From a virus, in the IMG/VR virus record IMGVR_UViG_3300030419_005395, positions 8,467-47,955 of that record: a DNA stretch of 39,489 nt; one strand, 5' to 3'. A program made the translations under genes and the position numbers. Below are positions 1 through 39,489 of the stretch, piece by piece (position 1 is the first letter of the stretch; every line of letters begins with the position of its first letter). Under the pieces are notes generated by a model. The model saw only the letters and a list, made by a program, of their open reading frames with translations. It had not been told where the DNA came from and did no database searches.

Positions 1-3000
1 TTTACAATGTTCGTTGACGCAACATTCTCGACACCTCGTACATGCTGCTTCAACACACGCTTCATCCCATCCCGGTCCTAACAGGTTTCCTTCACTGTCT
101 TCACTAAGTTCATTTGTGCAGCAATGTGGTAATGCCTCGTCGGTTTCGGTGCCACCACACACAGCAGAACAACAATCTTCTTCGTTACATCCTGCAAGTG
201 GGGTGTTGTCCTCAAAACAAGAACCATCAGAATCGTCTGGACACGGACACGGACCGCATTGTCCAGGCGAACCCCAAGGCAGATTTCCATCAGAATACTC
301 TCCCTCTTCAACACCATTACAGCAAAGACCTGCATTACATGTGCCTGGAATGCAGTAGTCGTCTGGTCCACCACAAGGGCCATCACAACAATCTCCATTC
401 GGACACTCGTCACAGTTTTCATTCTGGCAGCAATTTACTGCATCACCACACGCATCCATATCTCCTGCTTGACATGCAGCACAACCGGGACAATCGCTGC
501 CTGGTTGTGGTTCTGGGAATCCGGGCGGACATCCGTCTGGACAGTCATCACAAGGATCACACCCACCGGCGCCTCCGTTGCAACTACATCCGTTTGGATT
601 ACAAAGGCAACTACCTCCACCAATCAGACATCCCGGATTGCAGTGACTACCTGCTGGACCCTCACAACAAAGTCCGCCAAAACATGGTGGAGGTCTATCC
701 TGATCGGGTTGATCGCACTGAGTAGTGCTATCACATGGCGTTCCGGGACACATAACAATTCTACCATCTTGTTGATATGAACCCTGACAAGTATTATTTC
801 TACACCTACAAACAACGTGAGTCTGGTCTCCTTGCCTAAATGTAATTGGTTCCTCTTGGTTTCCACCAGAACCACTACCAGATGTCGTTGCATAAACACC
901 CGGACTATCACATTCGCATGGACAATCAACACCCGGAACATTACAGATATCAAATTGGGATCCCGGATCGAACTGCAACCAACCATTTCTCTGTAAAGGA
1001 TCCCAATCCCATTCGTATGGTCCTTCAGGTCCCGCACAATAAGAACCGACACCCCAGAACACGCCCTTACTACCACCTCCACCTGCATATGATCCACACA
1101 CAACGGAACCACATTCGGTTCCGGGACCATACCAAACATCAGTAGCACCGAAGCAGTAAGGTTGTTCTACATTATCTTCGCATGTACCACCGTACCTACA
1201 ACAGGCACCTGTAATCGGAGGAGCAGCAGAGTCACACAGATTTTCGGAACATTCTTGTCCAACATACCACCTGGTCCTCTGACACTGGAACCAAGTTTTC
1301 TGTTCACAGAAACCTACTTCGCCTGATATAAATTCTATTATTTCTTGTAATCCGTCAGCATCAGGTGCTTCAAAGTACACGCCTTGAGTTTTGGCTGCTA
1401 TCTCTTTAAGTAGGTTTCGTGCAGGACTTTCGCCTTCTGGAAGTCCGTATCCTATGGTAACATATTTGCCTAATGGGAAATCTGGACTATCATAATTGTT
1501 GATTATTGCATAGACTTCATCAGCATCCGTGGGGGATCCATCAGACAGGAACATAACAATTGCATTTGATGCATCTGGACAGAATCCACCATCTACACAA
1601 TCTTCTTCTCCTTCATTTGTCGAATTAATATACTCACGAATAAGTTGATCGTTTTCAATAAACGCAGGACGATATTTAGTACCCGAAGAAGCATTTGGAT
1701 CATATTCTTGGTTTACAAAAGAAACAACTGATTGGTGTTCAGAAGGCGGCACTGGAGGTAAGATATCATCTACTGTACCAGACCAAATTGTAGAACCAAT
1801 AGGAATGTTAACACTGTTTTGCTGAATTCCTGATATTATATCTTGAGTAAATTGTTTAATTACTTCCTCTTCACCAAGCATACTACCAGATTCATCATAA
1901 CTAAATACCATCACGGGTACATTGTCATCATCAACAGTAAAGCAACAGGCACCAAGTTGAGAGTTATCTGTATCGTCTTCTATAATAGCAGCACATGTTG
2001 CAGGACTGGTGTCGTAGCATATTTCTTCAAGACAACACGCACCTCGTAGTGTTTGATCACAACACACTTCTCCATCGGTAGCACATGATCCAACAGACCA
2101 GTTTCCACCAAGATAGTCACACCCAAGAGGATCTGTATCATAACACTGACCAAGAATACAACATATTCCAGCATACCCACACGAATCGGGACATCCACCT
2201 ATTTCATATATTTCAGAACATGTCATGTCACCGACATAGAACCCACCAAACTCCTTGCACCTGTCTTCGTTACCAGCAACACATGTTCCGTTAACACAAC
2301 ATGCACCGCCTGAATTACAGTTTGGTCCTTCTGGACGATCTAAACAAGATGCAATACTGTAAACACCTTCAACCTCATTACAATACTCCTCTGTTACATA
2401 ATTCAAACAGTTATACGAATCAGCATCACCGGATCCATCCTGACAATAACAACAAGAACCAAATGGATCATTTCCTAGACTTATAGTATTTGTTATATCG
2501 CTAAAGGTGACTCCGGGGAATCCATAATAAACATCTGCCGAAGATCCATCCGCATTTGACATTTGTCCAGCATGAATTCCACTGTACATTGCGGTTGCGC
2601 CTGATTGTAAAACACCCTCTGGTAAATCTTGTTCATTCACTATATTGATGAATGGGAAAGACGTACCAGACGTATATCCTCCTGTTGCACCGGCACCAGC
2701 AGCACTTGGCGTGTTAGCACCAGATGGAGTATTTATATTATCACCATCATAGATTTCTCTATGATTTAAGATTCGCATCAACAGCGTATCGCCGTCATAG
2801 TGAGTGTTCTTTGCACCAGCAGCAGAAGGTCCAACTACTAGTTCTCCAGTAAGACCAAGAACACCAAAGTCATATGTGTTTCCCGTAAGGATGATTGTAT
2901 CACCATCATATCGTGCGGTGATATCATTACCAGAAACCGTGAGTGTGTTGAAGAAAGCAGTGGCGCCGTCCATCTCACGGAAGAGTTGACCATACTCTAT

Positions 3001-3318
3001 GAGTTCGCTTGCGTTTGCTATCGTATAATAGTTGTTAACTGATTCACCATCACCCGCATTTCCTGCTGCACCACTTACACCGATAGTAGTTCCATCAGAT
3101 AAAAAGAAGGTGATAAAGTCATTACCATATGAGTTTCCGGGACCACCAGATGCACCAGTAGCAACAATATAAGTTCCCATGACACCAACAGGTCCAGTAC
3201 CGCCAGTAGGACCGGTAGCACCAGTACCACCAGTGGGACCGATATCACCGCTAGGACCAGTTATACTGGACGCTGCGCCAACCGGAAATATTCTACTGCT
3301 ACCTCTTATTGCTGGCAT
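1..3318 (-). CDS. Giant tail-fibre/adhesin protein with collagen-like repeats, GACC cysteine repeats and a vWA domain (3' end off the window)
   Basis: One frame stays open from an ATG at 3318 to the left edge, giving at least 1106 residues; it lacks a stop in the window, so the C-terminus is missing. GGAG lies 9 bases before the ATG. Residues about 20-50 are collagen-like Gly-Pro-Thr/Gly-Ala-Thr triplets. Residues about 288-465 hold cysteine repeats of the type GACCVNGTC, GICCILGQC and GACCLEEIC. Residues about 470-660 form a von Willebrand A domain with a complete MIDAS metal site: D475-E-S477-G-S479, T547 (in SGTKYRP) and D593 (in LSDGS). The rest is again very Cys-rich. The N-terminus resembles that of the next gene upstream (GSS...GA.SS.TGPSG), suggesting a shared virion anchor. 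The position after the baseplate genes fits a tail fibre or host-binding adhesin; this role is inferred. Confidence 0.85.
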   Translation of the reverse strand, partial: MPAIRGSSRIFPVGAASSITGPSGDIGPTGGTGATGPTGGTGPVGVMGTYIVATGASGGPGNSYGNDFITFFLSDGTTIGVSGAAGNAGDGESVNNYYTIANASELIEYGQLFREMDGATAFFNTLTVSGNDITARYDGDTIILTGNTYDFGVLGLTGELVVGPSAAGAKNTHYDGDTLLMRILNHREIYDGDNINTPSGANTPSAAGAGATGGYTSGTSFPFINIVNEQDLPEGVLQSGATAMYSGIHAGQMSNADGSSADVYYGFPGVTFSDITNTISLGNDPFGSCCYCQDGSGDADSYNCLNYVTEEYCNEVEGVYSIASCLDRPEGPNCNSGGACCVNGTCVAGNEDRCKEFGGFYVGDMTCSEIYEIGGCPDSCGYAGICCILGQCYDTDPLGCDYLGGNWSVGSCATDGEVCCDQTLRGACCLEEICYDTSPATCAAIIEDDTDNSQLGACCFTVDDDNVPVMVFSYDESGSMLGEEEVIKQFTQDIISGIQQNSVNIPIGSTIWSGTVDDILPPVPPSEHQSVVSFVNQEYDPNASSGTKYRPAFIENDQLIREYINSTNEGEEDCVDGGFCPDASNAIVMFLSDGSPTDADEVYAIINNYDSPDFPLGKYVTIGYGLPEGESPARNLLKEIAAKTQGVYFEAPDADGLQEIIEFISGEVGFCEQKTWFQCQRTRWYVGQECSENLCDSAAPPITGACCRYGGTCEDNVEQPYCFGATDVWYGPGTECGSVVCGSYAGGGGSKGVFWGVGSYCAGPEGPYEWDWDPLQRNGWLQFDPGSQFDICNVPGVDCPCECDSPGVYATTSGSGSGGNQEEPITFRQGDQTHVVCRCRNNTCQGSYQQDGRIVMCPGTPCDSTTQCDQPDQDRPPPCFGGLCCEGPAGSHCNPGCLIGGGSCLCNPNGCSCNGGAGGCDPCDDCPDGCPPGFPEPQPGSDCPGCAACQAGDMDACGDAVNCCQNENCDECPNGDCCDGPCGGPDDYCIPGTCNAGLCCNGVEEGEYSDGNLPWGSPGQCGPCPCPDDSDGSCFEDNTPLAGCNEEDCCSAVCGGTETDEALPHCCTNELSEDSEGNLLGPGWDEACVEAACTRCRECCVNEHCK

Positions 3319-3338
3319 TACAAAGTCACTCCATATTA

Positions 3339-6300
3339 TTAAGTATTTATGCCTTTATCGGCATCTCGTAATACTTTAGGTAGCGACCACAACATATCGT
3401 GTTGTGTACCTCCGGTAGCATATTGACCATCACATCGTAGTAATCGAATCGGATGCACTTTGTATTTGTTATGCGTCCTGTTCTTCTTACCTACAAAGAA
3501 GTCATCTTCATTTCCATTAACATCAAATTTCATTGCCCATGCAAGAGTACCCGGATCGGCAGTGAGTCCCACACTTGGTTGAAGTGCATTGAGAATACCT
3601 TCTCCGTTTCCTCCAGAATTACCAGCAACTCTTCCCTTGGTTTCATCAAACGCACCAGTCGATGTCCAATACCAACCATCAAAGGGAATACCATCTCTTT
3701 CAAGAAGTGCAGCATTTAGATTGAAGTCTGCATTACGAACACACTTGCTTGCAATATATCCTAACTCATCGTGACTGGGAATGTACCAACCGGACAACTG
3801 AGAATTATCCCCACCTGTTCCTCCGGTAATACTTGTAATTCTGTCGTCATACAATCTAACTGCACGGAAAGCAGAAACGTAATCAGCAGTCAATCCAGGT
3901 CCAAAATCACTTGCAGTAAATGCGTTTGAGTTATAATTTCCATAGAGTGCATTGTCTGCACTGATCGCACGAATTGTATTATAAAGTCCCCAGTTTCTAT
4001 TCCACCATCCATTTACGTTATGTGGAGATCGGGTGAGTAGTTTTTCAAGATATCCGTTACCATCTCTTCTTGCAAACCTACAACTCGGGAAACTGTTATG
4101 TCGTAAGTTTGTATATGATCCACCTGTAATCGCAGACTCTAAAGTCTGATCAAACCAGTATCCTTCACCCAACTTAAATGCAGTGTTAACGTATCCACTA
4201 CTCAGATCTTTCTCAGTTGATGTGTTTTGATCATATAATGGTCCCCACGAACTTCCTCTGTTGCTCCAGAAGAATTCTGAAGTTGCACCATAGTGCTTGT
4301 CTAGATTGACGACTTCTCTGTCTCCTGTAATACCAATTGGAGAAAGTGCTGCAATGATATAATAGGAGTCTGGTTTATTCAGTTCATCAGCGGCAGTTAA
4401 TTCGTTGTGATATAAGCAACCAAAGTCTGAAGTAAATCCATATCCATGATAATCGTATTTCGATCTATAGGATCTTGGTCGAAGTGCAATGTTGTCTGAT
4501 GTTGAACCAGTTCCGCCAATAATCATTTCCGGACCACTTAATCCGCCCGAGAATGTATCGGAACCAATTACATACGATCCTTTAGGACTGTACAACCCAA
4601 CGACGATTCCTCCGCCGTATAAGTCACCCGGAATTAAATTCAATCCGGCAACTGAAGGATCACATTTAATCTTCTTCTTCGTATAGCATTGTACTTCTGA
4701 ACACTTGGTGTTATTTCCAGCATAAATTCCATTTGCAGCAAGACAGGAAGAACCCCCTGTAGTATCCACACATCCCGTACCATAGCAACATGCACCTGTT
4801 CCCCCGGAACAAATATCAACATTAGTTATATCATCAAAGCAGGGAATACCTTCACCGTGAAAGAATCCTTCTGTCTTCTTACACTCACCCCGTGTCATTT
4901 CATGGCATTTTCCATTACCATCACAACAAGCACCTTTTCTCTCGACTGCCATTAAACAATTTACAGTAGCACAGGAACTTCCAGTTCCCCCGAATGTGGT
5001 GTGAATACTTTGACTTAAGATTCCCATATCATGACATTCGTCAACTGTAACATCATCATAACATATACTTTGGTTGGTGTCTTCGTAATAAACGCAACAC
5101 CCACCCAGTGTACGGCAAATGTCTCCGGTTATTCCCGACGATGCTGCACATGTGCTACCCGCACCAAAGAAATATCCATTACACATAAAGTCTGGCAGTT
5201 CTGTACAATTCCCTGCACCCTGACAACAAGCACCCGTTGCACCAGTAGCACCAAATCTTCTATAAGAACTACCAGAATAGTCCTCATTATAATTATTATT
5301 GTATCCATCTACATTGTTGCACCAGAATGGTTGATCTGAATTGACAGAATCAGATGCGCCCATCTCATATCCCTGAGAATTCCATTGAACGAGGTTTCCA
5401 TACCACGCCCATCCATCCGGACAATATGTTTCGTCATCAACTTCTCTGGGGTCGCAGGGCAACCAGAAGAAGTTGAAAATATCTGTCCCACCAGAGAAAC
5501 ATGGTTCCCTATCGAGTGGCCATACGGTGTTACTGAATCTATAATCTGTATTTCCGTTGGTAGCACCCTTAACAACAAGGGTGAATGCTTTACCAAGTTT
5601 TTCTTCATCTGTTCCAGTAGGTCTGTTTCCAGTATAACCAAAGGTAGCAGGACCAATATTTACCTGTACAGGTCCAGTCGGTCCAGCACTTACTTGTGCC
5701 ATATCTAAAATATAAAGTTTAGTAGAACCATCACCTGTGTCTTTGGATACTGAATAACCGAGTGGATTTTGAATTCTATACAGAGGTGGATCATCTTGTA
5801 TTTTATAGAAATCTGCATTAACATCAGTCTCAGAAACACTTAGATACTTTGCTTTTTCCCTGTAGTTCATTATTGCAGTATCAACTGCTTTGAACTCAAA
5901 GTTATATGTTACTCCAGGCGCGCCAGTGTATGCTGCGGGATCATTCCCGTCCGATCCGACAATACTGTCTGCGGAAGCACCGGAAACATCAAAGTATCCC
6001 CCCGTCCGGGTATAATCAATATTGATAAATCCACCGTCACTGTCTTGAGTGAGTGTGATATCATCACCAGTAACTTCAATCGCTTTTATAGTAATTACAT
6101 TAGCAGCATCACTTGTTTCTTTAAATATTGTTGCGCCTGGTTTGTCGCTGTTGTAGGTATTTCCGCCCTTTACAACAACATACGCCGAACCAGTTGGACC
6201 TCGGACAGACGTTGTGGTTGTATATCCCGATGTACTTCCATCTGCAAAACTGAAAATGGTGTGGAGTTTATCTGTATTTACCAGATACATGTTGGTGATA

Positions 6301-6446
6301 CTACCACCAGTTGGACCTGTACCCCCGCTTATTCCGTTTCCAGTAGCACCAGTCGGACCAGTGGGACCAACAGGACCACTGGGGCCTGTCATGCTGCTCG
6401 CACCCAGTGGTCTGTAATTACTGCTTCCTTGAACTGTTGCTACCAT
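3339..6446 (-). CDS. Tail-fibre/adhesin with collagen-like N-terminus, GACC repeats and Lcl/DUF1566-like C-terminal domain
   Basis: The protein is 1035 aa from an ATG at 6446, preceded by GAGG. Residues about 15-50 are collagen-like (GPVGPTGPTGATG), after an N-terminal stretch shared with the adjacent vWA adhesin. Residues about 400-590 carry a run of cysteine repeats starting GACC or GGCC, each with several further Cys. The last 430 residues look like the DUF1566/Lcl_C fold: YGGGIVVGLY, GWYIPSHDELGYIASK, GWYWTSTG, AWAMKFD and a terminal HPIRLLRC. Collagen repeats followed by this domain are also the layout of the Legionella collagen-like adhesin Lcl, which binds glycans. A receptor-binding fibre role is inferred. 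A sulfatase-modifying-factor-like fold is a weaker alternative, because its catalytic cysteines are not apparent. Confidence 0.85.
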   Translation of the reverse strand: MVATVQGSSNYRPLGASSMTGPSGPVGPTGPTGATGNGISGGTGPTGGSITNMYLVNTDKLHTIFSFADGSTSGYTTTTSVRGPTGSAYVVVKGGNTYNSDKPGATIFKETSDAANVITIKAIEVTGDDITLTQDSDGGFINIDYTRTGGYFDVSGASADSIVGSDGNDPAAYTGAPGVTYNFEFKAVDTAIMNYREKAKYLSVSETDVNADFYKIQDDPPLYRIQNPLGYSVSKDTGDGSTKLYILDMAQVSAGPTGPVQVNIGPATFGYTGNRPTGTDEEKLGKAFTLVVKGATNGNTDYRFSNTVWPLDREPCFSGGTDIFNFFWLPCDPREVDDETYCPDGWAWYGNLVQWNSQGYEMGASDSVNSDQPFWCNNVDGYNNNYNEDYSGSSYRRFGATGATGACCQGAGNCTELPDFMCNGYFFGAGSTCAASSGITGDICRTLGGCCVYYEDTNQSICYDDVTVDECHDMGILSQSIHTTFGGTGSSCATVNCLMAVERKGACCDGNGKCHEMTRGECKKTEGFFHGEGIPCFDDITNVDICSGGTGACCYGTGCVDTTGGSSCLAANGIYAGNNTKCSEVQCYTKKKIKCDPSVAGLNLIPGDLYGGGIVVGLYSPKGSYVIGSDTFSGGLSGPEMIIGGTGSTSDNIALRPRSYRSKYDYHGYGFTSDFGCLYHNELTAADELNKPDSYYIIAALSPIGITGDREVVNLDKHYGATSEFFWSNRGSSWGPLYDQNTSTEKDLSSGYVNTAFKLGEGYWFDQTLESAITGGSYTNLRHNSFPSCRFARRDGNGYLEKLLTRSPHNVNGWWNRNWGLYNTIRAISADNALYGNYNSNAFTASDFGPGLTADYVSAFRAVRLYDDRITSITGGTGGDNSQLSGWYIPSHDELGYIASKCVRNADFNLNAALLERDGIPFDGWYWTSTGAFDETKGRVAGNSGGNGEGILNALQPSVGLTADPGTLAWAMKFDVNGNEDDFFVGKKNRTHNKYKVHPIRLLRCDGQYATGGTQHDMLWSLPKVLRDADKGINT
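3344..3351 (-). promoter_or_regulatory. Candidate late promoter (CATAAATA) for the vWA adhesin gene
   Basis: The minus strand reads CATAAATA about 25 bases before the ATG at 3318. It differs at one base from the T4 late consensus TATAAATA and overlaps the end of the upstream gene. The spacing to the start codon resembles that of the exact match at 10218-10225. This is a motif match only. Confidence 0.4.
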
Positions 6447-6465
6447 AACGCCTCACTATACATTA

Positions 6466-7860
6466 TTACTTAGATGTGAACTTAGAAGAAAGAGTAGAGG
6501 ACGAGGTCTCTCCCTCACCATACACTGACTGGTTCAATGCACTTACTTGATCTTTTATTGTATTGAGTGTGTCGGCAACATCTGCAATCTCTATACTAGT
6601 ATTTCCTGCCTTGAATGCGGTGTTGACAGTTAGTTCCTCGACTGTTACTTTACCGGGAACACTAACGGCAGTTTTTCCTTGATCCGGACACACTTGTAGA
6701 ACATGATTCATTGGTTCTTTGGATTGCTTATTTGTAATGGGGTTTGTAACAGTGGTAAACCCAGAAGAACCGATCTTGGGCAAGAAGAATCCAACTATAG
6801 ATGATGAAGATATGGTAAATCCAACTCCAGCGACATAAAGAAGGTTGCTATTCAACTCCTTATTATCGCTCTTCACATAAACTACTTTTGTATTGTCGGT
6901 TTCATGAGAACCCGCACGGTACATGCTAGTACCTCTGAAATATGTAGTTCCTGCATTTGATAATTGTGATACCGCTTTATTTGATGATTGATTGTCGGTA
7001 ACGGCAGTAGTGAGTACAATTCTATGAACATACCCATATATGCTATTATTCCCGGATAATGTGTTGTATGCGTTTAGATAAGTTCTACCATCAATGTTGT
7101 GATATCCCTGACTGTATGCCACATCAATTGGTAATATTTGTCCATTTGCAATATGCCTGCATGGATCATTAGCAATATCATTTCCAAAGTTTGAAAGCAT
7201 TTGTGCCATCTGACCGTCGTCTTCGTTGTCTTCTGATGCAATTATTTCACCACCGATCTGATAACCAATGTAATTTGCAACAATTGCGTTGAAGTCCGGT
7301 GAATTTGGATCCGATGCCATTTGAAGAACAGGTTTTGCAACCCATGTTGGTGTTGCTGGTGCTAGGTTTTGTAGATACCCGCCAGTCGTTCCACTCAAGA
7401 AGTAAACGTCATTACCACCCGCAGATCCAGTTGCGCCCGCAGCAGCATCAACATGTTCCGCGTCGAATAGTCTGTGTGTTGGGTATTTAACTTGTCCATA
7501 TATTACGACATTTGCAACTTCATCGACAACATTAATGTCTTCGACAACACCAACAACTTCAGAAGTCCCTGCACTATTTGCGTTTGCCTTTACATACTTT
7601 CCGCCAGTTGGTTCTGTTGATGCATCATACGCAATCGCATTATATCGAAGAACATCTCCAGCAGTAACACCACCTATCTGAAACGGATATGCACTTGCTC
7701 CAGTAGTGATATATTGATCCCCCTCAAGACCCCCAGAAATACCACTGAGAGGTATGGTCATAACCAATCTAGCACCACCAGCAGCACCTTCACCTGCACT
7801 GACAGTGGTGATGTTTACGTTTCCGTATAAGTTTGAACTGTTACTACATGAATTTCCCAT
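6466..7860 (-). CDS. Tail fibre-like structural protein
   Basis: The protein is 464 aa from an ATG at 7860, with AGAGGA just upstream. It is rich in Gly, Ala, Thr and Val, with beta-strand-like segments such as VVGVVEDINVV, VIYGQVKYPTH and YFLSGTTGGYLQ. The same style of segment (GQVSKPVILG, YFLSPG) recurs in the neighbouring 774-aa fibre, so the two probably share a repeated fibre-shaft module. The C-terminal 60 residues look like a helical trimerisation tail (ADTLNTIKDQVSALNQS). The first ten residues contain one Cys only. It lies between the large Cys-rich adhesins and the 774-aa fibre, in a run of fibre genes. I do not recognise a named family beyond phage tail fibre. Confidence 0.75.
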   Translation of the reverse strand: MGNSCSNSSNLYGNVNITTVSAGEGAAGGARLVMTIPLSGISGGLEGDQYITTGASAYPFQIGGVTAGDVLRYNAIAYDASTEPTGGKYVKANANSAGTSEVVGVVEDINVVDEVANVVIYGQVKYPTHRLFDAEHVDAAAGATGSAGGNDVYFLSGTTGGYLQNLAPATPTWVAKPVLQMASDPNSPDFNAIVANYIGYQIGGEIIASEDNEDDGQMAQMLSNFGNDIANDPCRHIANGQILPIDVAYSQGYHNIDGRTYLNAYNTLSGNNSIYGYVHRIVLTTAVTDNQSSNKAVSQLSNAGTTYFRGTSMYRAGSHETDNTKVVYVKSDNKELNSNLLYVAGVGFTISSSSIVGFFLPKIGSSGFTTVTNPITNKQSKEPMNHVLQVCPDQGKTAVSVPGKVTVEELTVNTAFKAGNTSIEIADVADTLNTIKDQVSALNQSVYGEGETSSSTLSSKFTSK

Positions 7861-7870
7861 TTATATTCCT

Positions 7871-10195
7871 CTATAAGTTAGAATCTAATTCTGCGTCGGC
7901 GACATAATGGAAAGATACTTGATCCCACAACACTGTACCAACAGGCACGAAGACATACATTCCATTCTTATCTAAAGAATCAGCAGTAATGGTTGTTGCT
8001 CCTGCTGGTGCATTTCTTGGTTGCTTATTATATCCAAATGTACCTGATGTGTATCTCAAGTCTTTCTGGGCGCTTCTATTGTATGCATCACCAGTAGATC
8101 CCTGTGGAGAATAGAAAGTTACAGATGGTGTATCTCTCATCACTTGTGGGAATCTGTAATAGAAGTCCTGCATAGGAGTAGATGTCATATCAATAACAGT
8201 TGGTTTTGGTGTTGTTGAGTTAAACATAGTAGAACTATGTGTTGCTTCGTCTACACCATAACTTCTTTGATAATACCGACTACATTTGATTAATTCTTCA
8301 GATACATTTGTCTTTCCGTTTGTTGTTGCTACTAATCCTCTTTCTAATTTTACCTTTGCAAAATCAAAAGTGGTGTTTAGTCTAGTAACATCAAAACCTA
8401 CACCAAGATAGTGTTTTCCGGATGGTGTTGAACTGTATGAAGGAACAAGGAACGATACCTCGTATTTGCCCCAGAGAGTTCCTAGTTGTGCAGTTCCAAC
8501 ATTTGTGGTTGTGGTGCTGGATCCATCATATTGATTCACAACAATACCCATTGTTGCGCCAGTGACGCCGCACTTAGCATAGAAGGACAATGTAACATCT
8601 TCGCCGTTTAGAACACGAACATCTTCTATTCTATTTTCAATATGAACATAGTCGTTTGTTACTCCACCTTGTGGGTGTAGATTGTTTTGTCCAGAAACAT
8701 AGTACGTTGGTTGTCCCTTTACATCAGTTTGTCCTGTAAGGAAAGTTGATCGCTGAAGGTTCCATGTACCGAATGTAGCACCAGCAGATCCTGAAATTCC
8801 ACTCCGTCTTGTCCATCTGTCTGCAAAGTATAAGTTCCCCGTTGAACCGATGGGACCGGCCCCTCTTTGCCAAACATCAAATCCACCATTGATTAGTAGG
8901 TTATCATTGATTGCACTACCGAAAGTAGCACCACCAGCAGACGTACTTCTGAACGCCCAGTTATCTCCACCACCAAGACTACCACTACCATTAGCACTGC
9001 CACTTCTATAGGTGCTGCTTTGTCCTCCTCCAGCAAAATGTCTCTGGTTTATGATAACACCACTAATAACACCCGCTGAGTTCTGTGAAACAATTGCAAA
9101 TGGTTTTGCACTACCAGATGGAATATCATTAGTAAGAGAACCATCAACACCAATATAATTTAATCCAGTATTTGATGCTGGGAATTCATGAACAACACCC
9201 GTTGTTGCAATCTCAATATAATCAACAGAATCTATTGTAAATTTCTGAAGAACAATACCTGCTGCATCTTCAATGTCTGGATCATCGCTGTATGTTGCTT
9301 CCCATCCACTTGCCGTAGTATATTTAACTACCTTTCCTCGTTCAATATTTCCGGGAACAATAAATTTGTTATTGTCGATACCACCAGTACCACCAGTACC
9401 ACCACCCTGTAGATACTGTCCTCTATATGGGAGGAGCAATCCAGTATCGAAAGTTAAACCAAGAATAACTGGTTTGGATACCTGACCTGCTACGACAGGT
9501 TCTGTTGGAGTTAGTCCACCACTTACGCCGGGACTCAGGAAGTAAACACACCCCGCAGATAGTCCTTGTAGTTTTCCACCGACAACATCTGTATTTACTT
9601 CACTGAAGTCACCTTGAATTTTACCTGCTGTGGCAATTTCAATGTATGTGTTGCTGGAAGTGTATGGTCCCTGTGGAGTTCCACTTGATGATGGCCATGT
9701 AGCGCCTCTAATCACACCTACCATTTCCGCATAGTCTTTGCTGTCTGCTCTCGCTAGGAAATAATCTCCCGTTTCCCCCGAATGTCCTATCCTAACAGGC
9801 GCACCAAAACTAAATCCCTTTGCTGCCGAATATCCACCAAAAGGAAAGACTCTAAAACTGGTGTTGCTAATCTGGGAGTCACTTAAATCGTAATTAAGAG
9901 TTCCGTTAATAGAAACATCACCAGAAAATGTTATACCTTTAGGAATAACATCGGCTATGGAACATCGAATAACACCAGCAGCGAGATCTCTACCAGCAGT
10001 TTCCCCACCAACTGGATCGTTTGATGCAGTAGTTCCCAAAGTAAATACGATACCATCACCAGAGACACCCTCATAGACCTTAAGCCTATTTAATTTATTT
10101 ACAATGTAAGTATTGTAAGAATTTGCCCAGTCTAGGAAAGTGCTGTCTGATTTCAGATAAGGTATTTGGAATTCGTTGTCATCAATGTTTGCCAT
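7871..10195 (-). CDS. Tail fibre protein with C-terminal carbohydrate-binding-like domain
   Basis: The protein is 774 aa from an ATG at 10195. The N-terminal 400 residues are beta-rich, with repeats such as YIEIATAGKIQGDF and YIEIATTGVVHEF next to segments resembling the 464-aa fibre. From about residue 428 comes the widespread phage-fibre signature NLLINGGFDVWQRG...YFADRWTR. It is followed by a jelly-roll-like carbohydrate-binding region (EDVTLSFYAKC) and the usual SRYYQRSYG segment. This architecture is common in receptor-binding tail fibres of marine and gut phages. It follows the DUF4815-like protein in the operon, and an exact T4-type late promoter match (TATAAATA) lies just before it, so it may also be transcribed on its own late in infection. 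Confidence 0.85.
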   Translation of the reverse strand: MANIDDNEFQIPYLKSDSTFLDWANSYNTYIVNKLNRLKVYEGVSGDGIVFTLGTTASNDPVGGETAGRDLAAGVIRCSIADVIPKGITFSGDVSINGTLNYDLSDSQISNTSFRVFPFGGYSAAKGFSFGAPVRIGHSGETGDYFLARADSKDYAEMVGVIRGATWPSSSGTPQGPYTSSNTYIEIATAGKIQGDFSEVNTDVVGGKLQGLSAGCVYFLSPGVSGGLTPTEPVVAGQVSKPVILGLTFDTGLLLPYRGQYLQGGGTGGTGGIDNNKFIVPGNIERGKVVKYTTASGWEATYSDDPDIEDAAGIVLQKFTIDSVDYIEIATTGVVHEFPASNTGLNYIGVDGSLTNDIPSGSAKPFAIVSQNSAGVISGVIINQRHFAGGGQSSTYRSGSANGSGSLGGGDNWAFRSTSAGGATFGSAINDNLLINGGFDVWQRGAGPIGSTGNLYFADRWTRRSGISGSAGATFGTWNLQRSTFLTGQTDVKGQPTYYVSGQNNLHPQGGVTNDYVHIENRIEDVRVLNGEDVTLSFYAKCGVTGATMGIVVNQYDGSSTTTTNVGTAQLGTLWGKYEVSFLVPSYSSTPSGKHYLGVGFDVTRLNTTFDFAKVKLERGLVATTNGKTNVSEELIKCSRYYQRSYGVDEATHSSTMFNSTTPKPTVIDMTSTPMQDFYYRFPQVMRDTPSVTFYSPQGSTGDAYNRSAQKDLRYTSGTFGYNKQPRNAPAGATTITADSLDKNGMYVFVPVGTVLWDQVSFHYVADAELDSNL

Positions 10196-10217
10196 AGGTA
10201 GATTCTCTTTTTAACTA

Positions 10218-10225
10218 TATTTATA
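10218..10225 (-). promoter_or_regulatory. Late promoter (TATAAATA) for the 774-aa tail fibre gene
   Basis: The minus strand carries an exact TATAAATA, the T4 late promoter consensus, 22 bases before the ATG at 10195 and in the short gap between two genes. Its position and the presence of a gp33-like co-activator in the window support late transcription here. Confidence 0.6.
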
Positions 10226-10233
10226 ATGATCGA

Positions 10234-11274
10234 TTAGGACCACTTATACAATAATAGATTATTCATATATCTTACTGTTTTCTCCTGCGGATTTATCTTA
10301 CAGAATAAACTAAGTGTTTGTTTTTCATCTTCAGAACCAGCAGATGATAGATCTACAGAATCGACGCCAGTCGCATATACAGCAAATCTACTTGCACCAC
10401 AAGAAACGGTATCTCCGTCTGGGAATTGTGAATTGTCCCCAAGAGCAGGATCACACGGTAGTTCGGGGGTACTTTCAACTTCTGGACAGCAAGAATAATA
10501 ATCTGTTGCTACATTTAATCCAATTACAATGTCCTCTGCTTGTTGATTAGCAACATTTATAGTTTGTTGCCATTGAGGCAAATTATTATCAACAGTATCA
10601 AGGAACACCCAATGTTTTAGACCAGAAACACCAGTAAGATCTCTATCCTCTGCACCATCTATCCATCTGGGTTCCATCAACCACCAACCAGAATGCACCG
10701 AAACGGTTATGTTTTGTCCTGCCTGAGTAACACTTACCATTCTTCCGTCAGGACCACCATTGAATCCCGAATTAGAATATGGACCGCCAAACGGATAAAG
10801 TGGACAAGATCCCATCCATCCAGGCGCACTCACCGCATATTGTGGTGTGTGAATTGCTGGTCCGTCTGGGTTACTTTGATCGATACCACCACCCAACCCG
10901 ATTCCTGATTGGGGAGAATCTAGATTGTCCCATTGAGTACCACCCTCATATCCGGGAGATGCCCCATCATGACCTCCCCAAAGAGGTCCAGGTCCAGAAG
11001 TAATCCAGTTATGCATCATTGTAGTATGCAATGTCATCTGAAGCATCATATGCTCTTGAATTTCATTCAGTTCTGATGCCTGTAGGGGGAACCCCGGTCG
11101 GAAAGCGATCATTTGATAGTTTTTAGGTGCTGCACCAATAAGTCCGGTATTATTATCACTGGACCACCCTAACTCCTGAGATTCTACTCTACTATTATAC
11201 GGTGCAGCACCAAGTGCAAAGGCATTCCCTAAAGCGTGACTATGAAAAAACGGTTGTACTGATCTTATTGCCAT
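10234..11274 (-). CDS. Baseplate or fibre-attachment structural protein (DUF4815-like N-terminus)
   Basis: The protein is 346 aa from an ATG at 11274, four bases after the preceding stop. The N-terminal part contains FRPGFPLQASELNEIQEH, a motif I associate with DUF4815-type phage structural proteins (pattern F+PG..LQA.ELNE.Q), followed by a Met/His-rich stretch. The middle is rich in Gly, Pro, Asn and Trp, and the C-terminal third contains several Cys (YYSCCPE, ELPCDP, VSCG). It sits between the putative baseplate proteins and the tail fibres, as expected for a connector. It corresponds by position to T4 genes 8-10, but I cannot assign it to one of them. Confidence 0.65.
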   Translation of the reverse strand: MAIRSVQPFFHSHALGNAFALGAAPYNSRVESQELGWSSDNNTGLIGAAPKNYQMIAFRPGFPLQASELNEIQEHMMLQMTLHTTMMHNWITSGPGPLWGGHDGASPGYEGGTQWDNLDSPQSGIGLGGGIDQSNPDGPAIHTPQYAVSAPGWMGSCPLYPFGGPYSNSGFNGGPDGRMVSVTQAGQNITVSVHSGWWLMEPRWIDGAEDRDLTGVSGLKHWVFLDTVDNNLPQWQQTINVANQQAEDIVIGLNVATDYYSCCPEVESTPELPCDPALGDNSQFPDGDTVSCGASRFAVYATGVDSVDLSSAGSEDEKQTLSLFCKINPQEKTVRYMNNLLLYKWS

Positions 11275-11278
11275 TGTT

Positions 11279-13216
11279 TTATCCTATAAGAAATTCTGCT
11301 GTAAAGGTAAAGTTCTTTATGTAATCCGTTGTCATGGATTCAAAGTTAATTTCATTTGGAAGTTGAGATGTTACAAGAGTTTCAACACGATCACCCCTTG
11401 TTACTATCTTTTCATCGTTATATGATGGTCGCGTGACTTTTGATGCGGTAACATCTACACCATTAAGAGTAAAGGACAAATCTTCATATGATTGTGGAGA
11501 TACAGTATCAACCGATAATGAAATTTTACTCAAATCACCCGGTGAGGTAAACTTTGCAGTAGATACTGTGTCCTTTTTAGATGATTTAATGCTGCTGGTA
11601 GATGGTTCTTCATACGCCGGAGGTGGACCAAAACCGCCAAGCAGATCCCCCATGCTGAAAGCATATTCACTTTCGGTTGATACTTCATCACCCAAGAAAT
11701 CAGCAGAAAAATCACTTCCGTCTGCTCTAACAACCTCGGTGACAGTTTGTAATGATATCTTTCCAGTCTCTCCTGTTTCGAGATCATCAAATACCTTTGA
11801 TCCTTCTTCTGTTATCAGCGTTCCGATGCTTGCCCGATTTAGTTTTAGTTTATCTAAGTGGACGCCTGCATCTTGGAGATCACTGCCTGATATTTGTTTT
11901 GTTATTCTGACCTGTGGACTAAACATAGTAGATTCGGGGATGTTTGCAAAAAATCCTGCAAAGGGTGTTACATGCACAGTAAACACACTAACAGGAATAT
12001 TAGGACATATAGATGCCCATTTCGCAGCGTCTACCTCGCCGTCAACATAACCATATCCTTCTTGAATAAGAGACAATCCACTACAATAGATCTTACCATT
12101 AGATGCTGTATATGTTCTTATTTGATATTTTGCTTCCTGTCCCGCCGGGGTTGATGAGGACAGTGGAAGGGTTGGTGTTTCTCCAAATTTAGAACCATTT
12201 GGTTGGTACTCAGAAGCAAGGGCTCTGGATTCTTCGTCAACATCACTAAGATTCATCCACACAGCAATAAATCCTGCCCGTGTTTTATTGTTTTTGGATA
12301 TTTGTGCGTTTTTGTAATCGGTGCTTTCATAAGAGATATTTCTATCACCAATAATTCTATCTACCACATCCGGTGTCTCAATCCTACAAGAACAAGGTCC
12401 ACAATCATTTGGAAAATCTGCCATGCACTGACAACTTGGACCGGTTCCCCCAGTAACAGAACCCGCAACCGCTATATGTGCATTAAAGACATACCGCATG
12501 TTTAATTTTCTTGCCATTTCAACACACTTGTGACACTGAGTACAGATACAATCATAAAAATCACCAGAGGCGTATGTTACTCCACTGACAGCATCCTTTG
12601 ATGCATGAGGATAGTAGAGACAACAGTTACCAATTCTGGTCTCGCTCCCCGCCCCGCATATATTTGTTGCGGTTACGGTCCTAGACGTTGAGGTTGAATT
12701 TTTGTCATACTTATCAATAAGATCTTGTTTGGTGGTAAGTGTATATCTAGATCCAGCATTGGAACCAAACAGAGTAGGAAGTACATTGACACACTGATAA
12801 TAAATTCCCTCAGATGTTTTTGCGACGTTTCCTGTTACATCAGAGAATCCTGAAGTCGGTTTTACATTACCATCAAAGTTATCTGATCTCCATCCGTCTT
12901 GTCCCAGAATAACAAACATAGCATCATCCTGAACCCACAGGGGACTGTTGGTTCCTGACAGATCAGCACTGTTTTGTCTATATCTACCAACAACGGAGTT
13001 ATTTGATTTAAATTTCTGGGGTACAGTGGTGGTGAGTCGAATGTCTTCTGGGTTTATTTTTGTTGCATATTGCATTCCAGCAATTGCTAGATTTGCTGCT
13101 TGTGTTGTATTTGCTTCTTCGTTTGCATCAGGAGAATAACCAAGAATAACGGAAAGACCGTTTTGTTCCCTCAGGTCCCGCTGCACAGATAATGCTAGTG
13201 GTTGTGGTTTATTCAT
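11279..13216 (-). CDS. Virion structural protein of the baseplate/fibre region, Cys-rich centre
   Basis: The protein is 645 aa from the ATG at 13216 (MNKPQPLAL). That start has GGAGG 11 bases upstream and follows the previous stop by one base. A GTG at 13243 would add nine residues, but no comparable ribosome binding site was noticed, so I did not use it. Residues roughly 180-290 contain paired cysteines (GNCCLYY, CICTQCHKC, CQC, CGPCSC), which could form a zinc- or disulfide-stabilised knob. The C-terminal 200 residues are Ser/Thr-rich and beta-like, with the repeated phrase SLS/SFTLNGVDVTASKV. The operon position is downstream of gp6, where T4 has genes 7-10. I do not recognise the family. 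Confidence 0.65.
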   Translation of the reverse strand: MNKPQPLALSVQRDLREQNGLSVILGYSPDANEEANTTQAANLAIAGMQYATKINPEDIRLTTTVPQKFKSNNSVVGRYRQNSADLSGTNSPLWVQDDAMFVILGQDGWRSDNFDGNVKPTSGFSDVTGNVAKTSEGIYYQCVNVLPTLFGSNAGSRYTLTTKQDLIDKYDKNSTSTSRTVTATNICGAGSETRIGNCCLYYPHASKDAVSGVTYASGDFYDCICTQCHKCVEMARKLNMRYVFNAHIAVAGSVTGGTGPSCQCMADFPNDCGPCSCRIETPDVVDRIIGDRNISYESTDYKNAQISKNNKTRAGFIAVWMNLSDVDEESRALASEYQPNGSKFGETPTLPLSSSTPAGQEAKYQIRTYTASNGKIYCSGLSLIQEGYGYVDGEVDAAKWASICPNIPVSVFTVHVTPFAGFFANIPESTMFSPQVRITKQISGSDLQDAGVHLDKLKLNRASIGTLITEEGSKVFDDLETGETGKISLQTVTEVVRADGSDFSADFLGDEVSTESEYAFSMGDLLGGFGPPPAYEEPSTSSIKSSKKDTVSTAKFTSPGDLSKISLSVDTVSPQSYEDLSFTLNGVDVTASKVTRPSYNDEKIVTRGDRVETLVTSQLPNEINFESMTTDYIKNFTFTAEFLIG

Positions 13217-13217
13217 A

Positions 13218-14498
13218 TTAGCACGCGCCTCCGTTTGTGTCACCCTGTGCTGTACAACCAGTGAGTCCGAAGTTTGGACTATCCTCTAATGGACACAGAG
13301 TAGTGAATGCACTAATATATATGTCCCGGAAAAACGGTGCCTGGTCTACATCATTTGTAATTCCAGACGACCAGTTGGGGAATGCATATGTTGGCATATT
13401 ATATGTGACATCTATAGACCCGTCACCAACAGTCTTCCACGCATCACCAGCAGTCCATCCGGTAAATCCTCCATATGTGTTGGTGTTTATTCCTAATGAC
13501 TGTGCGGTTGGTCCGTCAAATGTATATCCACTACCCGTAGCACTACCACACCCAAAACAAAGTGCTATGTTTTCGCCGCTTGTAAGTCTATAGGGGAAAT
13601 AGTTTCCAATAACTGGTTTCTCGCATACACCAAACCCACCTTCATTATCTCCCGGTGGAATATAATCACTGGCGACCATTTCATAGAATCCCTTCATTCC
13701 CGCAGGATGAAGAACTTCCTGTAAAGTATTATAATATATTGGGAGACCTGATCCGGGATCTACGTCATCGATGTCTGTTTTTATAACATAAGAATAATCT
13801 TGGAACCAATTTCCATCTCGGAGAACGTGACTATTGAGTACACTCCCTCCCATATTTCCGTAGATAAACTCACTAGAAAATTCTTTGGTATCAAAATAAT
13901 TATAACCGTAGTCTTGACTTTCAGGATCGGTGGATGTTATGTAAGAACTCCACCCAGCAAATCGCCCTGCATTCAATCTTAATATATCTGTTTTGGGATA
14001 ATAGAATATAACATTAGTAGTTGAACCAAACAGAGTTTGAAAGAAATAATTATATGCTTCCTCTGTACTTTTCTTCTGATATAGTCCCAATCTAATATTC
14101 TTTATAAAATTACGAACACCATCGGCATTACCAGACAGGTCATCAATTTGCTCTTCTGGTAGTCCTGTTGCATATGCATAAGCAAAGTTTTTTAAATATT
14201 CTACTGGTGCTGTATCAATATCGACTATTCTTCGTAATCCTATAGAATTAAACGTAGTGGTACTTAATTCATATCCAGATCGAGTATATAACCAGTCGTA
14301 GTAATTTTGAGTAAATCTCACTAAATGGTTACTAGGACTGCTTGTCTCGCTTCGTTCTATTATCCATAAAGGAAATAAATGCTTTATGTCGATTACAGAC
14401 TCAACGGCATCAGTAAGAGCAGGCAACTCTTGACCCAACAATATCATTCTATATTGTGGGTTTACTGATGAATTTCTGATAATTGAACCGTAAAACAT
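13218..14498 (-). CDS. Putative baseplate wedge/tail protein downstream of gp6
   Basis: The protein is 426 aa from an ATG at 14498, starting 12 bases after the gp6 stop. The first 190 residues are helical and Tyr/Phe-rich (FTQNYYDWLYT, VEYLKNFAYAYATGLPEEQ, TEEAYNYFFQTLFG, VIFYYPKTDIL). This resembles the N-terminal part of phage tail proteins that sit beside gp6/gpJ, such as the P2 gpI-like class. The C-terminal half is Gly/Asp/Tyr-rich and beta-like, with Cys in CEKPVIG, CFGCGSATGSG and the last residue. The match to known T4 wedge proteins is positional only, so a gp7- or gp8-equivalent role is an inference. Confidence 0.6.
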   Translation of the reverse strand: MFYGSIIRNSSVNPQYRMILLGQELPALTDAVESVIDIKHLFPLWIIERSETSSPSNHLVRFTQNYYDWLYTRSGYELSTTTFNSIGLRRIVDIDTAPVEYLKNFAYAYATGLPEEQIDDLSGNADGVRNFIKNIRLGLYQKKSTEEAYNYFFQTLFGSTTNVIFYYPKTDILRLNAGRFAGWSSYITSTDPESQDYGYNYFDTKEFSSEFIYGNMGGSVLNSHVLRDGNWFQDYSYVIKTDIDDVDPGSGLPIYYNTLQEVLHPAGMKGFYEMVASDYIPPGDNEGGFGVCEKPVIGNYFPYRLTSGENIALCFGCGSATGSGYTFDGPTAQSLGINTNTYGGFTGWTAGDAWKTVGDGSIDVTYNMPTYAFPNWSSGITNDVDQAPFFRDIYISAFTTLCPLEDSPNFGLTGCTAQGDTNGGAC

Positions 14499-14509
14499 TT
14501 ATCTACGTC

Positions 14510-16345
14510 CTATCCCAGTAACTGATTTTGTATCTCAATATTATGACCAATGTCACATATAACTTCTTGTCTACCAGTAAAACTTCTATTTTGTGCGAGG
14601 GCCGATATTCTAAAGGAACCAGCAAATACATCATCCCTCATTGTTACCATTCCAGTTTCACCATCGAAATTACCAACAGTACCAAGAACTACAGTTGTTG
14701 ATCCCAAAGTATAATATGCTTGTATGTTTCCCGTTTCTGGATCACACCGAAGACGCACATTAACTGCACTAGGATCCACGTTGTCTGCTTCTAGTTTTCC
14801 TTGAATATATGTTCCGTATGTACCAGTATATGTTTCTTCTGATTCTAAAGTCGCTTCGTCCATAGCATTTCTAAAGTAAAACTTTCTCATAAACGGGCTA
14901 TTACCCCCGATTATATTGAGAGTTGCCCTTATATCAAAATTACCGGATTCTGTATTAAAAGTATTTTCACCAACAATATCATTTAATCCATTTATTTGGT
15001 TTGATATTTCGACGGAAGTTATTGAATTCTCATATCGTCTTTCGCCGTATTCACCAATAAATAATTTGTTGATTTCGTTTTGAAGTTGCTGTGGGGTAAA
15101 AGAAGTACTTTCTGGAGTATATGGAGCAATACCTTCAACGACAATATCAACATATGACGGAGCAATAAATTCTGGTAATATTCCAATGCACGTTTTTTCT
15201 CTAAGCGTGGTAAGTGCTTGATTTCGTATTTGAGCAGTTTCTGTATTGTTAGCACCCAATGTATTAACAGATACAAACATTCTTCCGTACATTGGAGGAA
15301 TCATTTCTTCGCCACCCCACACATTAAAGGACACATAAGGATCCGATACGTCCATACCAAATCCTTGCTCCGACAATACTGCTCTTGCATCACTAACTGT
15401 GACTGCTCTATCTTGAGCAGCAAACCACTTGGGTGCAAAGAATCTTATCGCTTCCATATTAGGCGAATTGCTTCCATTCTCTCCAAGAGATAGTGTTTGG
15501 TTTGAATCCGCAGTCCAGTCTTGAATCGAAAAAGCACCAACACCATTACCGTCGTTGCCGCTACTCTTTAAATAACTAACTCGTACCTGATCATTTTGTG
15601 TTATTGATTTACCTATAAGATCAGCAGTTATTGCACCAAGGTTTCCGCCAAAAACCACAAAGAAACCCAACTCACTTCTTTCTAACCAGTATACTTTACT
15701 AGTTTCGTCTAATCCGGTTGCAGTATTACCCTGTCTCTCCCACTCTTCCCACTCCCCGGTATCACTATTCAGGACTTCAACTCTAATCGTAGAAATATCA
15801 ACATCGGTTCCCTGTATGAAACTTTTCTGTGTAATCGAATCAACAATTATTGGAGTTTCTCTTACAAGAGATCTACCTTCAACCAATGTGAATATTGCTT
15901 CCCCTGCATCTGCTTGATCAGTAATTAAACTTATGGGTTCAATATTATAGAAATTATATGAAACCCCTTGATTGTTTCTACCAACAAACCGAGTATACCG
16001 TGGAAGAAAATCACTATAACCACCATCTAGGTTTCTTGCTCCGCGAAGAAACATAACTGCCCTTGCAGAAGTTCTTCCGGGAATAACATACCCCAAAGGT
16101 TTTACGAGAGATATTAAAGATTCCTCTCGTTGTGCAGTATCCAAGAACATCTCATTTGCAACCATATTTGCATAATGACCATAGTATAGTGTATTGTATG
16201 CTAAGACATCTACCAGAGTTTGAATTGCAGATCCTGCATAATCATAATCCTTAAGGATGTCTTGTTCTTGGAGGTATGATATAATCGATGCTTTAATTTC
16301 ATCAAATTCTAAACTTCCAAGTTGTATATTGTTTGGTGGTGCCAT
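14510..16345 (-). CDS. 6: Baseplate wedge subunit gp6
   Basis: The protein is 611 aa, close to T4 gp6 (660 aa), from an ATG at 16345. The N-terminus carries the clear family signature: FDEIKASIISYLQEQD, DYDYAGSAIQTLVDVLAYNT, ANMVANEMFLDTAQREESL and LVKPLGYVIPGRTSARA. The central GPJ/baseplate-J-like region includes FFAPKWFAAQDRAVTVSDA. In T4, gp6 dimers form the iris ring joining wedges around the hub, and its neighbour gp25 binds the same wedge core. The gene directly follows gp25 with a one-base gap, the usual order in T4-like phages. Confidence 0.95.
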   Translation of the reverse strand: MAPPNNIQLGSLEFDEIKASIISYLQEQDILKDYDYAGSAIQTLVDVLAYNTLYYGHYANMVANEMFLDTAQREESLISLVKPLGYVIPGRTSARAVMFLRGARNLDGGYSDFLPRYTRFVGRNNQGVSYNFYNIEPISLITDQADAGEAIFTLVEGRSLVRETPIIVDSITQKSFIQGTDVDISTIRVEVLNSDTGEWEEWERQGNTATGLDETSKVYWLERSELGFFVVFGGNLGAITADLIGKSITQNDQVRVSYLKSSGNDGNGVGAFSIQDWTADSNQTLSLGENGSNSPNMEAIRFFAPKWFAAQDRAVTVSDARAVLSEQGFGMDVSDPYVSFNVWGGEEMIPPMYGRMFVSVNTLGANNTETAQIRNQALTTLREKTCIGILPEFIAPSYVDIVVEGIAPYTPESTSFTPQQLQNEINKLFIGEYGERRYENSITSVEISNQINGLNDIVGENTFNTESGNFDIRATLNIIGGNSPFMRKFYFRNAMDEATLESEETYTGTYGTYIQGKLEADNVDPSAVNVRLRCDPETGNIQAYYTLGSTTVVLGTVGNFDGETGMVTMRDDVFAGSFRISALAQNRSFTGRQEVICDIGHNIEIQNQLLG

Positions 16346-16346
16346 A

Positions 16347-16754
16347 TTATCTTACCTTTGATATTTCTATTTTTAAGGATTGTTGCTGTGGTCGGGACTG
16401 TGTTCCTTTTCGTATAAAAAAGTCAACAGTAATTGAGAGTTCGTTTGAATCTTTCTTGGACTCATCCCATGTGATATTAGAAAGTTTAACTCTTGGTTCA
16501 TATACCGCAAGTTGTGCAACCACATCTCTATAGAATGTTGCTTTATCGAGAGGATCTAGGTTTTCAAACAAAAATTTATGCAGTCCGACACCAAATCGAG
16601 GATGGAAAGGTCTTTCCCCCTGTCTGGTCAAAATGATATTCATAACAGATTGTCTAATCGCATTGTCATTCAATTTAACAGAGACATCATCTGTAAATTG
16701 ATTCTTGTTAAAATTTATGTCAATATCGGTATATTGTTTTTTAGTAACTGGCAT
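16347..16754 (-). CDS. 25: Baseplate wedge subunit gp25 (GPW/gp25 family)
   Basis: The protein is 135 aa from an ATG at 16754, against 132 aa for T4 gp25. Diagnostic segments are AIRQSVMNIILTRQGERPFHPRFGVGL, split here as AIRQSVMNIILTRQGERP and FHPRFGVGLHKFLFEN, then YEPRVKLSNITWDE. In contractile tails gp25 nucleates sheath polymerisation at the wedge core and bears a sheath-handshake-like fold. GGAAG lies upstream of the start. It is followed at once by gp6, forming the conserved wedge-core pair. Confidence 0.95.
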   Translation of the reverse strand: MPVTKKQYTDIDINFNKNQFTDDVSVKLNDNAIRQSVMNIILTRQGERPFHPRFGVGLHKFLFENLDPLDKATFYRDVVAQLAVYEPRVKLSNITWDESKKDSNELSITVDFFIRKGTQSRPQQQSLKIEISKVR

Positions 16755-16824
16755 TCGATAGACTTCCTTGTTTTATCATTATGTATAATGGATAATACGG
16801 CTTTATGGGAAACTCCAAATACTA

Positions 16825-17586
16825 TCAAAGACCAAAAAGACTCGCAAAGAATCCGGGTTCTTCTGTTTGACCTGGATCGACTGAATTACTATCTCTATGA
16901 AGAGTAACTTCCATTCTATGCTGGTTTTGGTTTGTGATAATATGGTTTATCTCCCCAACCATCCACGGACCCGCAAATCTTTTTTGCTGCGATTCATCTT
17001 GTCCATCCGCCGGGTTGTTGATGTTAATCAATTCGCCAGGACGTAGACTCAAATCTCCATTAAGCACAACCGTTGCTCGTTGTGAGTTGATAAGAAGCAT
17101 TTGTGCATCTCTATACAATGGTTGTTCTGGTGGAGTGTCCCAGTAGGTTGAGTATGTTCTATCGTACTCCAAATACTCTTTGAACTTTTCCCCAACACAT
17201 GGGCAATTACAACTAGCAGGATGATCCGGGTCTCGCCAAAGACATCCTAGATATTCATCACCAAGATGTTGCTCAATGAGTTCGCATTCTTTGGTTTTTT
17301 CATATTTCTCCCGTATTTCATCATCCGTAGGTTCCTCTGCAACATCACCAAAACTAAAAAGACCAAAAAACATACTAAACTGTTCTTCTGCTGATGGTTT
17401 TAGATCCTGACAAGGACAATTACATAGTGGATCGTCTTCAGGACAATCGCTATTATCAACTGCCCCTTCGGGATTCGCACATGGGTAGTCGTCATATATG
17501 GCACCAGCGCCATGATTGATCTTAGTGTTTAAGTAATCAGTCGCTGCCCATGTTTTCAGTCTTGTTAGGAATTCTTGTTTTTGCAT
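16825..17586 (-). CDS. Baseplate hub-like protein (C-terminal hub domain) with CNCPC pairs
   Basis: The protein is 253 aa from an ATG at 17586, with AGGAG 7 bases upstream. The N-terminal half has two CNCPC motifs (residues about 57 and 128) and an acidic helical spacer. The C-terminal 100 residues (SQRATVVLNGDLSLRPGE, KRFAGPWMVGEINHII, HRMEVTLHRDS) resemble the last domain of hub/gpD-type phage proteins that close the barrel around the spike. Because the gp27-like protein is encoded just upstream and separated from this gene by a 1391-aa reading frame, the hub function may be divided between two proteins. No lysozyme motif is visible, so it does not look like T4 gp5. Confidence 0.6.
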   Translation of the reverse strand: MQKQEFLTRLKTWAATDYLNTKINHGAGAIYDDYPCANPEGAVDNSDCPEDDPLCNCPCQDLKPSAEEQFSMFFGLFSFGDVAEEPTDDEIREKYEKTKECELIEQHLGDEYLGCLWRDPDHPASCNCPCVGEKFKEYLEYDRTYSTYWDTPPEQPLYRDAQMLLINSQRATVVLNGDLSLRPGELININNPADGQDESQQKRFAGPWMVGEINHIITNQNQHRMEVTLHRDSNSVDPGQTEEPGFFASLFGL

Positions 17587-17604
17587 GACTTTCTCCTAGA
17601 GTAT

Positions 17605-20600
17605 TTATTCACAATTTTCGCCTATACAGAAACAATCATCACCAACCACGATACATTTACATCCTCGGGAACACTTTGCACAACACGACGGATTTGGTGT
17701 CGGAAGTGATGACACCATAGGCGCCACTACTGGTGACGGAGTTGGCGGCGGCGTCGGATATCCTTCTCCCGATCTGGCGAACGGAGGATTCGTCGGCGTC
17801 GGCGGAGGCGGCGGAGGCGGCGGAGGCGGACCACCCGGAGGCGGACCAGGCGGTGGACCCGGAGGCGGACCAGGTGGTGGCCCGCCCGGAGGCGGACCAG
17901 GTGGTGGCCCGCCCGGACCCGGCGTCGGAGGAGGTGGTGGATCCGGAGGCGGCGGTGCCGGCGGTAGAGGTCTAGCATCTTCGCACGCAGCACAGTCTGT
18001 AATATTTCTTGCTACCCACCAATCAGGCCATGTTTCTTCTCTTTCGTCTTCCCACTCTTGAATATATGGATACCAGACTGTGTTGTTTTGTTGTAGACCA
18101 TATATCGGACAATCCGGACACCAAGAACCACAGGAATTTGATCGGGGGTTGTCAGTAGGTTCACACCTACCAATTTCTACCCAGACATTACCATAATTTT
18201 CAATATCTCCCCCGTTATCTCTAAACGCCTGACAACATTCAACGGAGGTCATATCATCGCCCAAACAAACATTGGCAAGTTCATCCCATTGAAGATTACT
18301 CGCACCACAACATGTTCCTTTTCTTGCTTCTGCACAATCAATATCAGCACAAGTGGCAGAACATCTCGTAGAGAATTGACCCCATCCTTCCTCTACAAGT
18401 TCTTTATTCATTCGCCCGGGCTCAAAGAGATCCTGCACATCTATACCTGTCCACAAATCCGTCGCGGACATGTGTCCTAGTGAAAAATAACTGCCATGCC
18501 ATCTACCATATTGTTCCCTACATGACCACGGATCTAATTCTTCACACGACCCATTCGGCAAGCAACATGCTGCCTTTAATCCTTCAAGACATGGATTATT
18601 TGCAGGTTCTTTCGTTTTATTCTCCCAGAATACCGGACCGGGAGGATTAGATACTTGATATCCATTTTCAGACAAATAATCTTGACACAAAAATGCCCAA
18701 AAATCATTATTACATGCATGAAGTTTTAATTGTTCTGGTGTAAGTTCACATTCCACTGGATCATACAAAGGATCTGCTGGATCGTTCGGATCAATAATAG
18801 TCGCGGGACAAGCATCATCAAAAATCTCAGTTGGTATTTGTGATGCATGTCCTAGTACCGTTGTGTCATATATTACGACAACAGAACCCAGTCCATTTTC
18901 TTTAGCAACTACCAAGCACCCTTTATCACCACCAACTAATGCTTTACCACCCTGTGATCCGTGCGGGACAAGAGTTCTTGCATTAATCCAAGAGAATGAG
19001 AAAGGTATATTATCTCCGTTCTCGTCTTCAACTACAAGCGGTGGTCTTGTACGTTGACATCCTATTTGTAATCTAGCAGCAGTAACTCCTGCATACGGTC
19101 CTCCTGTGGTTCCTGAAATAATAGTATAGTCTGGATCATTTTCTCTTGCAATTTGTCTGTGACATGTCCCGGTGTATAAGTTATCTCCTCGGTCGTCTTC
19201 AAAACAATCATCCTGACCATATACGATAACGTGATCGTATGGTGCCCGACCATCCCCATCGGGATCATCGGGCATACCATCTCGATCTCGATCAACTAGA
19301 GAATACATGTCCCAACCCTCGACTACCATGTCAGTAGCATCTATTCCCGGTGTATAGAATGCAGAACCCGTTGTACCGGGTTCCCCTGCACAAAAATAAG
19401 CGAACTCTCGAAGAGATGCTTCTACCTCATCGGCGTTTTTATAAAAATCGAAAGTGCTTCCTCGCGGGGGAACACACTCTTCAAGTAACTGGTCAACCTC
19501 ACCCTTAACATATCCATATACTAAATTTCCGTCTGTTCCTGTCCTTTGCTGCTCCTCTAACACTTGACTCGATCCCAGACCGTGGGCACAATGCGGAACG
19601 GAACTTGGCAATCCGTATGTGGGAGCCCCGTCAATTGATGATGGTGTTCCTGTGGGGATTCCTTCAAACGAAGAATCGCATCCATGTTCTGATGATCTAT
19701 TTCTTAATGCACCTTCAGCACCGAACAGTTCTGTGTACGGAGTTGGATTCCACCACTCCAACTCCTCACCCGCCCATCCGGATGATGACATTGCCATCCA
19801 CTGATTCCTTCGAGAGGTCCATATAACTACTAATTTTCCACCTTCTCTTACCCACTCTCTCATCCATTCCCAGTTTTCATAATTTTCACCCGGTGGAGGA
19901 GGAATTGTAACTGGAGCAGAACTCCTAGTGGCACTGTTCCAACTCTTTACTATTTCTCCACGTGGTCTATTTGGTTCTGTCTCATAATCTGTGCCTGAAA
20001 AAGCAACCGACCACCAGTCATCGACTGCCTCTGTTGCTGGATACCAATCAAGAAGTTCATCGTCCGCAGTTAGTCCCAATTCCCAGCGACTCCAGGCCCC
20101 GACACTACTATACCCGCTTGACCATTCTGAATGAAATCCGCTATGATCTCCATTAACTATCGAGTTAGAAACGGTAACATTATTTTTCCACATACCTTCC
20201 GCAGATCTGTATTCTTGTGGGAATAGAGTAGTTCCTTCAGCATCATCTTCTGTTAACGGAGGAACTTCAAACTGATCACCTATATCATTCGTCCAAGGTT
20301 CGGCAATTTTCCCAACAAATGCCATTTTATGAGATCGAATATTTTCTGGAGTACAATGCATTGTACAATTTCCTTGAGGATATAAAGGACCGTTCCAGTT
20401 TTCAATCCACTCTGACCAAACTTGTGGGGACCAAGGTAATATACCAAAGGGCGACATAAACTGATAAAACCATCTACCGCCCTGTATCATTCCGGCAGAA
20501 GTTGATATTATGGGATCGTGCATTATTCGTTCCCAGTACCTACCCATGCTCTGGCCCCCGACCCGTTCAAGGGTGGCCCCGCCTAATCTAGAACCACCAT

Positions 20601-21780
20601 CTCCTCTTCCTATTCCATTTCCAGTAGCAATACCAGAATCTGCAACACCCCTCCATGAAAGCCAATCCAAGAAAGAATAATCCCAAAAATCTGCATATTC
20701 AGCAAATTCTCTTGCCCAGCGTCCAAACATAAAGGAAGGAGGAGAAAATGGGTTTATATCCCCCTTCCATTCTGTTTCCATCACATCGTGTATACTAGGT
20801 CTAGGATACCATGCATGTGTGTTACAATAGTTGAAGCAAGTATTTAAATATTCTGGTAATATTTCTTGATCTAATTCATTTTCAAAAAGATAAATAGGAT
20901 GCAGTGAAGCAATTTTACTCTCACCCCACTCATCTGCATCATAACAGCACCGACCACCATTATAGAAAATACTAAACTGTTCTGGCGCACTTCCGGGAGG
21001 AGCAGATATATCAGAATATCCGATATGAAGATTGGATGGGTTGAGTGTAGGTCTCATACACTGTTCAGTATAATCATCAGTTCGTACTGTTGGATGATCA
21101 CAGGACACCCAGTTCTGCATAAGTTCACCGGGGAATGGTTTCCCGGTTGATCTACATGGATGGGCACATCCCCACGGTTTTACTGGTTCTTCATATCCAA
21201 CATTATCCCATTCATCATCCTCGTCGTCAAAATCCTGTGTGACTGTCCACGGTTCTGGTTCCACTACGATACCGCCGCGGGATCCGTATTGTTCGGCCTG
21301 TAGTAACCCCAACATAATCCAAGGAGTATATTTCAATTCATTGTTGACAAACCAATCATCGAACTCTGTATGCTCGTCGGGTGAATTTGAATCTGCTAGT
21401 GGGGCATAATGAATACTGTTTGTCTGCCATGGTGTTACCTGATCCAAAGGCCTTCTCTCCCGCTTACCTGATTCTTGAGAGAAGACCCATTGACCATGAT
21501 CTATTCTTGTTCCAGGCCTGAGATTATTTTTGTCAATTGTTTGTCGATAGTCGAGTGAGTCAATCGTCACATACGAATAAGAACCCGAAAAGTGATCACC
21601 CCCACCCACTAGATCGTCTGTTGACAGATGTCCCCATTCACTCGGTTTTCTGCCTTCAGGCCAAGAGGTCAAACCAAATGCACAAACGGGACAGCGAATT
21701 GACGATGTATCATCATACTGTTCTGTCAACTTACAGGGTCTGTTTCCACACCCGCAACAACATGTCCGAACTGCTCTCAT
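17605..21780 (-). CDS. Very large Trp/Cys-rich baseplate-region protein with polyproline segment
   Basis: The protein is 1391 aa from an ATG at 21780, with AGGA 7 bases upstream. The N-terminus is Cys-rich (CCCGCGNRPC). The first 600 residues are rich in Trp, Gly, Glu and Pro. A glutamine-amidotransferase-like fold is possible between about 640 and 975: it opens with REGGKLVVIW and closes with GLGSVVVIYDTT. A Ca-binding Asp-rich motif (DRDRDGMPDDPDGDG) sits near residue 830. A GACC-type repeat (AACCLPNGSCEELDPWSC) lies near 1068. Residues about 1270-1330 are nearly pure Pro/Gly, and the end is Cys-rich (CCAKCSRGCKC). It lies between two hub-like genes, so a spike, tip or hub-attached adhesin is likely by position. 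I do not recognise a full-length relative. Confidence 0.75.
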   Translation of the reverse strand: MRAVRTCCCGCGNRPCKLTEQYDDTSSIRCPVCAFGLTSWPEGRKPSEWGHLSTDDLVGGGDHFSGSYSYVTIDSLDYRQTIDKNNLRPGTRIDHGQWVFSQESGKRERRPLDQVTPWQTNSIHYAPLADSNSPDEHTEFDDWFVNNELKYTPWIMLGLLQAEQYGSRGGIVVEPEPWTVTQDFDDEDDEWDNVGYEEPVKPWGCAHPCRSTGKPFPGELMQNWVSCDHPTVRTDDYTEQCMRPTLNPSNLHIGYSDISAPPGSAPEQFSIFYNGGRCCYDADEWGESKIASLHPIYLFENELDQEILPEYLNTCFNYCNTHAWYPRPSIHDVMETEWKGDINPFSPPSFMFGRWAREFAEYADFWDYSFLDWLSWRGVADSGIATGNGIGRGDGGSRLGGATLERVGGQSMGRYWERIMHDPIISTSAGMIQGGRWFYQFMSPFGILPWSPQVWSEWIENWNGPLYPQGNCTMHCTPENIRSHKMAFVGKIAEPWTNDIGDQFEVPPLTEDDAEGTTLFPQEYRSAEGMWKNNVTVSNSIVNGDHSGFHSEWSSGYSSVGAWSRWELGLTADDELLDWYPATEAVDDWWSVAFSGTDYETEPNRPRGEIVKSWNSATRSSAPVTIPPPPGENYENWEWMREWVREGGKLVVIWTSRRNQWMAMSSSGWAGEELEWWNPTPYTELFGAEGALRNRSSEHGCDSSFEGIPTGTPSSIDGAPTYGLPSSVPHCAHGLGSSQVLEEQQRTGTDGNLVYGYVKGEVDQLLEECVPPRGSTFDFYKNADEVEASLREFAYFCAGEPGTTGSAFYTPGIDATDMVVEGWDMYSLVDRDRDGMPDDPDGDGRAPYDHVIVYGQDDCFEDDRGDNLYTGTCHRQIARENDPDYTIISGTTGGPYAGVTAARLQIGCQRTRPPLVVEDENGDNIPFSFSWINARTLVPHGSQGGKALVGGDKGCLVVAKENGLGSVVVIYDTTVLGHASQIPTEIFDDACPATIIDPNDPADPLYDPVECELTPEQLKLHACNNDFWAFLCQDYLSENGYQVSNPPGPVFWENKTKEPANNPCLEGLKAACCLPNGSCEELDPWSCREQYGRWHGSYFSLGHMSATDLWTGIDVQDLFEPGRMNKELVEEGWGQFSTRCSATCADIDCAEARKGTCCGASNLQWDELANVCLGDDMTSVECCQAFRDNGGDIENYGNVWVEIGRCEPTDNPRSNSCGSWCPDCPIYGLQQNNTVWYPYIQEWEDEREETWPDWWVARNITDCAACEDARPLPPAPPPPDPPPPPTPGPGGPPPGPPPGGPPPGPPPGPPPGPPPGGPPPPPPPPPPTPTNPPFARSGEGYPTPPPTPSPVVAPMVSSLPTPNPSCCAKCSRGCKCIVVGDDCFCIGENCE
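17789..17965. repeat. GC-rich GGAGGCGGA/GGTGGCCCG tandem repeat encoding polyproline
   Basis: Short imperfect units of GGAGGC, GGACCA and GGTGGC recur here; on the minus strand they read as runs of PPP and GPPPG. Base composition is far more G+C-rich than the surrounding AT-rich genes. It lies inside the 1391-aa gene and keeps its frame. Confidence 0.85.
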
Positions 21781-21789
21781 AATATAATC

Positions 21790-23997
21790 CTATCGACAAC
21801 CACATAAACCATCATGTGCATTTGGTACATCAAAGAAGTAAAATTCATCAGGCACGCTAGTGTCTTCATTACCATCTTCATCAAAACGAGGAGTAATTTC
21901 TGCTCCCCCACCCAGCACCTTTCCTGGCATTCTATACATCTGAACAATATGTCTATGATAGTAAACATCGGCAGGATCCTCAAGCGTACAAGGATCAACA
22001 TCCACCTTAAAGTAACCACCAACAGGCATCATTCGATATGACTCTGGATAATCATTGAAGTCATCGTCTGCAACATTTATGCCAGGACCAACATATATGT
22101 TATTTTCCTCGTCCTCACTATTGAATAACTCATTTATATTATAGGCAGGATTAGTCCACTCTTCCTGATCCTCTTCCATTACTTCACCAGAACCACCACC
22201 CTTAACGGCAACGATTGCGATTGGTGAATCTTCCTCAGACAGAACTTCTATTTCATCATCGTCTAGATTCTCTACAAATTTCTTAGGCCAGATCTCAACT
22301 TCTTTCCAAGAGTATTCAAATATCCCTGCTCTGTCGTTATCCTGTACCTGTCTCGCATTTTCAATAACAGCAAGGAAGTGGTATGGAACATTAGTCTTCT
22401 TATCACAACACACAGTGTTTCTATAGACATTCCACTTTGTCTTTAGGTTGAGCATCTGTACATACTCTTCGTATGGCGAAAGACCATCACCAATAAGACT
22501 ATCTACGGCAGTACCTATTGGGTTGATTATTGATTCAGCAAGAGACGCACTCTCCGGTGATCGAAGAGGTAGTTTTATTTTCTCCTGAATGGTTCTTAAG
22601 GTTTCTGCACTCAGATTACACTGGTCAAACATTGACTGCCAAACCATGTCATTTGTCTTGCCGTATTTTCCGTTGGTGTTTCGAGAACCCAAGTAATCTA
22701 ATGGAGTTTCTTGGGGGTTGTTATACAACGAAGAGAAATACCCCCACATACCACTTTCATCATATTTTCTTACTGCTCTCCTACCTTTACCCATATGGAT
22801 ATTTTCAACATCAATTGAAGTATCAATGTCTTCTGCTAACAATTTAAACTCTGCTATCTTTGGCCATTCAGAAGCATCCCGATGATAATCGTAGGTAATG
22901 ACTTCCCTTTTGCCCCAGAACATTTCATCATCTTCATCACCATCTTGATTCATTTTAGATTTTTGGTGTCTACTAACAGAATCCAAGTATTCAAAATATG
23001 GATCTTCGTAATTCGGTTTAACCAATTCATAGTAGGAAGAATATGCACCCTTTTGCCACATTTCCATGTGATTATATTCATTGCTTACTATCATCTTCTG
23101 TATGATTCTGTCATTGCTTTCTTGCGAATCTGGATCGTCAACGTCACTAATTGTATATTGTCTCTTGTTGTCTTCTTGGACCAATCCAAAAAGCCAATCC
23201 GTAGTACTTTCGTCGATAAGTTTATTGATGGACTTAAAATGCCACCCATCAAAATCCTGATAGAACAGATAATTCATACCAATCAAGTCTTCGGTAACGG
23301 CATTTTCTGCCACGTTACTCATAAGGTTCATGAGGTTCGGTGGGTTTATGTCTTTGCCCCACGGGTACATGTTTTGATTTGATTTTAACCATATAGAATT
23401 GTGGGTTGGTTCTATATCCATTGGTTTCTGTGCATGACTAAAATCAGTTACTCCGGGGTTGAAGTATTTTTCTGCAAAAACGTCTACAAGACCTGGATTA
23501 GAACCAATTCCGAAAAGTCCACCATCACTACCTGCAATTTTTCCTATAAAGTCTTCATTCATATAATCCAATTCAGACCAGTTTAGGAAATAATTTTCAC
23601 ATGTAACAAAATCAATAGACCACACAGAACCTACTCTTTGTGCAGGACCTTTGAGTTCATCTACCGTATCATCACCGAGGTAATTTAAATCATATACACA
23701 AAAAGTCAATTTGTGCCTAGAATCCTCAATTGTCGGGGTTTGCATATCAATTTCAATTTTTTCATTACCGACAAGGTTGAATTTTGTGCCCAGAAGAGCA
23801 GGATCAATTAATTTTAAATTACCTCTCATACCGCTGGTAAATATACCTTCAGTGATAGTAAGAGAACCAAAAAGTCGTTCTACTGGTTCGTCCTTGTCTT
23901 CCTCACCACCACCGGGAAGTACCTGCAACGTAGTGCCGTCGGGTTTAACCAATACCAGCGAGAAAATTTCAATATCAAGGGGGGATGTTCGTGTCAT
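21790..23997 (-). CDS. 27: Baseplate hub protein, gp27-like
   Basis: The protein is 735 aa from an ATG at 23997, longer than T4 gp27 (391 aa). The N-terminal LFGSLTITEGIFTSGMRGNLKLIDP is the typical opening barrel of the hub family. Further motifs are THNSIWLKSNQNMYPWGKDI, NLMSNVAENAVTEDLIGMNY and FYQDFDGWHFKSINKLI, which I associate with hub proteins of marine T4-like phages. The last 150 residues are acidic and look loosely structured (EDEENNIYVG), ending DGLCGCR. The hub is the trimeric ring between tube and spike. Next to it are gp53 and the tube cap upstream and the 1391-aa protein downstream. Assignment to gp27 rests on these motifs and position. Confidence 0.7.
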   Translation of the reverse strand: MTRTSPLDIEIFSLVLVKPDGTTLQVLPGGGEEDKDEPVERLFGSLTITEGIFTSGMRGNLKLIDPALLGTKFNLVGNEKIEIDMQTPTIEDSRHKLTFCVYDLNYLGDDTVDELKGPAQRVGSVWSIDFVTCENYFLNWSELDYMNEDFIGKIAGSDGGLFGIGSNPGLVDVFAEKYFNPGVTDFSHAQKPMDIEPTHNSIWLKSNQNMYPWGKDINPPNLMNLMSNVAENAVTEDLIGMNYLFYQDFDGWHFKSINKLIDESTTDWLFGLVQEDNKRQYTISDVDDPDSQESNDRIIQKMIVSNEYNHMEMWQKGAYSSYYELVKPNYEDPYFEYLDSVSRHQKSKMNQDGDEDDEMFWGKREVITYDYHRDASEWPKIAEFKLLAEDIDTSIDVENIHMGKGRRAVRKYDESGMWGYFSSLYNNPQETPLDYLGSRNTNGKYGKTNDMVWQSMFDQCNLSAETLRTIQEKIKLPLRSPESASLAESIINPIGTAVDSLIGDGLSPYEEYVQMLNLKTKWNVYRNTVCCDKKTNVPYHFLAVIENARQVQDNDRAGIFEYSWKEVEIWPKKFVENLDDDEIEVLSEEDSPIAIVAVKGGGSGEVMEEDQEEWTNPAYNINELFNSEDEENNIYVGPGINVADDDFNDYPESYRMMPVGGYFKVDVDPCTLEDPADVYYHRHIVQMYRMPGKVLGGGAEITPRFDEDGNEDTSVPDEFYFFDVPNAHDGLCGCR

Positions 23998-24007
23998 TAT
24001 ATAAATC

Positions 24008-25045
24008 CTATTCTACTAGTCGGGTCGTTCCTCGTGGAATGTCTTTACCCTGAAGCATTGCAGAGATTTGACCAATTACCCGTGAAACTATCGTTGGATG
24101 TAATACCTTTATTGTTCTGTTTTCTAGATCTTTTCTGAATATTTCATCGATAGTTGTTAGTTTGGTAATGTTTGAATTTATAGCACCGTCAGTGATGTAG
24201 TTGTAAAGAATAGTAGAAGTAAGTCCACATATATTATCAAAAGAAAACATGTCACTTGTTATTCCCCTAAAGGCACCATCGACATACCATTCGACACCAT
24301 ATGGACTTACTGTTAGATCATCAAGTTCAAATTTTTCGATAGCATCTTTTATTGTTGTTGCTTTTCTAATGGTACTGAAGGTAATTCCTCCGGTATCACA
24401 CAGAGGCCCATGTAAAAAGTTATTACCGGCATGACCAGTAGTGGGTCCATTTATTGGATAACATGTAGTTCCTCCAATTGCTTGCTGAACACATGCTGTG
24501 TTTCCAAACCCACTAATAGGATCCCAAGTATCAGTTACATTATTTTGTCTGAACAAATAAAATTCATCACCAGCAACAAATGTTCCCTTGCTTCTCTTTA
24601 CATCAATTCTTTTTAATAATTTATGATACTTATCTACTACCCCAAAAACATCCAAAGATATACTAGCATCAGCATCAAGATCTCGCTTTACAATAACATC
24701 ACCTACCTGTGCATCAAGTCCTTGTAGTACGAAATAACTGTTACCATTCAGAAAGGTATCAAACATAGTATTTAATTCTTTAGAAGATTTTGGCCATTCA
24801 TTCTGTACATCGATTATATTATTTGCAAAGAGAACAATCCACCACAATTTTGGATCACCATAAAACTTTACAGCAACATCTTCTGGTTTTTCTCCGTCCT
24901 GTACAAGATACTCTTCAAAGTTTTTAGGATCCTCAAATGCTTTCTGGGTAAAAGTGAATCTTCGGAAAATATCTTGAACTTCCAGTTCTGGACCGGAAGG
25001 GAAATCATAATTTATTTTTGACATGTATTGAAAGTAGTCAGACAT
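24008..25045 (-). CDS. 53: Baseplate wedge subunit gp53-like
   Basis: The protein is 345 aa from an ATG at 25045; T4 gp53 is 196 aa. The N-terminal 85 residues match the family: YFQYMSKINYDF, VQDIFRRFTFTQK and GEKPEDVAVKFYGDPKLWWIVLFANNI, written here in two parts (GEKPEDVAVKFYGD, PKLWWIVLFANNI). The LysM-like KFYGD..LWW.VL.AN motif is characteristic. The extra length is a Cys-containing insertion in the middle (FGNTACVQQAIGGTTCYP) and a helical end. In T4, gp53 clamps neighbouring wedges together. It sits between the tube cap and hub genes. Confidence 0.85.
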   Translation of the reverse strand: MSDYFQYMSKINYDFPSGPELEVQDIFRRFTFTQKAFEDPKNFEEYLVQDGEKPEDVAVKFYGDPKLWWIVLFANNIIDVQNEWPKSSKELNTMFDTFLNGNSYFVLQGLDAQVGDVIVKRDLDADASISLDVFGVVDKYHKLLKRIDVKRSKGTFVAGDEFYLFRQNNVTDTWDPISGFGNTACVQQAIGGTTCYPINGPTTGHAGNNFLHGPLCDTGGITFSTIRKATTIKDAIEKFELDDLTVSPYGVEWYVDGAFRGITSDMFSFDNICGLTSTILYNYITDGAINSNITKLTTIDEIFRKDLENRTIKVLHPTIVSRVIGQISAMLQGKDIPRGTTRLVE

Positions 25046-25063
25046 TATTATTCTCCATCACGA

Positions 25064-25840
25064 TCATAGATCGTTCCCTCTTCCGCCCCAGTTCCTTGCT
25101 TGAGACCTGCTCACTAGTTGTCCGGCCTGGGTGCCTTGATTTGTATCAATTCTAACAGCAGGTTCCAGTTCTTGGAAAGATAATGAAATCTGAGTTGCTG
25201 CTGGATAATCTTCTCTTGTAGAATATATTCCATTATCAGCAGTTTTTATACTTGCCTTTGATAGAACACAAACATTTGGACCCATGTCCCATTTATATAC
25301 ACCCGATTGTCCTTGAGCAGTGTCTAGTATTTGAATATTCCATATTGGTGGGTGAACTATTTTAGCACCACCGGAAAACGTAGAAAGGGAAGGATAGGAA
25401 AGAACCTGAAACGATTGTGCTATCTTATTTATCTGATCAGCATCATCAAAGTTTTTAGGAACTAGTGTCCAACTAAACTCGAACTTTCTAAACCCCGCAT
25501 CTTTAAAAGTAGTATCTCTTTCATCCATATCTCTTCTACCAAGAAGAATATCAAAAGGCGCACGGAGTTTATCGATAATAGGCCCACCAAGTAACCATCC
25601 CAACGACGATACACTTGGATCGATCATACCACCCTGTCGTTCCTCTTCAGTGTAATTTATGTTTGCTTCAGCATTTAGGTTGTTAGGTGCAGGTAATTTA
25701 ATATCAGCAATTGACCCAGTAAACGTCCCTGCCCGCAACATTTGTTTGCTTTCATAATGATCACACTGTAAGTTCATCCAATATCGAATATCCCTATCCG
25801 TAGTGTATGACCCGAGAGTTGGAAATCTATAATGTGCCAA
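25064..25840 (-). CDS. Baseplate tail-tube cap protein, gp48/gp54-like
   Basis: The protein is 258 aa from a TTG at 25840. No in-frame ATG is nearby, and GGAG lies 8 bases before the TTG, which supports this start. Motifs include KFEFSWTLVPKNFDDADQIN, IAQSFQVLSYPSLS, HPPIWNIQI and ISLSFQELEPAVRID. These resemble the tube-fold cap proteins that join the hub to the first tube ring (T4 gp48 and gp54). I cannot say which of the two it is. It is the first gene of the long minus-strand run, opposite the divergent gp4 gene. Confidence 0.7.
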   Translation of the reverse strand: MAHYRFPTLGSYTTDRDIRYWMNLQCDHYESKQMLRAGTFTGSIADIKLPAPNNLNAEANINYTEEERQGGMIDPSVSSLGWLLGGPIIDKLRAPFDILLGRRDMDERDTTFKDAGFRKFEFSWTLVPKNFDDADQINKIAQSFQVLSYPSLSTFSGGAKIVHPPIWNIQILDTAQGQSGVYKWDMGPNVCVLSKASIKTADNGIYSTREDYPAATQISLSFQELEPAVRIDTNQGTQAGQLVSRSQARNWGGRGNDL

Positions 25841-25869
25841 AGTCTTTTCTCCGTACTGTAGTAGTTAAA

Positions 25870-25879
25870 AATATATATT
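25870..25879. promoter_or_regulatory. Palindromic AT-rich late-promoter-like site between divergent operons
   Basis: The 54-base gap between the tube-cap gene (minus) and gp4 (plus) contains AATATATATT. It reads TATATATT on both strands, two mismatches from the T4 late consensus TATAAATA. It could serve both operons. There is no sigma70-type -35 box. This is a motif and position argument only. Confidence 0.3.
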
Positions 25880-25894
25880 TCAGAAGGATATAAT

Positions 25895-26329
25895 ATGGCA
25901 TACAAAACACGATACACGATCAAAAACCCCACAAAGTATATAGGTGATCCAACGAACATCATATGCCGTTCTTTGTGGGAGAGGCGTGTGTGTAAATACC
26001 TAGACGAAAACAGTAATGTGAGTAGATGGGGAAGTGAGGAATTAGCAATACCATACTATTCGCCAGTTGACAAGAAGATGCATAGATATTTTCCAGATTT
26101 TATTGCTGAAATTAAGAGTAAAAATGGTATAGTTAAAACCTATGTCGTAGAAGTAAAACCAAAGAAACAAACAACTCCCCCGAAGAAACCTAAAAGAAAA
26201 ACAAAATCATATATTCAGGAATCACTGACATATATTGTAAATTCTGAAAAATGGAAGGCCGCGGAACAATATTGTAAAAAGAATGGATGGGAATTTATTA
26301 TTTTAACTGAAGATGATATTCTTCCATAA
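25895..26329 (+). CDS. 4: Head completion nuclease gp4
   Basis: The protein is 144 aa; T4 gp4 (also listed as gp50/gp4) is 150 aa. The ATG has AAGGA 8 bases upstream. The sequence SLWERRVCKYLDENSNVSRW, then YSPVDKKMHRYFPDF, then VEVKPKKQT is diagnostic for this family, which has a TnsA-like restriction-endonuclease fold. Likely active-site residues are E29, D68 and E86-x-K88. In T4 the protein finishes packaged heads so that tails can join. It opens the plus-strand tail operon. Confidence 0.9.
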   Translation: MAYKTRYTIKNPTKYIGDPTNIICRSLWERRVCKYLDENSNVSRWGSEELAIPYYSPVDKKMHRYFPDFIAEIKSKNGIVKTYVVEVKPKKQTTPPKKPKRKTKSYIQESLTYIVNSEKWKAAEQYCKKNGWEFIILTEDDILP

Positions 26330-26332
26330 ATA
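26325..26332 (+). promoter_or_regulatory. Candidate late promoter (CATAAATA) before the tube gene
   Basis: CATAAATA overlaps the stop of gp4, 16 bases before the next ATG. It differs from the T4 late consensus at one base. The site could raise expression of the tail tube gene above gp4, which is needed in small amounts. Confidence 0.35.
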
Positions 26333-26348
26333 AATAAAGAGGAAACTT

Positions 26349-26891
26349 ATGCCAAATCAATCCATAGAAGAATTCAGGAAAAATGTACTAGGTCGCTTGG
26401 GACTCTCAAGACCAACAAGGTATGTTGTACAAATATCCCCTCCAAGGGCATCAACAATTACCATACATCAACCAGAATCGGTGACATTACCGTCCAGACA
26501 GTTTGATACAATAGAAGACAATATGTACGGGCCCGTCAGACAAGTACCCATAAGAAACAAATATGATAGTTCTGTGGTTATGACCTTTCCTGTATCAAAA
26601 GACTGGTCGGAACGATCTATACTAGAAGGATGGATGGATAATATCGTCTGGCCTGCTGACAACACTTCAACATATGAAGATGTCAATCTTGGCGTTTTAA
26701 AAATTACATGTGAAGACAGCAGTGGAAATCCTAGTGCAATCTTTACTCTTAATGAAGTATATCCATTTTCAATTATGCCTATCGAGATGGGATATGGTAT
26801 GGTTAACACCTATACCAGACTTCAAGTTCAATTTCAATACAGATCATATGACCTAGAACTACCCGGCACCGGATACCGAACACCAATATAA
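26349..26891 (+). CDS. Tail tube-fold protein (gp19/gp54 family)
   Basis: The protein is 180 aa from an ATG preceded by AGAGGAAACTT; T4 tail tube gp19 is 163 aa. The N-terminal helix (NVLGRLGLSRPTRYVVQISP), the VTLPSRQFDTIEDNMYGPVR loop and the tail YTRLQVQFQYRSYDL fit the contractile-tail tube fold seen in marine T4-like phages. It lies between gp4 and the gp26-like gene. In many T4-like phages a second tube-like protein (gp54) initiates the tube, so this one could be the tube itself or the initiator. Confidence 0.75.
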   Translation: MPNQSIEEFRKNVLGRLGLSRPTRYVVQISPPRASTITIHQPESVTLPSRQFDTIEDNMYGPVRQVPIRNKYDSSVVMTFPVSKDWSERSILEGWMDNIVWPADNTSTYEDVNLGVLKITCEDSSGNPSAIFTLNEVYPFSIMPIEMGYGMVNTYTRLQVQFQYRSYDLELPGTGYRTPI

Positions 26892-26906
26892 AATAAGGAA
26901 TAAATT

Positions 26907-27620
26907 ATGAGTTCATTATCAACCATTTTGAAAAGTAGTGTCCCCAGATACACAATAAAGCAACCGTCTACAAACAAACCTATAGAATTTAGACCATTTC
27001 TAGTAAAAGAAGAAAAGGTATTATTGCAAGCACAAGAAACTGCTGGAGGAGAAACCTCCATGTTGGTTGCAATTAAAGGCGTAATTGAGTCGTGTTTCAG
27101 CATATCAAATGCAGGGAAACTTCCTATATTCGACATCGAATATATGTTTATTAATTTGCGTGCAAAGTCGGTAGGAGAAGTAGTGAACCCAACTATAATG
27201 TGTCCATATACTGGAGAAGAGGTTTGTATTGTAATTAACCTAAGCGATATAAAGGTAAATACGCATCCAAAACACACAAACAAAATTGATTTAGCAGAAA
27301 ACGTATTACTAGAAATGTCATATCCGTCCATAAACATTCTTGCTGAACGGGATATCGATTATGACGATCCTCTTAGTTTCTATGATTTAATAGTCGATTG
27401 TATCAAGACAATAGAAACAGAAGAAGAAACTATAAACACACAAGAACTATCAAGAAACGAAGTACAACAATTTGTTGATAATATGACAAAGGATCAGTTC
27501 GATAAGGTCTTAGACTTTTTCTTAACTGCACCAAAACTCGAACATACTGTTGAATACGAAACATCAGACGGGGAAACAAGAGAGGTGGTGTTGAGTGGAC
27601 TCTCGGATTTTTTCGCATAG
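26907..27620 (+). CDS. 26: gp26-like baseplate/tail assembly protein
   Basis: The protein is 237 aa from an ATG with AAGGA upstream; T4 gp26 is 208 aa. It matches the T4_baseplate family: PRYTIKQPSTNKPIEFRPFL then VKEEKVLLQAQE, YMFINLRAKSVGE, a CPYTGEE segment, and the closing DFFLTAPKLEHTVEY and VVLSGLSDFF. In other phages, proteins at this position are tape-measure chaperones. The end of the gene carries a slippery heptamer and a downstream hairpin, so some ribosomes may read into the next frame and make a 311-aa fusion. Confidence 0.85.
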   Translation: MSSLSTILKSSVPRYTIKQPSTNKPIEFRPFLVKEEKVLLQAQETAGGETSMLVAIKGVIESCFSISNAGKLPIFDIEYMFINLRAKSVGEVVNPTIMCPYTGEEVCIVINLSDIKVNTHPKHTNKIDLAENVLLEMSYPSINILAERDIDYDDPLSFYDLIVDCIKTIETEEETINTQELSRNEVQQFVDNMTKDQFDKVLDFFLTAPKLEHTVEYETSDGETREVVLSGLSDFFA

Positions 27621-27647
27621 GACTCTGCCACGTTGGGTTGGTGGAGT
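27608..27647 (+). promoter_or_regulatory. Predicted programmed -1 ribosomal frameshift signal
   Basis: The last codons of the gp26-like gene are GAT TTT TTC GCA TAG. Positions 27608-27614 read T TTT TTC, a canonical X-XXY-YYZ slippery heptamer in the correct phase. After a seven-base spacer, 27622-27625 plus 27629-27631 can pair with 27641-27647 (ACTC/GAGT and CAC/GTG, three-base bulge, nine-base loop). The -1 frame is open straight into the 67-aa reading frame. This is inferred from sequence only. Confidence 0.6.
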
Positions 27648-27841
27648 ACTACCGATTAAATTTCCAATTAATGCAACATCATAAGTATTCTTTGTCAGAT
27701 CTAGAATCTATGATTCCGTGGGAAAGAGACATCTATTTGGCACTGCTAATAGAATACATAGAAATAGAAAATGAAAAAATCCAGTTAGCAGAAATAGAAC
27801 GACAGAGATCCTCAAGACCAAACAATACCCCATTCAGGTAG
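27638..27841 (+). CDS. gp51-like hub-assembly/tape-measure chaperone extension, probably made by -1 frameshift
   Basis: Taken alone the frame starts at a TTG and gives 67 aa, but the coding character begins earlier. The same frame is open from the slippery site, adding RIGLCHVG before LVEYYRLNFQLMQHHKYSLS. No convincing ribosome binding site precedes the TTG, and the first ATG falls inside the domain. The motif HHKYSLSDLESMIPWERDIY is typical of the T-part of tail chaperones (lambda gpGT type) and of gp51-like proteins of marine T4-like phages. The likely product is a 311-aa fusion with the gp26-like protein. The short tail is helical and Glu/Gln/Arg-rich. Confidence 0.65.
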   Translation: MVEYYRLNFQLMQHHKYSLSDLESMIPWERDIYLALLIEYIEIENEKIQLAEIERQRSSRPNNTPFR

Positions 27842-27847
27842 TAACAT

Positions 27848-29239
27848 ATGAAAGATAAAAATAAAAAACTTGATTCTATAAAAAAGAACACACCCAAGTT
27901 GAATTATTTTTTAAAGAATGTACAGGTGTCTCCTAAAAAAACATCAATAGAGATTCCCAACGTAATAAAACCGAACAAGGATGCTTCAGCAGATATTCTG
28001 CCAGAAAAAACACCTGAACCCAAAATAATCAATAAAGCAGACTATCATCACTCTATGTTTAAAAAAACACTGGACGACATCCAGTCTAAAGTGAATTCTT
28101 TATTAATGAAAGACGATAAAGTCAACACAACGCATAAAAATGTGCAGTGGGGATCCATAAACAACAAAACCACCACCACTAACAACAATATTTCGCCAAT
28201 ATATGAGAATGTTAATAAAGAAAGTTTTTTGCCGGTAAGGGATAAACTGAAAACCATAACGAACAACACAAAAAAGACAATAATACGTCACAAAGAAAAG
28301 GTAATACCCGAAACTACTGTCATTAACAACGAAAATACCAAGGTAATACCCGAAACTACTGTCATTAACAACGAAAATACCAAGGTAATACCCGAAAAAA
28401 CGGTAATCAACAACGAAAATACCAAGGTAGTAGAGACCCCCGTCAAAAATAAAGAAAATGTAGTGGTTCGGGACAATAAAAAGAAAACGATACCACAAAA
28501 AGTAGAAAACGATTCACCAGTAAACCATAAAATAGAAAATTCGATTAGCAATACACTAAATCGAATCGAAAAAATCAACAAAAACACGAATTCCAGTGTA
28601 AAACTACACGGAATCGTCGATAATTCCAAAGATAGCATCAAAAACGTCTTGAAAAAGAGTGTTTTGCTACACAATCAAGTAAATAAGAACGCAATCAGCA
28701 ACACAAATTATGAAAATGTGTCTAAAATTGTTAATTCAAAGAATGTAAAATCAATAAATCCGAATATTTCTACCGTATTGACGAAAGAACTTAAAATTCC
28801 ATCATTGGCTGAAGGTGGATTTGTTGATAATCCTACTATTGCACAAATTGGTGATGCAAAATTACCTAGCGGCAAAAAAGAAGGAGAAATGGTAATTGCT
28901 CCTTCTAAATTACCCGAGATACTTGCAGAAACTAAAGTTCTGGAGAAGACAGAGAAGAAGACGGCAGAAAAAATAGGTGAAATAAAAAATAGTCCAACTA
29001 AAGGACTATCAGAAATGGCAAATGAATCGTTAATGACAAACGCTGATAGAAGAATAACACAGCAAACAAACAATAATGCAACTAACGGACAAGACGCTCC
29101 ATCTGCTCCCTTAGTAATTAACCAAGCAGGTACACAGACATCATCTGCACCACCCACATCATCTCAAGGCGGACAAAAACTAGGAATGAACGATATGATG
29201 AACGTATCACTTCCACGATGGCGTTCAAGGATGGGATAA
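27848..29239 (+). CDS. Putative tail tape-measure-like protein, disordered and Asn/Lys-rich
   Basis: The protein is 463 aa from an ATG at 27848. It directly follows the chaperone genes, the usual place for a tape measure. About residue 318 it carries LAEGGFVDNPTIAQIGDA followed by EGEMVIAPSKLPEIL, close to the AEGG-x-PT-x-IGE..PE.V.P motif near the end of many tape measures. The first 300 residues are Asn/Lys/Thr-rich, contain three copies of a 14-residue unit and look disordered, which is unusual for a normally helical protein. T4 gp29 is 590 aa, so a shorter tail is possible. A minor structural protein is the alternative. Confidence 0.55.
   Translation: MKDKNKKLDSIKKNTPKLNYFLKNVQVSPKKTSIEIPNVIKPNKDASADILPEKTPEPKIINKADYHHSMFKKTLDDIQSKVNSLLMKDDKVNTTHKNVQWGSINNKTTTTNNNISPIYENVNKESFLPVRDKLKTITNNTKKTIIRHKEKVIPETTVINNENTKVIPETTVINNENTKVIPEKTVINNENTKVVETPVKNKENVVVRDNKKKTIPQKVENDSPVNHKIENSISNTLNRIEKINKNTNSSVKLHGIVDNSKDSIKNVLKKSVLLHNQVNKNAISNTNYENVSKIVNSKNVKSINPNISTVLTKELKIPSLAEGGFVDNPTIAQIGDAKLPSGKKEGEMVIAPSKLPEILAETKVLEKTEKKTAEKIGEIKNSPTKGLSEMANESLMTNADRRITQQTNNNATNGQDAPSAPLVINQAGTQTSSAPPTSSQGGQKLGMNDMMNVSLPRWRSRMG
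28298..28423 (+). repeat. Three tandem 42-bp repeats
   Basis: Units at 28298-28339, 28340-28381 and 28382-28423 each encode KVIPE(T/K)TVINNENT. The first two are identical in DNA sequence, and the third differs at a few bases. A decayed fourth copy follows. The unit length is a multiple of three, so copy number can change without breaking the frame. Confidence 0.95.
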
Positions 29240-29245
29240 AAGAAA

Positions 29246-29270
29246 AGAGGAGAGGCAAGACCTCTCCTCT
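29246..29270 (-). terminator. Terminator between the convergent tape-measure and gp32 operons
   Basis: AGAGGAGAGG at 29246-29255 pairs perfectly with CCTCTCCTCT at 29261-29270 across a five-base loop. On the minus strand the hairpin is followed by TCTTTTATC, a U-rich tail, so it should end the gp32 transcript. The plus-strand side lacks a T run, but the stem may still slow read-through from the tape-measure gene. Confidence 0.8.
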
Positions 29271-29293
29271 CTCCCTCCAAGAAGTATCAACTA

Positions 29294-30178
29294 TCACTCA
29301 TTCGCAAGTTTCTCAAAATAACTAAGAGCATCAGTCTCTTCATGGTCCTCCGTAGAAACTTCAGGGGTCGAAGGAGAATCTTCTCCATGATCAAAACTGG
29401 TAGTTTCTGCGGTAGGAGTATTGGTAGGTGCTTCTGCACGAATGTCTGCACCAATAACCTCATCAAGTCGCTTCTTCAATTCGTCATATGACTTGAAATT
29501 AGACGGATCAGTAAACTCAACAAGAGGATACTGCTTTTTCCAGAGTTCTTCGAGTGCTGAATCATCACCACCAAGAAGAGGAGAAGAACTCTCAAACTCA
29601 GACTTGTCGTAGTTGATGAATCCTGCAACCTTACGAACCTTCAACTTAAAGTTCGCACCATTCCAGAAATCAAACGGATTGATTGCTTCCTCGTCAGCAA
29701 ATTCTGGTTGCATTGCTTCCTGAATCTTGTCGAAGATCTTCTTGCCGTACTTGTAAAGAAATACTTTACCGTCGTTCTGTGGGTTTGCAGGATCACTCAC
29801 AACCATAATGTTTGAAACATAATGAAGACGACGCTTTCGTTGTCGTGCAATATCCTTATCTGCCTCAATTCCACTGTTCCAAAGTTCAGTGTTCATTTCT
29901 GAAACCGGATCCTTCTGTCCGATAGTGGTACGGCTGTTTTCGATGTACCAACCACCCTTACCCTTGAATCCATGTGAGTAATACTTTGCCCACGGAAGAT
30001 CCTCGTTATCACACGCAGGGAGGAAACGAATAACAGCGAATCCATTACTGGACTTATCTAGTTCTGGACGCCAGAACCGATCATCCTTATAGGATTCCTT
30101 GGTGTTCATCTCTTCCATTTTTTTGGTGAGGTCGTCGATGTTGTTTTGCGACCTTTTCTTGAAATCAGCAAATGACAT
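29294..30178 (-). CDS. 32: Single-stranded DNA-binding protein gp32
   Basis: The protein is 294 aa (T4 gp32 is 301 aa), from an ATG with AAGGAG 7 bases upstream. The N-terminus has the basic FADFKKRSQNNIDDL cooperativity region. The core contains RFWRPELDKS, GFAVIRFLPA, WAKYYSHGFKGKGGWYIENS, RQRKRRLHYVSNI and FLYKYGKKIFDKIQEAM. The C-terminus is acidic (ALSYFEKLANE), as in T4, where it contacts replication partners. Only one cysteine is present (C56), so the Zn-binding His/Cys3 set of T4 gp32 (H64, C77, C87, C90) is missing. Expression is likely controlled by early and late promoters and by two leader hairpins. Confidence 0.95.
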   Translation of the reverse strand: MSFADFKKRSQNNIDDLTKKMEEMNTKESYKDDRFWRPELDKSSNGFAVIRFLPACDNEDLPWAKYYSHGFKGKGGWYIENSRTTIGQKDPVSEMNTELWNSGIEADKDIARQRKRRLHYVSNIMVVSDPANPQNDGKVFLYKYGKKIFDKIQEAMQPEFADEEAINPFDFWNGANFKLKVRKVAGFINYDKSEFESSSPLLGGDDSALEELWKKQYPLVEFTDPSNFKSYDELKKRLDEVIGADIRAEAPTNTPTAETTSFDHGEDSPSTPEVSTEDHEETDALSYFEKLANE

Positions 30179-30198
30179 ATGTGTCTCCTTTATTGCTT

Positions 30199-30242
30199 AC
30201 ACGGAACTCCCGTGTTCTAAACTACGGTAGGAACTCCCTACC
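30199..30242 (-). promoter_or_regulatory. Twin RNA hairpins with identical GAGTT loops in the gp32 leader
   Basis: Two perfect six-base-pair hairpins occur between the promoters and the gp32 start. On the minus strand they are GGTAGG-GAGTT-CCTACC (30242 to 30226) and ACACGG-GAGTT-CCGTGT (30215 to 30199). Loop and closing pairs (GG-GAGTT-CC) are the same, while the outer stem differs by compensating changes. T4 gp32 represses its own mRNA through a leader pseudoknot, so a similar autoregulatory element is plausible here. Confidence 0.65.
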
Positions 30243-30251
30243 ACTTCTCTT

Positions 30252-30259
30252 TATTTATA
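30252..30259 (-). promoter_or_regulatory. T4-type late promoter for gp32
   Basis: The minus strand contains an exact TATAAATA, placed just downstream of the sigma70 promoter and just upstream of the twin hairpins. A transcript started here would begin almost at the first hairpin. T4 gene 32 is likewise transcribed from late as well as earlier promoters. Confidence 0.65.
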
Positions 30260-30263
30260 TTGT

Positions 30264-30291
30264 ATTATACAACGCTCTTTGGGAATGTCAA
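30264..30291 (-). promoter_or_regulatory. Sigma70-type early promoter for gp32
   Basis: Minus strand: TTGACA (30291-30286), 16-base spacer, TATAAT (30269-30264). Both boxes match the bacterial consensus exactly. The promoter begins right after the gp33-like stop codon and shares TTGTATAAT with the gp33 promoter, so both are probably read by the unmodified host polymerase soon after infection. Confidence 0.8.
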
Positions 30292-30293
30292 GA

Positions 30294-30524
30294 TCAAACG
30301 GGTAATTTTACTGCATTATTTCTAGGTAGGATATTGATATCAATTCCCTCTTCTTTGATCTTCTCTATAATGGGTTTTGTGAGGTACTTTGCTCCAATTG
30401 CCGGTTCAATTCCATACATATCACACATGGCAAGTGTTGCATCAATAAAAGATCCGCCGTTCTTTTCAACGTATTTTTCTATTTCTCTGATAAATATGTT
30501 CTGAGTTTCTTTGTCAAACAACAT
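30294..30524 (-). CDS. 33: gp33-like late-transcription co-activator
   Basis: The protein is 76 aa (T4 gp33 is 112 aa), from an ATG with AAGGAG 5 bases upstream. The helix VEKNGGSFIDATLAMCDMYG followed by IEPAIGAKYLTKPIIEKIKE and GIDINILPRN resembles the gp33 proteins of cyanophage-type T4-like viruses. Those link the sliding clamp and sigma55 to RNA polymerase. The gene lies next to gp32, as in T4 (order 32, 59, 33), although no gp59 is present between them. Its own promoter is early-type, as expected for a factor needed before late transcription. A small unrelated helical protein is the alternative. Confidence 0.6.
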   Translation of the reverse strand: MLFDKETQNIFIREIEKYVEKNGGSFIDATLAMCDMYGIEPAIGAKYLTKPIIEKIKEEGIDINILPRNNAVKLPV

Positions 30525-30556
30525 GAATTCTCCTTTAATGAATTTGTGTTCACCAA

Positions 30557-30585
30557 ATTATACAACACCCAGATCGCCATGTCAA
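30557..30585 (-). promoter_or_regulatory. Sigma70-type early promoter for the gp33-like gene
   Basis: Minus strand: TTGACA (30585-30580), 17-base spacer, TATAAT (30562-30557). Both hexamers and the spacing are perfect consensus. The -10 box ends 32 bases before the ATG at 30524. It is the strongest promoter match seen in the window. Confidence 0.85.
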
Positions 30586-30593
30586 GTGGTTCT

Positions 30594-30601
30594 TATATAT
30601 A
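30594..30601 (+). promoter_or_regulatory. Candidate late promoter for the beta-rich virion protein
   Basis: TATATATA lies about 40 bases before the ATG at 30643, one mismatch from TATAAATA. A strong Shine-Dalgarno (AGGGG) is also present, fitting a highly expressed structural gene. Confidence 0.35.
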
Positions 30602-30642
30602 GAGTAACAAAGTAAAGCAACCTTCTCTTTAGGGGACGATTA

Positions 30643-32079
30643 ATGGCAGATACCAACAATAACATTACAATCGACATTAGTGGAAACACTGCGTCAATGG
30701 CAACTGACTACGGTCATGGCGGTCCCGGTGGATTCACTACCGCACATGTGCCTGTTTCAAAATTAGTATGGGGTGACAAAGATACGAGCAAGAGAGTAAC
30801 TCTCAGCGATCCCTTCCCCGTCCAAATGGCAGGACAAACCGGACCTCTCGAATTCACTGGTAAGGTTTCCGGTCAGACTAACGCAAACATCGCAATCACC
30901 AACTACATAGGAAAAGTTCCAGGCGGAACCACCTATGGACAGACACACTTCATCGCTGTTGCCGGATCTACCAACGGACTTTCTCCTGTGGGTATTTCTG
31001 GGGGTGTTGAAGGTGTTTATGGTGGTGTTCCTGTAACCATAACAGGAGATGTTAGAATTGCTTTCTCAACTGGACAAGATGCAATTGATCAGTTCGAGGC
31101 ACTTGGCACTGATACCTATACAAATGGTGCATCAGGCGGAATCATGATACAAGGAAAGGGACTTGGTTTTACTGCCTCCGTGGCAGGAGAACAGTTCCCC
31201 GGATATGGATTCGGTATTCCCGTTGCAATTACTGCTGGACGAAGACTGAGTTCAGACACAGATACAGTTAATGTTGTCGGTACAATCAACTCTACTGGTG
31301 GTCGCCAGTTAGGACCACTAACCGATTCGGTTTCCGTTTACGGGTATGATGGCCTAAACTCTGTTCATACTATTCTCCGCGCCAGTAACGACGGCACTAC
31401 CGCAGGATTCTCTGGCGATGCCCTCAAGGTTGCCATTGTAAATGCTGCCGAAGGAATTACCTTCAGTGTCGCAGTCAATACAGTAACCGGAGTTACTAAC
31501 GCCAGTGAACCACCACTTCGGGTTCAGGGGTATGCAGGTTCAGTGGGCGATCCTATCACCGTCAAGGGACAAAACGATGGTGCCTTAGAAATCGTGTCTA
31601 CTGCTGGGTTAAGCACCACGGTGTCAAACACAGTAGCAATCAACGACACCAACATTGTAGACTCACTGGAAAGTTCGTCCAAACCTCTCATCAGCAACCT
31701 AGCATCGATGAAAGCAAATACCAGTCCGATTTCTGCGATCAAGACTGCGATCGAGGGTGGTAAACTACGGGCCCAGATCACAGGAATCACCCGACCTACC
31801 GATCTTCGGTCTGGTAGCAAGAGTGTCACCACAAATGCACAACCACTTAATAGCAATCTTGAACTTAGAGTTGGTGTTACTGTGAAGGCATCTCCGTCAA
31901 ACAGAAACAATATCCTTGTAGGAAATCGTGGATTAGCAAGTAATACAGAAAGCGGGTATATACTAGAACCCGGAGAGTCTATATTCCTAGAGATCAATAA
32001 CATAAACAAGATATATGTGAGGACATCACCGGGTGATCGTTCAGGCGAAACACACACTGTCAACTATATCGGAAGTTAA
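30643..32079 (+). CDS. Beta-rich virion structural protein
   Basis: The protein is 478 aa from an ATG with AGGGG 7 bases upstream. It is low in charge, has only Met as a sulfur residue, and is rich in Gly, Thr, Val and Ser, with repeated beta segments (GVPVTITGDVRIAF, TVNVVGTINSTG, DPITVKGQNDGALEIV). The last 70 residues (ELRVGVTVKASPSNRNNILV then GNRGLASNTESGYILEPGES, ending YVRTSPGD and YIGS) match a small C-terminal domain I have seen at the ends of other phage virion proteins. The gene uses more G/C-ending codons than its neighbours, which may reflect high expression. A head fibre, decoration or tail appendage are all possible. Confidence 0.7.
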   Translation: MADTNNNITIDISGNTASMATDYGHGGPGGFTTAHVPVSKLVWGDKDTSKRVTLSDPFPVQMAGQTGPLEFTGKVSGQTNANIAITNYIGKVPGGTTYGQTHFIAVAGSTNGLSPVGISGGVEGVYGGVPVTITGDVRIAFSTGQDAIDQFEALGTDTYTNGASGGIMIQGKGLGFTASVAGEQFPGYGFGIPVAITAGRRLSSDTDTVNVVGTINSTGGRQLGPLTDSVSVYGYDGLNSVHTILRASNDGTTAGFSGDALKVAIVNAAEGITFSVAVNTVTGVTNASEPPLRVQGYAGSVGDPITVKGQNDGALEIVSTAGLSTTVSNTVAINDTNIVDSLESSSKPLISNLASMKANTSPISAIKTAIEGGKLRAQITGITRPTDLRSGSKSVTTNAQPLNSNLELRVGVTVKASPSNRNNILVGNRGLASNTESGYILEPGESIFLEINNINKIYVRTSPGDRSGETHTVNYIGS

Positions 32080-32091
32080 AGGTTATAATTC

Positions 32092-34686
32092 ATGTCAGTG
32101 AGTCGCCGCAACACAAGACGAGGACGTAATAAACCTCAAGAAGAAACGTCTTATTCTATAGTTACATCTATAAAGATGTTAGGTATTGGGTTTGCAAATG
32201 ACATTTCTGATCTTGTAGATACAACAGAGGCACTTACTGCAAATCCCACAGTAACACTCAAGGGAACAAAAGCAATATTCGATTATGGTCATCTTACCAA
32301 TCAAGATGATATTGATGCAATAAACTACCTGTTTCAAAATGTATTATCCGCCGACGACACCGTAACCGTGTCCGATGCTACTCATGTGAATCCTCTGATA
32401 GGCGACAATGACGAATATGATATTGCAGGAACATATACATTCGTAAAATATGATCCAACAAGCAAAATTGCCATACTCAGTCAAGTCTCTATTAATAATA
32501 AAAGTTTAACATACGAACGATATGACTATAGGTATTTTACAAATTCAGAATCCTTAAAGTTCACTACGGAATCTACACAAACTATAACAGAAGAACGAAG
32601 AATCATTCTGAATCTGCTTGGTGCTGAATCTGAAAACTCATTTCTACTTGGTTTCCGAGAACTACATGTAGGTGATATATTGACCATTCAGGGAGTCAAA
32701 GGTGATTTTACTGTTCTTGAATATAGGATCAATAGCAAAAACGAAGAAGAGATCATAGTAGAAGAAGAAGTTCCTAATACCGAACTCTTTGGTGAATCTA
32801 CACTAGTAACTTTAAAAAGAAGAGTCGGTGATGAAAATGCAACAAGATTATTCTATCCACCAGAGGACATCGATCCATTAAGTCGAGGTACTTGCTGCGC
32901 CCACACAGATGAAAGCGATGGAAAATACCCCGGTAGACTTGGAATGGTCTGTATTGAAAATGTAACAGAAAAAGAATGTGAACGGGATGCCAATTTGGTA
33001 GGAAATGGAACACATCGGTGGTTTTCAGATGGACCATCATGTTCTACCTGTCCATGTAATAACTTAAATATAAACGGAACCAGAACAGTACAGGACGACG
33101 AAGCGTGTTCGGAGAGAGGCCCCGGTCCTGTTCCGGGAATTTCTCCCAGAAATCGTGTTAATTCTGATACCACCCAACCCACCAGAAGAGAACCCATCGT
33201 CGGACTCCCCGCTCCTATTCCATCTGGTACAACATTCAGGAATGATAGAGTATCCAGAGAAACATCTAAAATAGAACAACGAAAAGAAGAATGGTTAAGT
33301 GGTCCAAGAGAAAGTGTTTATGTTAGAGTAATAAAAGATTCCAAAGGACAAAATGTCTTTCAGGTAAAAGGAAAAGTAACAAATCATAAGTGGACAAGAA
33401 AAGCCCATACATTAGTTGCTGGACAAACTTATAGATTTGTACAGACGGACCGTAGCAACAAGGGACATCCTTTAAAGTTTTCACTCACGGCGGACGGAAC
33501 CCACACCAGAACTGGCAATGCTAGACTTCTACCTTCTGTGTCCTCAAACAAAAAACCAGGCAGTTCAAGTTCGCATGTGTATTTTACTGTCCCCGGTGTT
33601 TTGCCAGGTGAGAGAGTTCATCTTTATTGTGCAAACCATTCGGGAATGGGTATGAATTTTGAAGTACATGAAGAAATTTATGGACCATCAGCCCGTCGCG
33701 GCGAGTTCGGCGGCGACGATCCTCCTACGCAACCGGGAGGCGGTACTGGTGGACTACCAGTGGGACCAGGAGAAGGAAGGGATGATCGAAAAGATTGGAT
33801 CAATACTTGTTGTACTGAAAAATGCATTGAATGCTTATTGGATGGTATAAGAGAAAAAGAAACAGGCGATCCATGTCAAGATGGTCCGTCTGGAATTCCA
33901 GAAGATTCCCCTCCATATTGTCCAACATGTCTGGAAGATCCTTGTGACGGTGGAGGGGACATCAGTTCTCCTTGTTACGGATGCAATGCTATTAAAAAAT
34001 GTGATGGTTGTCCCGAGTGTCCTCCGGGAAATACGGCCGATCATCAGCCATGCTGTAGAAATAATATTGGTCCTTCGTCTCCTTGTTGGTCATGTGGTCC
34101 TTATATGATCAAAAAGGAATACTGGGATGAAGCAAGAAGAGCATGTACTGGTAGACCCAATTCGTCGTCAGAATGCTGTAGTATTCCTGCCAATTGGGAA
34201 GGAGAATTGTGTAAAAAGTGCGAAGGAACCGCAGCACAAATCCAGGCATGTTGTAAAAGAAAAAGAGATTTAAGTAGATTGGTGATACGGTGTTGGTGGA
34301 GATTCTATACCAGAAACGGAAGATGTCAATCCGGAAGTGGTAACTGTCAAGGATATCCCAACCCTGACGGAAAATGTTGGACATGCAAAGATCTTGCCCA
34401 AGGACATAACGGAGGCCCATGCCGAAATGCAAACACGGATTACTGGCCTTGCCGATCCGGCGGACACTGTGGAATCAAAAAGGCCTTATGCAACATGGGC
34501 GGAGAATGTGATGACTGTTGTGAAATTAAAGCAACTTGCCGAGGCAAGAAATCACCGCCACTTCTTGTTCCTAAAGACAAATCATGTTGCGGTGGTGACT
34601 GCGGCCAAAGTCCTGACGGACCGGCGACAGAAACGGATTCTCCCACGAATACACCAACTACTGACATGAGAGCATTCTACGATTAA
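32092..34686 (+). CDS. Virion-associated protein with cupredoxin domain and long Cys-rich tail
   Basis: The protein is 864 aa. It opens 12 bases after the previous stop, with GGTTATAATTC before the ATG and no strong ribosome binding site. Residues 1-250 are a mixed alpha/beta region without a recognised family. A GTCC Cys motif follows near 262. Residues about 410-535 form a cupredoxin: AHTLVAGQTYRFVQ, GHPLKFSL, VPGVLPGERVHLYCANHSG and GMGMNFEV. The type-1 copper ligands are all present: H459, C513, H516 and M521, with plastocyanin spacing C-x2-H-x4-M. Residues about 570-850 contain dozens of Cys in CC, CxxC and CxC pairs. Its stop overlaps that of the convergent small membrane gene. Confidence 0.75.
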   Translation: MSVSRRNTRRGRNKPQEETSYSIVTSIKMLGIGFANDISDLVDTTEALTANPTVTLKGTKAIFDYGHLTNQDDIDAINYLFQNVLSADDTVTVSDATHVNPLIGDNDEYDIAGTYTFVKYDPTSKIAILSQVSINNKSLTYERYDYRYFTNSESLKFTTESTQTITEERRIILNLLGAESENSFLLGFRELHVGDILTIQGVKGDFTVLEYRINSKNEEEIIVEEEVPNTELFGESTLVTLKRRVGDENATRLFYPPEDIDPLSRGTCCAHTDESDGKYPGRLGMVCIENVTEKECERDANLVGNGTHRWFSDGPSCSTCPCNNLNINGTRTVQDDEACSERGPGPVPGISPRNRVNSDTTQPTRREPIVGLPAPIPSGTTFRNDRVSRETSKIEQRKEEWLSGPRESVYVRVIKDSKGQNVFQVKGKVTNHKWTRKAHTLVAGQTYRFVQTDRSNKGHPLKFSLTADGTHTRTGNARLLPSVSSNKKPGSSSSHVYFTVPGVLPGERVHLYCANHSGMGMNFEVHEEIYGPSARRGEFGGDDPPTQPGGGTGGLPVGPGEGRDDRKDWINTCCTEKCIECLLDGIREKETGDPCQDGPSGIPEDSPPYCPTCLEDPCDGGGDISSPCYGCNAIKKCDGCPECPPGNTADHQPCCRNNIGPSSPCWSCGPYMIKKEYWDEARRACTGRPNSSSECCSIPANWEGELCKKCEGTAAQIQACCKRKRDLSRLVIRCWWRFYTRNGRCQSGSGNCQGYPNPDGKCWTCKDLAQGHNGGPCRNANTDYWPCRSGGHCGIKKALCNMGGECDDCCEIKATCRGKKSPPLLVPKDKSCCGGDCGQSPDGPATETDSPTNTPTTDMRAFYD

Positions 34687-34949
34687 TCTCTAGGAAGATC
34701 CTTGGCAATCGACATCATTCTACTGGTAGTCCAGTCCCTATTTTTATCCACGTTGTCCATAATCATATCGATGTCGCGCCTAAACTCTCTGGCATCTCTC
34801 TGTCTCATTTCTCTTTCCGCAGATACTTGCTTTTCGAGAGTTGAAACTTTATGACTAACCTTCCATATAAATCCAATTAGTGCAAATACAGCAGTACCAA
34901 GTGCTGTCATAATGAAATCCATAAGGTGTCCGCTTAATGCTTCTTCCAT
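34683..34949 (-). CDS. Small membrane protein with coiled coil (holin- or XhlA-like)
   Basis: I chose the ATG at 34949 (MEEALSGHL), which has AGGAG 7 bases upstream; a start at 35006 would add 19 residues without one. The 88-aa product has one hydrophobic helix (FIMTALGTAVFALIGFIW, residues about 12-29). A charged coiled coil follows (VSTLEKQVSAEREMRQRD). This plan fits phage membrane proteins of the hemolysin XhlA/holin-partner kind, but the sequence is not specific. It ends the minus-strand operon of secreted proteins and converges on the 864-aa gene with a four-base overlap of stop codons. Confidence 0.7.
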   Translation of the reverse strand: MEEALSGHLMDFIMTALGTAVFALIGFIWKVSHKVSTLEKQVSAEREMRQRDAREFRRDIDMIMDNVDKNRDWTTSRMMSIAKDLPRD

Positions 34950-35002
34950 GAGATTTCTCCTAGTTTGTTGTGTTATATTTCCCCCATACAATATATGTAT
35001 AA

Positions 35003-36058
35003 TCAATTCATCCTATCTGGTGGATATTCCGGAATATCTGGTTCATCGATCCATCGATACAGGATCCACCGATCTCCTACCTTGAATGGTTCGATTGCGG
35101 GTTTCCAGAATATAGAATTGCCGTAGTTACTGGATCCATCTGGATTGTAGATATGTCCATCAGAATCAGATGAGGTTCTACCCACCAATATATCATCATC
35201 ATAAACCTCCACTACCCATGTGTCGAGAGGACTCCATCCCGACACACCAAGAACAGTCCATGATCCAAACATATGCAAGAACTTGGTTCCGTTGTTGCCA
35301 GTATCATCTACAATACCAATCATTCCCCCCTTGAGATTCTCTACTGTGACATTCCCAACTAGAATAGGATCTGGTATTGAGTCGATGGTGAATGCGAGTA
35401 TGTCATCTGCCGATTCCCATACTGGATTATATGGTCCGTCCTCTGGATCGTCTGGTGGTTCAATGCAATCATAGTCTTTCCAGTTTGCAAGTAGAATACC
35501 AAGATCTACCGAGTCTACAATTCCATCCCCGTTGAAGTCAGCAGGCGAATCAGTGTTCCACCATTGACCCATAAACAAACCTATATCAGATCCATTGATA
35601 CAGTTATCTCCATCAAGATCACCCCACGGTGTAATCTCTACAGTATATGCCCACTCGACACGTTCAGTCTCTCCAGATGCAACCACTTTCTCACAATAGA
35701 ACATCACCTCACCATCAGATGCACATACCTCATAGTCGGTACTGTCTTGTGATATTGTATAATCACCAAAGTTGATCGTCACATGATGCCTATACTTTAG
35801 TTTTCTGTTGTTCTCTGAAATGGTGGTAAGATCTACCCATCCCTGAGAATTGAACTCAAACTGATCTATACGGCGATTATCGAAATAGTCCACCTCCAAC
35901 ATTCGCGTTTCGTTTACCATCCCTCCGGTAGAATGCAACCAACCATCTTTTAATTCTTCACGATGCACACCAAAGGAAACTAATGGGGGACGACAAACCT
36001 CCTGTCCCGCCGAAGCGAGACAGAAGGTTGCCATCAATGCTAGAATGTATTGTTTCAA
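35003..36058 (-). CDS. Secreted protein with type I dockerin repeats
   Basis: The protein is 351 aa from a TTG at 36058. GGAG six bases upstream and an intact signal peptide (MKQYILALMATFCLASAG) support this start. Residues 147-193 hold two dockerin type I calcium-binding repeats: GDLDGDNCINGSDIGLFMGQ and DFNGDGIVDSVDLGILLANW. The regions before and after are beta-like; the C-terminal part is Trp/Asp-rich with AFTIDSIPDPILVG, and ends with PEYPPDRMN. Dockerins bind cohesins or act as calcium-stabilised joints. Signal peptides and dockerins are rare in T4-like structural regions. It starts three bases after the stop of the preceding secreted protein, suggesting coupled translation. Confidence 0.85.
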   Translation of the reverse strand: MKQYILALMATFCLASAGQEVCRPPLVSFGVHREELKDGWLHSTGGMVNETRMLEVDYFDNRRIDQFEFNSQGWVDLTTISENNRKLKYRHHVTINFGDYTISQDSTDYEVCASDGEVMFYCEKVVASGETERVEWAYTVEITPWGDLDGDNCINGSDIGLFMGQWWNTDSPADFNGDGIVDSVDLGILLANWKDYDCIEPPDDPEDGPYNPVWESADDILAFTIDSIPDPILVGNVTVENLKGGMIGIVDDTGNNGTKFLHMFGSWTVLGVSGWSPLDTWVVEVYDDDILVGRTSSDSDGHIYNPDGSSNYGNSIFWKPAIEPFKVGDRWILYRWIDEPDIPEYPPDRMN

Positions 36059-36061
36059 ATA

Positions 36062-37966
36062 CTACTCCGTTTGTGTATACATGATGCCGGTGATGGGACT
36101 CCACCACGGATCATTAGGACCGAATACGTTATCGTTGAATCCGTCCCGAGTGTCAGAATCAAACTGCAACTCGTTGGGACCATACCATACCCACGGTTCT
36201 CCTGCATCTGGTTTCAGGAACAGAGGAATCGTGCGATCCCAATCGTTCCAACAATCCTCGAACTTGACGTTTTTGAATCGTGGTTGTCCTGCAAATTCAC
36301 CATCCCGAATGAGACACCACGGACCTTCCGTGTTCTGTGAACCATCTTCATTGAAACGATCATACGTCACTGTCGTGTGTAGATTGCCGGGTTGACCATC
36401 ATCAGTTGGTTTGCCGTGGAACATACAACCCCGGAAGAGATTGTTCTGTCCCGGTCCACACCATCGGAAGATGAGTGCAGAGATGTTGCATCGTGGTTGA
36501 TCGAGTCCGCCAGTGTTGGACAACTCGACGTTGATCCATGCACTACCACGAATGCCGATACCGTTGCCTTCACCCGGACATGCGTGGACACCCTGTTGAC
36601 GGCAGGAGTGATTACCAAACACATCTCGCATGATACGGTTCTCCAACATGTATGGGAAACCACCATTGATCTGAATGTAGTCAATGTGGCATCCGTTTGG
36701 ATTCTCGGTGCCTGCATTATGGTTTGTAATCATGATGCTAAGTGCCATCATAATCCAGTGCTTCTCAAGAACATCACAGTGAATGTGATCCATGATCATG
36801 TTACGCATGATGATACCTGCGTTACCTTCTGCCTGATACTGCTGTGTGCAGTCGGTGTAATACTGATATCCATAGTGTGGTTGTGAAGATCGAACATAGT
36901 TACTCTTCCACCACTCGTCTGCATCACCACTGATCGTACAGTTGTCGTACCATCGAATAGTTTTACCCGGAGTCATCCAAGTTGATGACGCACTCACGAA
37001 CTCAATGTCCTTGAAGTGAACCATAGAACGACCCACCGACAGACTGTCACCGTCGAGGTTGCTGTTCGTAAGAACAACATCACCTCTACCATATCCCGGT
37101 GCTGGCGAAACACTGAGGAATCTCGGTGCATCTTCTTCTCGAAGTGTTGAACATGCCCACCATGCGGTATCGCAATATTCACCACCATCAAGAACATATG
37201 TGCCGGGAAGCATATAGATTCTTCTGCCCTGAACATCCATGTATGGACCATCATCTCCATGTGCATGACGCAACGCAGGCATGAAGTTGGCAAATGGTTT
37301 CTTCATTGTGCCGTCTGCGGTAGCATCGTCACCATCTGGACTCATGTAGATTGGTTCGCCCACGTTCCATCGTCCAGTATTGTTGGAGAACAGATTCACA
37401 CCCACCCACTGGATTCCCGGTCTTGCACCGTAATTTTCACCCAAGATATCTTCAATGTTCTGGTCGAGTACGAGACTAGGACCATCAACGGGAAATATCT
37501 CAGCAGTCACAGTGATCTTTGTATCGGGATCTTTGCGAGTGTCGAGTGAGAACCAATACTCTAGTTCTCCAGTGCGAGGATTCATGGTCTGTTCCCTGAC
37601 CGTGACTACCTCTGGTTCGTGGGGGACGGTTTGACCCCACACGGCGAGTAACTCGCCCAATTCTCTTCCGTCTACTCCTTGATTCCACCTCTCGATGAGA
37701 ACTCCAAGGTCTTGCCCGTCTACGATCTCATCGGCATTCCAATCTCCGATGTACCCTTCACGGGTGATCGTGTATTCAACACGATCCACTTCTTCTAAGT
37801 GATAAGCCACCACTCCCATGTCGAAAACCCCCGTAACATACTGTTGTGGAACAACATCGAAGTATGCAATCGGGGGCTCTTCTTCAGGAGTATACGCATT
37901 TTGAAAATCAGCCTGACATAATATAGACGACAATCCACTCAAAGCAATCGCTGCGTTAAGTAACAT
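36062..37966 (-). CDS. Secreted beta-helix protein with dockerin-like repeats
   Basis: The protein is 634 aa from an ATG with GGAAGG 6 bases upstream. The hydrophobic N-terminus (LLNAAIALSGLSSILCQA) looks like a signal peptide but lacks a basic start and has no proper lipobox. Residues 75-111 are a compact dockerin-like pair (GDWNADEIVDGQDLGVLIER then VDGRELGELLAVWG), preceded by a strand similar to that in the adjacent protein (DRVEYTIT against ERVEWAYT). From about residue 215 comes a parallel beta-helix of the DUF1565/pectate-lyase kind, opening GTMKKPFANFMPAL. A polysaccharide-binding or degrading role is plausible. It heads the secreted-protein pair. Confidence 0.85.
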   Translation of the reverse strand: MLLNAAIALSGLSSILCQADFQNAYTPEEEPPIAYFDVVPQQYVTGVFDMGVVAYHLEEVDRVEYTITREGYIGDWNADEIVDGQDLGVLIERWNQGVDGRELGELLAVWGQTVPHEPEVVTVREQTMNPRTGELEYWFSLDTRKDPDTKITVTAEIFPVDGPSLVLDQNIEDILGENYGARPGIQWVGVNLFSNNTGRWNVGEPIYMSPDGDDATADGTMKKPFANFMPALRHAHGDDGPYMDVQGRRIYMLPGTYVLDGGEYCDTAWWACSTLREEDAPRFLSVSPAPGYGRGDVVLTNSNLDGDSLSVGRSMVHFKDIEFVSASSTWMTPGKTIRWYDNCTISGDADEWWKSNYVRSSQPHYGYQYYTDCTQQYQAEGNAGIIMRNMIMDHIHCDVLEKHWIMMALSIMITNHNAGTENPNGCHIDYIQINGGFPYMLENRIMRDVFGNHSCRQQGVHACPGEGNGIGIRGSAWINVELSNTGGLDQPRCNISALIFRWCGPGQNNLFRGCMFHGKPTDDGQPGNLHTTVTYDRFNEDGSQNTEGPWCLIRDGEFAGQPRFKNVKFEDCWNDWDRTIPLFLKPDAGEPWVWYGPNELQFDSDTRDGFNDNVFGPNDPWWSPITGIMYTQTE

Positions 37967-38087
37967 AACGCACCTTCCTTTCTTGCGGGATCTGGTCCGC
38001 AGGTAAAAATTTTATACGCAAACATCTCACGCACCCTATGTAGGAAATGCGAAATGCCTATTTTACCTATATTGACAGACGTTTAAA

Positions 38088-38160
38088 CTCCCCGAGTAGG
38101 ACTCGAACCTACGACATATCGGTTAACAGCCGATTGTTCTACCAACTGAACTATCGGGGA
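38088..38160 (-). tRNA. tRNA-Asn(GTT)
   Basis: The minus strand folds as a 73-base cloverleaf: acceptor TCCCCGA/TCGGGGA, anticodon loop CTGTTAA (anticodon GTT), T-loop GGTTCGAGTCC and discriminator G. The terminal CCA is not encoded. Confidence 0.95.
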
Positions 38161-38166
38161 TTGAAA

Positions 38167-38251
38167 TACGGTCGGTGGGACTCGAACCCACATGAAGTAT
38201 ACCTTCGACGGATTTTAAGTCCGTTGCGTCTGCCAATTCCGCCACGACCGC
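38167..38251 (-). tRNA. tRNA-Leu(TAA)
   Basis: The minus strand gives an 85-base class II tRNA with a long variable arm: acceptor GCGGTCG/CGACCGT (one G-U pair), anticodon loop CTTAAAA (anticodon TAA), T-loop GGTTCGAGTCC and discriminator A. It reads UUA, a codon favoured in AT-rich phage genes. Confidence 0.95.
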
Positions 38252-38256
38252 AGAAT

Positions 38257-38439
38257 CTATTCAGTAAGCATTGTACCAGAAGGACCATCGTCCAACAGGA
38301 ATTTCAACACCTTACCTTCTTCTAGCCACTCTGAACTTCCATCTTCATACTTGATATGGATTTTACTCTCATTGATCTCGGAAATGACTCCCTGCTTATA
38401 GGAATCTTTATTGACTACTTGTTCTCCTACGTTATACAT
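38257..38439 (-). CDS. Small SH3/Tudor-like protein
   Basis: The protein is 60 aa from an ATG at 38439, which has AGGA 7 bases upstream and overlaps the end of the deaminase gene by eight bases (ATGTATAA). The sequence MYNVGEQVVNKDSYKQGVIS then KIHIKYEDGSSEWLEEGKVL has the strand pattern of a small SH3-like barrel (G..V..KDS..QGVI...I.I.Y.DG..EW). I do not know its function. It is followed six bases later by tRNA-Leu, so its mRNA probably continues into the tRNAs. Confidence 0.6.
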   Translation of the reverse strand: MYNVGEQVVNKDSYKQGVISEINESKIHIKYEDGSSEWLEEGKVLKFLLDDGPSGTMLTE

Positions 38440-38815
38440 GCATATTCCTTTCTAGTTGAATTATTCCTGAATCAGTAGTGTACCATATGTCATCAAACAA
38501 TGCAACACACCACGGTAAACATTTACAACATGGTTTCGACATTCTCATGTCACCGAATCTATTATATCTAAAATTAATTATAGACAATCCGTCTTTCGGT
38601 CCCCTGTATCGCAAAAGGGCATCCAGTTCCGAATGTACTTCTGCAAATCTATAACCCAGTTTCTTTGCCTGTGGGTGTGTTCGGTTATCGTTGGTTCCAA
38701 TAGAAACTATCTTTTTCTTCCTGAGTATCAATGATACATGCTTCTTTGGTCTAGACAACCCGGTTGCAATCGGCAATGCTACTTCGCTTAATTTTTCAAA
38801 TTTGTCGGGGGACAT
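38432..38815 (-). CDS. Cytidine/deoxycytidylate deaminase-superfamily protein
   Basis: The protein is 127 aa from an ATG preceded by AAGG, 12 bases after the 3' end of tRNA-Arg. The deaminase zinc motifs are present: H61-S-E63 in EVHSELDALLRY, and P95-C96-x2-C99 in RMSKPCCKCLPWC. The segment INFRYNRFGDMRMSKPC is close to small virus deaminases that read NSKPC. It may act on free nucleotides (dCMP to dUMP) for phage DNA synthesis. An RNA- or DNA-editing substrate cannot be excluded, because substrate specificity cannot be read from sequence. The next gene overlaps its stop codon. Confidence 0.7.
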   Translation of the reverse strand: MSPDKFEKLSEVALPIATGLSRPKKHVSLILRKKKIVSIGTNDNRTHPQAKKLGYRFAEVHSELDALLRYRGPKDGLSIINFRYNRFGDMRMSKPCCKCLPWCVALFDDIWYTTDSGIIQLERNMHV

Positions 38816-38827
38816 ATTTTACCTTAA

Positions 38828-38901
38828 CACGCCTGGATGGACTCGAACCATCAACTTGCGGCTTAGAAGGCCGCTACTCTATCCAATTGAGTTACAGGCG
38901 C
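38828..38901 (-). tRNA. tRNA-Arg(TCT)
   Basis: The minus strand forms a 74-base cloverleaf: acceptor GCGCCTG/CAGGCGT, anticodon stem GCGGC/GCCGC with loop CTTCTAA (anticodon TCT), T-loop GGTTCGAGTCC and discriminator G. It reads AGA. CCA is not encoded. Confidence 0.95.
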
Positions 38902-38909
38902 AGAACACT

Positions 38910-39047
38910 TTATCGAATCTTCCTACCACTACCACTTCTTGCAGTACGGGACGGAGTATTGCCCTTCTTCTTCTTTGACTTGCGGGGACTTCCCACCTTC
39001 ATCATGTTGTTAACGTGCTTTGATTGTGCTGAATTCTTTGCTGCCAT
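38910..39047 (-). CDS. Tiny highly basic protein
   Basis: The frame runs from an ATG at 39047 (AAGG six bases upstream) to TAA at 38910 and gives 45 aa. Composition is 9 Lys and 5 Arg with no Asp or Glu. It includes a KSKKKK cluster and ends SGSGRKIR. It lies two bases after the DUF6065-like gene and eight bases before tRNA-Arg. A nucleic-acid-binding peptide or inhibitor is possible, but no family is recognised. Confidence 0.65.
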   Translation of the reverse strand: MAAKNSAQSKHVNNMMKVGSPRKSKKKKGNTPSRTARSGSGRKIR

Positions 39048-39049
39048 TA

Positions 39050-39489
39050 CTAACCTTTCTTAAAATCTTTCACTTTCCATTTAGTGTGATGGGTATAACC
39101 ATCATCAGTACACTTTGTTCCGTCTTTGAATTCACCTTTAAAATAGTGTTTTTGCCATGTGTCGGACTGTTTCCACTCTATGTCAGGGGTTTCGAGAAGT
39201 TCGTTGTGTTCAGTTCTTGAAACTGCCCATGTTTCATATTCTGTTTCTACTTGACCATTAGGATTCCAATCTTTAATCGTTGGATCAAACTTTTCAATGT
39301 ATTCTTTCGGGTATGGAACTATTTGGCAAAACACATCGCCCTTTTCAAAGAATACTTTCCTGTTAGGAATCAACATCTTCCAATTCATAGTAAACGTAAA
39401 TGGAAGCCAATCGGTCTCTACGAATCCTTCGCATGGTTGAATACCAATCTTAAATTGGTTGCTCGGTCCCTTGGCCCATAAACCATTGC
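39050..39489 (-). CDS. DUF6065-like protein, 5' partial
   Basis: The frame is open to the right edge, so the N-terminus is missing. An ATG at 39388 lies inside the conserved domain and is not the start. The visible 146 residues include NGLWAKGPSN, ETDWLPFTFTMNWKMLIPNR and FEKGDVFCQIVPYP, which I recall as hallmarks of DUF6065, a small uncharacterised family. The C-terminal 70 residues are Lys/Asp/Thr/Trp-rich. It seems to head, or lie within, the operon that continues into the basic peptide, tRNAs and deaminase. Confidence 0.7.
   Translation of the reverse strand, partial: NGLWAKGPSNQFKIGIQPCEGFVETDWLPFTFTMNWKMLIPNRKVFFEKGDVFCQIVPYPKEYIEKFDPTIKDWNPNGQVETEYETWAVSRTEHNELLETPDIEWKQSDTWQKHYFKGEFKDGTKCTDDGYTHHTKWKVKDFKKG

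Follow-up and report, generated by a model that had tools for sequence, protein, structure and literature searches.

A short gp51-like reading frame overlapping the end of a gp26-like gene raises the question of whether a virus encodes two proteins here, or one protein in two lengths. The locus lies in the window, the whole stretch of 39,489 nucleotides analyzed here, which is part of a 47,955-base IMG/VR virus record. On the + strand, the gp26-like gene (26907..27620) encodes in the zero frame a 237-aa protein assigned as TAC-N, the short tail assembly chaperone. Its 3' end reads GAT TTT TTC GCA TAG. The heptamer T TTT TTC (27608-27614, +) is in X XXY YYZ phase with this gene, as a sequence-only reading of the locus had claimed, and the TAG stop of the short form (27618-27620, +) stands one codon past it. 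The -1 frame, which the same reading had described as open into the gp51-like frame, is indeed open from the heptamer to the TAG at 27839-27841. Entered at CGC (27614-27616), this frame encodes the gp51-like domain, TAC-C (27614..27841, +), of 75 residues plus TAG. A slip would come after residue 236, the junction anticipated earlier, and the predicted product of 236 zero-frame and 75 -1-frame residues is a 311-aa fusion. On sequence and comparative grounds, we consider it highly probable that a -1 slip on T TTT TTC lets this locus produce a single tail assembly chaperone in both a short and an extended form.

Both parts matched the T4 gp26/gp51 family (PF12322, PHROG 150, and PHROG 634) and were collinear with T4-type gp51. 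The gp26-like protein matched Pfam PF12322 (T4_baseplate, 4.7e-56) and PHROG 150 (3e-58, profile positions 7-232 of 282). The -1 product matched PHROG 634 (9e-24), annotated as "baseplate hub assembly catalyst," as well as PHROG 150 positions 231-276, resuming where the zero frame stops. In the T4-type phage slur04, gp51 matched PHROG 634 and PHROG 150 over 13-280 in a single frame, and gp26 matched PHROG 150 over 14-235 only. Because of this difference in coverage, T4-type gp51 is taken to be the unsplit long form, collinear with the predicted fusion, and gp26 the short form. The earlier suggestion that gp26 and gp51 of T4 correspond to the lambda G/GT pair is supported, with qualifications. 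T4-like gp26 (TAC-N) and gp51 (TAC-NC) are of the same two protein families as the window products, a short form and a long form with the C-terminal domain, and the PHROG 150 collinearity supports this short/long correspondence. However, the long form of T4 itself and of T4-type genomes is a gene of its own rather than a product of frameshifting, as seen for gp51 in slur04, whereas the long form in the window would arise by the predicted -1 frameshift.

The TAC-N and TAC-C parts were modelled separately. The AlphaFold2 model of the gp26-like protein reached a pLDDT of 91.5. A Foldseek search of this model against the PDB gave the HK97 tail assembly chaperone 2OB9 as the highest-probability match among those listed (prob 0.69 over 58 columns, E 0.88, TMq 0.20), which is not significant; the HK97 protein is also smaller, at 107 aa versus 237 aa. 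A PDB sequence search with the gp26 alignment returned no relevant match.

The gp51-like product could instead be a separate small protein, made from TTG 27638 in the window or from an ATG just past the stop in relatives, by reinitiation or translational coupling, with the T-run being incidental. Most records annotate it as a separate gene, yet we regard this explanation as unlikely. The only listed ORF of the -1 frame begins at this TTG (27638-27640, +), the only near start codon. A tblastn search of the -1 product against phage records returned 448 matches at an E cutoff of 1e-5 and 528 at 1e-2. From the 528, 60 records were sampled along the ranking, and in each of them the match started at query residue 1, which is the slip site and lies 10 residues ahead of the TTG. 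No purine-rich Shine-Dalgarno-like stretch was found 5-12 bases upstream of TTG 27638, in agreement with the earlier remark that this start lacks a good ribosome binding site. The window TTG falls in an invariant column of the TAC-C alignment, and Leu stands at this position in 78 of 79 distinct junctions. Because it is aligned with this invariant Leu of TAC-C, the TTG is most likely an internal codon rather than a start.

The residues ahead of this codon point the same way. In eleven distinct junctions, the window included, -1 codons 1-10 contain neither ATG nor GTG nor TTG, and Arg, His, and other residues are conserved there (FFR-I---H), ahead of any start. Two relatives, L001 and L002, have no start ahead of -1 codons 16 and 20. 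In the TAC-C model, the first helix spans residues 2-8, also ahead of the TTG, at moderate confidence (pLDDT 79.5). The -1 frame encodes a conserved C-terminal domain that continues from the slip site without a start of its own. Many relatives do carry an ATG at -1 codon 5 or 8, where separate initiation could contribute to expression; even so, the Shine-Dalgarno-like GAGGG of the relatives, ~9 nt ahead of the heptamer, is too far from the ATG (~24 nt or more) to start it. Vibrio phage D492 (L085, 3160-3180) is without a slippery heptamer, and its gp26 stop overlaps a possible ATG (TAATG), which suggests coupling in place of a frameshift in that phage.

The conservation of the heptamer was surveyed in the 80 nearest metagenomic relatives; with the window included, 79 of 81 junctions were distinct. 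All 80 relatives have an in-phase slippery heptamer ahead of the stop (TTTTTTC in 75, TTTTTTT in 3, and TTTTTTA in 2). Among the 79 distinct junctions, which are related sequences and whose counts are not independent events, the numbers were 74, 3, and 2, such that every one carries a slippery T6-7 heptamer. Elsewhere in these genes, T-ending codons and TTT for Phe are not obligatory. By this comparison, T TTT TTC/T/A at the junctions exceeds chance. An in-phase heptamer was also present in the isolate phages P-SSM2, phiM12, Ah1, Vibrio D485, and phiW-14, and in HTVC008M, KVP40, S-PM2, S-WAM1, and S-SZBM1. Conservation of the heptamer and of the frame relation in related marine phages had been proposed as a check, and both were kept in the 80 metagenomic relatives and in the marine isolates HTVC008M, P-SSM2, and S-PM2. 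In Synechococcus phage S-SCSM1 (L089, MK867354.2, 3199-3230), an insertion of ~11 nt just past the gp26 stop closes the -1 frame, and the gp51-like domain sits in another frame. This insertion is either a sequencing error or a change to a different mechanism. Separately, the gp51-like -1-frame domain is present but unannotated in Aeromonas phage Ah1 (L084, 3217-3384) and in S-WAM1 (L090, 1513-1704).

The pattern of variation around the heptamer bears directly on whether the joined protein is made. Before the heptamer, variation is highest at the third position of zero-frame codons; past the overlap with the stop, it is highest at the third position of -1 codons. The first post-slip -1 codon encodes Arg in 76 of 79 junctions (CGC 52, CGG 16, CGT 3, CGA 3, and AGA 2), counts that again come from related sequences and are not independent events. 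The final zero-frame residue, whose codon overlaps that of this Arg, varies among Ala, Gly, Glu, Val, and Asp. L001 and L002 carry Leu (TTA) in place of the zero-frame Phe, retain the -1 Arg as AGA, and still have a slippery heptamer. At the slip site, constraint leaves the zero frame and acts on the -1 frame. Retention of the Arg while the zero frame varies, together with the change in L001 and L002, would be difficult to account for if no joined protein were produced. Homology from the slip site, heptamer conservation, and this switch of frame all support the central claim of the sequence-only reading, and make it very likely that a programmed -1 frameshift joins the gp26-like and gp51-like domains.

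Signals that might stimulate the slip were examined on both sides of the heptamer. The earlier reading had placed a bulged hairpin seven bases downstream. A stem is present ~7 nt after the heptamer (27621..27651, +; ACTC...GAGT with CCAC/GTGG), but its folding energy is only marginally better than that of shuffled sequences (MFE -13.8 kcal/mol, z = -1.81), and its stimulatory role is putative. The hairpin alone is weak evidence, because 10 of 200 shuffles fold equally well. The stem is not conserved in L002, a member of the same clade.

Relatives of the window have other elements. In most of them, LEG codons give GAGGG or GAAGGG ~7-10 nt ahead of the heptamer. The best anti-Shine-Dalgarno energy averaged -6.2 kcal/mol over the 79 junctions versus -4.5 kcal/mol for synonymous controls, and was stronger than the controls in 63 of 79. 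For the window itself, a Shine-Dalgarno-like stimulator at the usual distance was rejected (-3.0 kcal/mol, against -2.4 kcal/mol for synonymous controls); there, GAGAGGTGG at 27580-27588 stands ~20 nt from the heptamer, farther than the spacing in relatives. Downstream, a 5-bp hairpin in cyanophage-like relatives had 51 double-changed cells, compared with 17.3 in shuffles, and none of 500 shuffles reached that number; sliding the hairpin gave no more than 18. This count used all 79 junctions; an initial count on 30 palindrome-picked sequences was set aside as biased. A general conserved hairpin that includes the window was also rejected, with all five pairs found in only 35 of 79 junctions. 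The window is without both of the relatives' elements and has a different stem instead. The upstream Shine-Dalgarno-like element and the covarying downstream hairpin of the cyanophage-like relatives are possible additions to the known scheme.

These elements also bear on whether slippage occurs in the ribosome or in RNA polymerase. Transcriptional slippage on the T-run would likewise yield a fusion mRNA, and a homopolymer run, extended to T8 in HTVC008M and L051, would suit it. We consider it very improbable: in nearly all relatives the run stops at T6, its phase to the zero frame is fixed, and the covarying hairpin and Shine-Dalgarno-like element around the relatives' site fit ribosomal signals. 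A homopolymer sequencing or assembly error splitting one continuous gene, suggested by the position of the split at a T-run, is refuted by the same stop and frame relation in 80 of 80 nearest metagenomic contigs and in independently sequenced isolates, leaving it a negligible probability.

With ribosomal -1 frameshifting as the preferred explanation, the gene order gives the likely context of its products. The tail tube (gp19-like) gene lies directly upstream (26349..26891, +; PHROG 45 tail tube, 2.7e-22), and a candidate tape measure gene encoding 463 aa lies directly downstream (27848..29239, +). The site thus falls between tail tube and tape measure genes, although the tape measure assignment comes from a weak PHROG 15478 match (0.0011) and a position comparable to that of the annotated putative tape measure of HTVC008M. 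The order tail tube, gp26, gp51, tape measure is also found in HTVC008M, where one small gene separates gp51 from the putative tape measure. The order of tube, chaperone, and tape measure genes is the standard setting of G/GT chaperones. Most ribosomes would read the gp26-like gene to the TAG and produce TAC-N (237 aa). A presumed minority would move back by one base on T TTT TTC, with both Phe tRNAs re-pairing on UUU UUU, bypass the TAG, and read the -1 frame through the gp51-like domain to give TAC-NC (311 aa). If they act as lambda gpG/gpGT do, both forms may coat their presumed client, the tape measure protein encoded by the next gene, recruit tail tube subunits, and then leave.

The lambda system resembles the window in having a -1 frameshift heptamer close to where the short gene ends, with the tail tube protein gene on one side and the tape measure gene on the other. 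The lambda slip site is G GGA AAG, compared with T TTT TTC in the window. Lambda is a siphovirus, whereas the window represents a contractile-tailed T4-like phage, and the likeness considered here is one of layout; lambda gpG/gpGT biology is summarized in PMC5009743. In phage Adele (Vandenendeviridae/Andersonviridae, PMC12846349), a conserved poly-T motif ahead of the tape measure gene is likewise the site of a -1 frameshift in the chaperone gene. Unlike in the window, the motif is GTTTTT, and the phage families are different; this comparison, too, concerns layout.

That T4 genes 26 and 51 form a short/long chaperone pair is already published, and frameshifting is already reported for this phage group. 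The abstract of the study concerned reportedly names genes 26 and 51 and says that several T4-like groups do use frameshifting. Tail assembly chaperones of T4-like phages were identified by Vladimirov, Gautam and Davidson (2022, Virology 566:9-15), in a paper whose title names a mechanism different from frameshifting. Two later papers cite this work: PMC10885494 on the occurrence, in some T4-like phages, of a short gene together with a fused long one, and PMC12846349 on poly-T slip sites within the TAC-N genes of T4-like phages. In PMC3004832, T4 gp51 is a required protein that does not occur in the particle and has no function assigned, and gp26 and gp51 are called hub assembly chaperones. 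The window contributes one more member, from a deep-branching marine relative and on sequence evidence of unusual clarity, such that the published short/long scheme of T4-like phages reaches a deep marine branch. Many marine-phage genes annotated as "baseplate hub assembly catalyst" probably have no start of their own and encode the end of a frameshift product. As a tentative scheme, held with somewhat more doubt than belief, the frameshift of the marine T4-like branch may be tuned by the Shine-Dalgarno-like GAGGG/GAAGGG and the covarying hairpin, the window's deep clade may have swapped in a different, larger stem, and other lineages may have replaced frameshifting by gene duplication (T4) or by an overlapping start (Vibrio D492).

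Several further features of the window were recorded. Four regions (6466-7860, 11279-13243, 30643-32079, and 36062-37966) hold large ORFs of 464-654 aa with no PHROG match at E 1e-3. On the minus strand, a gp53-like protein (24008-25045) has a family match over only the first 93 of 345 residues, and a gp48-like tail tube cap (25064-25840) is short (258 aa) and matches only the C-terminal part of its profile. Within the candidate tape measure gene, 28300-28430 contains three near-identical in-frame repeats (KVIPETTVINNENT, ~42 nt), and the equivalent gene of L001 has its own different repeats (NPAPTIQNHI).
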